A stretch of 64,000 nt of DNA from an endosymbiont of unidentified scaly snail isolate Monju (GTDB lineage Bacteria; Pseudomonadota; Gammaproteobacteria; Chromatiales; Chromatiaceae), in the NCBI RefSeq assembly GCF_000801295.1, contig NZ_AP012978.1:2046001-2110000 (forward strand), read 5' to 3'. Positions 1-64,000 of this stretch are shown here, in pieces. The notes under the pieces were generated by a model. That model made no database searches and was not told the origin of the DNA. It was given only the letters and a program-made list of their open reading frames with translations. Made by a program: the position numbers and the translations under genes. Position 1 is the first letter of the stretch. Every line of letters begins with the position of its first letter.

Positions 1-635
<635 letters not shown>

Positions 636-679
636 TCAACTTGGGATTTCGATTTCTGGTTGAAAACCGGGGCAGCCGG

Positions 680-2668
680 TCAGCCGCAGACTTCGTCGAT
701 GGCCTTGAGAACGTTCTCCACGGTGAAGCCGAACTCCTTGAACAGCTCACCGGCCGGCGCGGACTCGCCGAAGGTGCCGATGCCCAGGATGCGACCGTTG
801 CAGCCGGCGTACTTCCACCAGCCGTCGGTCGCAGCGGCCTCGACCACCACGCGGTTCTGTACCGAGGAGGGCAGCACCGACTCGCGGTAGTCGGCATCCT
901 GCTGGTCGAACACATTGGTCGAGGGCATGGACACCACGCGGACCTTCTTGTCGGAGGCCTCGGCGGCCTTGATCGCCAGATCCACCTCGGAACCGGTGGC
1001 GATCACGATGCAGTCCGGGGTGCCGTCGCAGTCGCGCAGCACATAGCCACCGCGCGCGATGTTGGCGATCTGCTCGGGGGTGCGCTGCTGGAAAGGCAGA
1101 CCCTGGCGCGAGAACACCAGGCTGGTCGGGCCGTCCTTGTATTCGATGGCGGCACGCCAGGCGACAGCACTCTCGACCGTGTCGCAGGGACGCCAGGTGT
1201 TCATGCGTGGCACCATGCGCAGGGTCGGGATCTGCTCCACCGGCTGGTGAGTGGGACCGTCCTCGCCCAGGCCGATCGAATCGTGGGTGAACACGAAGAT
1301 GGAGCGGATTTTCATCAGCGCGGCCATGCGAATGGCGTTGCGCGCGTATTCCGAGAACATCAGGAAGGTGGCGCCGAAGGGGATCCAGCCGCCGTGCAGG
1401 GCGATGCCGTTCATGATGGCCGACATGCCGAATTCGCGCACGCCATAGTTGACGTAGTTGGCATGCGGATTGTCCTTGCGCATCGGGCGATGGCCAGACC
1501 ACTCGGTGAGGTTGGAGCAGCCCAGGTCGGCCGAACCGCCGAACAGCTCCGGCAGGGCCGCGGCATAGGCTTCGATGGAGGCCAGCGAAGCCTGGCGGGT
1601 GGCCTTGTTTTCCTGCTTCTCGTTGCACTCGGCGACGAAAGCATCGGCCTTCTGTTCCCAGTCGGCGGGCAGTTCGCCGGCCATGCGGCGCTTGAACTCG
1701 GCGGCCAGCTCGGGATAGGCGGCCTCGTAGGCCTTGAACTTCTCTTCCCAGGCGGACTGCGCAGCCTTGCCCTTCTCGCGCGCATCCCAACCCTTGTAGA
1801 TCTCCTCGGGGATCTCGAAGGGACCGTATTTCCAGCCCAGGGCTTCCTTGGTCAGCGCCACCTCGTCCTCGCCCAGCGGCGCGCCGTGACAGGCGTGCGA
1901 ACCGGCCTTGTTGGGCGAGCCGTAGCCGATGGTGGTCTTGCAGCAGATCATCGAGGGCTTGTCGGTCACCGCCTTGGCCTCCTCGATGGCCCTGTTGACC
2001 GCCTCGGCGTCGTGACCGTCCACGTCACGCACCACGTGCCAGCCATAGGCCTCGAAGCGACCCGGGGTGTCATCGGCGAACCAGCCCTCGACGTGACCGT
2101 CGATGGAGATACCGTTGTCGTCCCAGAAGCAGATCAGCTTGCCCAGACCCAGGGTGCCGGCCAGCGAGCAGGCCTCGTGGGAGATGCCTTCCATCAGGCA
2201 GCCATCGCCCAGGAAGACATAGGTATGGTGATCGACGATCTCGTGACCGTCACGGTTGAACTCGGCGGCCAGGGCACGCTCGGCGATGGCCATACCCACG
2301 GCATTGGTGATGCCCTGCCCCAGCGGCCCGGTAGTGGTCTCCACGCCCGGTGCATAGCCGTATTCGGGGTGACCCGGGGTCCTGGAGTGCAGCTGACGGA
2401 AGTTCTTCAGATCCTCGATACTCAGGTCGTAGCCGGTCAGGTGCAGCAGCGAGTAGATCAGCATGGAACCGTGACCATTGGACAGCACGAAGCGGTCACG
2501 ATCCGGCCATTGCGGATCGTTGGGGTTGTGCTTCATGTGGTCGTTCCACAGCACCTCGGCGATATCGGCCATGCCCATGGGTGCGCCGGGGTGTCCGGAA
2601 TTGGCCTTTTGAACGGCGTCCATACTCAACGCGCGGATGGCGTTGGCGAGTTCTCTGCGTGAGGACAT
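680..2668 (-). CDS. tkt: transketolase
   Basis: Thiamine-diphosphate enzyme moving two-carbon ketol units in the pentose phosphate and Calvin cycles. At 662 residues it has the normal length. The N-terminal half carries the ThDP/metal motif [13 protein letters not shown], and the central pyrimidine domain has [12 protein letters not shown]. The ATG at 2668 follows an AGGAG ribosome site. It precedes gap by 56 bp. The redoxin gene upstream on the same strand is 291 bp away, so tkt probably has its own promoter. Confidence 0.98.
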
Positions 2669-2685
2669 GGGTCTCTCCTGTCAAA

Positions 2686-2719
2686 GACGAAAAAATCTGT
2701 CCCGGCGCGGAGAGCGCCG
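2686..2719 (-). terminator. hairpin with T tract between the redoxin gene and tkt
   Basis: On the minus strand a perfect 6-bp stem (CGGCGC/GCGCCG, loop TCTCC) is followed after seven bases by six Ts, just upstream of the tkt ribosome site. It could end transcripts coming from the redoxin gene or act as a leader attenuator for tkt. The gap between stem and T tract makes it a weak candidate. Confidence 0.3.
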
Positions 2720-2959
2720 AGAATTGGAAAATTCAATTGTCGTCGCGCAACGGCCTTCCGCGTTGGTCTCGAAGCGCCGTGGAAACGGCAGCAGGCCTGC
2801 GAACGCAAAATGGTGCGGTATTCTCGCCCAGGTGGGGCTGGCGGGGCAAGGTAAGGATTCCGCGAATATTCCAATGTGCCCATAAAGAGCCGGACACACC
2901 CCCTAACAGGAAACCACCAAGCATTTGATTTTTCGAGACTTGAACCGGAAAACGGTGAG

Positions 2960-3517
2960 TCACTCGTCTCGCCACTTGATCGAGCAGCCCATGCTGGGGA
3001 TCTGCTCGGCCGGCCCCTTCCCCGTGAGCGCCACCTGCTTCATGGCCTCGAACAGGTCGCGGCGCACGTCTGGCGGCGCGGCATCCTTGCGACTGGCATC
3101 CAGCCGCCCCCGGTATTGCAGCTCGCGGTTCGCGTTGTAGCCGAAGAAGTCCGGGGTACACACCGCGCCATAGGCCTTGGCGACTTCCTGGGTTTCATCG
3201 AGCAGATAAGGGAAGGGGAAGTCCATGCGCTCGGCGATGGCCTTCATGTTCTCGAAGGAATCCTCCTCGTAGAGCGAAGGGTCGTTGGACATGATGGCCA
3301 CGCTGCCGATGCCGTATTCCTTCAGTTCACGCGCATCGCGCACGATGCGATCCAGCACAGCCTTTACATAAGGGCAATGATTGCAGATGAACATCACCAG
3401 CACGCCTTTCTCGCCCATGCAGTCATCGAGCGTCCACTCTCGCCCATCCACGCCGGGCAGGCGGAAATCCACCGCGGGCTTGCCAAATTCACATACCGGG
3501 GTCTGCAGGGAAACCAT
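2960..3517 (-). CDS. thioredoxin-fold redoxin family protein
   Basis: A 185-residue AhpC/TSA-Redoxin type protein. The CxxC-like pair sits in ICNHCPYVK (Cys45, Cys48), followed by the redoxin features NDPSLYEED and GAVCTPDFFGYN. These proteins are usually annotated only as thioredoxin family; peroxide or disulfide reduction is the likely chemistry, but no substrate can be named. There is no signal peptide, so it is presumably cytoplasmic. It is divergent from metK across a 133-bp gap and lies upstream of tkt on the same strand. The start at 3517 gives the typical short N-terminus. Confidence 0.8.
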   Translation of the reverse strand: MVSLQTPVCEFGKPAVDFRLPGVDGREWTLDDCMGEKGVLVMFICNHCPYVKAVLDRIVRDARELKEYGIGSVAIMSNDPSLYEEDSFENMKAIAERMDFPFPYLLDETQEVAKAYGAVCTPDFFGYNANRELQYRGRLDASRKDAAPPDVRRDLFEAMKQVALTGKGPAEQIPSMGCSIKWRDE

Positions 3518-3599
3518 CTACCACCTCGCTCTCGTCTCGTTCAGGTTGGTCATGAATCAGCCGCATTCTTCCAGATGCCCCCCGCCCCACAACAAATGC

Positions 3600-3605
3600 T
3601 AGAAT
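3600..3605 (+). promoter_or_regulatory. possible -10 element (TAGAAT) for metK
   Basis: TAGAAT ends 45 bp before the metK start. The same hexamer stands ahead of ahcY and the genes starting at 31762 and 47732. No good -35 hexamer is seen at the expected spacing. Confidence 0.35.
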
Positions 3606-3650
3606 CGCGCGCTTGGCGATTTGCGTGACACAGCTACAGGGACTCGAACC

Positions 3651-4820
3651 ATGGCCAACGAATTCATCTTCACCTCCGAATCGGTCTCCGAGGGGCACCC
3701 CGACAAGATGGCCGACCAGGTATCGGATGCGATACTCGATGCCATCCTCGCCGAGGACCCGCATGCGCGCGTGGCCTGCGAAACCCTGTTCAAGACGGAC
3801 ATGTGTCTGATCGCCGGCGAGATCACCACCACCGCCAAACCCGATTACGAGCGCGTCATCCGCGAGACCATCCGTGACATCGGCTACACCAGTTCGGAAA
3901 TGGGCTTCGACTGGGAGACCTGCGCGATCATGACCGCGCTCGGCGTGCAGTCGCCCGACATCAACCAGGGCGTGGACCGCGAACGCCCCGAGGACCAGGG
4001 CGCCGGTGACCAGGGCCTCATGTTTGGCTATGCCACCAACGAGACCGCGGAGCTGATGCCCGCCCCCATTCTCTACGCGCACCGCCTGGTGCAGCGCCAG
4101 ACCGAGGTGCGCAAGAGTGGCGAGCTCGACTGGCTGCGCCCCGATGCCAAGAGCCAGGTCAGCTTCCACTACAAGGACGGCAAGCCGCTATCCATCGATG
4201 CCGTGGTGCTCTCCACCCAGCATGCGGACACCATCGGTCAGGCCGCCCTGCGTGACGCGGTGATGGACGTGATCATCAAGCCGGTGCTCGAACCTACCGG
4301 CCTGCTCACCGCGGACACCAAGATCCACATCAACCCCACCGGCAACTTCGTGATCGGTGGTCCCATGGGCGATGCCGGACTGACCGGGCGCAAGATCATC
4401 GTCGACACCTATGGCGGCTCGGCGCGCCATGGCGGCGGAGCCTTCTCCGGCAAGGACCCCTCCAAGGTGGACCGCTCCGCCGCCTATGCCGCTCGCTACG
4501 TGGCCAAGAACATCGTCGCCGCCGGGCTGGCCGACCGCTGCGAGATCCAGGTCTCCTACGCCATCGGCGTGGCCGAGCCGACCTCCATCATGGTCGACAC
4601 CTTCGGCACGGGGCAGATCCCGGACGAGCGGATCGTGGAACTGGTACGCGAGCATTTCGACCTGCGCCCCTACGGCATCCTGCGCATGCTCGACCTGCTC
4701 AACACTAATCGCATCAAGTACCGCAGGACTGCCGCCTACGGCCACTTCGGCCGCGAGGACGAGGGCTTCACCTGGGAAGAGACCGACAAGGCCGAGGCCC
4801 TGCGCGCCGCCGGGGGCTGA
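3651..4820 (+). CDS. metK: S-adenosylmethionine synthetase
   Basis: Makes S-adenosylmethionine from methionine and ATP. The 389 residues carry the N-terminal GHPDKMADQ, the ATP-binding [12 protein letters not shown] and the phosphate-binding [15 protein letters not shown]. The ATG at 3651 is preferred over an in-frame ATG at 3621 because it matches the family N-terminus (MANEFIF) and follows AGGGA at 3638-3642 with normal spacing. It is monocistronic, with a strong hairpin downstream, and functionally linked to ahcY and metF 1.2 kb further on. No SAM riboswitch is seen in the short leader. Confidence 0.98.
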
Positions 4821-4880
4821 CCGGACCGGAAGACGGCGGGGGGCGAAAGGCGCCAGGGGAAACCTGCGGCACCGGAAATG

Positions 4881-4944
4881 TCGGCCGAAACCCGACCTGC
4901 AGCACCCGCCATCAGGGCGAACCGCAGGTCAGGCTTCGGCCCGA
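4881..4944. repeat. long imperfect palindrome between convergent genes
   Basis: Arms of about 20 bp (4881-4900 and 4924-4944) pair with two mismatches and one bulge around a 23-nt centre. It lies between metK and the convergent DUF2189 gene. No T tract follows on either strand. It could stabilise 3' ends or be a REP-like sequence of a different type from the GTAG family. Confidence 0.6.
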
Positions 4945-4969
4945 TACCACACGACCACTGCGGCATCCC

Positions 4970-5767
4970 TCAGGGCTCTCTCAGCCCCTCTGCCTCCGGC
5001 GGCAACACCGTCTCGCGGTAGGCATGCCAGCTCGCGTGCCCCAGCAAGGGCAGCACCAGTGCCATGCCCAGCAGGGCGGTGGCGAATCCCAGCAGCATCA
5101 GCAGCCCGATCAGGACGGCCCACAGCAGCATCGGCCCCTTGTTCTTGAGCACCGCGTTGATGCTGGTGAGCGCGGCGGTGATGGCATCGGTATCGCGGTC
5201 GAGCATCATCGGCAGCGAGACCACACTGATCGAGAACACCAGCCCCGCGAAGATCGAGCCCACGGCGCTGCCGATGGCCAGGAACTGCACCACGCCCAGC
5301 CAGCCAGCTTCCTCGTCGACAGGCGCAAAGATGTTGACCATGGCCGCAGCGCGCGCCCAGATCAGCAATACCACCAGCAGCACGATGGCGAACAGCAGCT
5401 CATTGCGCAGCTGATAGCGGCTCTCGCGCAGACACACACCCAGGCGCGGCACCCGCCCCTGCTCGAGCTGGCGACTGATGGAATACAGGCCGAAGGCCAG
5501 CACGGGGCCGGCCAGGATGAAGGCCAGCACCAGCGAGAACAGGGCCACGGTGTTCCCACCGTCCCAGGCCAGCCAGCTCAGCAGGTCGAAGAAGATCACC
5601 AGCGAAAAGCCGTACACCAGGCTGGGACCGGGGGCCCGTTTCATGTCCTGCCAACCCAGGCGCAACCAGCGCAGGGGCGCGCCCATGTCCAGGGTCCGGA
5701 TGGTATGGAACAGCGGCTCGAGCGGCCGCTGTTCATCGTCACGCTTGACGACGTGCGTCTCGGACAT
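4970..5767 (-). CDS. DUF2189 integral membrane protein
   Basis: A 265-residue polytopic inner-membrane protein. The N-terminal soluble stretch contains IRTLDMGAPLRWLRLGWQD, the conserved beginning of DUF2189 proteins, followed by about six hydrophobic segments (for example near residues 50-65, 75-95, 120-140 and 225-250). Function is unknown; the family is often found near respiratory and sulfur-metabolism genes. It converges on metK and diverges from ahcY. The start follows a GAGAGAGA purine run. Confidence 0.8.
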   Translation of the reverse strand: MSETHVVKRDDEQRPLEPLFHTIRTLDMGAPLRWLRLGWQDMKRAPGPSLVYGFSLVIFFDLLSWLAWDGGNTVALFSLVLAFILAGPVLAFGLYSISRQLEQGRVPRLGVCLRESRYQLRNELLFAIVLLVVLLIWARAAAMVNIFAPVDEEAGWLGVVQFLAIGSAVGSIFAGLVFSISVVSLPMMLDRDTDAITAALTSINAVLKNKGPMLLWAVLIGLLMLLGFATALLGMALVLPLLGHASWHAYRETVLPPEAEGLREP

Positions 5768-5868
5768 CTCTCTCTCCTCACTCTTGACTGAACGCCTCTC
5801 TGACGGAGGCTGTTGTCAACTATAGACCATCGGATCCGGGCGGCTGGCGGGCCACCCCGGAATCCGGG

Positions 5869-5874
5869 TAGAAT
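5869..5874 (+). promoter_or_regulatory. possible -10 element (TAGAAT) for ahcY-metF
   Basis: TAGAAT lies about 67 bp before the first base of the SAH riboswitch. That would place the transcript start near 5881 and the whole aptamer in the leader. The -35 region is not recognisable. Confidence 0.4.
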
Positions 5875-5940
5875 CCGCCATCCGCCGCTCAAGACGCGCC
5901 ACCACCGGCCGACACGGAGGGGCGGCAGGCACACAACGCC

Positions 5941-6013
5941 GATCCGAGGAGCGCTGCAACCCGCCAGGGCCAGGCTCGGATCCGCCACAGACGATGTTTC
6001 CAACGGCGCTCAC
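5941..6013 (+). ncRNA. S-adenosylhomocysteine (SAH) riboswitch
   Basis: The sequence matches the known SAH aptamer pattern. P1 is formed by GATCCGAG (5941-5948) and CTCGGATC (5975-5982). The conserved GAGGAGCGCTGCAAC follows the first strand. The distal AACGGCGCTCAC (6002-6013) contains GCGCTC (6006-6011), which pairs with GAGCGC (5949-5954). It lies 28 nt before the ahcY start. In the known class SAH binding turns the gene on, so accumulating SAH would raise its own hydrolase. Confidence 0.93.
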
Positions 6014-6041
6014 TCGATGTTTTGACTTCAGGAGTGGAACC

Positions 6042-7445
<1,404 letters not shown>

Positions 7446-7450
7446 CCGGG

Positions 7451-7644
7451 GGAAACCACAAAGGACACGAAGCGCACAAAGCGATATAGCTGAAAAGGCT
7501 CGCCTCTTTGAGTACAGCAGGCAACGGGGCGGTTTGTGGTAATAGGCGCAGCCTCAGACGGCCACTCATCCCTCGGAATCTGGACCTGACCCGGCCGCCT
7601 CTGCCCATATGCTCTTCGTGTTCTTTGTGTTCTTAGTGGTGAAC
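7451..7644. repeat. inverted-repeat element with CACAAAG-phased arms, copy 1
   Basis: The left arm (7453-7483) reads ACCACAAAGGACACGAAG and continues with CACAAAG. The right arm (7611-7644) is its inverse, ending TTAGTGGTGAAC. Short GGACAC/CACAAAG words repeat about every 9-10 bases. The arms enclose about 130 bp that look non-coding. The left end begins a few bases after the ahcY stop and the right end stops 5 bp before the metF ATG. Copies 2 and 3 are at 30308 and 40999. Confidence 0.75.
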
Positions 7645-7649
7645 AAAGC

Positions 7650-8486
7650 ATGAACCCAGACAAAACCTTCAGTTTCGAGCTGTTCCCGCCCAAGACCGAG
7701 AAGGGCATGGTCAAACTGCAGTCCACGGTGGCTCGGCTGGCCGAGCGCCGCCCGGCCTTCTTCTCCTGCACCTACGGGGCGGGCGGTTCGACACGGGACC
7801 GCACCTTCGCCACCGTGGACTGGCTGGTCTCGCAGGGTATCGACACCGCGCCGCATCTCACCTGCATCGGCAACAGCATCGCCGAGACGCTAGAGATCCT
7901 GAACCGCTATCGTGAACAAGGCATCCGTCGTATCGTTGCACTGCGCGGTGACCCGCCCTCGGGCACCGGTCTGGGCGGTGGCGAGCTGACGCATGCCAGC
8001 GAGCTGGTAGCCCTGATTCGCGAGCATTTCGGCGATCACTTCCACATCGAGGTCGCTGCCTATCCCGAGATGCACCCGCAGGCGCCGAACTTTCTGGTCG
8101 ACCTGGACAACTTCCGGACCAAGGTCGAGGCCGGCGCCGACTCGGCCATGACCCAGTACTTCTACAACGCGGATGCCTATGTGCATTTCGTGGAGCAGAT
8201 ACGCGCGCGCGGCGTGGACATCCCCATCGTGCCGGGGATCATGCCGATCACCAACTACAGCAGCCTGGCGCGCTTCTCCGATGCCTGCGGCGCCGAGATC
8301 CCGCGCTGGATCCGCAAGCGCCTCGAGGCCTATGGCGACGACGTGGAGAGCATCCGCGCCTTCGGCCTGGAGGTCGTCACCGGGCTATGCGAGCAGCTGC
8401 TGGCTGCCGGCGCACCGGGACTGCATTTCTACACCATGAACCAGGCCGATCCCACGCTGGCAATCTGGGACCGGCTGGGCCTCTGA
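7650..8486 (+). CDS. metF: 5,10-methylenetetrahydrofolate reductase
   Basis: Reduces methylene-THF to methyl-THF for methionine synthesis, using FAD in a TIM barrel. The 278 residues are close to the E. coli length. Visible features are the N-terminal FSFELFPPK with the conserved glutamate, ALRGDPP, and the flavin/folate-site GADSAMTQYFYN. The start at 7650 gives the correct N-terminus but has no clear ribosome site, because the repeat arm runs up to the ATG. It is probably cotranscribed with ahcY; the position of the element raises the question of how well translation or read-through works here. Confidence 0.97.
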   Translation: MNPDKTFSFELFPPKTEKGMVKLQSTVARLAERRPAFFSCTYGAGGSTRDRTFATVDWLVSQGIDTAPHLTCIGNSIAETLEILNRYREQGIRRIVALRGDPPSGTGLGGGELTHASELVALIREHFGDHFHIEVAAYPEMHPQAPNFLVDLDNFRTKVEAGADSAMTQYFYNADAYVHFVEQIRARGVDIPIVPGIMPITNYSSLARFSDACGAEIPRWIRKRLEAYGDDVESIRAFGLEVVTGLCEQLLAAGAPGLHFYTMNQADPTLAIWDRLGL

Positions 8487-8493
8487 GTCCCTC

Positions 8494-9222
8494 ATGCGCG
8501 AGCACCGGATCTTCAGCCCGACGCCCCTGGAGACCGGCCAGACCGTGGCGCTGGACGCAAATGCCGCGCGCCACCTCCTGGCCACCCTGCGTCTGAACGA
8601 TGGCGCCCGCATCCTGCTCTTCGACGGCAGCGGACGCGACTTCGCCGCCGTGCTGCGTATCACGGGCAGGCACCAGGCTGTTGCCGAGGTGGGTACCGTG
8701 CTGCGCGAGGAGCCCCCGCCGCCGTTGCACCTGCACCTGGCCATCGGCATCTCCCGCGGCGAGCGCATGGATTATGCGATGCAGAAGGCGGTGGAGCTGG
8801 GCGTGGCGGAGATCAGTCCGCTGTTCACCGAGCGCACCCAGGTAAAGTTATCGGGCGACAAGCAGGAGAAACGCCGACAACACTGGCTGGGGGTCATCCG
8901 GCATGCCTGCGAACAGTCGGGCCGCGCGCGACTGCCGCTGCTGCACCCGCCGCAGCGTCTGAGCGACTGGTTGTGCGCACCGCCGTTGCCCGGTCTGCTG
9001 CTCGACCACCGCGCAACGCGTTCCCTGCCCGAGCTGCCCGCACCGGGTGACCGCCTGTCGCTGCTGGTCGGACCAGAAGGTGGGCTGAGCGAGGCCGAGC
9101 GCAAGGCGGCGTGCACTGCGGGACTCACCGGAGTGCGTCTGGGCTCACATATCCTGCGCACCGAGACCGCACCACTGGCTGCACTGTCAGCGATCCAGGT
9201 GTTGTGGGGGGATTTTCGTTGA
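8494..9222 (+). CDS. rsmE: 16S rRNA (uracil-1498-N3)-methyltransferase
   Basis: SPOUT-fold methyltransferase that modifies U1498 of 16S rRNA. The 242 residues match the family. The C-terminal knot motifs LLVGPEGGLSEAE and LRTETAPLAALSAI bind SAM, and an N-terminal PUA-like domain is present. It starts 7 bp after metF, so it is probably in the same transcript, fitting a SAM theme. It converges on chpC. Confidence 0.95.
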   Translation: MREHRIFSPTPLETGQTVALDANAARHLLATLRLNDGARILLFDGSGRDFAAVLRITGRHQAVAEVGTVLREEPPPPLHLHLAIGISRGERMDYAMQKAVELGVAEISPLFTERTQVKLSGDKQEKRRQHWLGVIRHACEQSGRARLPLLHPPQRLSDWLCAPPLPGLLLDHRATRSLPELPAPGDRLSLLVGPEGGLSEAERKAACTAGLTGVRLGSHILRTETAPLAALSAIQVLWGDFR

Positions 9223-9234
9223 GCAGCGCAGAAC

Positions 9235-9714
9235 TCAGGCCGGCGCAACGGCCTCCAGTTCACGCTCCAGTGCGGGCAGGTCGGGGATGACAGTCGCCTG
9301 CCCATCGAAACGCAACGCAGCACGCAGCGGTCGCTCACGCCAGTTCTCGGGCATCGGCGTACCTTCCAGCATCGACTCCTGGATACGGACAAGACGGGGA
9401 ATGTTCGCTGCCACGATACCCACGAAAGGACGCCGCGCCTGCGGGTCGAGCACATGACAGACCACGATGCGCTGCCGCGGACTTTCCGCCACCATGGATT
9501 CGCCCAGCAGCATCTCGAAACGCACCACCGATAGCCGCCGCTGGCGCCAGTCCGTCTCACCCGCGACCCAGTCGGGCCTGTCCGGCAGGGCGGAGACACC
9601 GTGAAAATCTATGATCTCAGCCACCGCTGCATTGGGCAGCAGCAGCGAGACATCCGTTTGCAAGGGGATCACCAGCCCGCGGATCTCCCGTGGATAGGCC
9701 GGCGTATCACTCAC
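9235..9714 (-). CDS. chpC: CheW-like chemosensory adaptor, ChpC type
   Basis: A 159-residue protein with one CheW-like fold: N-terminal LVIPLQTDVSLLLPNAAVAE, a middle WVAGETDWRQRRLSVV segment, and a degenerate C-terminal half. It overlaps the end of chpA by 4 bp. In Pseudomonas Chp systems ChpC is a second adaptor linking additional receptors to ChpA. The assignment rests on position as well as fold. Confidence 0.8.
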   Translation of the reverse strand: MSDTPAYPREIRGLVIPLQTDVSLLLPNAAVAEIIDFHGVSALPDRPDWVAGETDWRQRRLSVVRFEMLLGESMVAESPRQRIVVCHVLDPQARRPFVGIVAANIPRLVRIQESMLEGTPMPENWRERPLRAALRFDGQATVIPDLPALERELEAVAPA

Positions 9715-12700
9715 GACGTCACCTCGGCGAGCACGGTATAGATGTTCTCCAGCAATTCCGACTCCTGGTAGGGCTTGCCCAGGTAGTGGCGCACGCCCAG
9801 CTCCTGTGCATGCTCCCGGTGCTTGCTGCCGGTACGCGAGGTGATCATGATGATGGGAATGTCCTTGAGCGCCTCGGTACTACGCATGTGCCGCGCCAGC
9901 TCGAAGCCGTCCATGCGCGGCATCTCGATGTCCAGCAACATCACGTCCGGCCGCTCGGTCTGCAACAGGGTCACCGCGTCCACACCATCACGCGCAGTGA
10001 TGACTTGCATATTGTGACGCTCGAGCAGGCGACTGGTCACCTTGCGCACCGTGATCGAATCGTCCACGACCATGACCTTGACTCCGGCCGCTTCGTCGTC
10101 ACGTTCCGCCAGGGGCTCGGGCATCGCCTGGCGCGCCGACTCCATGCGCACCAGGGCACCGATATCGAGAATCAGCGCGATACCCCCGTCAGCCAGAATG
10201 GTGCCACCTGTGAACCAGCGGATACTGGCCAGCTGGGTGCCCAACGACTTGACCACGATCTGGCGGTTGTCAAGCAGGCGATCGACCTGGATGGCCATGC
10301 GATGTTCACCGGAGTGCACGAGCAACAGGGGCATCCAGCGCTCGCCTTCAGGCAGGTGGGGAGACCCGGTGCCCAACAGGCGGCCGAGATAACGCACCGT
10401 GTATTCGTGTCCACCATAGGAGAAGGTCGCACGCTCACCCCGGTAGCAGGCCTCCAGCTCGCTGCGCGGAATGCGCGCGATACCGGCCAGACTGCCATGG
10501 GGCACGGCAAACACCTCGTCGTCGATCCCGACCAGCAGGGCATCGCTGATCGCCAGGGTAAAAGGCAGGCGTATGGTGAAACGGGTGCCGCTGCCCGGCT
10601 GCGAATCGATATCCAGCGTGCCGCCGAGCTGCTTGACCTCGTTGACCACCACGTCCATGCCGACGCCGCGGCCAGCCACCTGGGTCACCTCATGGGCAGT
10701 GGACAGCCCCGCCTCCAGAATGAAGGCATCCAGATCATCGTCGTCGATATGGGCCTCGGGATCGAGCAGACCACGCTCGATCGCCTTGCGGCGGATGGCC
10801 TCGCGATCCAGGCCGCGGCCATCGTCGCTGACCTCGAGCACCACGTCCGAGCCATCCCGGCTCACAACCAGCGACACCTTGCCGACCGGCGGCTTTCCGG
10901 CAGCCTCGCGATCGGCCGGCGCCTCGATGCCGTGTACCACCGCATTGCGCAGCAGGTGTTCGAGCGGCGCCATCATGCGCTCCAGGATAGCGCGATCCAT
11001 CTCGCCCGCGGCGCCGGTCAGGGTGAGTTCGGCCCGCTTGCCGACCGTCTCGGCAGTCTGCCGTACCACGCGCTGCAGACGCGAGGCACGCGAGCCGACC
11101 GGGATCATGCGCGTCCTCAGCAAGCCATCCTGCAGGTCATTGATGACCCGCGACTGCTGCTGCAACAGGGTATCGGTGTCCCGGCTCTGCTCCTGCAGGG
11201 TCACGCTGAGGCTGTTCAGGTCCTCGGTGGTCTCGGCCAGGGCGCGCGACAATTGCTGGATGGTGGAATAGCGGTCCATCTCCAGCGGATCGAAACCATC
11301 CGGCAACTCGCCTTCGTGCTCGCGCTCGTGACGCGACAGGATCTGCGCCTCGGTCTCGTTCTCCAGCTTGCGCAGCTGTTCGCGCAGGCGACCGATGGTC
11401 TGCGCCAGTTCGTCCAGGTTGTAGCCAAGCGTCTTGTTCTGCTGCTCGAGGCGGGCGCCGTAGATACTGACCTCACCCGCATTGTTGACCATCTGGTCGA
11501 GCAGGTCGGCGCGCACCCGCACCCGTTCCTTCGAGGTGGTGCTCTTTTCCTCTTCGGGCGGCGGCGGGCGACGTGGCGGCTCGTTCTCCTCGGCAAGGCG
11601 ACCGCGCGCGGGAAACTGGATGATCCGGGAATCTGCCGACACCCCCGCCAACAGTTCGCTGTCGCCGGCGGCGACCATGGACGATGAGGAAACGAGGTCC
11701 GACTCGATCAGCAACTCGGAATCGGTGAGCAACTGGGAATCGGTCAGCAAGGTGGACTGGGACAGGCCAGAGGCCGCCTGTTCCAGCGAATCCAGCTCCG
11801 TATCGTCCAGCAACTCCAGCTCACTGGCATCTTCCTCGATATTTAGCCGGGCCGCCCGGTCGTCGCCTGCCTCACCGGGTTCCTGCGTCGACAGGGCAAA
11901 GGATTCACCTCGTGCCGCCGCCTGGAGGTGCTCGACCAGGGCTTCCTGCACTTCGACCGCTTCGTCTTGTTCGAGCGCCTCGATCTGCGCCGTCAGGACA
12001 TCCAGTGCCTGCCGGGTAAGGCGGACGATATCAGGAGTGGAATGTACCCGTTGATCGACCACGCTCTCGAGCAAGGACTCCATCGCGTGACTCAAATCAC
12101 CGATGGCCGTCACCCCCGAGAGCCGCGCCCCGCCCTTGATGGTGTGCAAACCACGTTGCATGTGGACCACGGGCAGCAGATCGTCCGGCCTCGCCTGCCA
12201 GTCCGCCATGCCGGACTCCAGACGGTCGAGCAGTTCCCGCGCCTCGTCGACGAAGATGGCGACCAGCTCCTCGTCATAGGGCGACGTTTCGTCTCCCGAC
12301 TGGGCCGTTTCAGCTCCTGTTCCGGTATCTTCGGCGCCCTCCAGGACCTCGATCTCGAGCTCGATCTCTTGCACCAGGGCCTGCCAGGAAGGCATCTGGG
12401 CTCCGGGCACATGGATTACCGCCAGCAACGCGCTGATCACGAAATGCCCGCGTTCGAGCAGATCGATAGCCGCCTGATCGGTCCGATGCGCCAGCTCGTG
12501 GCGCAGATTGGCCCAGCGCTCCAGGGCACCGGCCAACCCGGCCACCGAGGCGATCTGCGCCATGTGGGCACTACCGCGCAAGGTGTGCAGTGCACGACGC
12601 AGCTCATCGTTGAAGACACAGCCATTGGCGATGCCGCGGCAACGGGCAATAAAGGACTCCATCGTCGCCAGGTGGTTCTCTGCCTCCCGGACGAAGATCT

Positions 12701-15305
12701 GGTGCAGCGTCTCGTCCAGCTCGATGGGAGGGCGTTCTTCCGTGGTGGGGGTAAGGATGGACTCGTCTTCCTGATCTTCGGCTTCTGCAGACAACAGCGA
12801 AGAAATCTCCTCCTCATCGTCGTCCTCGTCGAGCGCGAGAATCAGCGGTTCGGTATCGACCTCGATCTCCGTTTCGGCCACCTCGCCTTCCAACACCACG
12901 TCGAACTCTTCTTCGAACCCTGAGGCCTGCTCGAGCGCTTCCTCAAGGGGTTCGTCTGCGGCCGCGGCCTCCTCGGACGGGGTACCTGCGGCCAAGGACT
13001 CCGCCCTGGCCTGCAGTTCCAGCACGCCGTCGACCGCAGCACTACCACTCTCGCGAGCCTCGATCAGCATTGGCAGCAGTTCGAGCGCTTCCTCGACAAT
13101 CGTGAAAACCTCGGTATCCGCCCTGCGGGTACCGTCGATGACACGATTGAGCAGATTTTCCAGCGCCCAGGCAAACTCCCCTATCTCCAGGGCACCCACC
13201 AGGCGTCCACTGCCCTTGAGGGTATGGAAGGACCGCCGGATGCGCGTCAGCGCTTCACGATCGGCGGGGTCCTCCCGCCACACGGGGAAATGGGCCTGCA
13301 GGGTCTGCAGCTCCTCGCGTGCCTCCTCGACGAAGATCGACAGGATTTCGGAATCCAGCACCGAGGAGCCGTCGTCGGCCAGTGCCGAGACCGGCTCGCT
13401 GGAATAGACGCCGGCGTCTGCCTGCCCGCCCTCTTCGGCGCGCCCCTGGTCGGGTTGCTCGACCGCATTCACCGAGACCGAGTCGTCCCCGGTGACTTCC
13501 GTTGCCTCCGTCACCGGTGCCGACGGTTCAGCACCTGGCGCCTCGTCCTCCAGCGCGCCCGCAACAACCGGATCCTCGGCCACTGTCCGCTCTCCGGCGC
13601 AGGACGATTCGGCCAGCCCCAGATGATCGGCCGCCTCACCGGCCACCACCAGCGCACGTCGGCGATCAGGCGAAGGCTCGAGCAGCGATTCGCGATGCAC
13701 CTCGATACCACTGATCATGTCTCCCAGGCGATCACGCTCGCCTGCATCGGGCGCTTCCCTCTGCCCGGACAGCAGCGCCTCGACATAACCCTGCAGACGC
13801 ACGAACAGGTCGCCTACCACCTGTTGATCGAGCACGCTGAATACACCAGACAGACGATGCAGGATCGCCGGCACCGGGTCCAGGATGCCGACCGTGCCGG
13901 TGTCGAAATAGGTGCTCAGCGCTTCCTTGATCCGGGCCAGTTCGACGAAAGCCTGGTCGAGCGCCACTTTCAGATACTGCCGGTATTCGCCTTCCGGCAC
14001 GATGGCCTCGTCGGCGGCCGCTTCATCCTGCGAGAGGGCCGGCTCCGAGAGCGTCGGCAAGGCCGACTGCACCGACAGCAGATCCCAGGCCAGGTGGTCG
14101 AGCCGGGCTTCATCGGGCGGTTCGCCTTTTTCCACCGCATCACGGATCATGTCGGCATGCGGTACCAGCCGGCTCCGCAACCCTCCCTGACCGATCATCC
14201 CCAGCGTATCGGCCATGCGGCGGATTGGCTCGGCGAGCGAGGCGAAACGTTCAAGATCGTGTCGGTCGCCCCGCATGTAGAGGTCGAGCTGGTCCTTGAT
14301 GCGCTGCAGGTCCTCTTCCAGCGCCTGTGCGACACTCTCGAACAACTCGCGCCCTGCGCCGATGAACCGCCCCTCGCGCAGATCCTCTTCCGAGAGGTCG
14401 GGGAAACTGTTCGCCAGATCGGCTGCACGGCGCACCGCCAGCACCACGGGATCGGAAGAATCGGAACGGGCGATGTAATAGAGGAAGTTCTTCAGCAGCT
14501 CGACGGGGAAATCCTGGGCGACCGCCTCTTCCCCTTGATCGATCATCCGCTTGAACACCCGATCGAGTTGCCCGTAGAGCAGCTTGACGGCGGGCGTTGT
14601 CTGCACGCTGCCTTCGGCGATCGCAACCAGCAAGGCCTCGGCGGCATCCAGCAGGCGTCGCAGCCGCGCGGTTCCCGCGGCAGACGAGACCCGGTCAATC
14701 AGGCCTCGCAGCACCTTGAGGCCACCCGGCGTGTCGAGATCGCGGAACCACTTGAGCAAGGCGCGGTGGTAATCCATGCGCAGTCCCGCCACCAGCTCCG
14801 GGAGTTGCGGATTGCCGCTGCCTTGTTCCACGGGCTCGGCTGCCAACTGGGCATCCAGGCGCGGTGCGAACAACGAGGCCTCGGACACCAACGGCGCTTC
14901 GCGCGCGGCCCGCAGGTCGTTCATCAGGGGCAGCAGGATCAGCGGGATGTCGGGCTCTCCCGATTCAATACGGTCGAGGTAGGCCGGCAACTGCGCGATA
15001 CCGAGCATGAGGACCTCGGCGGCGGCTTCGCGACTGCCGACACGATCCTCGTTCATGCCCCGGGCGAGCCATTCCAGTTCGTCTGCCAGCATGGCCGCGC
15101 CATGGATCTGGGTCAGCGTCAACGCGCCCCGGACCTGATGCAACGAGCGGATAGCAGGCGCCAGGTCCTCGGCATCGCCGGCGACAAAGTCTTCCAGCAC
15201 CAGGCGGGCCTGGCGCAGGTTTTCCTCCACCTCCCGGCGTATCCAGTGCAGGCCGCTATGATCCAGGGACAGTTCTGTGGTCATCGTGCTGGCTCGTGCT
15301 GGCAT
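9711..15305 (-). CDS. chpA: chemotaxis-type hybrid histidine kinase ChpA
   Basis: A very large (1864-residue) CheA-like kinase for type IV pilus control. From N to C: a FimL-like/degenerate Hpt region (LHQVRG, His56), then Hpt domains with histidines at about 694 (FHTLKGSGR), 907 (LHTLRGSAH) and 1054 (LHTIKGGAR), each separated by acidic linkers. Next come the dimerisation region (about 1280-1400), the HATPase (N box NAVVHGIE near 1454, GRGVGMDVV), a CheW-like domain, and a C-terminal receiver (LLDIEMPRMDG near 1791). A second ATG at 15284 could also be the start; neither has a strong ribosome site. It follows pilJ by 11 bp. Confidence 0.95.
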   Translation of the reverse strand: MPARASTMTTELSLDHSGLHWIRREVEENLRQARLVLEDFVAGDAEDLAPAIRSLHQVRGALTLTQIHGAAMLADELEWLARGMNEDRVGSREAAAEVLMLGIAQLPAYLDRIESGEPDIPLILLPLMNDLRAAREAPLVSEASLFAPRLDAQLAAEPVEQGSGNPQLPELVAGLRMDYHRALLKWFRDLDTPGGLKVLRGLIDRVSSAAGTARLRRLLDAAEALLVAIAEGSVQTTPAVKLLYGQLDRVFKRMIDQGEEAVAQDFPVELLKNFLYYIARSDSSDPVVLAVRRAADLANSFPDLSEEDLREGRFIGAGRELFESVAQALEEDLQRIKDQLDLYMRGDRHDLERFASLAEPIRRMADTLGMIGQGGLRSRLVPHADMIRDAVEKGEPPDEARLDHLAWDLLSVQSALPTLSEPALSQDEAAADEAIVPEGEYRQYLKVALDQAFVELARIKEALSTYFDTGTVGILDPVPAILHRLSGVFSVLDQQVVGDLFVRLQGYVEALLSGQREAPDAGERDRLGDMISGIEVHRESLLEPSPDRRRALVVAGEAADHLGLAESSCAGERTVAEDPVVAGALEDEAPGAEPSAPVTEATEVTGDDSVSVNAVEQPDQGRAEEGGQADAGVYSSEPVSALADDGSSVLDSEILSIFVEEAREELQTLQAHFPVWREDPADREALTRIRRSFHTLKGSGRLVGALEIGEFAWALENLLNRVIDGTRRADTEVFTIVEEALELLPMLIEARESGSAAVDGVLELQARAESLAAGTPSEEAAAADEPLEEALEQASGFEEEFDVVLEGEVAETEIEVDTEPLILALDEDDDEEEISSLLSAEAEDQEDESILTPTTEERPPIELDETLHQIFVREAENHLATMESFIARCRGIANGCVFNDELRRALHTLRGSAHMAQIASVAGLAGALERWANLRHELAHRTDQAAIDLLERGHFVISALLAVIHVPGAQMPSWQALVQEIELEIEVLEGAEDTGTGAETAQSGDETSPYDEELVAIFVDEARELLDRLESGMADWQARPDDLLPVVHMQRGLHTIKGGARLSGVTAIGDLSHAMESLLESVVDQRVHSTPDIVRLTRQALDVLTAQIEALEQDEAVEVQEALVEHLQAAARGESFALSTQEPGEAGDDRAARLNIEEDASELELLDDTELDSLEQAASGLSQSTLLTDSQLLTDSELLIESDLVSSSSMVAAGDSELLAGVSADSRIIQFPARGRLAEENEPPRRPPPPEEEKSTTSKERVRVRADLLDQMVNNAGEVSIYGARLEQQNKTLGYNLDELAQTIGRLREQLRKLENETEAQILSRHEREHEGELPDGFDPLEMDRYSTIQQLSRALAETTEDLNSLSVTLQEQSRDTDTLLQQQSRVINDLQDGLLRTRMIPVGSRASRLQRVVRQTAETVGKRAELTLTGAAGEMDRAILERMMAPLEHLLRNAVVHGIEAPADREAAGKPPVGKVSLVVSRDGSDVVLEVSDDGRGLDREAIRRKAIERGLLDPEAHIDDDDLDAFILEAGLSTAHEVTQVAGRGVGMDVVVNEVKQLGGTLDIDSQPGSGTRFTIRLPFTLAISDALLVGIDDEVFAVPHGSLAGIARIPRSELEACYRGERATFSYGGHEYTVRYLGRLLGTGSPHLPEGERWMPLLLVHSGEHRMAIQVDRLLDNRQIVVKSLGTQLASIRWFTGGTILADGGIALILDIGALVRMESARQAMPEPLAERDDEAAGVKVMVVDDSITVRKVTSRLLERHNMQVITARDGVDAVTLLQTERPDVMLLDIEMPRMDGFELARHMRSTEALKDIPIIMITSRTGSKHREHAQELGVRHYLGKPYQESELLENIYTVLAEVTS

Positions 15306-15316
15306 CCTTGCGGCGA

Positions 15317-17377
15317 TCAGCCGCGCAGTTCCTCGTTGGGCTCGTCCGGCAGCTTGAAGCGCGCCACCGTCTCCCGCAGCTGCTGCGCCATGTCGGCCAG
15401 CGCCTCGATGGAACGTGCGGTCTGCTCGGTTCCCTCGGATGTCTGGTGGGTAATCTCCTGGATGACGCTCATGGTGTCGTTGATGGACTTGGCATCATCG
15501 GACTGTCCGATGGCATCGGCAGCGATCTTTTCGATCTCTTCGGCAATCTGGCGCGATACCTCCTCGATCCGTTTCAGTGCCTCGCCGGCCTCCTCGGCCC
15601 GTTCGGCTCCGGAGATCACCTCGCTGGTACTGGCCTCCATGGAGATAACCGCCTCATTGGTGTCGGCCTGGATGGTCTTGACCAGGGTCTCGATCTGCTT
15701 GGTGGCATCGGTGGCACGCTCGGCCAGCCGCTGCACCTCGTCGGCCACGACGGCGAAACCCCGGCCCTGCTCGCCGGCCATGGCGGCCTGCATGGCGGCA
15801 TTGAGTGCCAGGATGTTGGTCTGGTCGGCAATGTCCTCGATCAGTTCCACGATGTTGCCGATCTCCTGCGAAGACTCGCCGAGGCGCTTGATCCGCTTGG
15901 AGGTCTCCTGAATCTGATCGCGGATGCGATCCATGCCCTCGATGGTACGGCGCACCGTCTCCCCACCTTCGTGGGCAATCTCGAGCGATTCCCGCGCAAC
16001 GCTCACCGAGTGGCTGGCCTTGGTGGCCATCTCGTCCATGGTGCTGGACATCTTGCGCACGATGTCCGAGGCGTTGACGATCTGTTCGCGCTGGTGTTCC
16101 GACGCTTCGGACAGGTGCATGGCCGTCGCCTTGGTCTCCTGGGCAGCACTCGACACCTGTACCGAGGTCTCGTTGATGGTTGCCACCAGACTGCGCATCT
16201 CTTCCACCGCCTGGTTGACCGAGTCGGCAATGGCGCCGCTGATGTCCTCGGTCACCGTGGCCTGGATGGTCAGGTCGCCATCGGCCAGGTCCACCATCTC
16301 GTCGAGCAGGCGACGAATGGCCTCCTGGTTGCGTCGGTTCTGCTCCGCGGCCCCAGCCTCGCGGCGTCGGGCATCACGCAGCATGGCCACCCCCAGCAGG
16401 ATCAGCAGGCCGAGGGCGACTGCACCCAGCACCGTAACGATGGTCGGACCCAGCACAACCGGGCCAACACGGATCGTCCCCGCCTGTTCGCGATAGGCCG
16501 CAATCAGCGCTGCCGTATCACGGTCGAGCCTTTCCGACGACGGTGTGATCTCGTCGATCGCCTCGAGTGCCGGCAGCAGGGCAGGCGTCGCCTCGATGAT
16601 CTCCCCCGCGTGATCGTTGACCGTGGCGAACAACAGGGCCACTTCTTCGAGGGCCTTGCGTCCCGCAGGGTCGGTCACCTTGCGAATGTTGAGCTGATTG
16701 TCTCCCTTGAGCATGCCTTCGAGTACTCGCCCGAACAGGTCGGCGTCCTGGGCAAACTGGTCGATGGCCGCCGCGGTATCGGCACCACCAAGCAGCACCT
16801 TGGCCACATTGTCGTCGATGCGCTGCGCCAGCATCAGTTGGCGGGTGGCGACATAGATCTGCCGTGAAGGCGCGTTGGCGCGCACCAGCAGCCGGACCAC
16901 CTCGTCAGAGGTTTCCTGAAGTTGCGGGATCAATTCGCTGATCACGCCAATGAACTCTCCGATGGACAGGATGGTCTCGCGATTGCGCAAGATCTCGTCC
17001 GCATAGGAGCGCAACTCCAGCCAGCTGTTCTCGACCTTGCGCAGGGCGCCCATCACCTGCTCGGGAGACGGCGGAAGACCCTGCCCGGGAGCCCCGTTCT
17101 TGAGCTCGTTGATCAATCGCGAGAACTGATCTCGAGCAACCTGCAACTGCTGGAAAGAAGGCTCGTTGCCCCGCAGGGCCTCCAGCGAGAACTTGGCGAT
17201 CTTCTGTCCCAGAACCTGTTGTTCGGCTCCCCTCAGCAGGTACTGCTGCTGGAATTCCTTCTGTCTCTCCATGATGACGAAAAGGACCAGTGTCGCCACG
17301 ATTGCCACCAACAGGGCGACCGTCAGCAACGGTATGGACCTGCTCCCCCCCTTATCCTTTATGCTTTTTGCTCTCAT
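15317..17377 (-). CDS. pilJ: type IV pilus methyl-accepting chemoreceptor PilJ
   Basis: Receptor of the Chp system. The 686 residues match P. aeruginosa PilJ. There are two membrane segments (about 15-35 and 305-330) bracketing a periplasmic sensor with a PilJ-type helical repeat ([18 protein letters not shown]). A HAMP-like linker and the signalling tip [20 protein letters not shown], the most conserved MCP sequence, follow. It sits between pilI and chpA on one strand, so a polycistronic message is expected. Confidence 0.96.
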
Positions 17378-17441
17378 CGGATCTCCTCGTCGAACCCGCG
17401 TCCCAACTGGTGGGACACACCGTCAGATTTCATCTCGTACC

Positions 17442-18002
17442 TCATTGAGCTGCAGAACGAAATGCCGGATCGGCAGTCAGCGCCGACAAGCTGAACACCG
17501 GCCACACCTCGTCTTCCACGGAAAAGGCATCAAACACGTAACGCCCCAAGGGCCCTGTCATGCGCGCATTGGACAGGCGCCGCTCTTCCGGGAAATGCCG
17601 CATACCCAACACCGCCGACACCAGCAGACCACACTCCAGGCCCCGCATGCGCACGATCAACATGCGCGCGCTCTTTCCCGACATCACTGGTTTTCCACCC
17701 AGATAGACCTGAAGATCGATCACCGGCAGCAGGTTGCCCCGGACATTGGCCAGGCCATTCATCCAGGGTTGCGCGCCTGGCACATGGGTGAGCTGGACCG
17801 GATAGGGCAGCATCTCGCGTATTTCGCTCATCGCCGAAACCAAGCGTACCCCCGCGATGCTGTAGGCCAGCCCCTCCCATGTATCCTCGGCCACCGTGAC
17901 CTGCGGCATGCTGAGCGCACTGATACGGCTCTGGCGTTCGATTTCCGCCAGCACGGCCATCAACTCACCCGGAGCCAGTGCCTGGATAGCCATCCGTTCC
18001 AT
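17442..18002 (-). CDS. pilI: CheW-like adaptor PilI
   Basis: Couples PilJ to ChpA. The 186-residue protein has the CheW-fold segments WEGLAYSIAGVRLVSAMSEI and WMNGLANVRGNLLPVIDL, the latter being the canonical CheW signature region. The ATG at 18002 (MERMAIQ) is five bases after the pilH stop and is preferred to upstream in-frame ATGs that would overlap pilH. Confidence 0.93.
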   Translation of the reverse strand: MERMAIQALAPGELMAVLAEIERQSRISALSMPQVTVAEDTWEGLAYSIAGVRLVSAMSEIREMLPYPVQLTHVPGAQPWMNGLANVRGNLLPVIDLQVYLGGKPVMSGKSARMLIVRMRGLECGLLVSAVLGMRHFPEERRLSNARMTGPLGRYVFDAFSVEDEVWPVFSLSALTADPAFRSAAQ

Positions 18003-18007
18003 GCGCG

Positions 18008-18370
18008 TCAGCCGAGCACCTCGGCGACCACCCCGAGAAGCTGGTCCTCGGTGACCGGCTTGACCAGGTAGGCGCGGGCGCCCTGTCGCAAGCCCCACTC
18101 GCGATCGGTTTCCTGGTCCTTGGTGGTAATCATGACAACCGGAATGTGCCTTGTTTCCGGGTCGCGACTGATCTTGCGAGTCGCCTGAAAGCCATTGAGC
18201 CCCGGCATGACCACATCCATCAGGATCAGATCCGGCTTTTCGCTCTTTGCCGTCTCCAGGCCTTCCTGGCCATCGGAAGCCGTCAGGGTCTGATGGCCGG
18301 CACTGTGCAGGTACTGGGTGAGCACATGCAGTTCGGTCGGAGAATCATCTACTACGAGTACCTTCGCCAT
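18008..18370 (-). CDS. pilH: response regulator PilH
   Basis: Single-domain CheY-like receiver of 120 residues. It has the acidic pocket VVDDSPTE, the phospho-acceptor in LILMDVVMPGLNG and the KPV lysine (YLVKPVTED). In Pseudomonas, PilH opposes PilG in twitching motility and cAMP control, partly as a phosphate sink (family knowledge). It lies 3 bp after pilG. Confidence 0.95.
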   Translation of the reverse strand: MAKVLVVDDSPTELHVLTQYLHSAGHQTLTASDGQEGLETAKSEKPDLILMDVVMPGLNGFQATRKISRDPETRHIPVVMITTKDQETDREWGLRQGARAYLVKPVTEDQLLGVVAEVLG

Positions 18371-18373
18371 TGC

Positions 18374-18775
18374 TTACGCTACCTTCTTGGCAAACTGACG
18401 AACTGCATCGAGCAGTTCATCCCGGGAAAAGGGTTTGGTCAGATACTGGTCGGAACCGACGATGCGCCCTCGGGCACGATCGAACAGACCATCCTTGCTC
18501 GACAACATGATGACCGGCACATCCCGGTACAGCTCGTTGTGCTTGATAAGCGCACAGGTCTGATACCCATCGAGGCGCGGCATCATGATGTCGACGAAGA
18601 TGAGATCGGGCCTGTTGTCCGCAATCACGGACAACGCCTCAAAGCCGTCATTCGCCGTCAATACTTCGCACCCAACCTTCTTCAGCAGGGTCTCGGCAGT
18701 CCGTCGGATGGTCTTGCTGTCGTCGATCACCAGCACCTTCAGGCCCTGGAGATCTGTATCACCACTGTCGCTCAC
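18374..18775 (-). CDS. pilG: response regulator PilG
   Basis: CheY-like receiver of 133 residues when started at the GTG at 18775. It carries VLVIDDSKTIRRTAE, IFVDIMMPRLDGYQTC and SDQYLTKPFSRDELL, all close to P. aeruginosa PilG. The GTG start is chosen from homologous length and because longer in-frame starts would run into the rhodanese gene. PilG normally promotes pilus extension and adenylate cyclase activation. It heads the pilGHIJ-chpAC operon. Confidence 0.93.
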   Translation of the reverse strand: MSDSGDTDLQGLKVLVIDDSKTIRRTAETLLKKVGCEVLTANDGFEALSVIADNRPDLIFVDIMMPRLDGYQTCALIKHNELYRDVPVIMLSSKDGLFDRARGRIVGSDQYLTKPFSRDELLDAVRQFAKKVA

Positions 18776-18801
18776 TGTCTTCAACCCACCATGTACAACT
18801 T

Positions 18802-19554
18802 TCACTCGTTGGGTACCACCGTGGTCAGACCCCACAGCTGCCACAGCTGCCACAGCTGCATGCCGCCCCGGTAATAACGAATCTTGTCTGCCGGATAACC
18901 CAGCTTGAGCAACCCGCGAATCGCCCGCGGCGACTGCCCGCAGGCAGGCCCGTTGCAATACAACACCAGCGTCTTGGCATCCGTAAAGTCCCACTTGTCC
19001 GTCAGGTAAGGGTTCTCGGACCACCCCCATTCCTCCAGCAATTTCTCGAAGAACGTCGGCTCTTCCCGCTCCTTGACGCCGAACAGTTCAAAGGCATCCA
19101 GCACCTCGGGGTCATCGGATGCCTTGGTCAGATGCGTGAAGGGAATATTGATCGAACCGGGGATGGTCCCCTTCTGGTGCCAGGCCGGGGTGCGAGCATC
19201 GATGAGCAGGCCCTTGCCATCTCGCAGCTCGGTCTCCATGAAATCGAACAGCTCGACCTCGCCGATGACCTGGACACCCGGCGCCGGACTGATCGACTGG
19301 ATACAGAAGGGAGGACACTTGCGCCCCGTCTTGGCAAAGTAGCCCTTGAGTTCGTAGTCCGGGTCCTGTACACGTTGCACCCGGATCGAACGCCCCTCGT
19401 GAACGACATGGATATAAGGTTTGTCCTTGGTCAGCGGGATGAAATCACTGCCCAGTTTCACCTCATCGGACAGAGCCAACCCGGCAGAAAGGAACCCGGC
19501 CAGCATGGTGAACACCACCAGCGTTTGCTGTACCAGGCGAACGTTCTTCGACAT
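18802..19554 (-). CDS. periplasmic rhodanese-like protein
   Basis: A 250-residue exported protein. The signal peptide spans roughly residues 1-28 (SAGLALS), followed by a unique N-terminal region with a KCPPFC cysteine pair. A rhodanese domain follows (LLIDARTPAWHQKGTIPGSINIP) with an active-site cysteine in LVLYCNGPACGQS. Sulfur transfer or a redox role in the periplasm is inferred. The start at 19554 follows GGGGGAG. It is 26 bp upstream of pilG on the same strand, so it may be cotranscribed with the Chp genes, which is not part of the Pseudomonas cluster. The C-terminus contains three tandem QLW units. Confidence 0.85.
   Translation of the reverse strand: MSKNVRLVQQTLVVFTMLAGFLSAGLALSDEVKLGSDFIPLTKDKPYIHVVHEGRSIRVQRVQDPDYELKGYFAKTGRKCPPFCIQSISPAPGVQVIGEVELFDFMETELRDGKGLLIDARTPAWHQKGTIPGSINIPFTHLTKASDDPEVLDAFELFGVKEREEPTFFEKLLEEWGWSENPYLTDKWDFTDAKTLVLYCNGPACGQSPRAIRGLLKLGYPADKIRYYRGGMQLWQLWQLWGLTTVVPNE
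18834..18860. repeat. three tandem 9-bp units inside the rhodanese gene
   Basis: CAGCTGCCA-type units occur three times in a row at 18834-18860 and encode (QLW) three times near the rhodanese C-terminus. Such in-frame units can change number by slippage without breaking the gene. Confidence 0.8.
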
Positions 19555-19639
19555 ATCTCCCCCAAAGTTCGATATTTCCGACCACGTCCCTGGCGCGCAA
19601 CAACCAGCATCCTGCCAGCCATTCAAGATTGTCGGGTCA

Positions 19640-20083
19640 TCAATGCTGAAGCAGGCGACTCACGATCTTCTTGCGGATCTTGTCCATGCCCACGCCCCGA
19701 CGATACTCCTCGAACACCTCCTGGCGACTGCGCTCGGGAAGCTTGCGGTAGAAACCATAGGTGCCGAAGTAATGCTTCTTGAGCAGGGATTCGAAATTGG
19801 CCCGCTGCGAGGCCAGGTCCCCCTTCTCTTGCGATCGCGGCGCCTGCCCGCCTGGCTCGACAGATTGCTCGACCGCCCCCGGACCCGTCGCGCGATCCGG
19901 TTCTTCGGTCAATTCGGCATCGACTTTGCCGGCTCCGGCCTCCAGTTCGGAGAGATAGTCATCGGCAGACCAGGCGACCGTACTGAATCCCAGGATTCCA
20001 ACGACCGGCAGGAACCCCAGAACCGACAAAAGAAACTGTCTCTTCCCTCTCCAGCCATGGAGTACCCCCCCCTTCCATGGCAT
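19640..20083 (-). CDS. secreted protein of unknown function upstream of the Chp genes
   Basis: A 147-residue protein with an N-terminal basic stretch and a hydrophobic segment (about residues 16-38, FLLSVLGFLPVVGILG...VAWSA) that looks like a signal peptide. A low-complexity acidic linker follows, then a compact C-terminal domain with YFGTYGFYRKLPERSRQEV and a basic helical end. I do not recognise the family. It lies 85 bp upstream of the rhodanese gene on the same strand and is divergent from gshB. The start at 20083 has no clear ribosome site. Confidence 0.7.
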   Translation of the reverse strand: MPWKGGVLHGWRGKRQFLLSVLGFLPVVGILGFSTVAWSADDYLSELEAGAGKVDAELTEEPDRATGPGAVEQSVEPGGQAPRSQEKGDLASQRANFESLLKKHYFGTYGFYRKLPERSRQEVFEEYRRGVGMDKIRKKIVSRLLQH

Positions 20084-20377
20084 TGCAAGAAAGTGATCTC
20101 AATGGTGACCTCCCAATGTGGTGCCGGCTGACATTGTTCCACGTCTTGCGCGCCCCTCCCCCCTCTCGACATCGCGGAATCCGGTCTCAAAGTAGCAGCC
20201 AAAACCCTGAGCCGCAAGGCAGAAACGACTCCCACTGTGACTCGCTGCCCCAAACAGGCAAACCCAGAGCACATTTCCCAGAAAATCCGGCACCCGGCAC
20301 ACATTGCCTTGCAAACCGGTGACGGCCGAGTATCTTGTGCCCCTTGACAGCTTGCCAGACCCAAAGGAATCCGCAAC
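20084..20377. other. intergenic region between the divergent unknown gene and gshB
   Basis: About 290 bp without a convincing gene. It is slightly less GC-rich than its flanks and must hold divergent promoters. The only plausible site seen is the TTGCAA/TATCTT pair listed separately. A perfect TTGACA at 20344-20349 has no matching -10 box. Confidence 0.5.
20309..20336 (+). promoter_or_regulatory. possible sigma-70 promoter of the gshB operon
   Basis: TTGCAA (20309-20314) and TATCTT (20331-20336) are separated by 16 bp. The predicted transcript start lies about 35 bp before the gshB ATG, which itself follows AAGGA at 20364-20368. Confidence 0.4.
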
Positions 20378-21328
20378 ATGGCACCGGCACTGCTGGTCAT
20401 CATGGACCCCATCGCACAGATCAAGATCCACAAGGACAGCACCTTTGCCATGCTCCTCGAGGCGCAGGCGCGTGGCTGGGCGCTGCACTATGCCGAACAG
20501 CGTGACCTGTCGCAACGCGACGGCCGCACCCTGGTGTGTTCCAGGCCATTACGGGTGAAGGATGATGCCGCCGGCTGGTTCGAACTCGACACCACCGAAG
20601 AGGGACCTGTCGATCGTTTTCCCGTGGTGCTGATGCGCAAGGACCCACCCTTCGACCTGGACTACATCACCACCACCTGGCTACTCGACCAGCCAGCAGC
20701 AAGCGGCACCCTGGTGGTCAATCACCCGAAGGCCCTGCGCAATCACAACGAGAAGCTGGCAGCCACCCGCTTCCCGCAACTCTGCCCACCGGTACTGGTG
20801 GCCAGTGACATGGCCGCACTGGAGCGTTTCGTGGACGAACAGGGTGACGTGATCCTCAAGCCGCTCGACGGCATGGGGGGCGCCTCGATCTTCCGCGTGC
20901 GCCCCGATGATCCCAACCGTCGGGTGATCCTCGAGACCCTGACCCACCACGGCCGCCGCCAGGTCATGGCGCAACGCTTCATTCCCGAGATTCGCGACGG
21001 CGACAAGCGCATCCTGGTGATCGACGGCGAAGCCGTTCCCTGGGCCCTGGCACGCGTCCCCGCCGAAGGCGAGACCCGCGGCAACCTCGCTGCCGGAGGC
21101 CAGGGCGTCGGTGTGGCATTGAATGATCGCGATCGCGACATCGTCGCCGCCGTCGCCCCCTTCCTGCGCGAAGCGGGTATCCTGTTTGCCGGGCTGGACG
21201 TGATCGGCGACTACCTCACCGAGATCAACATCACCAGCCCCACCTGCATCCGCGAACTGGATGCCCTCTATTCACTCAATATCGCCGGCACCCTGATGGA
21301 CCACATCGAGCAGACGATCGCCGTATGA
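20378..21328 (+). CDS. gshB: glutathione synthetase
   Basis: ATP-grasp enzyme joining gamma-glutamylcysteine and glycine. The 316 residues equal the bacterial family length. Visible motifs are the N-terminal MDPIAQIKIHKDSTFAML, KPLDGMGGASIFR (glycine-rich ATP loop) and the C-terminal GLDVIGDYLTEINITSPT. It is the first gene of an eight-gene plus-strand run whose order (gshB-tonB-yqgE-ruvX-pyrRBC', beside pilG) is that of Pseudomonas, with apbE added here. Confidence 0.97.
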   Translation: MAPALLVIMDPIAQIKIHKDSTFAMLLEAQARGWALHYAEQRDLSQRDGRTLVCSRPLRVKDDAAGWFELDTTEEGPVDRFPVVLMRKDPPFDLDYITTTWLLDQPAASGTLVVNHPKALRNHNEKLAATRFPQLCPPVLVASDMAALERFVDEQGDVILKPLDGMGGASIFRVRPDDPNRRVILETLTHHGRRQVMAQRFIPEIRDGDKRILVIDGEAVPWALARVPAEGETRGNLAAGGQGVGVALNDRDRDIVAAVAPFLREAGILFAGLDVIGDYLTEINITSPTCIRELDALYSLNIAGTLMDHIEQTIAV

Positions 21329-22386
21329 ATCACCCGAGACCTTACCGCTTCCGCTTCGTCATAGTCCTGGGCATGCTGTCGGCGATTCTGCTGGGCGGCG
21401 GCTGTTCGCGGCAACTGCCATCACAGTATTTCCGCCTGCTCGCCTTCGGCACCATCATGGAACTGGAAGTCATCGGCGTGGACCGGCAGAAGGCGCAGGC
21501 TGCCTACCAGACCCTGCAACAGGACTTCCAGTTCATGCACAAGGCCTGGCACGCCTGGGACCCGGGGCCGCTGGGCCGCATCAATCAGGCGATCGCGGAC
21601 GGCCGCACCATCGCCGCTCCGCCGTCGGTCCTGCCCCTGCTGAGAATCTCGCAGGAACTGGCGCGCAAGAGCGACTACCTGTTCGACCCCGGCATCGGCC
21701 GCCTGGTCGAGCTCTGGGGTTTCCACAACAGCGACCTCGAGCCGCACGCCCCGCCCCGCGACGAAGACATCGAGGCGCTGGTCGCTCGACACCCCAGCAT
21801 CCGCGACATGAAGCTCGAAGGCTTCCACCTCTCCTGCGACAATCCCGCAGGCAAACTCGACTTCGGTGCCGTCGGCAAGGGCTACGGCATCGATCGCGCC
21901 ATCGAGCGCCTGCGCGAGATGGGCATCACCGACGCCATCGTCAACGCCGGCGGCGACCTGCGCGCCATCGGCTCGCGCGCCGGCAACCCCTGGCGCATCG
22001 CCATCCGCGACCCCGACGGCGGAAGTATCTTCGCGCTGCTCTCGGTCAGCGGTGACGAGGCGGTGTTCACCTCCGGAAACTACGAACGGAACTTCACCTG
22101 GAAGGGAAAGTTCTATCATCACATCATCGACCCGCGCACAGGACGGCCGGCAGTCGGCACCGCCTCGGTGACCGTACTGCACCCCGACGCCACCACCGCC
22201 GATGCCGCAGCGACCGCGCTGTTCATCGCCGGTCCTGACGACTGGTATCGGGTGGCGCGACAGATGGGCATCAAGTACGTGTTGCTGATCGACACCGAGG
22301 GAATGGTGTACATGAATCCTGCGATGCAGAAACGGATCGAGTTGCAAAAGCCCGTGCAAGACATCCATATCAGCGAGCCGCTCTGA
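21325..22386 (+). CDS. apbE: FAD:protein FMN transferase (ApbE), lipoprotein
   Basis: Attaches FMN covalently to threonines of exported flavoproteins such as NqrB, NqrC or RnfG (family knowledge). The 353 residues begin with a signal peptide and lipobox LLGGGCS, so it is probably anchored in the periplasm. Family motifs include the Mg/FAD region KLDFGAVGKGYGIDRA, NAGGDLRAIG and HHIIDPRTGRP. It overlaps gshB by 4 bp (ATGA), so translation is coupled. No target flavoprotein is in the window. Confidence 0.95.
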   Translation: MNHPRPYRFRFVIVLGMLSAILLGGGCSRQLPSQYFRLLAFGTIMELEVIGVDRQKAQAAYQTLQQDFQFMHKAWHAWDPGPLGRINQAIADGRTIAAPPSVLPLLRISQELARKSDYLFDPGIGRLVELWGFHNSDLEPHAPPRDEDIEALVARHPSIRDMKLEGFHLSCDNPAGKLDFGAVGKGYGIDRAIERLREMGITDAIVNAGGDLRAIGSRAGNPWRIAIRDPDGGSIFALLSVSGDEAVFTSGNYERNFTWKGKFYHHIIDPRTGRPAVGTASVTVLHPDATTADAAATALFIAGPDDWYRVARQMGIKYVLLIDTEGMVYMNPAMQKRIELQKPVQDIHISEPL

Positions 22387-22396
22387 ATCCCGAACC

Positions 22397-23284
22397 ATGA
22401 AGGAACGGCCGACAGGACAGATCACCCGTGAACCCCTGGGCCTGGCCCTGCTCGGGGCCACGGTGGTGCATGCCTTCGTGATCCTCGCCATCGGCTTCGA
22501 TATCCAGCGCAACAACCCGCCAGCGCCGGAGCGCACGCTGGACATCACCCTCGTAGTCCCCGAGAAGAAACCCGAAAAGGTCGAGAAGCCGGACTTCCTG
22601 GCCCAGGCCTCGCAGCTCGGCGGGGGCGAGCAGGTACAGAAGAATCGCCCCAGCAACCCGCTGGGCAATCCCCGGGCGATCCGCAAGCAGCAGAAGCCGG
22701 CGCCCGAGCTGGTTCGCGCCGGCGCGGTCCGCCCCGAACCGCGCCAGCAGAAGCAAGTGATCACCACCCGGCACGCCGACCGCAAGGAAACCGTGCGCAA
22801 GCCCAGACCCACCATCAAGGCCACACCGCGCCCACGCGTTGCCCAGTTGCTGGCCAGCACCCAGAAGGAGATCGACCGCCTGACCGCGGAACTCGACCGC
22901 CACGCCCAGGCCGCGTCCAAACACAAGCGCCGCAAGGTACTCAACGCCAGCACCCAGGAATACAAGTACGCCAGCTATCTCGAGGCCTGGCGGCGCAAGG
23001 TCGAGCGCATCGGCAATCTCAACTACCCCGACGAGGCCAAGCGCAAGCGCCTGTACGGCGCGCTGATCCTGCACGTGGCCGTGCGCGCCGACGGCAGCAT
23101 CGAGCAGATCCGCCTGCTGCGTTCCTCCGGTCACAAGGTCCTCGACGACGCGGCCATCCGCATCGTCCGCCTGGCCGCCCCCTTCGCGCCCTTCCCTCCC
23201 GAGATCCGCAAGGAGGTGGATGTGCTCGACATCACCCGCACCTGGCAGTTCCGCAGCGGCAACCGCTTGTTTTCCGAGCCCTGA
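22397..23284 (+). CDS. tonB: energy transducer TonB
   Basis: A 295-residue inner-membrane protein. One N-terminal membrane segment (about residues 15-35) is followed by a long basic/proline-containing periplasmic spacer and a C-terminal TonB domain (YPDEAKRKRLYGALILHV, then VLDDAAIRIVRLAAPFAPFP). It couples the proton-motive force to outer-membrane receptors. The equivalent gene in P. aeruginosa (tonB3), at the same chromosomal position, is needed for twitching motility, so a link with the Chp cluster next door is plausible. No exbBD is in the window. Confidence 0.9.
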   Translation: MKERPTGQITREPLGLALLGATVVHAFVILAIGFDIQRNNPPAPERTLDITLVVPEKKPEKVEKPDFLAQASQLGGGEQVQKNRPSNPLGNPRAIRKQQKPAPELVRAGAVRPEPRQQKQVITTRHADRKETVRKPRPTIKATPRPRVAQLLASTQKEIDRLTAELDRHAQAASKHKRRKVLNASTQEYKYASYLEAWRRKVERIGNLNYPDEAKRKRLYGALILHVAVRADGSIEQIRLLRSSGHKVLDDAAIRIVRLAAPFAPFPPEIRKEVDVLDITRTWQFRSGNRLFSEP

Positions 23285-23332
23285 GCCCGCATCTGTATTG
23301 CGGGAAACGCTCAACCGCCGGATACTCATGCC

Positions 23333-23893
23333 ATGGATACCAGCAACCTGACCAACCATCTGCTGATCGCCATGCCCAGCCTGCGGGATCCCAATTTCTC
23401 GCACACGGTGACCTATATCTGCGAGCACAGCCCCAACGGCGCCATGGGCATCGTCATCAACCGCCCGATCGACATTCGCGTCAGCGAGGTGCTCGAACAG
23501 ATGGAGATCCCGAGCGACGACCCGGGCGTGAAGGAGGCACCGGTCTACCTGGGCGGACCGGTCGAGGAACAGCGCGGCTTCGTGCTGCACGATTCGGACC
23601 AGGAATGGGAATCCACCCTGCGCATCAACGACCAGATCAGCGTCACCACCTCGCGCGACATCCTCGAGGCCATGGCCCGCGGCGAAGGGCCCGCGCATGC
23701 CCTGGTGGCGCTGGGCTACGCCGGCTGGGGACCGGGGCAACTGGAACAGGAGATCCTCGACAACAGCTGGCTGAGTGCCCCGGCCGATCGCGCCATCCTC
23801 TTCGAACTGCCGCCGCCACACCGCTGGGAGGCCGCGGCGCGGCTGATCGGGGTGGATCTCAACCGCCTGAGCACCGACAGCGGCCACGCCTGA
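23333..23893 (+). CDS. YqgE/AlgH family protein (UPF0301)
   Basis: A 186-residue protein with the family start LTNHLLIAMPSLRDPNFSHT and conserved YICEHSPNGAMGIVINRP and GYAGWGPGQLEQEI. The function is unresolved; AlgH was named for an alginate regulation phenotype. Nearly always paired with ruvX, as here, with the stop and next start sharing TGATG. Confidence 0.93.
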   Translation: MDTSNLTNHLLIAMPSLRDPNFSHTVTYICEHSPNGAMGIVINRPIDIRVSEVLEQMEIPSDDPGVKEAPVYLGGPVEEQRGFVLHDSDQEWESTLRINDQISVTTSRDILEAMARGEGPAHALVALGYAGWGPGQLEQEILDNSWLSAPADRAILFELPPPHRWEAAARLIGVDLNRLSTDSGHA

Positions 23894-24291
23894 TGGCTAC
23901 CCTGCTCGGCTTCGACTACGGGAGCCACAAGATCGGCGTGGCCGTCGGCCAGACCCTGACACAAAGCGCCAATCCCCTCACCACCTTGGGCAACCGACGC
24001 GGAAAGCCCGACTGGGAGCGCATCGGCACCCTGATCGAAGAATGGCAACCCGACGCCCTGGTGGTCGGCCATCCCTTCGAGATGACCGACCGCGAAGCAA
24101 ACAACGCCGAACCCGCCAAGCGATTCGCGCGCCAGCTGCACGGACGCTACCATCTGCCCGTGCACCTGATCGACGAGCGCCTGACCACGCGTGCGGCCTG
24201 GCTCGACCTGGGTGCGGAAGCAGCCCGCGATCCGACCCGCGTCGATGCCTGGGCTGCCAAACTGATACTCGAGACCTGGCTGAGACAATGA
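23893..24291 (+). CDS. ruvX: Holliday junction resolvase-like RuvX (YqgF)
   Basis: RNase H-fold nuclease of 132 residues, implicated in pre-16S rRNA 5' processing and junction resolution. It has LLGFDYGSHKIGVAVG with the first acidic residue, LVVGHPFEMT, and LIDERLTTRAA. The ATG at 23893 overlaps the yqgE stop; longer in-frame starts lie inside yqgE. Confidence 0.94.
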   Translation: MATLLGFDYGSHKIGVAVGQTLTQSANPLTTLGNRRGKPDWERIGTLIEEWQPDALVVGHPFEMTDREANNAEPAKRFARQLHGRYHLPVHLIDERLTTRAAWLDLGAEAARDPTRVDAWAAKLILETWLRQ

Positions 24292-24824
24292 CCGAGGCAC
24301 CACGACACATCTTCATGCAGCATGACGGCATCATCGACCTGATCGATGGCATGACCGGCATCCTGCGCCACTACCTGCGCGACCGCGAAATCGACGACCC
24401 CGCAATCATCGGCATCCACACCGGCGGGGCTTGGATCGCCCACGAGCTGCACCAGCGGCTGGACTGCCCCGGCCCGCTCGGTCTGCTCGACATCAGCTTC
24501 TACCGCGACGACTTCACGCGCATCGGTGTCAACCCGCAGGTCCGCCCCTCGCGCATCGAGTTCGATGTGGACGAGCGCAACATCGTACTGGTGGACGACG
24601 TGATCCAGAGCGGGCGCACCATCCGTGCGGCCATGAACGAGATCTTCGACTTCGGCCGACCGGCCAGTATCACCCTGGTCACCCTGATCGAGCGCAACGG
24701 CCGCCAGCTGCCCATCCAGCCCGACGTGGTCGGCCTGAGCCTGCCACTGCCCACGCACGAACACATCCGCCTCACCGGGCCCGAGACCTACAGCCTGGAG
24801 ATCAGCCGCCGCACCGATGCATGA
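24288..24824 (+). CDS. pyrR: PyrR bifunctional regulator / uracil phosphoribosyltransferase
   Basis: A 178-residue phosphoribosyltransferase-fold protein with the PRPP-binding loop VLVDDVIQSGRTIRAA. It begins at 24288 with a 4-bp overlap of the ruvX stop. In gram-positives PyrR controls pyr attenuation; in Pseudomonas the pyrR-pyrB-pyrC' arrangement exists, but regulation differs. No attenuator resembling the gram-positive type is seen before pyrB, where a repeat element intervenes. Confidence 0.93.
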   Translation: MTEAPRHIFMQHDGIIDLIDGMTGILRHYLRDREIDDPAIIGIHTGGAWIAHELHQRLDCPGPLGLLDISFYRDDFTRIGVNPQVRPSRIEFDVDERNIVLVDDVIQSGRTIRAAMNEIFDFGRPASITLVTLIERNGRQLPIQPDVVGLSLPLPTHEHIRLTGPETYSLEISRRTDA

Positions 24825-24832
24825 ATACGAAG

Positions 24833-24885
24833 GTTCGGCCCGGGGACGGGCCTCCTACGGTGGGAGTGGCGTCCTCGTCGCGAAC
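24833..24885. repeat. REP palindrome pair after pyrR
   Basis: Type A unit (24833-24858, inverted, head GTAGGAG at 24852-24858) has stem GGCCCG/CGGGCC with loop TCCC. It is directly followed by a type B unit (24859-24885) with a shorter stem around GTCCTC and tail CGAAC. The GTAG-type head and the CGAAC tail define the family; other copies are at 36173, 44275, 45408 and 57352. Confidence 0.85.
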
Positions 24886-24921
24886 ACTCCCTGCAAAGCA
24901 TGCGACCCGCCCCGCGGACTG

Positions 24922-25101
24922 TTACTGAGACAACCCTGAGTAAAGCGACACTCAGCGGGTCTCAGGGCGTTCAGCCACAAGGCGCACAGGCAGCAGGCAT
25001 GGCCATTCCATGTCAAGCCAGCGCAACACCGTGGATGGCCCCCCTGATGCCCGCCCACGGGGAGCGCTCTGAGCGTTGCTTTACTCAGGGTTGTCTCAGT
25101 A
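24922..25101. mobile_element. TA-flanked terminal-inverted-repeat element (MITE-like) at pyrB
   Basis: About 180 bp bounded by inverted repeats: 24 identical bases (24923-24946 against 25078-25101), then partial matching that extends the arms to about 33 bp. The outermost bases are TA on both sides, with CTGAGACAACCC as the arm start, which fits the TA target duplication of IS630/Tc1-mariner elements. The interior encodes nothing recognisable, so it would be non-autonomous. It separates pyrR from pyrB and ends 11 bp before the pyrB ATG. Confidence 0.75.
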
Positions 25102-25105
25102 CAAT
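25076..25105 (+). promoter_or_regulatory. candidate pyrB promoter in the right arm of the inserted element
   Basis: TTGCTT (25076-25081) and TACAAT (25100-25105) are 18 bp apart, and the pyrB ATG at 25113 lies seven bases beyond the -10 box, giving a leaderless or near-leaderless message. The -35 box and most of the spacer are terminal-repeat sequence. Confidence 0.5.
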
Positions 25106-25112
25106 GCGCGCA

Positions 25113-26099
25113 ATGGCGAGCGACAGACGACAGAACATCCAACTGACGCCGGATGGCCGCCTTCGCCATTTCCTGACCATCGAGGGACTGAGCCGCGAAC
25201 TGCTCACCCACATCCTCGACATCGCCGAGTCCTTCGCCACCCTGCCGGGCCGGCCGGTCAAGAAGGTTCCTGCGCTGCGTGGGCGCATCATCACCAACCT
25301 GTTCTTCGAGAACAGCACCCGCACCCGCACGACCTTCGAACTGGCCGCCAAGCGGCTGTCCGCCGACGTACTCAACTTCAATGCCAGCACTTCGGCCACC
25401 GCCAAGGGCGAGACCCTGCTGGACACCCTGCGCAACATCGAGGCGATGCACAGCGAGATGTTCGTGGTGCGCCACAGCCAGTCGGGCGCGGCGCATTTCA
25501 TTGCCCGCCATGCCGCCCCCGGCGTGAGCGTGATCAACGCCGGCGACGGCCGCCACGCCCACCCGACCCAGGCCATGCTGGACATGTTCACCATCCGCCG
25601 TCACAAGGGCGATTTCACCCCGCTGCGGGTGGCCATCGTCGGTGACATCCTGCACTCGCGGGTGGCACGCTCGCAGATCCTCGCCCTCAACACCCTGGGC
25701 GTGACCGAGGTGCGCGTGGTCGGCCCACGCACCCTGATCCCCACCGAGGCGCGGGCGCTGGGTGTGCACGTCTATCACGACCTCGACGAGGGCCTGCGCG
25801 ACGTGGACGTGGTCATCATGCTGCGCCTGCAGAAGGAACGCATGGATGGCGCCCTGCTGCCCAGCGAATCCGAATACTTCCGCCTCTACGGCCTGACCAA
25901 CAAGCGCCTGGAGGCGGCCAAGCCGGATGCCATCGTCATGCACCCCGGCCCCATGAACCGCGGCGTCGAGATGGACTCCGAGGTGGCCGACGGACCGCGC
26001 TCGGTGATCCTGCAACAGGTTAGCTACGGCATTGCAGTGCGCATGGCGGTCATGAGCCTGTGCATGCAGACCCATGCCGAGGAGCGGGGAGAGGCATGA
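25113..26099 (+). CDS. pyrB: aspartate carbamoyltransferase catalytic chain
   Basis: First committed step of pyrimidine synthesis. The 328 residues from the ATG at 25113 carry the carbamoyl phosphate loop [21 protein letters not shown] and [10 protein letters not shown]. An ATG at 25104 would add three residues. The frame stays open upstream through the repeat element to 24900, but that extension is not homologous. No strong ribosome site precedes the ATG. Coupled to pyrC' by a 4-bp overlap, as in the Pseudomonas-type PyrB-PyrC' complex. Confidence 0.97.
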
Positions 26100-27400
26100 A
26101 CATCAGCATCCTCAACGGCCGCCTGATCGACCCGGCCAACGGCATCGACGACACCCTGGACCTGCACATCCAGGGCCAGCAGATCCTCGCCATCGGCGCG
26201 GCGCCCGAAGGCTTCGAGGCACAGGAGACCATCGATGCCAGCGGCTGCATCGTCTGCCCGGGGCTGGTGGACATCGCCGCCTCGCTACGCGACCCCGGCC
26301 CCGGCCGTATCGACCTGGCCAGCGAGACTGCCGCTGCCGCGCGTGGTGGCATCACCACTCTGGTGTGCACCCCGGACACCCAACCGGTGATCGACACCCC
26401 TGCGGTGATCGAGCTGATCCACCGTACCGCGCGCAAGCTGCGACGCACCCGGGTACTGATCGCCGCCGCCCTCACCCAGGGACTGGACGGCCAGCAACTG
26501 GCCAACATGGCCGCGCTGGCCCGCGCCGGTGCGGTCGCCCTGAGCAATGCGCGACATCCGCTGGCCAACACCCTGGTCGAGCGCCGTGCCCTGGAGTATG
26601 CCGCCACCTTCGGCCTGACCGTGATGCTGCGCCCCGAGGACCCGCACCTGCGTGCCGGCGGCTGCGCGCACGAGGGCGCGGTGGCTACCCGACTGGGCCT
26701 GCCCGGCATCCCCAGTTGCGCCGAGACGGTGGCCGTGGCGCGCGACCTGGCGCTGGCCGAACACACCGGTGCCCGGGTGCATTTCCATGCCCTGTCCACG
26801 TCCGGCGCCGCCAACCAGCTGCGCGAGGCCCAGGCCGCGAAGCTGCCGGTCAGCGCCGATGTCGCCGCTCACCAGCTGCACCTGACCGAGATGGACATCG
26901 AAGGTTTCGACGCCGACTGCCACGTCTCGCCACCGCTGCGCACCCTGGCCGACCGCGAGGCCCTGCGCCAGGCGGTGGCCGACGGCACCATCGCGGCCAT
27001 CTGCTCTGATCACCAGCCCCACGAGCTGGACGCCAAGGAGGCTCCCTTCCCCGAGACCGCCCCCGGCATCTCGGGCCTCGAGACCCTGCTGGCGTTGACC
27101 CTGCGCCTGGTAGACGAAGGCGTGCTGTCACTCACCGAGGCCATCGCCCGGGTCACCTGCGGCCCGGCCGATCTGCTCGGCCTGCCCCATGGGCGGCTGG
27201 GCGCGGGCAGCCCCGCGGACGTCTGCATCTTCGAGCCCGACACCCCCTGGACACTGCACCGCTCGGCACTGTGCAGCGAGGGCCGCAACACCCCCTTCGA
27301 CGGCTGGGAATTCGAAGGCCAGGTCACCCATACCCTGTTCAACGGGCGCGTGGTCTACCGGCGCGACGCACGAGAACCCACCCAAGTGACCTCCAATTGA
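26096..27400 (+). CDS. pyrC': inactive dihydroorotase homologue PyrC' (aspartate transcarbamylase partner)
   Basis: A 434-residue amidohydrolase-fold protein of the type I dihydroorotase family. The segment that should read VDxHxHxRxPG is [13 protein letters not shown], so both histidines of the metal HxH motif are missing. The ICSDHQPHE segment keeps its aspartate and histidine. Non-catalytic PyrC' proteins are known in Pseudomonas, where they are needed to assemble the PyrB dodecamer, and the overlap with pyrB supports that role. An active dihydroorotase must be encoded elsewhere. Confidence 0.9.
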
Positions 27401-27517
27401 TCTGGCGCAAAGACGTCGGTGCGCAACCGGCACACACTAAAGGCTCGAAGTCGAATCCGGCATATCTCTCTCCGCCGAAACTTCGATGCTTATCTCACTC
27501 TTATGACTGACCTTGCC

Positions 27518-27540
27518 CGCCTCGATGAGGCGTTTTTTTT
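27518..27540 (+). terminator. rho-independent terminator of the gshB-pyrC' run
   Basis: A perfect 6-bp GC-rich stem (CGCCTC/GAGGCG, loop GAT) is followed at once by eight Ts (27533-27540). The last Ts are part of the stop codon of the convergent membrane-protein gene. Confidence 0.85.
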
Positions 27541-27997
27541 ACGCCAGATAACGCCCAGCCGCCGCAATGGCGATGTTGCACAGGCCGATCATGGTGTTGG
27601 TACCCACCAGCACACGGATCTGCGCCAGCGCCTGCCCGCCCGCCGGCCAATCCTGCGCGGCCACCGCCCGTTTCAGGCGTCCGTAGGGTGCGAAGAAGAC
27701 GTGCATGAAGATCAGCATCATGACAATACCGATGCCGAACATGGCATGGATGTAGAGCGGGCTACCGGCAAAGCCCCCGAAGACCCCGAACATCATCCAC
27801 AGCCCGGTACCGAGGATGATCAGCACGCTCAGCCACACCCAGGGGAAGAAGCGCCCGAACACCCCGACCCACAGGGTCAGGCGCACCGGCGGCTCGAGCT
27901 GCGCAGCGGCGACCGGCCGCAGCACCATGTAGGCGAAGAACATGCCGCCCACCCAGATGACGACAGACAAGACATGCAACGTGACCATTGCACTCAT
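27539..27997 (-). CDS. CopD-like integral membrane protein
   Basis: A 152-residue protein with four hydrophobic segments. It has the family start LHVLSVVIWVGGMFFAYMVLRP and later YIHAMFGIGIVMMLIFMHVFF. CopD/DUF4149-like proteins are linked to copper uptake or membrane haem binding; the histidines in the first and third segments are compatible with that. The start at 27997 follows GAGGGGGG; an ATG three codons later is possible. It converges on pyrC' and diverges from the CoA-binding gene. Confidence 0.75.
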   Translation of the reverse strand: MSAMVTLHVLSVVIWVGGMFFAYMVLRPVAAAQLEPPVRLTLWVGVFGRFFPWVWLSVLIILGTGLWMMFGVFGGFAGSPLYIHAMFGIGIVMMLIFMHVFFAPYGRLKRAVAAQDWPAGGQALAQIRVLVGTNTMIGLCNIAIAAAGRYLA

Positions 27998-28077
27998 GGC
28001 CCCCCCTCGAGACAAAACGGTTAAAATTGTCGGCATTCTACACCGCGCACCACGCCACCGAAGCAATACCCGCTACC

Positions 28078-28452
28078 ATGCAGGCCTCCGATCACCACGT
28101 CGCCGTACTGGGCGCCAGCCCCAAGCCAGCACGCTATGCCAACCAGGCCATCCGCCTGCTGCTCGAGCACGGCTACCGGGTGACGCCCATCCACCCACGC
28201 TTTCGCGAGATCGAGGGGCTGACAGTCGCCAACACGCTGGACCAGGTGCCACGCCCAGTGGATACCCTCACCCTCTACGTCGGCCCCGAACGCCTGGAAC
28301 CGCAGATCCCGGCACTGGTCGCGCTCGCGCCCGGCCGGGTGATCTTCAATCCCGGCACCGAATCGCGCGTCTTCCAGCAGGCGCTGGATGCCGCCGGCAT
28401 TCCCTGGTTCGAGGCCTGCACCCTGGTACTGCTCAAGACCAGGCAATTCTGA
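28078..28452 (+). CDS. CoA-binding domain protein (YccU-like)
   Basis: A 124-residue single-domain Rossmann protein of the CoA_binding_2 type, with VAVLGASPKPARYANQA and the late VIFNPGTESRVF. E. coli YccU is the model; the role is unknown. The start at 28078 agrees with family length. Thirteen bp before greB, on the same strand. Confidence 0.85.
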   Translation: MQASDHHVAVLGASPKPARYANQAIRLLLEHGYRVTPIHPRFREIEGLTVANTLDQVPRPVDTLTLYVGPERLEPQIPALVALAPGRVIFNPGTESRVFQQALDAAGIPWFEACTLVLLKTRQF

Positions 28453-28465
28453 CTCCTCCAGACCC

Positions 28466-28945
28466 ATGGCACGCTCACCCCATATCACCCGAGAAGGTTT
28501 CGAGGCACTGAAGGCGGAGCAGCGCGCGCTCTGGGACAAGCGCCGCAAGGTGGTGAAACACCTGGCCGCCGCCGCGGCCGAGGGCGATCGCTCGGAGAAC
28601 GCCGAGTACATCTATCGCAAGAAGCAGCTGCGCGACCTGGACCGGCGCATCCGCTACCTGCAGAAGCGCATTCCCGAGCTGAAGGTGGTCGAGCGCGCCC
28701 CCGATGACCCCGAACGGGTGTACTTCGGCGCCTGGGTGGAACTGGCCGACCGTCAGGGAGAGACCCATGCCTACCGCATCGTGGGCGCCGACGAGTTCGA
28801 TCCCAAGCGTCGCTGGATCAGCATCGACTCGCCGATGGCGCGCGCCCTGCTCGGCCGCGCCCTCGACGAGCCGGTGCGCGTGCGCCTGCCCGACGGCGAG
28901 GCCGAATTCGAAATCATCGACATTCGCTACGACAACCCGGCCTGA
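28466..28945 (+). CDS. greB: transcription elongation factor GreB
   Basis: Rescues backtracked RNA polymerase by stimulating transcript cleavage. The 159 residues show the N-terminal coiled coil with the acidic tip GDRSENAEYIYRKKQLR and the C-terminal FKBP-like domain (DSPMARALLGRALDEPVRV). The extra charged spacing before the tip and the KKQLRDLDRR element mark GreB rather than GreA. The start at 28466 matches. Confidence 0.95.
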   Translation: MARSPHITREGFEALKAEQRALWDKRRKVVKHLAAAAAEGDRSENAEYIYRKKQLRDLDRRIRYLQKRIPELKVVERAPDDPERVYFGAWVELADRQGETHAYRIVGADEFDPKRRWISIDSPMARALLGRALDEPVRVRLPDGEAEFEIIDIRYDNPA

Positions 28946-28999
28946 AATTTCGCCGGCACCGGCCGATAACAGCCTCGAAGCAATCGACCAGGAGCCATC

Positions 29000-29380
29000 A
29001 TGCAATCCCGACATGCCTACCTGCTGCTCGGCTGGCTGTGCGTCGGCCTCGGCCCCCTCGGGGCCCTGCTGCCGCTGATGCCCACCACCGTGTTCCTGCT
29101 GATCGCCGCCTGGGCCTTCTCGCGCAGCTCGCCGCGCTGGCACCGCTGGTTGCGCGAACACCCGCGCTTCGGACACCTGGTGCGCGGATGGGAAGAACAC
29201 CACGCCATGCCCGCGCGCGCCAAGCGCATCGCCTGGACCGCCATGGCCCTGTCCTGGGTCCTCACTGCCGCCCTGTTCGGCCCGGCATCGGTGGCTGCAC
29301 TGGCCTGTGGCCTGTGCCTGCTCGGGGTCGCCTGCTACATCGCCCGCCTGCCGGTGATGGAGGCCTCGCGGCAGACTTGA
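29000..29380 (+). CDS. DUF454 (YbaN-like) inner-membrane protein
   Basis: A 126-residue protein with three hydrophobic segments and the family signature [20 protein letters not shown], followed by [14 protein letters not shown]. Function unknown; the family is widespread in proteobacteria. It lies between greB and htpX on one strand. Confidence 0.88.
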
Positions 29381-29435
29381 ACTTCGCCCTCTGAATCCGC
29401 ACATTAGGCGCGACTCAACACTCGGAGAAAACGAC

Positions 29436-30302
29436 GTGCGTCTGCTGCTGTTCCTTGCGACCAACGTGGCCGTGCTGGTGGTCATCAGCCTGATGTTCCG
29501 CCTGCTCGGCATCGACGACCTGCTGGCCGCCAACCGGGTCGATCTCGACCTCAACGCCCTGTTGATCTACTCGGCCATCATCGGCTTCTCGGGCTCGCTG
29601 ATCTCGCTGTTCATGTCCAAGTTCATGGCCAAGCAGGGCATGGGCGTGCAGGTCATCGAGCAGCCCACCAACGGGGTCGAACTGTGGCTGGTGGACACCG
29701 TGGCCCGTCAGGCCCAGGCGGTGGGCATCGGCATGCCCGAGGTCGGCATCTTCGAGGGACCGCCCAATGCCTTTGCCACCGGCTGGAACAAGGACGACGC
29801 CCTGGTAGCCGTCTCCACCGGTCTGCTCTCGACCATGAACCGTGACGAGATCGAGGCGGTGCTGGCGCACGAGATCAGCCACGTGGCCAACGGCGACATG
29901 GTGACCCTCACCCTGCTCCAGGGCGTGGTCAACACCTTCGTGGTGTTCCTCTCGCGGGTGGTGGGCCATATCGTGGACCGAGTGATCCTCAAGAACGAGC
30001 GTGGCCACGGTATCGGCTTCTTCATCGCCTCCATGGTGGCCCAGGTGGTACTCGGCATCCTCGCCTCGATGATCGTGATGTGGTTCTCGCGCTGGCGCGA
30101 ATACCGCGCCGATGCCGGCGCTGCGCAACTGGCCGGCAAGTTCAAGATGATCTCGGCACTGCGCCGCCTGCAACAGGCGCACACCGCGCCCCTGCCCGAC
30201 GAGATGGCCGCCTTCGGCATCGCCGGCGGCAAGGTCAGCGCGCTGTTCGCCAGCCATCCGCCCATCGAGGAGCGCATCGCCGCGCTCGAGCGCCTGCCCT
30301 GA
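29436..30302 (+). CDS. htpX: membrane zinc protease HtpX
   Basis: Heat-shock metalloprotease that degrades misfolded inner-membrane proteins. The 288 residues include two N-terminal membrane segments, LAHEISHV (zinc HExxH, His145 and His149), two more central membrane segments, and [13 protein letters not shown] with the third ligand glutamate. C-terminal [12 protein letters not shown] is typical. Ends just before repeat copy 2. Confidence 0.97.
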
Positions 30303-30307
30303 CAGGT

Positions 30308-30422
30308 GGGAACCACGAAGGGTACAAGGGGCACAAAGGCCTTCAGGCAGACCTGCGTGGGAGAATACGCAAGGGACCCACATTCCCACACTTCGTGTGC
30401 TTTGTGTCCTTTGTGGTGAATT
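30308..30422. repeat. inverted-repeat element with CACAAAG-phased arms, copy 2
   Basis: Left arm about 30308-30340 (GGGAACCACGAAG, then GGCACAAAGG) and right arm about 30390-30422 (CTTCGTGTGCTTTGTG, then TTTGTGGTGAA) are inverted repeats enclosing about 50 bp. It lies between convergent htpX and the HIT-like gene, where it could form a long hairpin that ends both messages. Confidence 0.75.
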
Positions 30423-30451
30423 ACCCGTCGCGTCCCTGGCGGCTCCAATGA

Positions 30452-31498
30452 TCAGGGGGCCAGGGCGGTCAATGCGGCCATGATGTCCGAGGCCTCCAGG
30501 CCCTCGAAGGCCGCACGCTCGAACAGGGTGAAGCTGCCGGCCAGCTCCGACCAGGCGAAGCCGCCGCTCCATTCCGGCAAGGGATGCTGCCCCTGGAAAC
30601 GGCGGCGCAGCAGGTACAGCCGCCCGGGGCGATAGAGCAGGTTGAAGGCGTGATTGTCCCGGTAACAGGTCTCGACCGCCTCCCAGGCGGCAGCCTCGTC
30701 ATCCAGCCGAAGACAGGGCACGGGATAGTCCTCGGTGCCGCCGTTGTGCGACCAGCGCGCGTCTTCCACCGGATAGATCCCGCCTTCTTCCAGCACGAAA
30801 CTCTGGAAATGCTGGTGGTTGACCGAGGCGAAGGCGCCGTAGGCGTTGAAGCCGAAGCCCAGCCCCGGCAGCTGCTCGCCCGCCCTCTCGCATAGCCGCC
30901 AGACCAGCCCGTGGGCCACACGATCGAGCACCTGTGGACGACAGGCCTTCGGTTCGATCAGCAACAGCCCGTGCAGCGGCGCGAAGGGAAACTTGTTGTA
31001 GAGCAGGCGGCAGGATTGCCCTTCCAGTTCGCCTTCCCAGAGGATCTCCTTGCGCAGGAAGGGCCGGTCAAAATGAAAACCCGCCGGATCGAAGGGCCGT
31101 TGCAGGCTGTCGATCACCGCGTCAGCCATGCGTGGCGGACGCAGGGCGCGCAGCAGATTGTATTGCAGCTGCCAGGGGCCGGTCGCGCGCCATTCGGTCG
31201 AGGGCAAGGCCTCCAGTCCCAGCAGGGCCAGGCGCAGGAACACCGCCACGTCGTCCTCGGCATCCACCGGCCGGGCGCCACGCGCCAGGGTCTCACGCAG
31301 CGCGTGGCGATGCCGCACGAAACGCGCCACCAGCGCTCGCCACAGGCGCTCACGCAGGGCCGGCTCGTGGGTGGTATTGGCCAACACCAGGATGAATACC
31401 CCCAGCCCGTCGTGGTCCGTCAGCATGCGCTCCAGCCCGTCGCCGAAGGCCTCTGTGAAGACGGTGCGATCCCGCCAGAACACCGGTAGCTCAGTCAT
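30452..31498 (-). CDS. HIT-superfamily nucleotide phosphorylase-like protein
   Basis: A 348-residue protein. The central part resembles HIT/GalT-type nucleotidyl transferases: [17 protein letters not shown] and the catalytic-type triad region [12 protein letters not shown], closest in style to GDP-L-galactose phosphorylase and ATP adenylyltransferase. Substrate unknown. The start at 31498 overlaps the yidD stop by 8 bp, so it is translationally linked to yidD. Its start could alternatively be four codons earlier. Confidence 0.65.
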
Positions 31499-31730
31499 GA
31501 CGATGCGCATGCTCCGGCGGTTCGGGCACCGGGTCCACTCCACCTTCGTGCCAGGGATGGCAACGCGAGACGCGACGGATGCCCAGCCACAGGCCACGCA
31601 ACGGCCCCCATTTTTCCATCGCCTCGATGGTGTAGGCCGAGCAGCTTGGGTAGTAACGGCAGTTGTTGCCCAGCACCGGGCTGATCAACAGTTGGTAGGC
31701 GCGCACCAGCGCGATGAGAAAGCGTTTCAT
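31491..31730 (-). CDS. yidD: membrane protein insertion efficiency factor YidD
   Basis: A 79-residue amphipathic protein with the invariant cluster [16 protein letters not shown] and RCHPWHEGG. It helps YidC insert inner-membrane proteins. Normally it lies between rnpA and yidC; here it is detached from that locus and overlaps a HIT-like gene. The proline/histidine-rich tail is normal for the family. Confidence 0.95.
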
Positions 31731-31749
31731 GCACGCATTCTACCCGCAG

Positions 31750-31755
31750 TAGAAT
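31750..31755 (+). promoter_or_regulatory. -10 element (TAGAAT) six bases before a start codon
   Basis: TAGAAT is followed by GCGCTG and the ATG at 31762, the spacing expected of a leaderless transcript. A weak TTCATG lies 18 bp upstream. Confidence 0.45.
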
Positions 31756-31761
31756 GCGCTG

Positions 31762-32325
31762 ATGAACGGCAGCCTGTACCTGTTTCCCACCTGTCCCGAG
31801 GCCGCGCCCGACCCGGCCCCGGTGCTTGCCGCCCTCGAGGCCCTGCAAGTGGCCGGCACACCACTGGCCGAGACGGTCGGCAAGCGGGTATTTCACGCCG
31901 GTGAGGGCTTTGCACGCGAGGTGATCTTCGCCGGCTGCTCGCCGCACTTGCGCTTCGAAGCCGCACACGCCAACGACCGTGACTTCTGCCACCTCGCCCT
32001 GCACGGCCCACTACCAACCCCCCGGCTGTTCACCGGCCCCCGCACCGGCAGGCCGCGCTGCCCGAGTTGTCGCGCCCGCCTCGACGACTGGCGCGAGCGC
32101 GCCGTCGCGCCACTCTCGACACTGCCCTGCCCGGCCTGCGAGGCGGCCTGCCGGGCCATCGATCTCGACTGGCGGCAACAGGCCGCGATCGGGCGGCTGC
32201 TGGTGGAACTGCGCAACGTGTTTCCCGGCGAGGCCACGCCCAGCGATCGGCTGCTCGCGGCACTGCACAAGGCCACAGGGATCGACTGGCGTTACGGCTG
32301 GGCAGCAATGAGCGAAGCGCCCTGA
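31762..32325 (+). CDS. unknown protein with a zinc-ribbon-like cysteine pair set
   Basis: A 187-residue cytoplasmic protein I do not recognise. It starts MNGSLYLFPTC. It has a central CPSCRARL and, about 30 residues later, CPACEAAC, an arrangement suited to binding one zinc. The C-terminal part is helical, ending in WRYGWAAM. No ribosome site is visible and a -10 box lies directly upstream. Divergent from yidD and convergent with the diguanylate cyclase. Confidence 0.7.
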   Translation: MNGSLYLFPTCPEAAPDPAPVLAALEALQVAGTPLAETVGKRVFHAGEGFAREVIFAGCSPHLRFEAAHANDRDFCHLALHGPLPTPRLFTGPRTGRPRCPSCRARLDDWRERAVAPLSTLPCPACEAACRAIDLDWRQQAAIGRLLVELRNVFPGEATPSDRLLAALHKATGIDWRYGWAAMSEAP

Positions 32326-32326
32326 T

Positions 32327-33799
32327 TCAGGCGCTGCGCACCTCGGCACCGGCCGGCGGATCGGCCAGCACGCAACGGTTCTTGCCGGCACGCTTGGCCT
32401 GGTACATGGCCTGATCCGCGCGTTCGAACAACTGCTCGGCCGTCTCTCCCGGCCCGGCCACCGCCACCCCGCCGGAAAGCGTGATCTTCACCGGCTTGTT
32501 GTGCGAATGCATGCCGGCCTGCTCGACCTGACGGCGCATCATGTCGGCCACCTTGAGCGCGGCCTCACCATCGGCGCCCGGCAGCAGGCCGACGATCTCC
32601 TCGCCGCCGTAACGGGCGAGGAAATCGGTCTCGCGCAGGCTCTCGGCGAGGATCTTCCCGATCAGCGCCAGCGCGCGGTCACCGGCCTTGTGCCCGAACA
32701 CGTCGTTGATCTGCTTGAAGTCGTCCACATCGAAGACCACCAGCGCAAGCGGGGTACCAAAGCGTCGCCAGCGCGCCAGTTCCTCGTCGATGCGTGCCTC
32801 GAAGGCGCGCCGGTTGGGCAGGCCGGTGAGCGGATCGCGCATCGCCTGCTGGCGGGTCTCCTCGACCTGACGGCGCAGGTCGAAGGCCTCGCGTTCCAGG
32901 GCCTCCAGCTGGCGCTTCATCAGTGCCGCCTGCTGCTCGGCCTGCACGTCACGCTGTGCCTCGTCCTTGATATGGGTGGCCACATGCTGCTGGATGCGGT
33001 CGAGGGTCTGAATGACCTGTTCACGCAACTGCGCCAGCCCCTGGTTCTCCTCCATGCGGGCGGACAGCCCCCCGACCTCGCTGCTCACCGCACGCCCCAG
33101 ACGCATCCCGCTCTCGCGCGAGGCTCGGCGGCGCTCGCTGTCGCCGAGCATGTAGTCGTCCAGCGCCTCGAGGCGCTCGCTGAGCTGGGCCAGGAACACG
33201 CTGGAGGCCTCGGCGTCGCGATGCGCGCGATCCAGCGCGGTGGCCGCCATGTTGCCGATCTCGCGCACGACTTCCACCCAAGCGTCGCGTGGCGCCCCCT
33301 CGGCCAGTTGCTCGCGCAGGGCATCGACCCGCTGGCGCATGTCGTCCGGCCAGTCGATGGCATCGATGACCTCACGCAGCAAGGCGTTCGGATCACTCTG
33401 CCCGCCTCGGTGCAACAGACGCCCGAGCAGGCCGCTGCCAGCCTCCCTCGTGGTGTCCTGCCGAGCCTCGGCCTGCTGTTCACCAAACAGCAGGGCCGCC
33501 AGTTCGTCGAGCTGGCGCTCGAACAGGTCGCCCTGGACCCGGTCGTCCTGCGCCTTGAGCAGGGCATCGCCCAGCTCCTGGGCCTGTTCGATCAGGCGTT
33601 CCGGGGTGCCTTTCTTGACTGCCTTGCGCAGGCGTGACAGATGCGGGTCGAGCAGCGGGTCGAGGCCGGTGGTGGCCACGCACAGGCGCGAGATCAGGCG
33701 CAGCAGTTCGCGCTCGGCCTCCTGACGGCGCTTCTCCTCGCCATCGAGCTGCTCGGCCAGCTGCAGATAGCGATCACGCCACTTTTCCTGATCACTCAT
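32327..33799 (-). CDS. diguanylate cyclase (GGDEF domain)
   Basis: A 490-residue cytoplasmic protein. Residues 1 to about 320 are helical and rich in charged heptads, likely a coiled-coil sensor or dimerisation part. The C-terminal GGDEF domain starts at DPLTGLPNRRAFE and has the active-site variant GGEEI (Gly398-Gly399). An RxxD inhibitory site (RETD) precedes it, implying c-di-GMP feedback. No membrane segment is seen, so the input signal is unknown. It ends 2 bp from the convergent unknown gene. Confidence 0.93.
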   Translation of the reverse strand: MSDQEKWRDRYLQLAEQLDGEEKRRQEAERELLRLISRLCVATTGLDPLLDPHLSRLRKAVKKGTPERLIEQAQELGDALLKAQDDRVQGDLFERQLDELAALLFGEQQAEARQDTTREAGSGLLGRLLHRGGQSDPNALLREVIDAIDWPDDMRQRVDALREQLAEGAPRDAWVEVVREIGNMAATALDRAHRDAEASSVFLAQLSERLEALDDYMLGDSERRRASRESGMRLGRAVSSEVGGLSARMEENQGLAQLREQVIQTLDRIQQHVATHIKDEAQRDVQAEQQAALMKRQLEALEREAFDLRRQVEETRQQAMRDPLTGLPNRRAFEARIDEELARWRRFGTPLALVVFDVDDFKQINDVFGHKAGDRALALIGKILAESLRETDFLARYGGEEIVGLLPGADGEAALKVADMMRRQVEQAGMHSHNKPVKITLSGGVAVAGPGETAEQLFERADQAMYQAKRAGKNRCVLADPPAGAEVRSA

Positions 33800-33806
33800 G
33801 GCGACC

Positions 33807-34613
33807 TCAGGCGGCCAGATGGATACGCTCGGGGATCAGCAGCTCCACACACACGGGGAGGTGGTCGCTCAGCGGGTAGTCGAGTACCCGGGCATTGAGC
33901 ACCTGCAGGGAATCGGAGACCAGGATGTGGTCGATACGCCGCACCGGACGCCAGCTGGGGAAGGTCGGCTTGCTGCAACCCGGTTCACGCAGGCCATTGT
34001 GTTCGACGAAATGCCGAAATTCGGTGGTGTCGCAACTGGTATTGAGATCACCCATCACCACCACGTGTTCGGCATGGCGCAGGCGTTCGGCGATAAAGTC
34101 GAGCTGGCGACGCCGGTGCCGCCGCGACAGTGCCAGGTGCAGAGTGCAGACATGCAAGGCGTCGTCACCCTCACCAAACTCCAGCACCATGGCGCCACGG
34201 CCGTTACCGGGAGGCAGGCGATATTTGCTGACCCGGGTCGGCGCAAGGCGACTCAGAAAGCCGTTGCTGTTCTGCGCGATCATGCCGATGTCGCGGTTGA
34301 CCTGCCGGTACCAGTAGGGATAGCCGGCACGGTGCGCCAGGTACTCGGTCATGTCGAGAAACCCGCTGCGCAGGCTGCCGGCATCGACCTCCTGCAGCCC
34401 CATCAGGTCGTAACCACGCAGCATCTGCGCGATCCGGTCCAGATTGTGGATGCGATGCCGGCTGGGCAGCACGTGCCGCCAGCCCTTGGTGAGATAGTCC
34501 CGGAACTGGCTGGTATCGATCCCGGCCTGGATGTTGTAACTCAGCAAACGCAGGCGCTGGCCGGCGCTCAGGCTGGAAGGAGTATCGATACTGGCGGTTT
34601 CCGATCTGTCCAT
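33807..34613 (-). CDS. endonuclease/exonuclease/phosphatase family protein
   Basis: A 268-residue member of the EEP fold. It has the N-terminal LRLLSYNIQAGI, the metal glutamate in GLQEVDAG, HLALSRRHRRRQ, MGDLN, and the C-terminal RIDHILVSD and LSDHLPV histidine. The substrate could be nucleic acid or a phospholipid/phosphodiester. It lies 7 bp upstream of the cyclase and 5 bp after dsbA, so the three may form one transcript. Confidence 0.88.
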   Translation of the reverse strand: MDRSETASIDTPSSLSAGQRLRLLSYNIQAGIDTSQFRDYLTKGWRHVLPSRHRIHNLDRIAQMLRGYDLMGLQEVDAGSLRSGFLDMTEYLAHRAGYPYWYRQVNRDIGMIAQNSNGFLSRLAPTRVSKYRLPPGNGRGAMVLEFGEGDDALHVCTLHLALSRRHRRRQLDFIAERLRHAEHVVVMGDLNTSCDTTEFRHFVEHNGLREPGCSKPTFPSWRPVRRIDHILVSDSLQVLNARVLDYPLSDHLPVCVELLIPERIHLAA

Positions 34614-34618
34614 CTATC

Positions 34619-35260
34619 TCATTCACTTTCTTCCTGGCGTTCCCTGCGAACGCGCTCCGCCAGGAAATCGGCCAGTTCAATCATTCCTTTAAAGTCCAGT
34701 CCGCGCCCGCTGCGATAACGGCCGTCGATCACCAGCGAAGGCACGGCACGCACCCCGTAACGACGCATCAGCGCGGCCGCCCGGTTGGTGCGCGTGGCCA
34801 CCGCGAAGGAGTTCATGGCCTGGCGGAACTTGTCGATGTCCACCCCCTGTCCGCGCAGGAAGGCCTCGATGGCATCCTGGTCCTTGAGACGATTGCGCTT
34901 CTCGTGGATCTCGTTGAAGAAGGCCGCATGCACCCGGTCCAGTTCACCCATGGCCTGCAGGGCATAGTAGACCTTGGCATGCAGATTGGCGACACCGCCG
35001 AACATGGCGGGCACGCGCACGAATTCCACATCGTCCGGCTTGTTGGCCAGCCAGTTCTTGACGAAGGGCTCGAAGTGATAGCAATGGGGGCAGGTCCACA
35101 TGAAGAACTCGATGACCTCGATCTTGTCGCCGGGCTTGCCCACTGGCGGTTCGGGCAGCAGCACCTCGTAGTGGGTGTTCTCCTCGAACTCGACTGCCAC
35201 GGCAAGCGATGCCAGAGACAGTAGCGCGGATGCGAACAGAAGCTTTGCCAGATGTTTCAC
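34619..35260 (-). CDS. dsbA: thiol:disulfide interchange protein DsbA
   Basis: Periplasmic oxidase that introduces disulfides. The 213 residues comprise a signal peptide (cleaved after about residue 22), a thioredoxin fold with FFMWTCPHCYHFE (Cys57, Cys60; the CPHC dipeptide of DsbA), and the cis-proline in VRAVPSLV. It neighbours two c-type cytochromes, whose maturation also needs periplasmic thiol control. Confidence 0.96.
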   Translation of the reverse strand: MKHLAKLLFASALLSLASLAVAVEFEENTHYEVLLPEPPVGKPGDKIEVIEFFMWTCPHCYHFEPFVKNWLANKPDDVEFVRVPAMFGGVANLHAKVYYALQAMGELDRVHAAFFNEIHEKRNRLKDQDAIEAFLRGQGVDIDKFRQAMNSFAVATRTNRAAALMRRYGVRAVPSLVIDGRYRSGRGLDFKGMIELADFLAERVRRERQEESE

Positions 35261-35400
35261 GTTTTCGACTCCCTATAGGTTCTCGTTGCCCGTTCCGGGA
35301 CCAGGCCCCTGCTATCAGTTTAGCCAGCTCGCCGGGGCGGATCACTGCCTTGGAACCCCGGTCCCGCCTGGAGTTCCTGTCAACTCCTGCCGTTTATACG

Positions 35401-35425
35401 AAAAAGGCGGCCCAGCGGCCGCCTC
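35401..35425 (-). terminator. terminator of the cytochrome c4 gene
   Basis: On the minus strand, a 7-bp GC stem (GGCGGCC/GGCCGCC, loop of about four bases) is followed by TTTTT. It lies about 30 bp after the cytochrome c4 stop. Confidence 0.85.
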
Positions 35426-35456
35426 TTTACTCACGCGATGTATGCGGATCGCCGGA

Positions 35457-36062
35457 TCACTGCAGGCCCTGGACGTACTGGGCAACCGCCTCGATCTCTG
35501 CATCGGTCAGCTTGCTGGCGACCCCACGCATCATGGAACCCGCATCGTTGCTACGCGCACCACTGCGGAAGGCCTTGAGCTGCTTGACGACATAACCGGC
35601 ATGCTGACCCTTCAGCGCGGGGAACTTCGCCTGCGGGTTGCCGGCCCCGGTGGGCGAGTGACAGGCCGCGCAGGCCGCCACGCCGGAGGTGGCGTTGCCG
35701 GCGCGATAGATCGTCTGGCCCAGCTCCAGCTTGTCTTCGGCCGTCTTGCCCGGCTTGACCTTCTGGCTGGAGAAATAGGCAGCCAGGTTGGCCATGTCCT
35801 GTTCGCTCAACGGCGCCACCATGGCGGTCATGGTGGGATCCTTGCGCTTGCCGCTCTTGAAGTCCTGCAACTGCTTGAGCAGGTAGTTCTCGTGCTGACC
35901 GGCCAGCTTGGAGAAATTGGCAGCCACGCTGTTGCCATCTGCACCGTGACAGCCGGCACAGGTACCGGACTTGGCCTGACCGGCAGCGGCATCACCTGCG
36001 GACATGGCCGGCGCGGCGACCACACAAGAGATCATGGATACGGCGAACAATACTTTTTTCAT
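35457..36062 (-). CDS. dihaem cytochrome c4
   Basis: A periplasmic two-haem electron carrier of 201 residues. The signal peptide ends near residue 23, and two class I domains follow, with haem motifs CAGCH and CAACH, each with downstream methionine candidates (DPTMTAMV and GSMMRGV). Cytochrome c4 feeds cbb3-type oxidases in many proteobacteria. The start at 36062 removes an unlikely upstream extension. A clear terminator follows. Confidence 0.95.
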   Translation of the reverse strand: MKKVLFAVSMISCVVAAPAMSAGDAAAGQAKSGTCAGCHGADGNSVAANFSKLAGQHENYLLKQLQDFKSGKRKDPTMTAMVAPLSEQDMANLAAYFSSQKVKPGKTAEDKLELGQTIYRAGNATSGVAACAACHSPTGAGNPQAKFPALKGQHAGYVVKQLKAFRSGARSNDAGSMMRGVASKLTDAEIEAVAQYVQGLQ

Positions 36063-36172
36063 GGCTTTCCCCACAAAATCAAAAAACCGAATTGGCAAAT
36101 CAGAGCGCAATTATAAGGAAATTCTGATGTAACTGCCAATCCACACGCGACTTCGCGCACGCCATCCGGTCT

Positions 36173-36198
36173 GTTCGGCCCGGGGACGGGCCTCCTAC
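36173..36198. repeat. REP palindrome (type A) at the end of the monohaem cytochrome gene
   Basis: One type A unit, inverted, with head GTAGGAG at 36192-36198 and tail CGAAC. The TAG of the head is the stop codon of the cytochrome gene at 36195-36197. Confidence 0.85.
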
Positions 36199-36503
36199 TG
36201 GAGGGTTGCGACATAGGCCGCCACGTTGTCGATGTCGGTATCGCTCAGGCCCTTGGCCATGGCACGCATGGTGGCATTGTCACGCTTGCCTGACTTGAAG
36301 GCCCGCAGTTGCGCAGCGACATAGGCCGCATCCTTGCCGGCGAGCGGCGGATACCCCAGGGCAGCATTGCCCGTCCCATCCGGCCCGTGACAGCCCGCGC
36401 AGACGACGAAGCGTGCCTTGCCCGCGGCCAGGTCCGCCGCGCCAGCATATCCCGCGTGAGCGAACAGGGCAGCACAGATCATCATGACGAGTGGTTTGTT
36501 CAT
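36195..36503 (-). CDS. monohaem c-type cytochrome (c5/c553-like)
   Basis: A 102-residue exported cytochrome with a signal peptide (about residues 1-21), a single VCAGCHGPDG haem site and a methionine-containing ATMRAMAKGLSD segment, similar to a single domain of cytochrome c4. The start at 36503 follows a GAGAGAGAGCGG purine run. The stop codon is donated by a REP element. It is upstream of cytochrome c4 on the same strand but separated by 132 bp. Confidence 0.88.
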   Translation of the reverse strand: MNKPLVMMICAALFAHAGYAGAADLAAGKARFVVCAGCHGPDGTGNAALGYPPLAGKDAAYVAAQLRAFKSGKRDNATMRAMAKGLSDTDIDNVAAYVATLQ

Positions 36504-36549
36504 TCCGCTCTCTCTCCGCCAGCTTGCCAAGACTCTCGCTCCCTGCTGA

Positions 36550-37005
36550 TCAGCGTCGGGTATGGAAATCGTCGAGAATGCGCCAGCTTCGCCCACCACC
36601 TTCGAGGCGCAGGGCAAACTGCCAGTGCATCTGCCTTTGACTGCATACCGGCAGGATAGTTTCGCCTTCCCAGCGCCCCGGGGCCGCAGGTTTCAGGCGC
36701 ACGCGATTGGGGGCCATCGTCATGTTCAGTCCGGTGATATCGCCAGCCAGTGGTCTCCAGTCACCGCGGTCGATGGTCACCACCACGCGCACCGGTTGCA
36801 TCAGCGGCACGGGGCGGGGCGTCAAGGTCAGCGTCAGCACCGCACCATCGGGCAGCGCATGCCGGCAGGGCCCATCCGAAAGATGGCAGGCCAGCGCCGG
36901 CCCGATGCGCGGCACCTCTTCCGGTACCGACAGATACCGTGCGCCAAAAAACCCGGCCAGACCCAGTAACAGCACGCCCCCCAGGGACAACAGGGATCTT
37001 CTCAC
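36550..37005 (-). CDS. membrane-anchored periplasmic protein of unknown function
   Basis: A 151-residue protein with one N-terminal hydrophobic segment (residues 5-23) that anchors or exports it. A beta-rich domain with three cysteines follows (ALACHLSDGPCRHALP and LPVCSQRQMHW). Such small proteins often accompany cytochrome c/Sco-like genes; the family was not recognised. It is upstream of the monohaem cytochrome on the same strand. Confidence 0.65.
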   Translation of the reverse strand: MRRSLLSLGGVLLLGLAGFFGARYLSVPEEVPRIGPALACHLSDGPCRHALPDGAVLTLTLTPRPVPLMQPVRVVVTIDRGDWRPLAGDITGLNMTMAPNRVRLKPAAPGRWEGETILPVCSQRQMHWQFALRLEGGGRSWRILDDFHTRR

Positions 37006-37059
37006 AACTACCTATCTCCCCCATCCGTCTGCCGATGGTTGCAGCCCGGGCACGCCGCG

Positions 37060-37809
37060 TCAAACCTCGCCCTCGGCCCGTGCGCGGCAATCCGCCAGCC
37101 GCGCAATCTCCTCGTTGCTCAGTGCGCGCCAGCGCCCCGGCGCCAGTTCAGGATCCAGCACCACCCCGCCGACCGACTCCCGGTGCAGGCGCAACACCCG
37201 GTTGCCCAGCGCTGCAAACATGCGCCGCACCTGGTGATAGCGCCCTTCGTGCAGGATCACCCGTGCGCGGCGGTCGTCCAGGCGCTCGAGCCGGGCCGGC
37301 CGGGTCGGCCGCTTCTCGCCACGCAGCACGATACCCTCGGCAAAGCACGCCTCGGCCTCTGCCACCAGTGGCTCGGCCAGCTCGGCGACATAGGCCTTGG
37401 CGCAGCCGCGTCGCGGCGAGGTGACCGCGTGCGACCAGTCGCCATCGTCAGTGAGCAGAAGCAGGCCTGTGGTGTCGCGATCGAGTCGACCGACGATATG
37501 CACCCGCGCGGCCAAATCGGGGGGCAGCAAATCGAGCACCGTGGCATGAATGGGGTCGCGCCGCGCACACACCAGTCCGGTCGGCTTGTTCAGCATCAGA
37601 TAGACGGGACCCGCCAGTGCCACCGGCTCGTCACGCCAGCGCACCGCCGCGTCAGGCGGCACGCGCAGCCCGGGGTCGCGCACCACCTCACCGTCGAGGG
37701 TGACGCGCTGCTTGCGGATCTCGATCCCGGCCTGCTTGCGCGACAGGCCGGTGGCCTGCGCCAGCAGGCGGTCGAGACGGATGAACTCGCTGGACGTAGA
37801 TCTGTTCAT
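37060..37809 (-). CDS. RsuA/RluB-type rRNA pseudouridine synthase
   Basis: A 249-residue enzyme. It has an N-terminal S4 RNA-binding domain (RLDRLLAQATGLSRKQA) and a catalytic domain with the active-site aspartate in GRLDRDTTGLLLLT, then HEGRYHQVRRM. Which uridine it modifies (16S U516 or a 23S site) cannot be decided. The start at 37809 is chosen over 37902, which would overlap the divergent gene. Confidence 0.9.
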   Translation of the reverse strand: MNRSTSSEFIRLDRLLAQATGLSRKQAGIEIRKQRVTLDGEVVRDPGLRVPPDAAVRWRDEPVALAGPVYLMLNKPTGLVCARRDPIHATVLDLLPPDLAARVHIVGRLDRDTTGLLLLTDDGDWSHAVTSPRRGCAKAYVAELAEPLVAEAEACFAEGIVLRGEKRPTRPARLERLDDRRARVILHEGRYHQVRRMFAALGNRVLRLHRESVGGVVLDPELAPGRWRALSNEEIARLADCRARAEGEV

Positions 37810-37857
37810 GGCGCGCAAGCATAGCGTTCGCTCAGCCCTGCCGACTACAATATCGCC

Positions 37858-38199
37858 ATGAAATTCTCGCAACTGGCCATCGGACAGCACTTTGCCTGGC
37901 AAGGGCAGACCTGGGTGAAATCCACCCCCCTGCAGGCCGACCCCGTCGAGGGCGGGAAACGGCGGCTGGTGCCGCGCTCGGCTACGGTCGAACCGCTGGA
38001 GGCCGAGTCCGCAGCCGACACCCTGCCGGCATGTCCATCACAGATTCCGCTCGAGCGCCTGGAACAGGCGATGGATGCCTTCGGTCGCGAACTGAGCGAC
38101 ATCGGCAGCGGACTGGACGCCGAGGCGAGCGCCCAGGCCCTGCGCCAGTTGCAGAAAGCCTTCGCCCGGCTGCGCCATCGCCTGGATCTCGACAGATGA
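37858..38199 (+). CDS. small unknown protein heading the lut operon
   Basis: A 113-residue protein with an N-terminal segment MKFSQLAIGQHFAWQGQTWVKSTPLQA, resembling small beta-rich 'required attachment' domains, and a C-terminal helix pair. No cysteine cluster or membrane segment is seen. It overlaps lutA by 4 bp, so it is translationally coupled to it, and diverges from the pseudouridine synthase 48 bp away. Not normally part of lut operons; role unknown. Confidence 0.7.
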   Translation: MKFSQLAIGQHFAWQGQTWVKSTPLQADPVEGGKRRLVPRSATVEPLEAESAADTLPACPSQIPLERLEQAMDAFGRELSDIGSGLDAEASAQALRQLQKAFARLRHRLDLDR

Positions 38200-38930
38200 C
38201 TAAAGAGACGCACGAAATCTATGTCTTCGGCACCTGCCTGATCGATCTGCTGCGCCCGGAGGCCGGGATGGCCGCGCTGCGCCTGCTCGAGCGCGCCGGT
38301 TTCCGCCCCCTCTTTCCGCAGGCGCAAAGCTGTTGCGGCCAGCCGGCCTTCAACAGCGGCTACCGGCACGAGGCTCGGGCGGTGGCACGCGCCCAGCTCG
38401 CGGCCTTCGCGCGCGAGCTGCCGGTCGTGGTGCCCTCAGCCTCCTGCGCCGGCATGATCCGCAACCACTGGCCCGCGCTGTTCGCCGGCGAACCCGAGGA
38501 GGCGCAGGCCCGGGCACTGGCCGCGCGCACCTTCGAGCTGTGCGAGTTTCTCGATCGCGCCGGGCTGGTGCTGCAGGATCGCGGCGAGTCGGTGCGTGTC
38601 GCCCTGCACCATTCGTGCAGCGCGCGCCGCGAGACCCGCACTACCGCCTCCGCCGAGCGCCTGCTCGAGCAGCTGAGTGGCGTCGAGTGCCTGGCGCCTG
38701 CACACGCCGAGGAATGCTGCGGCTTCGGCGGCACCTTCGCCATCAAACAGGACGCCCTCTCGGCGGCGATGGCCGACAGCAAGTGCGACGCCGTGCTCGC
38801 CACCAGTGCCGAACGCCTGCTCTCGCAGGACGCCGGCTGCCTGCTGCACCTGCAGGGCCGGCTGGCGCAGCGCGGTGACACCCTGCCGGTGCAGCACATC
38901 GCCGAGTTCCTGTGGGAGCGCATCGCATGA
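38196..38930 (+). CDS. lutA: L-lactate oxidation iron-sulfur protein LutA (LldE)
   Basis: A 244-residue protein with two CCG domains: QSCCGQPAFNSGY and AEECCGFGGTF. It forms with LutB and LutC a flavin-independent lactate dehydrogenase complex in other bacteria (family knowledge). The ATG at 38196 overlaps the previous stop and the next gene overlaps its own stop, giving a tightly coupled operon. Confidence 0.93.
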   Translation: MTKETHEIYVFGTCLIDLLRPEAGMAALRLLERAGFRPLFPQAQSCCGQPAFNSGYRHEARAVARAQLAAFARELPVVVPSASCAGMIRNHWPALFAGEPEEAQARALAARTFELCEFLDRAGLVLQDRGESVRVALHHSCSARRETRTTASAERLLEQLSGVECLAPAHAEECCGFGGTFAIKQDALSAAMADSKCDAVLATSAERLLSQDAGCLLHLQGRLAQRGDTLPVQHIAEFLWERIA

Positions 38931-40351
38931 ACGTGCCCGGCTCGATGACAACCCTGCGCGCCCGTGTGCGCGAGGCACTGGGCAAGGCCCCGGTGCGGCG
39001 CAACTTCCGTGCCGCGATGGACGGCATCCGCGCCAAGCGCGCCGCGGCCCTCCCCGACGCCACCGACTTCGCGCAGCGCCGGGCACGCGCCGCCGCGATC
39101 CGTGCCCGCGCACTGGCCCGCCTGCCAGAGTTGCTTGAACGCCTCGAGCAGCGTCTCGAGGCCAACGGTATCCAGGTGCACTGGGCCGAGGACGCCACAC
39201 AGGCCAACGCCATCGTGCTCGACCTGCTGCACCGGGCGGGCGCGCGCTCGGTGATCAAGGGCAAGTCCATGGTCAGCGAGGAGACCGGCCTCAATGACGC
39301 CCTGGGCGAGGCCGGCGTCGCGGTGGTGGAATCGGACCTCGGCGAATACATTGTGCAACTGGCCGGCGAGCCGCCCTCGCACATCGTCGCGCCCGCCATC
39401 CACAAAAACCGGCACGAGGTGGCGGCCCTGTTCCAGGCCCACCACCCGCAGCGCGAGGCCACCGAAGACATTGAAGGCCTCACCGCCGAGGCGCGGCAGG
39501 TGTTGCGGCGGCGCTTCGCCCAGGCCGACGCCGGCATCTCCGGGGTGAACTTTCTGGTGGCCGAGACCGGCACCCTGGTGCTGGTGGAGAACGAGGGCAA
39601 CGGCCGTTTGAGTACCAGTGCCCCACCGCTGCACATCGCGATCACCGGCATCGAGAAGGTGATCGAGCGCCTGGACGAGTTGCCACCCCTGCTCGACCTG
39701 CTCACCCGCTCTGCCACCGGCCAGCCGATCACCACCTATGTCAATTTCATCAGCGGCCCGCGGCGTGCCGATGAACTCGACGGCCCGCGCGAGGTACACC
39801 TGGTGCTGCTCGACAATGGGCGCGCACGCATCCATGCTGATCCACTGTTCGCCGACACCCTGCGCTGCATCCGCTGCGGCTCCTGCATCAATCACTGCCC
39901 GGTCTATGTGCAGGTCGGCGGACACGCCTATGGCAGTGTCTATCCCGGCCCCATCGGTGCCCTGCTCGAACCACAACGCCTGGGACTCGAGGCCGGCGGC
40001 AGCCTGACTTCCGCCTGCACCCTGTGTGGCGCCTGCGGCGACGTCTGTCCGGTGGCCATCCCCTTGCCCGGTCTGATCAACCAGCTGCGCGCCGAGGGCG
40101 TCGAGCCTCGACCCGACTCACCGCTCCCCGATGCGGGTCGCCTGCGCCACCGCGGCGAGGCATTGCTGTGGCGACTGTGGGCGACGATCTACGCCCACCC
40201 TCACCGCTACCGCTGGCTGGCCCGGCTGCTCACGGCGCTGCGCAGACTCGCGCCGCGGCGGCTCGGGGCCTGGACACGCTGGCGCGAGGCACCGCGACCG
40301 GCGGCACGCGATCTGCACCGACCTGGCGCGCGAAGCGGGGTTCTCCGATGA
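38927..40351 (+). CDS. lutB: lactate utilisation iron-sulfur protein LutB (LldF)
   Basis: A 474-residue protein. The N-terminal two thirds are a LUD domain (AETGTLVLVENEGNGRL, VKG-type loop SVIKGKSMVSEE). The C-terminal part has two 4Fe-4S binding sites, CIRCGSCINHCPVY and CTLCGACGDVCPV. It overlaps lutA and lutC by 4 bp each. The C-terminal tail ends in low-complexity arginine-rich sequence. Confidence 0.94.
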   Translation: MNVPGSMTTLRARVREALGKAPVRRNFRAAMDGIRAKRAAALPDATDFAQRRARAAAIRARALARLPELLERLEQRLEANGIQVHWAEDATQANAIVLDLLHRAGARSVIKGKSMVSEETGLNDALGEAGVAVVESDLGEYIVQLAGEPPSHIVAPAIHKNRHEVAALFQAHHPQREATEDIEGLTAEARQVLRRRFAQADAGISGVNFLVAETGTLVLVENEGNGRLSTSAPPLHIAITGIEKVIERLDELPPLLDLLTRSATGQPITTYVNFISGPRRADELDGPREVHLVLLDNGRARIHADPLFADTLRCIRCGSCINHCPVYVQVGGHAYGSVYPGPIGALLEPQRLGLEAGGSLTSACTLCGACGDVCPVAIPLPGLINQLRAEGVEPRPDSPLPDAGRLRHRGEALLWRLWATIYAHPHRYRWLARLLTALRRLAPRRLGAWTRWREAPRPAARDLHRPGARSGVLR

Positions 40352-40986
40352 ATGAAGCACGCGACCACATCCTGAAACGCTTGCGCACCGTGCGGCGCGA
40401 GGCGCCGGATACCGGCGCGCCCTCACCGGCAACGGGAGCCGACGGCGAAACGCTGATCGCCCGTTTTCGTGCCGCCCTCGAGGCCGTGCGCGGCGAGGTG
40501 CATCGCCTGCGCGACGGCGACTGGGTGGGTTGGCTGGCGCGCGAGCTGCCGGCGCGCGGGGTCGGTAACCTGCTCGCCGGCACCGGGGAGATCGGCCACA
40601 CCTTGCAGGCGCATCCCATCCCGGGCGTGACCCTGCATCGCTACGACCGCCCGGTGGAGGACTGGAAAGACGCGTTGTTCGACCACATCGATGCCGGCAT
40701 CACCGGCTGCCGGGGGGCGATCGCCGCAACCGGCAGCCTGATCCTCTGGCCCGGCCCGGAGGAGCCCCGACTGCTGTCGCTGGTGCCGCCATTGCATATC
40801 GTGCTGCTGGATGCCGCAAACCTGCATGCCGACCTGGCGACCGCGATCCGCTCCCAGGGCTGGGCACAAGGCCTGCCCACCAACGCCCTGCTGATCACCG
40901 GCCCGTCCAAGACCGCCGACATCGAACAGACCCTGACCTGGGGCATCCACGGCCCGCGCGAGCTGGTCGTGTTGATCCTTGGTTAG
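40348..40986 (+). CDS. lutC: lactate utilisation protein LutC (LldG)
   Basis: A 212-residue LUD-domain protein with the typical AGITGCRGAIAATGSLIL, SLVPPLHIVLL and ITGPSKTADIEQTL (the GPSRTADIE signature). It is the third subunit of the lactate-oxidising complex. No lactate permease or LutR-type regulator is in the window. The operon ends in repeat copy 3. Confidence 0.94.
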   Translation: MNEARDHILKRLRTVRREAPDTGAPSPATGADGETLIARFRAALEAVRGEVHRLRDGDWVGWLARELPARGVGNLLAGTGEIGHTLQAHPIPGVTLHRYDRPVEDWKDALFDHIDAGITGCRGAIAATGSLILWPGPEEPRLLSLVPPLHIVLLDAANLHADLATAIRSQGWAQGLPTNALLITGPSKTADIEQTLTWGIHGPRELVVLILG

Positions 40987-40998
40987 CGGGAGTGGCAG

Positions 40999-41234
40999 GA
41001 AAACCACGAAGCACACAAAGAGCACAAAGATTCCTGAGTAGTCTCAAACCTGATCCGACAGGCACCTCCGGAAAAGCTGCCGGCTGTCAGGTCAGAGCGC
41101 GACGACTACAGTCCATGAACATGGACGCTTCGTGATCTTTGTGATCTTTGTGGTGAATTCCCGTGCACGGCCTGGAAACATCCCACGTCCCTGCCACAAA
41201 ACCTTCGCGTCCTTTGCATCCTTCGCGGTTTTCC
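40999..41234. repeat. inverted-repeat element with CACAAAG-phased arms, copy 3
   Basis: The left arm (40999-41030) begins GGAAAACCACGAAG and continues CACACAAAGAGCACAAAG. The right arm (41127-41158) reads CTTCGTGATCTTTGTG and ends TTTGTGGTGAATTC. A second, diverged right-type arm (41201-41234, CCTTCGCGTCCTTTGC) follows. It lies between convergent lutC and the terB gene. Confidence 0.75.
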
Positions 41235-41239
41235 GACCC

Positions 41240-41686
41240 TCAGGTCTCGCCTGCTTCGTGGCGCGCGCGGATGAACTGGCTGTGTGGCACGTACAGCAGG
41301 TCGGCGAGGCGACGGATGAGGTGTTCCTCGTAGTGGTGGATCCGGCCGTCGGCCCAGGCCACCGACCAGAGGTCGTACAACAGGCGGTATTTCTGTTCGC
41401 GCGAGAGCCGGCGGTTGAGGGTGTCCAGCCAGGCGTGCAGAGAGATGCCTTCGGCCGATTCGCGACGCGCCTGTTCCAGGAGTTCCTCGAGCGCGGCAGG
41501 CTCCAGCTCCCAGCGCGTGCGCAACAACTCGCGCAGGCGAGAAAACTCCGCCTCGTCGAAATCGTGATCGGCACGCGCCACCTCGAACAGCAGCACCGCG
41601 CAGGCAAGGTGCAGGTCACGCTCGTCGTCCGGCGCTTCGTCTTCGGCGGCCTGCAACCAGCCCGCCACCCGATCGAGCAGGCCCAT
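41240..41686 (-). CDS. TerB-family protein
   Basis: A 148-residue all-helical TerB domain. It has paired acidic metal-site motifs, ARADHDFDEAEF and AWADGRIHHYEE, spaced as in the family. TerB proteins are named for tellurite resistance, but stand-alone ones have unclear roles. It directly follows the CDGSH gene on the same strand, abutting with no gap. Confidence 0.88.
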   Translation of the reverse strand: MGLLDRVAGWLQAAEDEAPDDERDLHLACAVLLFEVARADHDFDEAEFSRLRELLRTRWELEPAALEELLEQARRESAEGISLHAWLDTLNRRLSREQKYRLLYDLWSVAWADGRIHHYEEHLIRRLADLLYVPHSQFIRARHEAGET

Positions 41687-41932
41687 TCAATCACCCAGGG
41701 TCTTGTGGGTGCCGTCGCAATACGGCGGTGTGGCGGTATGCTTGCAGCAGCACATGCCGCGCTTGCCGCCCTTCTCCTCCCGGAAGCAAAGCGGCTCGAT
41801 GCCGGTACCCTGGTGCGAACCGTCGCAGAAGGGCTGGGTCTTCGAGCGCCCGCAGGCGCACCACCAGTATTCCTTGCCAGCCTCGAGCTCGACAATAATG
41901 GGCTTCTTCTGTGCGATCACGGGTTCTGTCAT
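41687..41932 (-). CDS. CDGSH iron-sulfur domain protein
   Basis: An 81-residue protein with two complete CDGSH-type 2Fe-2S sites: [16 protein letters not shown] and a second ending in PYCDGTH, each with three cysteines and one histidine. Such dual-site proteins belong to the mitoNEET-like group, with redox or cluster transfer roles proposed. Ends directly against terB. Confidence 0.92.
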
Positions 41933-42032
41933 GACACTGTCTCCGGGCTGCAATTGACCATCATCAAAACATACTGCCCCGCCACGGGCTACCCTGACAT
42001 CGTTCCGACTGTTGTATCAGGAGGCAGTGACG

Positions 42033-42161
42033 ATGGACGTATTCGGCGAACTCTTCAACGACTGGACCGGAATTCTGACCCTGGCGGTACTCGCCTTCAT
42101 GCTGGGCATGGGCGTGTTCTACCTGCTCTATTTCCTGCGCAAGTCGGGCGAGGACGGCTGA
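42033..42161 (+). CDS. 42-residue membrane protein (DUF3149-like)
   Basis: Reading from the ATG at 42033 gives 42 residues: an amphipathic start MDVFGELFNDW, one membrane helix of about 22 residues (LTLAVLAFMLGMGVFYLLYF) and a short charged end. A perfect AGGAGG ribosome site (42019-42024) is nine bases away. The length and helix with GMG resemble the DUF3149 small-protein family. Function unknown; divergent from the CDGSH gene and convergent with thiC. Confidence 0.8.
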   Translation: MDVFGELFNDWTGILTLAVLAFMLGMGVFYLLYFLRKSGEDG

Positions 42162-42186
42162 GCCCCGCCGCGACCGCGAACCGCCA

Positions 42187-44216
<2,030 letters not shown>

Positions 44217-44274
44217 CTTTCCCGAGAAGTCTACTCGGAATTGCCCGCGCGACATAGTCCGTCCTTACTGCCCT

Positions 44275-44350
44275 TTCGGCCCCCGAACGGGCCTCCTGCT
44301 GCAGGAGCAGCGTCCCCGCCGCGAATGTGCGGCCCGAGGACGGACCCTCT
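44275..44350. repeat. REP cluster upstream of the TPP riboswitch
   Basis: Three degenerate units in alternating order: type A inverted (44275-44299), type B direct (about 44300-44326, GCAGGAGCAGCGTCCCC), and another A-like unit (44327-44350). It sits between the divergent thiC leader and the Pcm-like gene. Confidence 0.7.
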
Positions 44351-44423
44351 CCCCCGTTGCTTGCCCACCGCCGGAATTCCCCTTAGGCTTACGCCGTCTC
44401 ATTCGACCGCACCGGAGATTGGC

Positions 44424-45083
44424 ATGCTGGCACCGAACACCGACAAGGCCCGCTTCAACATGGTGGAACAACAAATCCGCCCGTGCGAGGTCATTGACGA
44501 GCGGGTGCTCGAGACCTTCAAGACCATTCCCCGCGAGCACTTCGTGGACGAGGAGCAGCGCCCCCTGGCCTTCGCCGACACTCAGCTGCCGCTGCCCAAT
44601 GGCGAGGTCATGATGAAACCCCTGCAGGAAGGCATCATGTTGCAGGCGCTGGATGTGCAGCCAGGCGACCGGGTGCTCGAAATCGGCACCGGCAGCGGCT
44701 TCGTCACCGCCTGCCTTGCCCATCTCGGCGGCAAGGTAACCAGCTACGAGATCGCCCCGGAACTGAGCGCGCGTGCTGCCGAGCGCCTGGCCGCGCTGGG
44801 CATCGAGGCCGAGCTGGTGACAGGCGACATCTTCGCCGCCGAGCTGCCCGAGGGCAGCTTCGACGTGATCGCGGTTACCGGCTCGCTGCCACAACCCAAC
44901 GAGCAACTGGAGCGCCTGCTCGCGCCCGGCGGCCGGATGTTCCAGATCAAGGGTGAGCCACCGGTGATGTGCGCCATCCTGGTGACCCGCACCGAAGACG
45001 GCACCCTGCTGCGCAAGGGCCTGTGCGAGACCCTGCTGCCACCGTTGAAGAACGCCCCGCAGCCGGAGCATTTCACCTTTTGA
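44424..45083 (+). CDS. protein-L-isoaspartate O-methyltransferase-like protein
   Basis: A 219-residue SAM methyltransferase with N-terminal FNMVEQQIRPCEVID, PREHFVDEEQRPLAFAD and motif I VLEIGTGSGFVTACLA. This Pcm subgroup regularly precedes a rhodanese gene, tolC and waaA in gammaproteobacteria; here tolC is missing. True isoaspartyl repair is plausible but unproven. The start at 44424 fits the family. Its stop overlaps the next start in TTGA. Confidence 0.88.
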   Translation: MLAPNTDKARFNMVEQQIRPCEVIDERVLETFKTIPREHFVDEEQRPLAFADTQLPLPNGEVMMKPLQEGIMLQALDVQPGDRVLEIGTGSGFVTACLAHLGGKVTSYEIAPELSARAAERLAALGIEAELVTGDIFAAELPEGSFDVIAVTGSLPQPNEQLERLLAPGGRMFQIKGEPPVMCAILVTRTEDGTLLRKGLCETLLPPLKNAPQPEHFTF

Positions 45084-45394
45084 AGAACCTCTCTCCTCGC
45101 GAGCTGGACGCGTGGCTGCGTGAACACCGGCCACGGCTGCTCGACGTGCGCGAGCCCTGGGAATACACCCTCTGTCACCTTGAGGGGTCGGAACTGGTGC
45201 CCATGCGCGAGATCCCGATCTGGGCCGAGACCGCCGATCCCGAGCAGGAGATCGTGGTGATCTGTCACCACGGCATCCGCAGCCGCCAGGTGGCGATCTA
45301 CCTGGAGAGCCGGGGCTTTCGCAATGTCATCAACCTCGTCGGCGGCGTCGAGGCCTGGGCGCGCGAGATCGATCCGCAGATGGCGACCTATTGA
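45080..45394 (+). CDS. single-domain rhodanese
   Basis: A 104-residue sulfurtransferase domain with LLDVREPWEYTLCHL and active-site VVICHHGIRSRQVA (Cys followed by the HxGxRS loop). The start is a TTG at 45080 overlapping the previous stop, since no ATG gives the correct length. It converges on waaA with a 7-bp overlap of the two coding ends. Confidence 0.88.
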   Translation: MKNLSPRELDAWLREHRPRLLDVREPWEYTLCHLEGSELVPMREIPIWAETADPEQEIVVICHHGIRSRQVAIYLESRGFRNVINLVGGVEAWAREIDPQMATY

Positions 45395-46677
45395 GGTCGG
45401 CCAGGTCGTTCGGCCCGGGGACGGGCCTCCTGCTCCAGCAAGGCATACAGCCTTTGCAAGGCCCCCCGGTTACGCTCGACCAGGGCACGCCCCGCCTCGC
45501 CGGCCGCCGCACGCGAGCTGGCATCGGATAGCCAGTCACCGACCACCTCCGCCAGAGCCACGGCATCACCGACCTCGCGCGCGGCGCCGGCCTCGAGCAG
45601 CATGCGGCTGATCAGGGCAAAGTTGAAGGTGTGAGGCCCGAAACAGACAGGCACGCCCTGTGCTGCGGCCTCGAGCATGTTGTGACCACCAACCCGCGCC
45701 AGGCTGCCGCCGATGAAGGCGGCGTCCGCTGCCCCGATCAACACTGGCAGCTCGCCCATGGTGTCGGCCAGGTAGACAGGATCGTCCGCGCCCGGCAGCT
45801 GCCCGGCCGAACGCCGCACCGGCTGGTACCCGGCACGAATGATCTGGGGAACCACGCGGTCGAAGCGTTCCGGGTGACGCGGCACCAGGATCAGCAGGGC
45901 CTGCGGCAGGCGGCGCAGCAGCCGTGCATGCGCGGCCAGCGCAATCTCCTCCTCGCCCTCATGGGTGCTGGCCGCAATCCACACCGGCCGCCCCGCCCAG
46001 TGACGGCGCATCACCTCCACCTGTTCCACCACGCTGGCGGCAATGGTCATGTCGAACTTGATGCTGCCGGTCACCACGACCCGCTCCCCAGGCACCCCGG
46101 CCTTGCGAAAACGCCGGGCGTCGTCCTCGGTCTGCGCAGCCACCCGGTCGACATCAGCGAACACCCGGCGCGCAAAACCGCCGAGCCGCTGATAACCACG
46201 CAGCGAACGCTCCGACAACCGGCCGTTGGCCAGTATCGTCTCGATGCCCCGTGCACGGCACAGGCGCAGCAGGTTGGGCCAGATCTCGGTCTCGACCATC
46301 AGCAGGCGCGCGGGTCGGACCCGATCGAGAAAGCGCGTCAGAAAGGGCGGCAAGTCCCAGGGCATGTAGGCATGCAGCACCTGATCGCCGAACAATCTGC
46401 GTACCTGGTCCGAGCCGGTGGGTGTGGTGGTGGTGAGGATGATCGCCTGTTCCGGGTGCGCTTCCAGCAGCAGCCGGACCAGCGGAGCGACGGCCTGTAC
46501 CTCGCCCACCGACACGGCATGGATCCAGATCCCTCCGGCGGCGGGCGAGATCTCGGTGCGACCGAAACGCTCGCGCAGCCGACGACGATAGGCCGGCGCG
46601 CGGCGGCTGCGCCAGAGCAAGCGCAACAGTGCGAACGGCAACGTCAGGGTCAGCAGAAGGGTGTACAAGGCATACAT
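45388..46677 (-). CDS. waaA: 3-deoxy-D-manno-octulosonic acid transferase WaaA (KdtA)
   Basis: Adds Kdo to lipid A precursor. The 429 residues have an N-terminal membrane anchor (about 1-17), ETEIWPNLLRL with the catalytic glutamate region, and the C-terminal GGHNMLEAAAQGVPV. The last 13 residues (EARPRAERPGRPQ) are encoded by a REP palindrome and the end of the opposite rhodanese gene, so the original stop was probably lost to an insertion. Lies back to back with the lpxL-type gene. Confidence 0.96.
   Translation of the reverse strand: MYALYTLLLTLTLPFALLRLLWRSRRAPAYRRRLRERFGRTEISPAAGGIWIHAVSVGEVQAVAPLVRLLLEAHPEQAIILTTTTPTGSDQVRRLFGDQVLHAYMPWDLPPFLTRFLDRVRPARLLMVETEIWPNLLRLCRARGIETILANGRLSERSLRGYQRLGGFARRVFADVDRVAAQTEDDARRFRKAGVPGERVVVTGSIKFDMTIAASVVEQVEVMRRHWAGRPVWIAASTHEGEEEIALAAHARLLRRLPQALLILVPRHPERFDRVVPQIIRAGYQPVRRSAGQLPGADDPVYLADTMGELPVLIGAADAAFIGGSLARVGGHNMLEAAAQGVPVCFGPHTFNFALISRMLLEAGAAREVGDAVALAEVVGDWLSDASSRAAAGEAGRALVERNRGALQRLYALLEQEARPRAERPGRPQ
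45408..45433. repeat. REP palindrome (type A) inside the 3' end of waaA
   Basis: One inverted type A unit (stem GGCCCG/CGGGCC; head present as GCAGGAG, tail CGAAC) lies wholly within the waaA reading frame. Confidence 0.8.
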
Positions 46678-46763
46678 TGCGGGTCGGGCGCGCGTCCGTA
46701 CCGGGAGCGCACCAGACTACCCGAGCAGCGCCGTGGGCACCAGCTGCGCTAAACTGCGCGCCC

Positions 46764-47681
46764 ATGAGACCCTCGGATCCCCTGCTGCATCCCTGCCACT
46801 GGCCCAGCTGGGCGGCGCTCGGCCTGCTGCGCCTGATCGTGCTCCTGCCCTGGCCGGTGATCATGGCGGTCGGCGCCGGCGTCGGCCATCTCATCCACTT
46901 CTTTGCGTTGCGCCGTCGCCATATCGCCGAGATCAACCTGCAACGTTGCTTCCCGGGCATGGCGCCAGAGGCACGTCGACGCCTGATCCGCGCCAACTTC
47001 GTTGCCATGGGCCGCGGACTGATGGAAGTGGCCATGGCCTGGTGGTGGCCTCAGGCAAGGCTGGAATCGCTGCTGGTCGCCATCGAAGGCGCGGAGCATC
47101 TGCCACCGCAGGATGATGGCCGCGGCACCATCTTCCTCACCGCGCACTTCAGCTCACTGGAACTGTCCGGACGCTACCTGGGGGCACGCCGCCCCTGCCG
47201 CGCCATGTACCGTCCCAACGAGAACCCGGTGATCCAGGCCATGTTTGAACGGTACCGCCAGGCTCACACCCTGGGCATCATCCCGCGCGACGACGTGCGC
47301 GGCATGCTGCGCGCACTGAAGGCGGGCGAAGGCGTCTGGTTCGCTCCCGACCAGAATTACGGCCACAAGGGCAAGGTGTTCGCCGACTTCTTCGGCGTGC
47401 CGGCAGCGACCCATACCGCCACCAGCCGCTTTGCCCGCGCCAGCGGCGCACGGGTGATTCCCTTCGTGCTGTTTCGCGAGCGCCATGGTTACCGACTGCG
47501 CATCGAACCCGAACTCGACAACTTCCCGTCGGGCGATGATCAACAGGATGCTGCGCGCATCAACACCCTGTTCGAAGACTGGGCCCGACGCCTGCCTGCG
47601 CAGTACAACTGGATCCACCGCCGCTTCAAGACCCGCCCGGATGGTGGTCCCCCGCCCTATCCCGCCAAAAGGCGCCGATAA
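46764..47681 (+). CDS. lpxL: lipid A biosynthesis lauroyl-type acyltransferase
   Basis: A 305-residue membrane-anchored acyltransferase of the LpxL/LpxM (HtrB) family. It has an N-terminal hydrophobic helix, the catalytic HX4E motif in LTAHFSSLEL, CRAMYRPNENPVI and GVWFAPDQNYG. Whether it transfers lauroyl, myristoyl or palmitoleoyl chains cannot be told. The start at 46764 fits the family length. Divergent from waaA. Confidence 0.92.
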   Translation: MRPSDPLLHPCHWPSWAALGLLRLIVLLPWPVIMAVGAGVGHLIHFFALRRRHIAEINLQRCFPGMAPEARRRLIRANFVAMGRGLMEVAMAWWWPQARLESLLVAIEGAEHLPPQDDGRGTIFLTAHFSSLELSGRYLGARRPCRAMYRPNENPVIQAMFERYRQAHTLGIIPRDDVRGMLRALKAGEGVWFAPDQNYGHKGKVFADFFGVPAATHTATSRFARASGARVIPFVLFRERHGYRLRIEPELDNFPSGDDQQDAARINTLFEDWARRLPAQYNWIHRRFKTRPDGGPPPYPAKRRR

Positions 47682-47699
47682 GGCCCCACCTCTCCCTGA

Positions 47700-47705
47700 T
47701 AGAAT
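47700..47705 (+). promoter_or_regulatory. possible -10 element (TAGAAT) for the aminotransferase gene
   Basis: TAGAAT followed by GCGGC, 26 bp before the ATG at 47732. No recognisable -35 box. Confidence 0.4.
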
Positions 47706-47731
47706 GCGGCTTTTCCCGACGTGACCCGACC

Positions 47732-48823
47732 ATGCAGTTCATCGACCTCAAGACCCAACAGCTCCGCATCCGCGACGATCTCGAGCAGCGCCTGAGTACC
47801 CTGCTCGATCACGGCCAGTACATCCTCGGCCCGGAAGTGACCGAAATGGAGGAAACGCTGGCCGCCTACGTCGGCGTGAAACACTGCGTCTCGGCGGCCA
47901 GCGGCACCGACGCCCTGCTACTGGCACTGATGGCGCTGGAAATCGGCCCGGGCGACGAGGTCATCACCACGCCGTTCAGCTTCATCGCCACTGCTGAGGT
48001 GATCGGCCTGGTCGGTGCAACCCCGGTGTTCGTGGACATCGATCCTGTCACCTACAACATCGACCCGGCCGCTATCGTGGCCGCCATCACCGAGCGCACC
48101 CGCGCCATCCTGCCGGTGGGCCTGTTCGGTCTGTGCGCGGACATGGATACCATCGGCGAGATCGCCGCAGACCACGGCCTGCCGGTGATCGAGGACGCGG
48201 CACAGAGCTTCGGCGCGCGATACAAGGGACGGCGCTCCTGCGGCCTGTCCACCATCGGCTGCACCAGCTTCTTCCCGGCCAAGCCGCTGGGATGCTACGG
48301 CGACGGCGGCGCCTGCTTCACCAACGACGAGGCACTGGCCTCCCGCCTGCGCGAGCTGCGCAACCACGGACAGGATCGCCCCTATCACCATCCACGACTG
48401 GGCATCAACGGCCGCATGGACGGCATGCAGGCGGCGGTGATCCTGTCGAAGATAGCGATCTTCGACGAGGAGGTCGAGGCGCGCGCGCGGATCGGCGCCC
48501 GCTACAGCGCCCTGCTCGCCGATGCCGATTGCATCACTCCCTATATCCCCGCCGATTACGACAGCGTCTACGCCCAGTACACCCTGCAAGTGAAAGACCG
48601 CGAGCGCGTGCAGCAGACGCTGCGCGAGGCCGGCATCCCCAGCGCGGTCTACTACCCGGTGACCCTCGACCAGCAGCCGGCGCTGCGCGAGATCGGCCGC
48701 AGCGCAGGCAGCCTGGAGGTGGCACACGCCCTGGCCGAGCGGGTGGTCAGCCTGCCCATGCACCCCTATCTCGATCCCGAGACCCAGGATCGTATCGTGG
48801 ACGTGTTGCGCGGGGCATTGTGA
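47732..48823 (+). CDS. DegT/DnrJ/EryC1 sugar aminotransferase, WbpE-like
   Basis: PLP-dependent sugar aminotransferase of 363 residues. It has ASGTDALLLALMALEIGPGDE, EDAAQSFGARYKGR, and the PLP lysine in SFFPAKPLGCYGDGG. The closest known type is WbpE, which aminates UDP-3-keto-GlcNAcA. A role in nucleotide-amino-sugar synthesis for LPS or O-antigen is inferred; the partner dehydrogenase and acetyltransferase are not in the window. Confidence 0.9.
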   Translation: MQFIDLKTQQLRIRDDLEQRLSTLLDHGQYILGPEVTEMEETLAAYVGVKHCVSAASGTDALLLALMALEIGPGDEVITTPFSFIATAEVIGLVGATPVFVDIDPVTYNIDPAAIVAAITERTRAILPVGLFGLCADMDTIGEIAADHGLPVIEDAAQSFGARYKGRRSCGLSTIGCTSFFPAKPLGCYGDGGACFTNDEALASRLRELRNHGQDRPYHHPRLGINGRMDGMQAAVILSKIAIFDEEVEARARIGARYSALLADADCITPYIPADYDSVYAQYTLQVKDRERVQQTLREAGIPSAVYYPVTLDQQPALREIGRSAGSLEVAHALAERVVSLPMHPYLDPETQDRIVDVLRGAL

Positions 48824-48846
48824 GGATGTTGCTCGGCGGTTTCCTT

Positions 48847-48935
48847 CCCCCTCCCCGGCCCTCCCCCGCACGCGGGGGAGGGAGTATTGGTTGCCGGCCC
48901 GCGCGCGGGGGTGAGGACCGGGATGGGGGAGCCGC
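48847..48935. repeat. GC-rich palindromic element between the aminotransferase gene and msbA
   Basis: A perfect 11-bp inverted repeat (CCCTCCCCCGC at 48859-48869 and its complement at 48872-48882) is nested in longer, imperfect outer arms extending to about 48935. No T tract. It looks like a dispersed GC-rich palindrome rather than a terminator. Confidence 0.6.
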
Positions 48936-48959
48936 TGACGCGACCAGGGCGGGCGCCTG

Positions 48960-50702
48960 ATGCAGACCCTTCCTCCCTCCAGCCGTCAGACCCTGCTGCG
49001 CCTGCTGGGCTATTTCCGGCCACACTGGAAGCTCTTTGTCGCCGGCATCGTCGGCATGGTGCTGCTGGCCGCTTCTGAAGCCGGCATCCCGGGGCTGCTC
49101 AAACCCCTGCTGGACGGCACCTTCGTCGAGAAGGACCCCGTCTACATGAAATGGGCGCCGGTGGCGCTGATCGTGCTGTTTCTGTTCCGTGGCCTGGCCC
49201 AGGTGGTCAGCAACGCCGCCTTTGCCGCCATCTCCATGCACCTGATGCACACCCTGCGCGAGCAGATGTTCGAGCGTCTGCTGCATCTTCCCGCCGCCTT
49301 CTACGAACGCACCATCAGCGGCAACCTGATCTCGCGCTTCACTTACGACGTCAGCCAGATCTCGCACGCGGGGGTGCAGCTGTTCAGCGCCCTGGTCAAG
49401 GACTCGCTGACAGTGGTCGGGCTGCTGATCTACGTCTTCTGGCTGGACTGGCAACTCAGCCTGTTCACCTTCGTCCTGCTGCCGACGGTGGCGCTGATCG
49501 CCAAGTACGTCGGTCGCCGCCAGCGCCGACTCAGCCGCGCCCTGCAGGACAGCTTCGGCAACATGACCCATGTGCTGGAAGAGACCACCCGGGGACACAA
49601 GGTGGTCAAGATCCACGGTGGCCAGGACTATGAGCGCAGCCGTTTCGAACGCATCGCCCGCGCCATCCGCCACCAGCAGTTCAAGCTGGCGGTCGCCGCC
49701 ACCATCGGAGTTCCCATCGTCGAGTTCGTCGGCGCCCTGATCATGGCCGCGGTGATCTGGATCGGTACCGGACGCGCCGCCGAGGACCAGCTCACCGTGG
49801 GCGGTTTCGTCGCCTTCTTCACCGCACTGGGTCTGCTCTTCTCGCCGATCAAGCGCCTGACCAAGCTCAACGATCCCTTGCAACGTGGTCTGGCCGCGGC
49901 CGAGAGCGTGTTCGCCCTGCTCGACCAGCCGCTCGAACAGGACACCGGCACGCGCTGCCTGCCGGACACCCGCGGCGCGTTGCGCTTCGAAGGGGTACGC
50001 TTCCGCTACCCCGAAGCCGAATGCGACGCACTGGGTCCCTTGGACCTGGAGATCGCGCCGGACAGCTTCACCGCCCTGGTCGGTGCTTCAGGCAGCGGCA
50101 AGAGCACCTTCGTGAGCCTGATCCCGCGCCTGCACGAGGTGAGCGCCGGGCGCATCCTGCTCGACGGCATCGACACCCGCGAGCTGGCACTGGCCGAGCT
50201 GCGCCGTCACATCGCCTTCGTCGACCAGCAAGTGATCCTGTTCAACGACAGCATCGCCGCCAACATCGCCTACGGCATGGATGCCGACCGCGAGGCCATC
50301 CGCCAGGCCGCACGCGATGCCGGTGCCCTGGAGTTCATCGAGGCCCTGCCCGAAAGTTTCGACACACTGATCGGCGAGAACGGTATCAAGCTCTCCGGCG
50401 GCCAGCGCCAGCGCCTGGCCATCGCCCGCGCGCTGATCACCGATGCCCGTATCCTGATCCTCGACGAGGCCACCTCGGCGCTGGACACCGAGTCGGAACG
50501 CCTGGTGCAGCAGGGCCTGGAGCGCCTGCGCACCGGCCGCACCATCCTGGTCATCGCACACCGCCTGTCCACCGTGCAGAAGGCCGACCGCATCCTGGTC
50601 TTCGAGGCCGGGCGCGTCGTCGAGGACGGCACCCACGAGGAGCTGATGGCGCGCCGGGGTGTCTACCATCGGCTCAACCAGGCGCAGCTGTTCGGGGAAT
50701 GA
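48960..50702 (+). CDS. msbA: lipid A export ATP-binding/permease protein MsbA
   Basis: ABC half-transporter that flips lipid A-core across the inner membrane. The 580 residues have a six-helix membrane domain (1-320) and an ATPase domain with GASGSGKSTF, LSGGQRQR and ILILDEATSALD. lpxK, its usual partner, is not next to it; instead O-acylation genes follow 3 bp later. Confidence 0.95.
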   Translation: MQTLPPSSRQTLLRLLGYFRPHWKLFVAGIVGMVLLAASEAGIPGLLKPLLDGTFVEKDPVYMKWAPVALIVLFLFRGLAQVVSNAAFAAISMHLMHTLREQMFERLLHLPAAFYERTISGNLISRFTYDVSQISHAGVQLFSALVKDSLTVVGLLIYVFWLDWQLSLFTFVLLPTVALIAKYVGRRQRRLSRALQDSFGNMTHVLEETTRGHKVVKIHGGQDYERSRFERIARAIRHQQFKLAVAATIGVPIVEFVGALIMAAVIWIGTGRAAEDQLTVGGFVAFFTALGLLFSPIKRLTKLNDPLQRGLAAAESVFALLDQPLEQDTGTRCLPDTRGALRFEGVRFRYPEAECDALGPLDLEIAPDSFTALVGASGSGKSTFVSLIPRLHEVSAGRILLDGIDTRELALAELRRHIAFVDQQVILFNDSIAANIAYGMDADREAIRQAARDAGALEFIEALPESFDTLIGENGIKLSGGQRQRLAIARALITDARILILDEATSALDTESERLVQQGLERLRTGRTILVIAHRLSTVQKADRILVFEAGRVVEDGTHEELMARRGVYHRLNQAQLFGE

Positions 50703-50705
50703 CCC

Positions 50706-52152
50706 GTGCTGTTCAACAGCCTCGAATACCTGCTGCTGTTCCTTCCCCTGAGCCTGACCGGCTATTTCGTACTCAACCGCTGGCGCCTGACCGAGGCGGC
50801 CACCGGCTGGCTGATCGTCGCCTCGCTGGTCTTCTATGCCTGGTGGAAACCGGACTACCTGCCCCTGCTGCTGTTCTCGGTCCTGTTCAACTACCTGCTG
50901 GGACACATCGTCGGCTGGACCTCCCGATACCGACGCCCGGCCCTGATCTTCGGCATCGCGGTCAACCTGGGACTGCTGGGCTTCTTCAAGTACGCCGATT
51001 TCACCCTGACCAACATCGAGCGCCTCACCGACCTGCCGATGCCACACCCGGAGCTGGCCCTGCCACTGGCCATCTCGTTTTTCACCTTCCAGCAGATCGC
51101 CTATCTGGTGGACAGCTACCGCGGCCTGACCCGCGAGTACGACTTCCTGCGCTACACCCTGTTCGTCACCTTCTTTCCGCAACTGATCGCCGGTCCCATC
51201 GTCCACCACAAGGAGATGATCCCGCAGTTCCAGCGCCGCCGGGGACGCCTGCTCCACTATCGCAACATCAGCCTGGGCATCTTCATGCCTGACCCTCGGC
51301 CTGTTCAAGAAAGTGATCATTGCCGACTACTTCGCCACCGTGGCCACGCCGGGCTTCGATGGCGGACAGGCACTCGACCTGTTCAGTGCCTGGGCCACCT
51401 CGTTGTCCTACACCTTCCAGCTCTATTTCGACTTCAGCGGCTACAGCGACATGGCGATCGGCGCCGCGCTGATGTTCAACATCCGCCTTCCCTTCAACTT
51501 CGACAGCCCCTACAAGGCACGCGACACCCAGGAATTCTGGCGGCGCTGGCACATCACCCTGTCGCGCTTCCTGCGCGATTATGTCTACATCCCGCTGGGC
51601 GGCGGACGCAGCTCCCTGGCACGTGTCTCCAGAAACCTGATGATCACCTTCCTGCTCGGCGGCCTCTGGCATGGCGCGGGCTGGACCTTCGTGTTCTGGG
51701 GCTTCCTGCACGGGGCAGCCATGGTGATACACCGTGTCTGGCGATACCTCGGCGGGCACCTGCCCAGCTGGCTGGCCTGGTTTGTCACCTTCAACTTCAT
51801 CAACGCCAGTTGGGTATTCTTCCGTGCCAACAGCTGGAACGATGCCCTGCGCGTCCTGCGCGGCATGCTCGGACTGGAGGGCATCACCCTCTCCGACAAG
51901 CTGCTGCGATTTTCCCCCTTCCAGGCACTCGCCGACATGGCACCCACCCTGTTCGGCCACATGACACTGGGCCGTACCCCCTACGTGGCACTGATCGGCG
52001 CCTTCCTGGTGACATTGCGTCTGCGCAACTCCCAGCAGTGGATGCGCGACTTCCGCACCACACCGGCCAGCCTGGTGCTGGTCACCCTGGTGTTCATGGC
52101 CATCCTGATGAACCTGTCGAAGGTCAGCGAGTTCCTTTACTTCAATTTCTGA
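50706..52152 (+). pseudogene. MBOAT O-acyltransferase (AlgI-like), broken by a one-base frameshift
   Basis: Residues 1-194 (MLFNSLEYLLLFLPLSLTGY to RNISLGIFM) and the part from 51290 onward (LTLGLFKKVIIADYFA, then DTQEFWRRWHITLSRFLRDY and GGLWHGAGWTFVF) are two halves of one AlgI-type membrane-bound O-acyltransferase in different frames. An extra C at 51288-51289 separates them; removing it restores 481 residues. The catalytic histidine of GLWHGAG lies in the second half. Both halves are otherwise intact, so it is a very recent mutation or a sequence error. Adjacent SGNH and acyltransferase-3 genes suggest polysaccharide O-acetylation. Confidence 0.9.
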
Positions 52153-52155
52153 ACC

Positions 52156-53256
52156 ATGCGCACCATCTCGCCCCGCCAGTTCGTCCTTGGTTTCATTACG
52201 GCCATCTCCCTGTTCGTGCTGTTGCACGCACTCACCTGGCAGTTTGCCGTGCGACAGTTGCTGCAGCACAAGAACGGCTTGGTTACCGGCGACCTGGCAC
52301 GCCTGGGCTATATCTCGGACCTCGTGCATCGCCGGCGCACCCACACCACCTTGCCACGACGGCACCTCGAGGCCGGCGACCTGCAGGACCAACGGGTCGA
52401 TCTGCTGACCATCGGCGATTCGTTTTCCAACGGAGGCGCCGGCGGCCCCAATCCCTGGAACCAGGATTTCATCGCCAGCGGCTGGGGCTGGAATGTGCTC
52501 AACCTGCGTGGCTTTCCCGGCCTGCACAACGACATGGATCTGGTCCGTGCCCTGCTGCGCGCTGGGCTGTTGCAGGAATGGGGCGTCCGTTACGTGCTGC
52601 TGGAGTCAACCCAGCGCAAGATCGCCTCACGCTATGCCAATACGCCACCGCCCCATGCACTGCCGTCGCGCGAGGCGCTGATTGCTCACTACCGTTTTGG
52701 CAGACCGCGCCCGACACAGGACCCGCTGGCCTTGCCCGATGTGGCCTGGATCAACGACGGCAACATCAAGTACTGGTGGAATCGCATCATGTATCATCTG
52801 GATGACTGCGCCTTCATTTCCAAGGCCTGCCGCACCCGGCTGCGCACCCACCGCTTCAGTATCGGTGACGGCAGGGACCTGCTGTTCTATCGCGGCGACC
52901 TGCACGCCATATCGCGCAACAATGCCAATGCCGTGCAACGCATGAACAGCCGGCTCGAGGTGCTGGCCGACGAGCTGGACCGACAGGGCATCGGCCTGAT
53001 CGTGATGCCGGTGGTGACCAAATACGAACTCTACCGGCCAGACATCGCCGATGGCGACTACCCGCCCGACCCGCTGTTTCCCGGCTGGCGCAGGCTGTCT
53101 CACCGCTTCGTGCTGGTCGATACCCAGGCCATCCTGCGTCAGGCCATCAAGGCTGGCGAACTGGACACCTTCTACATCGATGACTCGCACTGGACCCCCA
53201 AGGCCTCGGCACATGTCGTCGACGCCCTGGGCAGACTGCTGGGTGACGACCGATGA
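52156..53256 (+). CDS. AlgJ/AlgX-like SGNH-type protein
   Basis: A 366-residue protein with one N-terminal membrane segment (about 9-27) and a periplasmic SGNH-like domain: block I GDSFSNGG and block V DDSHWTPKASAHVV (Asp-His pair). Proteins of this kind work with an MBOAT partner to acetylate exported polysaccharides. It starts 4 bp after the MBOAT stop and overlaps the next gene by 4 bp, so the three form a unit. Confidence 0.82.
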   Translation: MRTISPRQFVLGFITAISLFVLLHALTWQFAVRQLLQHKNGLVTGDLARLGYISDLVHRRRTHTTLPRRHLEAGDLQDQRVDLLTIGDSFSNGGAGGPNPWNQDFIASGWGWNVLNLRGFPGLHNDMDLVRALLRAGLLQEWGVRYVLLESTQRKIASRYANTPPPHALPSREALIAHYRFGRPRPTQDPLALPDVAWINDGNIKYWWNRIMYHLDDCAFISKACRTRLRTHRFSIGDGRDLLFYRGDLHAISRNNANAVQRMNSRLEVLADELDRQGIGLIVMPVVTKYELYRPDIADGDYPPDPLFPGWRRLSHRFVLVDTQAILRQAIKAGELDTFYIDDSHWTPKASAHVVDALGRLLGDDR

Positions 53257-55232
53257 GCACCACCGCGCCTTACCGCTACCGACCCGACATCGACGGCCTG
53301 CGTGCCATCGCCGTCCTGGCGGTGATCGCCTACCACGCCCTGCCCGAGCACGTCCCCGGTGGTTTCGTGGGCGTGGACGTGTTCTTCGTGATCTCGGGCT
53401 TCGTCATCACCTCGGTGATCCTGCGGGACCATGCGCAAGGCCGGTTCTCGCTGCGCGACTTCTGGCTGCGCCGTGCACGCCGCATCCTGCCACCATTGCT
53501 CCCGGTGATGCTATTCAGCGCGCTGGCGGCCTGGTTCGTGCTCATGCCCCGTGAACTGGCCAAGTTCGGCAATACCCTGGCCTCCCAGGCCCTGTTCGCC
53601 TCGAACATTCACTTCTATCACAACAGCGGCTACTTCGACGCACCGGCACAATCCAACCTGTTGCTGCATACCCGGTCGCTCTCGGTGGAAGAACAGTTCT
53701 ATATCCTCTACCCGCTACTGTTGCTCCTGCTGTTGCCCAGACGCCGCCTGCTACCGGTATTGCCATTGCTGGCAGCCGCCTCGTTTGCCACCTCGATCTG
53801 GCTGACCCACAACGATCCAGTCGGTGCCTTCTACCTGCCGCACAGCCGGGCATGGGAGCTGCTGCTGGGTGCCCTGCTGGCCTGGCAGGCCGAGAGAGAA
53901 AAGGCCCCACCACTAGCCGGGGTAGCGGGCACCACCGGCCTGCTGATGATCTTCGTCGCCTGCTGGTGGTTCGACGACAACACCCGTTTCCCCGGCCTTG
54001 CTGCCCTGTTGCCTGCCGGTGGCGCGGCCCTGGTCATTCTGGCGGGCAACCATGGCACCCCGATGGCCACCCGCCTGCTCGCCCGTCGCCCACTGGTGGG
54101 CATCGGCCTCGTCTCCTACTCGCTCTACCTGTGGCACTGGCCCTTGTTGACCCTGGCGCGCCACCTCCTGGGAAATGCCATCCCTTCCTTCGTGCTCGCC
54201 GGCGTGTTGCTGGCCACCCTGCTGCTGGCGGTTATCTCCTGGCGATTCATCGAGAACCCGGTCCGCCACCGCCGGATATTGCAGGACAACCGGCACCTGG
54301 CGCGAGCCGCCTTCGCCGGCCTGCTCACAGTCGCCATCACCGGCAAGACACTCAACGCCGCCAAGGGCGTGGCCGCACGTTTCCCCGCTCCCGTGGCCGA
54401 CATGTACGAACAATCGCAACGGAAATTCCCGGGCTGCACACCTGTCCGCCACACACAACGCGGACTGCTCTGCCTGCACGGCCCGACCGACAGCCCCCCG
54501 ACCTTCCTGCTCTGGGGTGACAGCCACATGGGTGCGTTGTGGCCCGCCTTCGACCGCATCGCCGAACGCAACGGCTGGAATTACCTGGTGTATTCCTGCC
54601 CTCCGGTCGTCGGCCTCTACCTCACCGATCGCAACCCGGACGCCGCCCATGCCCCCTGCCTCGACAGCAGTGAGCAACTATTGACGCAATTGCGGGAGAT
54701 CCCCCTGGTCTTCCTGATTGCACACTGGTCGGTGTACCTCGAAGGACACGACCCCAAGGCGCTGGATGCGCGTAACCGACAGCCCTTCTATGCCAACCGG
54801 GACACCATCGCCACCACGGCAAAGGCCAGCCGCGAACTGTTTGTTCCCGCCTTCAGGGAAACCGTCAAACGATTGCTCCAGGCGGGACCCCGGAAGGTGG
54901 TGATCGTGCGCCAGGTGCCGGAATACCCCTTCTGGGTACCCAACGAGCTGGTGCGCACGGCGCTCCGGGGAAAACCGCTGCAAACCGTGGGCATCCCACT
55001 GGCCACCCATCGCGAACGCCAACGCCACGCCGACTCACTGTTCGACCAACTGACCTCTGCCAGGGTACAGGTACTCGATCCGACCAACTTCCTGTGCTCC
55101 GACGGACAATGGTGTCTGACAGCACGGCAGGGACGATCGCTGTACCGCGACGACGACCATCTCTCGCTGTGGGGCGCGCAGCTGCTGGAACCCCTGCTGG
55201 CACGTACATTCGAAGACCTGGCGCTGCAATGA
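53253..55232 (+). CDS. acyltransferase-3/SGNH fusion O-acetyltransferase (OafA-like)
   Basis: A 659-residue protein. The N-terminal acyltransferase-3 membrane domain (about 1-380, ten hydrophobic segments) has DIDGLRAIAVLAVIAYHA and FFVISGFVI. The C-terminal periplasmic SGNH domain has LLWGDSHMGALWPAF and a DDDHLSLWG block. This architecture acetylates LPS O-antigen in Salmonella OafA and similar proteins. Confidence 0.92.
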   Translation: MSTTAPYRYRPDIDGLRAIAVLAVIAYHALPEHVPGGFVGVDVFFVISGFVITSVILRDHAQGRFSLRDFWLRRARRILPPLLPVMLFSALAAWFVLMPRELAKFGNTLASQALFASNIHFYHNSGYFDAPAQSNLLLHTRSLSVEEQFYILYPLLLLLLLPRRRLLPVLPLLAAASFATSIWLTHNDPVGAFYLPHSRAWELLLGALLAWQAEREKAPPLAGVAGTTGLLMIFVACWWFDDNTRFPGLAALLPAGGAALVILAGNHGTPMATRLLARRPLVGIGLVSYSLYLWHWPLLTLARHLLGNAIPSFVLAGVLLATLLLAVISWRFIENPVRHRRILQDNRHLARAAFAGLLTVAITGKTLNAAKGVAARFPAPVADMYEQSQRKFPGCTPVRHTQRGLLCLHGPTDSPPTFLLWGDSHMGALWPAFDRIAERNGWNYLVYSCPPVVGLYLTDRNPDAAHAPCLDSSEQLLTQLREIPLVFLIAHWSVYLEGHDPKALDARNRQPFYANRDTIATTAKASRELFVPAFRETVKRLLQAGPRKVVIVRQVPEYPFWVPNELVRTALRGKPLQTVGIPLATHRERQRHADSLFDQLTSARVQVLDPTNFLCSDGQWCLTARQGRSLYRDDDHLSLWGAQLLEPLLARTFEDLALQ

Positions 55233-55347
55233 CCCCAGCGAATCCCCATAATGCTCTGCACAGTCTTTCGGTACCTGTCGCCATGATCTGTATCACCATG
55301 CAATACCCCGTCGGCACGGCCACCTCGGGCATCACGGAGCCTGCCTG

Positions 55348-56259
55348 ATGCCTGTCTCATCCCCCCTCGTCCTCTGGCGCCTGCTCGATGGCCGGCGCGG
55401 CCACCGCACCCAGATCGATGGCTTGTGCGAGGCCCTGGCCGAGCGCACCAACGTACAAACACACGATCTGGAGGTAGCAAGCACGGGCGCCACCATTCGC
55501 CAGTGGCTGCGCGCCGAGTTGCCCGCCGGGGACCGACTGCCGCCGCCCGACCTGATCCTGGCCGCCGGCCACCGCACCCACCTGCCGGCGCTGGCCGCGC
55601 GGCGCGCCCACGGCGGACGCATCGTGGTGCTGATGAAACCCTCACTGCCGCTGCGCTGGTTCGACCTGTGCCTGATCCCGCAACACGACGAGCCGCCACG
55701 GCGCGATAATGTAATCGCCACCCGCGGCGTACTGCATGGGGTGCGCCCGAGCGAGCGCCACGATCCCGCCACCGGGCTGATCCTGCTCGGTGGCCCCTCG
55801 CGCCACCACGACTGGGATGCAGATGCTATCGCCATGCAGGTGCGGCAGGTGGTGACGGCCCGGCCCGAGGTGCGTTTCATCATCGGCGACTCGCCACGCA
55901 CCCCGCCGGACACCCTGCAGCAACTGGACGGGCTGGAGAATTCCAGCCTGCTGCACTGGGCCGGCTGTACACCCGGCGAGATCCAGCAGCGCATGCGCGA
56001 GGCCGGGCAGATCTGGGTCAGCGAGGACAGCGTCTCCATGCTCTACGAGGCGCTGGGCAGCGGCGCGCCGGTGGGCCTGCTGGCGGTACCCCGGCGCCGC
56101 GACACCCGGGTCAGTCGGGGCGTGGATCACCTGATTGCCGACGGACTGATCACTCCCTTCGAGCACTGGGCGCGCGACCGCCAGCTAACCAAACATCCGC
56201 CCCTGGACGAAGCGGCGCGCTGCGCCGAAGCGATACTGCAACGATGGCCGATCGCCTGA
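55348..56259 (+). CDS. ELM1/GtrOC1-family putative nucleotide-sugar glycosyltransferase
   Basis: A 303-residue protein of the mitochondrial-fission ELM1 family: LLDGRRGHRTQIDGLCEAL, LGGPSRHHDWD and WVSEDSVSMLYEALGSGAPV. The bacterial members sit in LPS core loci and have a GT-B-like fold; a glycosyltransferase role is inferred. It overlaps the GT4 gene by 16 bp. Confidence 0.82.
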   Translation: MPVSSPLVLWRLLDGRRGHRTQIDGLCEALAERTNVQTHDLEVASTGATIRQWLRAELPAGDRLPPPDLILAAGHRTHLPALAARRAHGGRIVVLMKPSLPLRWFDLCLIPQHDEPPRRDNVIATRGVLHGVRPSERHDPATGLILLGGPSRHHDWDADAIAMQVRQVVTARPEVRFIIGDSPRTPPDTLQQLDGLENSSLLHWAGCTPGEIQQRMREAGQIWVSEDSVSMLYEALGSGAPVGLLAVPRRRDTRVSRGVDHLIADGLITPFEHWARDRQLTKHPPLDEAARCAEAILQRWPIA

Positions 56260-57410
56260 CCGTACTACAACTGCTGCCCGCGCTCGAGGGCGGTGGCGTG
56301 GAACGCGGCACCCTGGAGGTAGCACGCGCCCTGGTCGCCGCCGACCACCGCTCGCTGGTGATCTCCGCCGGTGGGTGCCTGGTGGCACAGCTCGAAACGG
56401 AGGGCAGCGAGCACATCCCCCTGCCGGTCGGACGCAAGCACCCGGCCAGCCTGTTGCAGGTGCGCCCGCTGCGGCGCCTGCTGATCGACGAGGGCGTGGA
56501 CATCGTGCATGTACGCTCACGGGTGCCGGCCTGGCTGCTGGAACTGGCCCTGCGCGGCCTGCCATCGCACCGGCGGCCGATCCGCGTGAGCACAGTACAC
56601 GGCCTGTACTCTGTCTCGCGCTACAGCGCCATCATGACCCGAGGCGAGGCGGTGATCGCGGTCTCCGAGACCATTCATGACTACATTCGACGCCACTACC
56701 CCGATTGCCCGCCCGAACGCATCCACCTGATCCCGCGCGGGGTGGACCCCGCCGAGTTCCCGCGTGGATACCAGCCACCGGAGGCCTGGCGGCAGGACTT
56801 CTTCGCGCAATTCCCGGCGGCGCGCGACTGCCGCCTGCTCGTGCTGCCCGGGCGGCTCACCCGGCTGAAGGGGCATCACGACTTCATCGGTCTGATCGGC
56901 GCCCTGATCGCCGAAGGCCGCCCGGTGCACGGCCTGATCGTCGGCGGCGAAGACCCGCGCCGCCGCGCCTACGCCGAGGAATTGCGCCAAGCCGTCCGCG
57001 AACGGGGACTAGGACAACACATCAGTTTCACCGGAGCACGCAGCGACATCCGCGAGATCTACGCCATCAGCGACCTGGTGCTGTCGCTCTCCACCAAACC
57101 GGAATCCTTCGGCCGCACCGTGGTCGAGGCGCTGAGCCTGGGCATCCCGGTGGTCGGCTACGACCATGGCGGCGTCGGCGAGATCCTGGCCCACCTGTTC
57201 CCCGCCGGGCGCACCCCGCTCGGCGATCCAGACGCCCTGCGCTACACCGTCGGCGCCATCCTGGACGATCCACCCGAGATCCCCGAGAACCAGCACTACA
57301 CCCTGGAGGCCATGACCGGGCGGACCCTGGCGCTCTACCGTACGCTTGCCAACAGGAGGCTCGTCCTCGGGACGAACCGTTCGCGGCGAGGACGCCGCTC
57401 CCACCCGTAG
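56244..57410 (+). CDS. GT4-family glycosyltransferase
   Basis: A 388-residue GT-B enzyme with LQLLPALEGGGVERGTLEVA, LVLPGRLTRLKGHHDF and the donor-binding KPESFGRTVVEALSLG. It probably extends the LPS core. The last 20 or so residues, from about 57352, are arginine-rich and encoded by a REP cluster, whose GTAG head provides the stop codon. The functional fold should end before this tail. Confidence 0.92.
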   Translation: MADRLTVLQLLPALEGGGVERGTLEVARALVAADHRSLVISAGGCLVAQLETEGSEHIPLPVGRKHPASLLQVRPLRRLLIDEGVDIVHVRSRVPAWLLELALRGLPSHRRPIRVSTVHGLYSVSRYSAIMTRGEAVIAVSETIHDYIRRHYPDCPPERIHLIPRGVDPAEFPRGYQPPEAWRQDFFAQFPAARDCRLLVLPGRLTRLKGHHDFIGLIGALIAEGRPVHGLIVGGEDPRRRAYAEELRQAVRERGLGQHISFTGARSDIREIYAISDLVLSLSTKPESFGRTVVEALSLGIPVVGYDHGGVGEILAHLFPAGRTPLGDPDALRYTVGAILDDPPEIPENQHYTLEAMTGRTLALYRTLANRRLVLGTNRSRRGRRSHP

Positions 57411-57465
57411 GAGATCCGTCCTCGGGCCGAACATGCACAGCGAGGACACCGCCCACGGGTGGGAC
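57352..57465. repeat. REP cluster (BIME-like) overlapping the end of the GT4 gene
   Basis: Four alternating units: A direct (57352-57377), B inverted (57378-57405), A direct with GTAGGAG head (57406-57432), and a shorter inverted B-like unit (57433-57465). The first two and the GTAG head lie in the GT4 reading frame. Confidence 0.8.
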
Positions 57466-57476
57466 GCCCCACAGGC

Positions 57477-57482
57477 TATAAT
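57477..57482 (+). promoter_or_regulatory. -10 element (TATAAT) before the MNT antitoxin gene
   Basis: A consensus TATAAT ends six bases before the ATG at 57489, the spacing of a leaderless message. The -35 region falls in the last REP unit and is not recognisable. Confidence 0.5.
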
Positions 57483-57488
57483 CCCGCC

Positions 57489-57788
57489 ATGCGACTCACC
57501 CCTGACCAGATCGCGCAGATCCGCCGCATCGTCGCTGAACAGGCCGGCAACGACGCCTGCGTGCGCCTGTTCGGTTCCCGGGTGGACGACCACGCCCGGG
57601 GCGGCGACGTAGACCTGCTGGTGGAATTGTCCGGGCCGGTTAGCGACCCGGCTCCCCTGGCGGCCCGCATCGCCGGCCGGGTCAGCCGCCTGATGGCCGG
57701 TCGCAAGGTCGATGTGGTACTCGCCGCACCGAACCTCGAACACCTGCCTATCCATGATGTAGCACGACGCGAGGGCATCCCGTTGTGA
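57489..57788 (+). CDS. mntA: MNT-domain nucleotidyltransferase antitoxin (MntA-like)
   Basis: A 99-residue minimal nucleotidyltransferase. The active-site signature is FGSRVDDHARGGDVDLLV (GS followed by DxD). In HepT-MntA systems the MNT protein adenylylates a tyrosine of the HEPN toxin and inactivates it. The start at 57489 directly follows a TATAAT box. It overlaps the HEPN gene by 4 bp. Confidence 0.85.
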   Translation: MRLTPDQIAQIRRIVAEQAGNDACVRLFGSRVDDHARGGDVDLLVELSGPVSDPAPLAARIAGRVSRLMAGRKVDVVLAAPNLEHLPIHDVARREGIPL

Positions 57789-58240
57789 ACCTGACACCCG
57801 ACCTGCGGCGGCGCCTGCAACGGCTGACCACCCTGGCCCGCAAGGAACTCCAACATCTCCGCATCACCGATGACAGGCTATTCTCAAGCCCATTCGATGC
57901 ACAGCGGGCCGCCTCTCTCGACAGCGATATCGAACTGAGCGAGCGGGTGGATGCCTTCGTCGCCCGTTTCGGACGCCTGCAAGACACCCTGGGAGACAAG
58001 CTCCTGCCAGCCTGGTTGGCCGCGCACGGCGAGAAAACCGCCACCTTCATCGAGAATCTGGATCGGGCAGAACAGTTGGGACTGGTCGAAGATGCCCAGG
58101 CCTGGATCGACATGCGTCGACTACGCAATCAGATGATCCATGAGTACGTGGAAGACCCGGTAGTGCTGGCCTCGGCGCTGCAAGCAGGCCATGCCTTCGT
58201 GCCCACGCTGCTGTACACCGTCGAACGCTTGACCGACTGA
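57785..58240 (+). CDS. hepT: HEPN-domain toxin (HepT-like)
   Basis: A 151-residue helical HEPN protein. The RNase motif RX4HXY is RNQMIHEY, with the tyrosine that MntA modifies in studied systems. It starts with GTG at 57785, overlapping the antitoxin stop. Longer than many HepT proteins, with about 20 extra N-terminal residues. RNase toxicity is inferred from the family. Confidence 0.82.
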   Translation: MNLTPDLRRRLQRLTTLARKELQHLRITDDRLFSSPFDAQRAASLDSDIELSERVDAFVARFGRLQDTLGDKLLPAWLAAHGEKTATFIENLDRAEQLGLVEDAQAWIDMRRLRNQMIHEYVEDPVVLASALQAGHAFVPTLLYTVERLTD

Positions 58241-58315
58241 CTCGACCTGGCCCCGATACCGCCGTGAACAATTCCCCCGTCTCTACCCCCTTCACCCCAT
58301 CCCTCTACTGACGAC

Positions 58316-59446
58316 ATGCGCCGCGCCCTGATCCAGCTCCTTCGCCTGGAGACCAGCGCCCGCTGGCTGGGCCGCCTGCTGCCTGAGCAGGATCTCCAGG
58401 CCACCCTGCGCCGACACTTCGCACAACGCTTCACACCCGAACAACGCCAGCGCCTGCGCGAACAGCCGCCACGGGTGTTCGTCGCGGTCAAGCACCACAA
58501 CTGGGAACAGGCCGGCCTGATCGACAGCTGGGCCGAGGTCGCCGAAACCGTGCCCTGGGACTGGGGCGAGCGCTACGACCAGCACACGCCCGACTGGTAC
58601 GCGAAGGGCAAGCCAGCCTTCAACGAAGAACTCTACCGGCGCGTCGCGCAAGCGCATGCTGAACGCCCGCTGACGCATTTCTTCGGCTACCTCTCCGGCC
58701 GCTGGGTCTATCCCGAGACCATTCGCCGCATCGGCGAACTGGGCATCGTCACCCTCAACTTCGGCTTCGACGACAGCCACCGCTTCTGGGACAAGTTCCG
58801 GCACGGGCAATGGACCGGCAACGCCGGCATCGCGCATGCCTTCGACCTGAACATCACCGCCCAGGACCCGGCCGATGTCGCCAAGTATCGATTGAGCGGC
58901 GCGCGGGCCCTGTATCTCCCCCCTGGCGGCAACCCCCAGGCCTTCGCCGGGTTACCGAAGGTCGAGAAACGCTATTTCGTCAGCTTCATCGGCCAATGCT
59001 ACGGCGTGAGAAAGGAATACATCGACTACCTGCGGGAACAAGGCATCGAGGTCTACGTCCGTGGCGAAGGATGGCCAGAAGGACCGGCCAGCCACGAGGA
59101 AATGCTGGAGATCTACGCCGCGTCCCACATCATATTGGGCTTCGGCTTCACCGGCCGCAGCCGGCGCAAGACGGCAGTGAAGGGGAGGGACTTCGAGATC
59201 CCCCTCACCGGCACCACCTACCTCACCACCTGGAACCCGGTACTCGCGCAACATTTCCGCGAGGGCGAGGAGATCCTGTTCTACCGGGATCGCAGCGATC
59301 TGGCGCGGATTCTGCGACAATGGCGCGATCGCCCCCAGGCACTCGCCCATATCGGCGAGGCAGGACAACAGCATACATTGAAAATGCATACATGGCCGCA
59401 GCGTTGGCAGGCGACGCTAAAATTTCTATCGCACTTGCTAGATTGA
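58316..59446 (+). CDS. CgeB-like glycosyltransferase family protein
   Basis: A 376-residue protein. The N-terminal half has VFVAVKHHNWEQAGLIDSW and the C-terminal half a CgeB/Glyco_trans_1_2-like signature, GRDFEIPLTGTTYLT, followed by YRDRSDLARIL. Likely a GT-B enzyme of core or capsule assembly; the sugar is unknown. Last high-GC gene before the decayed patch. Confidence 0.75.
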   Translation: MRRALIQLLRLETSARWLGRLLPEQDLQATLRRHFAQRFTPEQRQRLREQPPRVFVAVKHHNWEQAGLIDSWAEVAETVPWDWGERYDQHTPDWYAKGKPAFNEELYRRVAQAHAERPLTHFFGYLSGRWVYPETIRRIGELGIVTLNFGFDDSHRFWDKFRHGQWTGNAGIAHAFDLNITAQDPADVAKYRLSGARALYLPPGGNPQAFAGLPKVEKRYFVSFIGQCYGVRKEYIDYLREQGIEVYVRGEGWPEGPASHEEMLEIYAASHIILGFGFTGRSRRKTAVKGRDFEIPLTGTTYLTTWNPVLAQHFREGEEILFYRDRSDLARILRQWRDRPQALAHIGEAGQQHTLKMHTWPQRWQATLKFLSHLLD

Positions 59447-59527
59447 ATGACGCTCCTCACCCCACCGTATCATCCATAATAATACCAAATCATCTCAATG
59501 ATACGATTATGAGGCCGCAAAACAAAT

Positions 59528-60128
59528 TCACTGACAGCCGAATCTACGCATGTAAAATGATAACGAGCTCCTCATAAACGCAATCTACTTTGGTGAAAAT
59601 GCCTCAGAGAAGCAACTCAGACCACCCTTGCAACGTGACACACGCCTGCCATGAAATTTTGTATTTTTATCTATATAAAAAACAACCTAAGACCACCCGT
59701 CTTTTGTTTTACACGGTAAATCTTATATCGCCTAGCGAGCACCGACATCTCACCATCATCAACGGCCACACCCAAAAAAATCAGCGATCATGGCAACCAA
59801 CGAATCCACATCAGAACAGAAATTCTCGTATCTCAACACCAGAACATTAGGCTCATCTGCGATCAGCAAAGCGCCCCATATTCCTGCCAAACTTAGGGTG
59901 ATAATCTGATGCTCAATCCCGGACAACTCCGGTGTGATAGCCTGAGAATCAAATAGCGAGGCCATTACACCCAGGAGATTCCTGATATATAAAGACAATA
60001 GGGATCTTCCTGTAACCCTCCCCTGAGATCATGAACTTTTTAACGCGCGCGTAGGGGAGTACACTCCTGATCACATCATAGACCAGCGTACTCCCGCTAC
60101 GTAGAACCCCAGACTGAATTATTCTCCG
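59528..60128 (-). pseudogene. sulfotransferase-like gene with several frameshifts
   Basis: The minus strand reads, in shifting frames: IIQSGVLRSGSTLVYDVIR (the 5'-phosphosulfate P-loop type motif), then IRNLLGVMASLFDS and VLVLRYENFCSDVDSLV (the 3'-phosphate side), then VDDGEMSVLARRYKIYR, then KFHGRRVSRCKGGLS. Frame changes occur near 59995, at an A7 run (59774-59780 on the plus strand) and near 59640, and a TAG lies at about 59590. No start codon is found before the first motif. Together this is about 200 residues of a small sulfotransferase. Confidence 0.65.
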
Positions 60129-60159
60129 AAAAGCCTCACTAGCACCCTACTCGATCGGA

Positions 60160-61086
60160 TCACACCCTAGACATGAACAGATAACTATTTCCCGGAAGGT
60201 GATCGATATGACTCACCTGAAAACTATGCGTGTCCGCCATTGCGCTGGCCCATCCGTGAAAATACTTTACATTATCAATATCCTCGAATTGGTGCTGAAA
60301 CGCAATGAGGATATGATCAAAATAGACCAAAGAATCAAGTACCGGCTCTCTCACCTCAAGTGGCGTTTCACTCAACGACCAAGTGGCAACGAACATTTTT
60401 GACTCAACGGCACCCCACCGATCGAGAATCCGCTTCATAGATCGATTGTCGGTAACAAAGGAAAATTCGCCGTCTCCCGATTCGGAGCCCAATGCACCTA
60501 TCGATCCCAGATAGAATTTCTGCAGCGCCGAAAAAGCCGGCAAATCCTGAATGAGATATTTTCCGCGAAACCCGAGCTGCCAGAACAACCGAGCCATACT
60601 TCCATAACCGCCACCAAACTCGAAGACCAAGCCCACAGTGTCCGCATTTACTCGACTATAGGACTCGTATCGAGCCAACGAGTATGCATGATGAATCAAA
60701 TTTCCGCTGGACCAAGGGTATCTAGGATAGGGCCGCGGGCGACCGATAGGAGATTCTACTATGGCGGCTCTCCACCTCTATTTCCAATCAGGCAATGAGC
60801 GAAGATATCGCATCTCTTCGGCAACCCAGCGCGGATTTGACACAAACATGCTCTTACGCACTACGGGCCATTGCAGAAATTCCCGAGGATCACCGACATC
60901 AACACATTCCTTCAACTCCCTGCAAAAATTCGCCCACGTCTGTGCAGCACCAACTCGCTCTGAACAGCTCGACATTTCCACCCGGAGCGCTTGCCGAAAC
61001 TCTTCCGCCAATTGGGCATCATGTTGCGTCATGGCAGGCATTTTCCGCTCAAAAATCCTGAGCAATATTTTTTTTACCCATTTCAC
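60160..61086 (-). pseudogene. putative sugar O-methyltransferase interrupted by an amber codon
   Basis: Two collinear pieces in the same frame: 61086-60778 (ending RSLPDWK, then TAG) and 60777-60160, which continues IVESPIGRPRPYPRYPWSSG and contains VFEFGGGYGSMARLFW (SAM-site motif) and YLIQDLPAF. Read through, it gives 308 residues of the NanM-type putative sugar O-methyltransferase family. Only the TAG at 60778-60780 breaks it. Upstream of the sulfotransferase remnant on the same strand. Confidence 0.75.
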
Positions 61087-61300
61087 TGAAAACTCTCCTC
61101 ATACTGTGGAAATGAACCATTCGGCATCGGCCTAGGCATTCTCGACAGCTCTGGAATCAGATAAAAACACGCGAAATCGATAATTCAATCCCTTTCAGCT
61201 ATAGATAAAAAACGAGAAAACCCACCATCACAGACACACTAAAATTTCTCGATCTATTATCTTTTGCCGAACAATTGATGAACACGGGACGCTATTTCTT

Positions 61301-61621
61301 ATGAGCACTGTTAAAAGCACCCAGCCTGGAACAACGCAACACCCGGATCAATTCCCAACGATACTGAACACAATATGTCGGATCGAACCCCGCCACATAC
61401 GCCGCCACCTCAAGACCGACGGGGAAGGCAGTGAAATCGGTGTATTGAAGAGAATGCGTGATTTTCTCGAGAAAAACTGGGTCGTCATCCAGATCGAGGC
61501 CATCGAGGATCACTTCGACGAGATCGCCTCCCTGTTGCAAGCGACCAGCCTGCATTGGTTCTCCTCGCACGACAACGACCATTGCTTCGTGAGTATCGAC
61601 AAAGGCTCAGCCTTTTCCTGA
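61301..61621 (+). pseudogene. C-terminal fragment of an FkbM-family methyltransferase
   Basis: The segment LKTDGEGSEIGVLKRMRDFL, then VVIQIEAIEDHFDEI, is the FkbM C-terminal motif (usually KxDVEGxE). Only about 106 codons are open; the SAM-binding N-terminal half is missing, and 61340-61410 reads like the normal lead-in but with shifted frame. It overlaps the convergent methyltransferase gene end by 15 bp. Confidence 0.65.
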
Positions 61622-62254
61622 TCCATCCTCCGCCGGATTAATCAGAATCATATTGTCGACGACCTCCAGGTGGCGCCCCTTGCCAGAGGCCACCACGAAC
61701 TGCTCGAGTTCATCGAGCGAGGGATAATCTCTTTCCTTGCCAAAACACAAGGCATCGTCGATAGCGATCACATGATCAGCGACATCGTGTCCATAGATCG
61801 CTTCAAGTTCCTCAAGGATGGGGGTCGATTTGCGTCCATGCCCGGTCTCTCCCCCGGAATAGTGACCGTCCAGCCAGAACAGGGCAGGCTCGTCCAAGTC
61901 GGCCAACACCTCCACTAGTCGCTCGGCACTGTCGCCCTGCACGATGGTCACCTCGGGGCAAGTCGAAAACAGAGTCTGCGCCCTCTGCGCGAGCTCTTCG
62001 GCTAGCTCGATCGAAACGATGCGCCCAAAATACGGTCGCATGGCAAAGACCATCTTTCCCCGGTAAGTGCCCGTCTCGACGAATACCGAAAGACCAAAAC
62101 GCCTCCGCAACCGCAGCAACCGATGTTGCTTGACCTCGTGCAAGGGAGGCAGGGGACTGCCTGAAAGATGCCATTGTGCGCGCTTGATAACACGAAACAG
62201 CGCATTGGCCGGCTTGAAAAGCGGGGACAACTTGAATCGAATCTTGAGGTTCAT
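61607..62254 (-). CDS. class I SAM-dependent methyltransferase
   Basis: A 215-residue protein with motif I FVETGTYRGKMVFAM, FGRIVSIELAEELAQRA and the acidic ALFWLDGHYSGGETGHG. This subgroup occurs in polysaccharide loci; the substrate is unknown. The ATG at 62254 (MNLKIRF) is preferred over 62311. It appears intact despite lying beside the decayed patch. Confidence 0.82.
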   Translation of the reverse strand: MNLKIRFKLSPLFKPANALFRVIKRAQWHLSGSPLPPLHEVKQHRLLRLRRRFGLSVFVETGTYRGKMVFAMRPYFGRIVSIELAEELAQRAQTLFSTCPEVTIVQGDSAERLVEVLADLDEPALFWLDGHYSGGETGHGRKSTPILEELEAIYGHDVADHVIAIDDALCFGKERDYPSLDELEQFVVASGKGRHLEVVDNMILINPAEDGSGKG

Positions 62255-62441
62255 CTCGGCGACATACCAACACGAGGAATCGCGATTAGACCAGCTCTCC
62301 CCACCTCGCACAAGACGACACAGGAAACCGATCCAGCATGCGCGACCTTGGACCGTGCCCCCGAAACGGCGCCTCTATCTTCAACATACGCAGACAGCCG
62401 TATTTGTTACGATTCTTTTCTTCTCGGAAAAGAATGGATCC

Positions 62442-63263
62442 ATGCCCGTATCCCAACCCACAACCCCGCTTCCCCTCTCGGTCTTCGTCATCGCTCGCAA
62501 CGAGGAACGCTGCATCGGCGCGGTGCTGGAGGCGGCGCGCGCGCTGAGCGACGACCTGGTGGTAATCGACTCGGGATCCACCGACCGCACCGTCGAGATT
62601 GCCGAGACGGCCGGCGCGCGGGTGTTCCACCACGACTGGGCCGGCTACGGGCCACAAAAGCGCCTCGCCGAGGAGCAGTGCCGTCATGACTGGCTGCTCA
62701 ATCTGGATGCCGACGAGGTGCTCACCCCCGAACTGATCGAGGAGATCCGCACCCTGTTCGCCAAAGGCGAGCCGCCGCTGCCCTTCTATCGCATCAAGGT
62801 AACCACGGTCTATCCGGGCGACGAGAAACCGCGCTGGCTGGCCGAGCACAACGACGTGATCCGGCTCTACGACCGGCGGGTGGGACGCTTTCCCGACCAC
62901 CCCACCTGGGATGCCATCACTCCCCCCAAAGGCGCGGGGGTCGGGCTGTTGAAGGCGCCGTGCTATCACTTCTCGTCCCCCGGCCTGCACCACTACGTGG
63001 ACAAGTTCAACCGCTACACCACCCTGCAGGCCAACACCCAGAAGCTCAAGCCCTACCCCGTGCTGGCGGCCCGCCTGCTGCTGGGCTTTCCGCTGGACTT
63101 CCTCAAGGCCTGGCTGCTCAAGCGCCACATCACCGGCGGACTGTACGGCTTTGTACTGGCCTTCAGTCACGCCTACTCGCGCTTTCTGCGCAACGCCAAG
63201 ATGCTGGAGAAACATCGCCTGCAACGGCGATCTGCCGACCGTCGCAAGGATTCCCCGCCATGA
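62442..63263 (+). CDS. GT2-family glycosyltransferase (WaaE/KdtX-like)
   Basis: A 273-residue inverting glycosyltransferase with FVIARNEERCIGAVL, DSGSTDRTVEIAE and the metal-binding LNLDADEVL (DxD). WaaE-like enzymes add beta-glucose to LPS inner-core heptose. A C-terminal amphipathic/hydrophobic region (FPLDFLKAWLLKR, LYGFVLAFSHAY) suggests membrane association. It overlaps the FkbM gene by 4 bp. Confidence 0.9.
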   Translation: MPVSQPTTPLPLSVFVIARNEERCIGAVLEAARALSDDLVVIDSGSTDRTVEIAETAGARVFHHDWAGYGPQKRLAEEQCRHDWLLNLDADEVLTPELIEEIRTLFAKGEPPLPFYRIKVTTVYPGDEKPRWLAEHNDVIRLYDRRVGRFPDHPTWDAITPPKGAGVGLLKAPCYHFSSPGLHHYVDKFNRYTTLQANTQKLKPYPVLAARLLLGFPLDFLKAWLLKRHITGGLYGFVLAFSHAYSRFLRNAKMLEKHRLQRRSADRRKDSPP

Positions 63264-64000
63264 AGATCTACTGGAGCATCAAGAAACGCCTGTATCGGTT
63301 GCTGTACCCACGCTACCGACTGGTGCGCCGCCACGGCGCCCGCCTGCTGCTCGACAACCGCAACTGGATCGACACTCGCCTGCTGATCGGCCAGCCCTAC
63401 GAAGACGCGCAGATCGCCTCGACCATCGCCCTGATCCGCGAGCACGACATCGAGGCCTTTCTCGACGTAGGCGCCAACATCGGCCTCTACAGCGTATTTG
63501 TAGGGCTCGCCACGCCGGTCGATATCCATGCCTTCGAACCGGTAAGCCGCAACTAGCACCAGCTGTGCGGCAACCTGTTCATCAACGAACTGAGCGAACG
63601 CACGCTGGCCCACCCGCTCGCGCTCAGCGACCAGGCCGGCGAGGCCGAATTCCATATCGACCCGACCTCCACCGGCGTCTCACGGCTCGCCACCGACGAC
63701 GGCGGCCGCGACCCTTCAGTGTTCACACGGCGTGAGCGTATCCATCTGGCCCGGCTCGATGACCTGCTCGAGCTGGCAGGGACGGAGGCTGTTCATCAAG
63801 ATCGATGTCGAAGGCCACGAACTGCCCGCGCTGCGCGGCATGCAGCGGCTGCGGGCCAACAATCAGGTGATTCTGCAAGTGGAAGCCTTCGCTGGCGAAC
63901 CGGCCCGCGCTCTGGCCACCTTCATGGAAGAGATCGGCTACCGGCCGCTGGACAATCCGGGCGGTGCTTATCGCTTTGCCAACTTCCTTTTCAAGGACAT
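63260..64000 (+). pseudogene. FkbM-family methyltransferase with an amber codon and a frameshift (runs off the window)
   Basis: Codons 1-98 are open and include FLDVGANIGLYSVFVG and HAFEPVSRN. A TAG at 63554-63556 interrupts a segment that usually reads RNYxxL, where TAC or TAT would be expected. The same frame then continues (HQLCGNLFINELSERTLAH, then RLDDLLELAG) to 63779-63781. There one extra G shifts the frame, and the sequence continues FIKIDVEGHELPALRGM to the window edge. The C-terminus lies beyond 64000. Confidence 0.85.

Follow-up and report, generated by a model that had tools for sequence, protein, structure and literature searches.

Before pyrB in the endosymbiont of the scaly snail isolate Monju lies a TA-flanked inverted repeat, and the locus raises the question whether this element supplies the promoter of pyrB, as the original prediction held, or has entered a promoter that the gene already possessed. 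We addressed it in a window of 64,000 nucleotides (the whole stretch of DNA analysed), using the rest of the genome (G000) and its relatives, among them seven other genomes of the same genus. The features concerned are as follows.

24288-24824, + strand: pyrR, bifunctional pyr regulator / uracil phosphoribosyltransferase family (NCBIfam NF003545 equivalog, 204 bits, cut-off 140)
24881-24924, + strand: left flank, upstream half of the native pyrB promoter, now stranded (ungapped alignment to the G003 empty site)
24923-24955, + strand: left terminal inverted repeat including target TA (inverted-repeat and arm comparison)
24925-25099, + strand: MITE copy, short form, 175 bp between the TA copies (multi-copy family; empty site in relatives)
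25069-25101, + strand: right terminal inverted repeat including target TA (inverted-repeat and arm comparison)
25076-25081, + strand: TTGCTT, element-borne -35 candidate, 18 bp before the -10 (from sequence)
25100-25105, + strand: TACAAT, native -10 of pyrB, its TA (25100-25101) being the right copy of the target duplication (same place in 7/7 element-free relatives)
25113-26099, + strand: pyrB, aspartate carbamoyltransferase catalytic subunit (NCBIfam NF002032, 414 bits, cut-off 263)

The element and its family

Between TA copies at 24923-24924 and 25100-25101, the element comprises 175 bp without a transposase. Its arms of 33 nt match at 31/33 positions (94% complementary), and the first 24, counted from the outer ends and including the outer TA, are perfect, in agreement with the predicted 24 identical bases, about 33 in total, with TA at both ends. 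The hairpin of the element region has a predicted fold of -110 kcal/mol, and the RNA fold of 24924-25120 lies 7.8 standard deviations below 200 shuffles, none of which (0/200) folds as well. Because of this fold and of 12 loci of the element in the genome, the inverted repeat is real and beyond chance. An open frame through the element (ORF 24900-26099) is likewise present as predicted; it is incidental, because the shared start in the element-free relatives is the ATG that corresponds to 25113, and an N-terminal extension of PyrB was rejected.

The 12 loci come from the search for further copies that the original prediction had proposed, in which a 187-base query gave 25 matching pieces, grouped by hand, in the single contig of 2,597,759 bases. 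Among 55 genomes, seven (own included) match at E up to 0.001, and matches below 1e-20 are confined to G000, G003 and G007, all of the same genus. Copies typically begin and end with CTGAGACAACCC...GGGTTGTCTCAG, and within a copy the ends stand about 270 bp or less apart; a looser end pattern retrieved an extra subfamily with CTAAG ends. A stricter end pattern, applied to 210 genomes of the order, matched four of them, namely the three above and, with a single match, G201. Over orthologous positions, and with the better-preserved genome taken for each end, we grouped the copies of G000, G003 and G007 by hand into 22 distinct sites, leaving out chance end-matches and the matches in G004, which belong to another repeat, mostly without TA; a TA stands outside 35 of the 42 ends that could be read by hand. 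Two neighbouring copies 1.2 kb apart in G000 and G007 flank a host gene that is present in relatives too.

The prediction had classed the element as non-autonomous and of IS630/Tc1-mariner type. Its non-autonomous state, TA duplication and multiple copies were upheld, whereas the IS630/Tc1-mariner label is carried by the TA duplication only, because the DDE_3 domain (PF13358) exceeded the cut-off in 0/8 genus genomes, with one weak match in G007 (a control search with PF13358 was positive in 3/14 known genomes). No autonomous partner combining the same terminal repeats with an IS630-type transposase was found in the eight genus genomes; such a partner may have been lost since, or may reside outside the genomes searched. 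The exact 23-base terminal repeat had no match in a genome contig collection and a 20-base piece none in a viral contig collection, in both of which records of the own genome may be absent, and no plasmid matched a 268-base stretch over a long-form copy.

Short and long forms occur at one and the same site (site B, L026 vs L167). In G003 the copy is long (about 268 bp), and in G000 it is short (about 178 bp) and lacks a second hairpin that GAGCGCTCTG-type direct repeats enclose; we propose parallel slippage or gene conversion as the origin of the two forms. The interior hairpin core also occurs with other terminal repeats in other families of the class (7/274 class genomes, with 11 matches in G234), for example at L257, L260, L262, L263, L265 and L266, where several copies, inspected by eye, again have TA at their ends. 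Perhaps these represent a wider superfamily with exchanged ends. The repeat in G004 (L181-L189, ten matches) is a different one with ends GGGTTTCCTTAG, mostly without TA.

Empty sites and the native -10 of pyrB

Comparison of the pyrR-pyrB region in relatives, a check suggested together with the prediction, found no element before pyrB in 7/7 other genus genomes. When the own flanks are joined with a single TA, they align to the empty site of G003 over 74 bases with no gap. The proposed insertion between pyrR and pyrB is thus borne out, and the comparison supports an entry with TA duplication after the split from the sister genomes. In six relatives a script placed the pyrR stop 42 to 117 bases before the pyrB ATG; it missed G007, where what looks like the end of pyrR is visible by eye. 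Of the named relatives, Chromatiaceae bacterium CTD079 (CP037918.1) is the nearest, with a PyrB 99% identical, and by this relationship the organism is not Pseudomonas. A REP-like palindrome (GGCCCGGGGACGGGCC ... GGAGTGGCGTCCTCGTCGCGA) occupies 24830-24885, after the pyrR stop and before the element, and a similar string is found upstream of a Nudix gene in G000.

A strong hairpin between pyrR and pyrB might also be read as an old regulatory structure of the pyr operon, a PyrR target or an attenuator, instead of a mobile element. Yet it is absent before pyrB in all the genus relatives, the element has 11 further loci in the genome, and the Rfam search of 24000-26200 gave no match up to E = 1. 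An ancient pyr hairpin is refuted by the empty sites, and we assign it next to no probability.

The same comparison bears on the promoter. In all seven relatives TG[CT]TACAAT stands 7 or 8 bases before the ATG, which shows that the putative -10 of pyrB is native and older than the element. The arrangement described by the prediction, with TTGCTT, a spacer of 18 bp, TACAAT, seven bases and the pyrB ATG, was confirmed at 25076-25081, 25100-25105 and 25113-25115. It had been taken to mean that the element brings a promoter, cuts pyrB from its old control and gives it a new, possibly leaderless start. In favour of this reading, TTGCTT lies in the right arm, 18 bp before TACAAT; but in the seven relatives both the hexamer and its spacing to the ATG are native, and only the upstream half is new, which makes it very unlikely. 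Both an element-borne -10 and a new leaderless start were therefore rejected, and of the predicted replacement of upstream control the part that stood is that the DNA upstream of the -10 is now the element's. The 'leaderless' character of pyrB is ancestral, because the element-free genomes share both TACAAT and the spacing to the ATG.

How far this character extends was read from 44 named pyrB loci, of which 43, including the seven genus relatives by sequence, were scored and one (L127) was dropped as partial. TAnnnT (at least 4 of 6) stands 5-9 bases from a start in 14/43, and 13 of these 14 belong to the 16 loci that the PyrB search gave at E = 0, with a spacing of 7-9 (L085-L098, L121); besides the seven genus relatives, six close pyrB loci have TAnnnT at 8-9 nt. 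The other 27 loci gave one TAnnnT match, probably by chance, and their pyrR end lies no more than 21 bases from the PyrB match in 16, more than 50 bases before it in seven and 26 bases inside it in one, and was not located in three. The leaderless-type promoter of pyrB thus seems to be an innovation of this group that predates the element. No ribosome-binding site is visible by eye before pyrB, and the downstream pyrC has one (GGGGAGAGGC ATG). From the position of the -10 and the usual distance between a -10 and the transcription start, the first base of the pyrB mRNA is expected at 25112 or 25113, corresponding to a 5' UTR of 0-1 nt.

In the left flank, the TG of the extended -10 is found at 24920-24921, directly before the left TA copy. 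CAG now precedes TACAAT in the own genome, because this TG was left beyond the element. At pyrB, the comparison of filled and empty sites shows an insertion, a duplication of TA, a native -10 and the loss of the TG. We consider it probable that a MITE inserted in the opening TA of the native -10 of pyrB, that the TA duplication rebuilt TACAAT while the upstream half was exchanged, and that the same has recurred at other genes. The transposase-less element of 175 bp would have landed on the TA that opens the hexamer; as insertions of this family duplicate the target TA, a complete TACAAT would remain on the side of pyrB, seven bases before the ATG, and the start point and the leader of 0-1 nt should stay unchanged. 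The native upstream half with its extended -10 (TGnTACAAT) would be stranded beyond the element and replaced by the terminal repeat. Transcription would then start from the rebuilt -10, presumably with some help from TTGCTT as a weak -35, and the element would add nothing to a pyrB message started there.

TTGCTT agrees with TTGACA at 3/6 positions, and a consensus promoter scan of 24780-25200 (9 of 12 needed) identified neither a promoter at TTGCTT nor a terminator-like site. At the -35 place of other element ends we read TCGCTT (FKBP, Nudix, K) and TGGCTT (bamD, purB), TTGCTT itself being present at pyrB, B and D; because of these differences, a conserved -35 is not a general feature of the element. 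TTGCTT may nevertheless serve as a weak candidate -35 for pyrB. Such a weak -35, together with the lost TG, could also mean that the promoter is broken and that pyrB lives mainly on read-through from pyrR via the strong hairpin. This is in line with the result of the scan, in which neither a consensus promoter nor a terminator-like site was found, and with a hairpin of that stability just before pyrB. Since TACAAT is intact, and since translation of a read-through message would be poor without coupling, pyrB having no visible ribosome-binding site of the kind seen at pyrC, we regard a broken promoter as unlikely.

Recurrence at other genes and choice of target

Insertion with rebuilding of the -10, the reading preferred above, can be followed at other element ends that face start codons. 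The hexamers across these ends are TACAAT at pyrB and FKBP, TATAAT at purB, TATGAT at Nudix and K, and TATACT at bamD, where the gene names other than pyrB were assigned by us from translated starts and not from family profiles, K denoting a small lipoprotein gene. Empty sites were compared for six sites (pyrB, bamD, purB, FKBP, Nudix and B). Where the gene was found, element-free relatives have TATACT at bamD in 5/5 and TATAAT at purB in 5/5, and TAnnnT at FKBP in 6/7, the seventh having GATAAT. TAnnnT is also present at Nudix in 6/7, with TATGAC in the seventh (G007). Before the unnamed gene of site B, 4/4 have TAnnnT, but at 28-29 vs 32 bases before the ATG. G005 gave no match for purB and G002 none for site B. 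At the lysA-like site D, the relatives have another gene directly upstream.

Junctions made with one TA are ungapped over 238 bases at FKBP and over 132 bases at Nudix, just 14 of the latter lying upstream; the purB junction, taken from the G007 copy since the G003 copy is broken on the far side, has gaps further on. At pyrB, FKBP, Nudix and purB (G007 copy), there is one TA in the empty site and two around the element. Judged from the hexamers of the relatives and from these junctions, an insertion that heals a putative -10 recurs at several further genes of the genus.

Two of these sites have features of their own. At the Nudix gene (G003:C1:2158914; orthologues L229, L214, L231, L216, L217, L226, L219 and L220), a -10-like hexamer stands 6-7 nt before the ATG in 8/8 genus genomes, G003 being the sole genome with the element inserted on it. 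At FKBP (G003:C1:643122, L167; L222, L215), a terminator-like hairpin with a T run begins about 4 nt past the -10 TACAAT, in the filled (G003) as well as in the empty (G000, G007) genomes.

How often such landings are to be expected depends on the background. A hexamer matching TATAAT in at least 5/6 positions is found at 6/22 sites, the other 16/22 being without one, vs 4.1% of the 932 TA of the window outside the element (p 1.9e-4). Against the intergenic TA of the window (15.4% of 117) the difference is not significant (p 0.11), and a second intergenic background (window plus 28 loci, other ORF caller; 26/291) gives p 0.011. Comparison with intergenic TA facing a start (8/291) yields p 2e-5, which is not relied on here, because the element sites were classified manually but the background with an ORF caller prone to extending starts too far. 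A TA-duplicating element that is kept out of genes will hit -10 boxes fairly often, because few TA occur in this GC-rich DNA and the intergenic ones often belong to -10 boxes. The target tests used the 35 ends with TA and left out the seven without. Outward TA hexamers starting with TAAC (target GTTA) make up 9/35, compared with 2.7% of all TA hexamers of the window and 2.1% of its intergenic ones (binomial p 3e-7 and 4e-8, respectively), so that the preference for GTTA is clearer than the excess of -10 boxes.

The landings on -10 boxes might accordingly be due to targeting by the transposase, either to GTTA or to easily melting promoter DNA, and not to selection. Both the TAAC excess and the enrichment over all TA of the window speak for it, but the value of p 0.11 against intergenic TA does not, and selection against genic insertion would give much of the pattern; we therefore hold it possible but somewhat doubtful. 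It is compatible with a rebuilt -10. More tentatively still, we speculate that the family might live by landing on -10 boxes: GTTA coincides with G-14 and the TA of an extended -10, the insertion would rebuild the box, leave start point and message as they were and exchange the upstream half only, and the transposase may prefer promoter DNA opened by RNA polymerase. If true, the -10 boxes of essential genes would be docking sites that the host tolerates, and nature would have repeatedly run the experiment of swapping the -35 side.

Relation to known elements

The empty sites go beyond resemblance in suggesting how a TA-duplicating element can sit in housekeeping promoters, namely by a duplication that rebuilds the -10. 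They provide parallel natural cases, filled and empty in sister genomes, at pyrB, purB, FKBP, Nudix and bamD, in which the upstream promoter half would have been exchanged and the -10 and the gene kept, and they uncover a conserved leaderless-type pyrB promoter in this group. Our literature search retrieved no description of a MITE splitting native -10 boxes, which is not a claim of absence from print.

MITEs with promoters are reviewed in PMC10969869, as far as its available text goes, and outward promoters were predicted for MITEAba12 in the available part of PMC6382973. The element shares its non-autonomous state and TA targets with RUP of Streptococcus pneumoniae, a 107-bp element which the accessible text of PMC2229807 proposes to be a MITE of IS630-Spn1. 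Unlike RUP, for which that text proposes an IS630 partner with similar ends, the family described here has no partner that we could find.

Correia elements of Neisseria (CREE/NEMIS) are also short, transposase-less, hairpin-forming and near genes, with a TA target duplication, a likeness read from their descriptions. According to the portion of PMC9330008 at hand, their common TA-type duplications resemble a -10 hexamer and make functional fusion promoters likelier. For uvrB, the available text of PMC10969869 states that, in E. coli tests, the promoter of a Correia element could serve the gene. In contrast to Correia elements, the putative -10 here is the host gene's own, as read from the empty sites, and the -35 of the element is weak or absent. 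The fusion (hybrid) promoters of IS elements, in which the same portion of PMC9330008 has the -35 supplied by the IS end and the -10 by the target, resemble our case in that the -10 comes from target DNA and the -35 side, here a candidate, from the element end. That source, to go by its title, concerns the activation of silent resistance genes, whereas pyrB, purB and bamD already had a -10, which would have been split and rebuilt. IS fusion promoters and Correia elements are thus the nearest known kinds, to which the present family adds a -10 that, by the evidence of empty sites at several genes, appears to be the gene's own.
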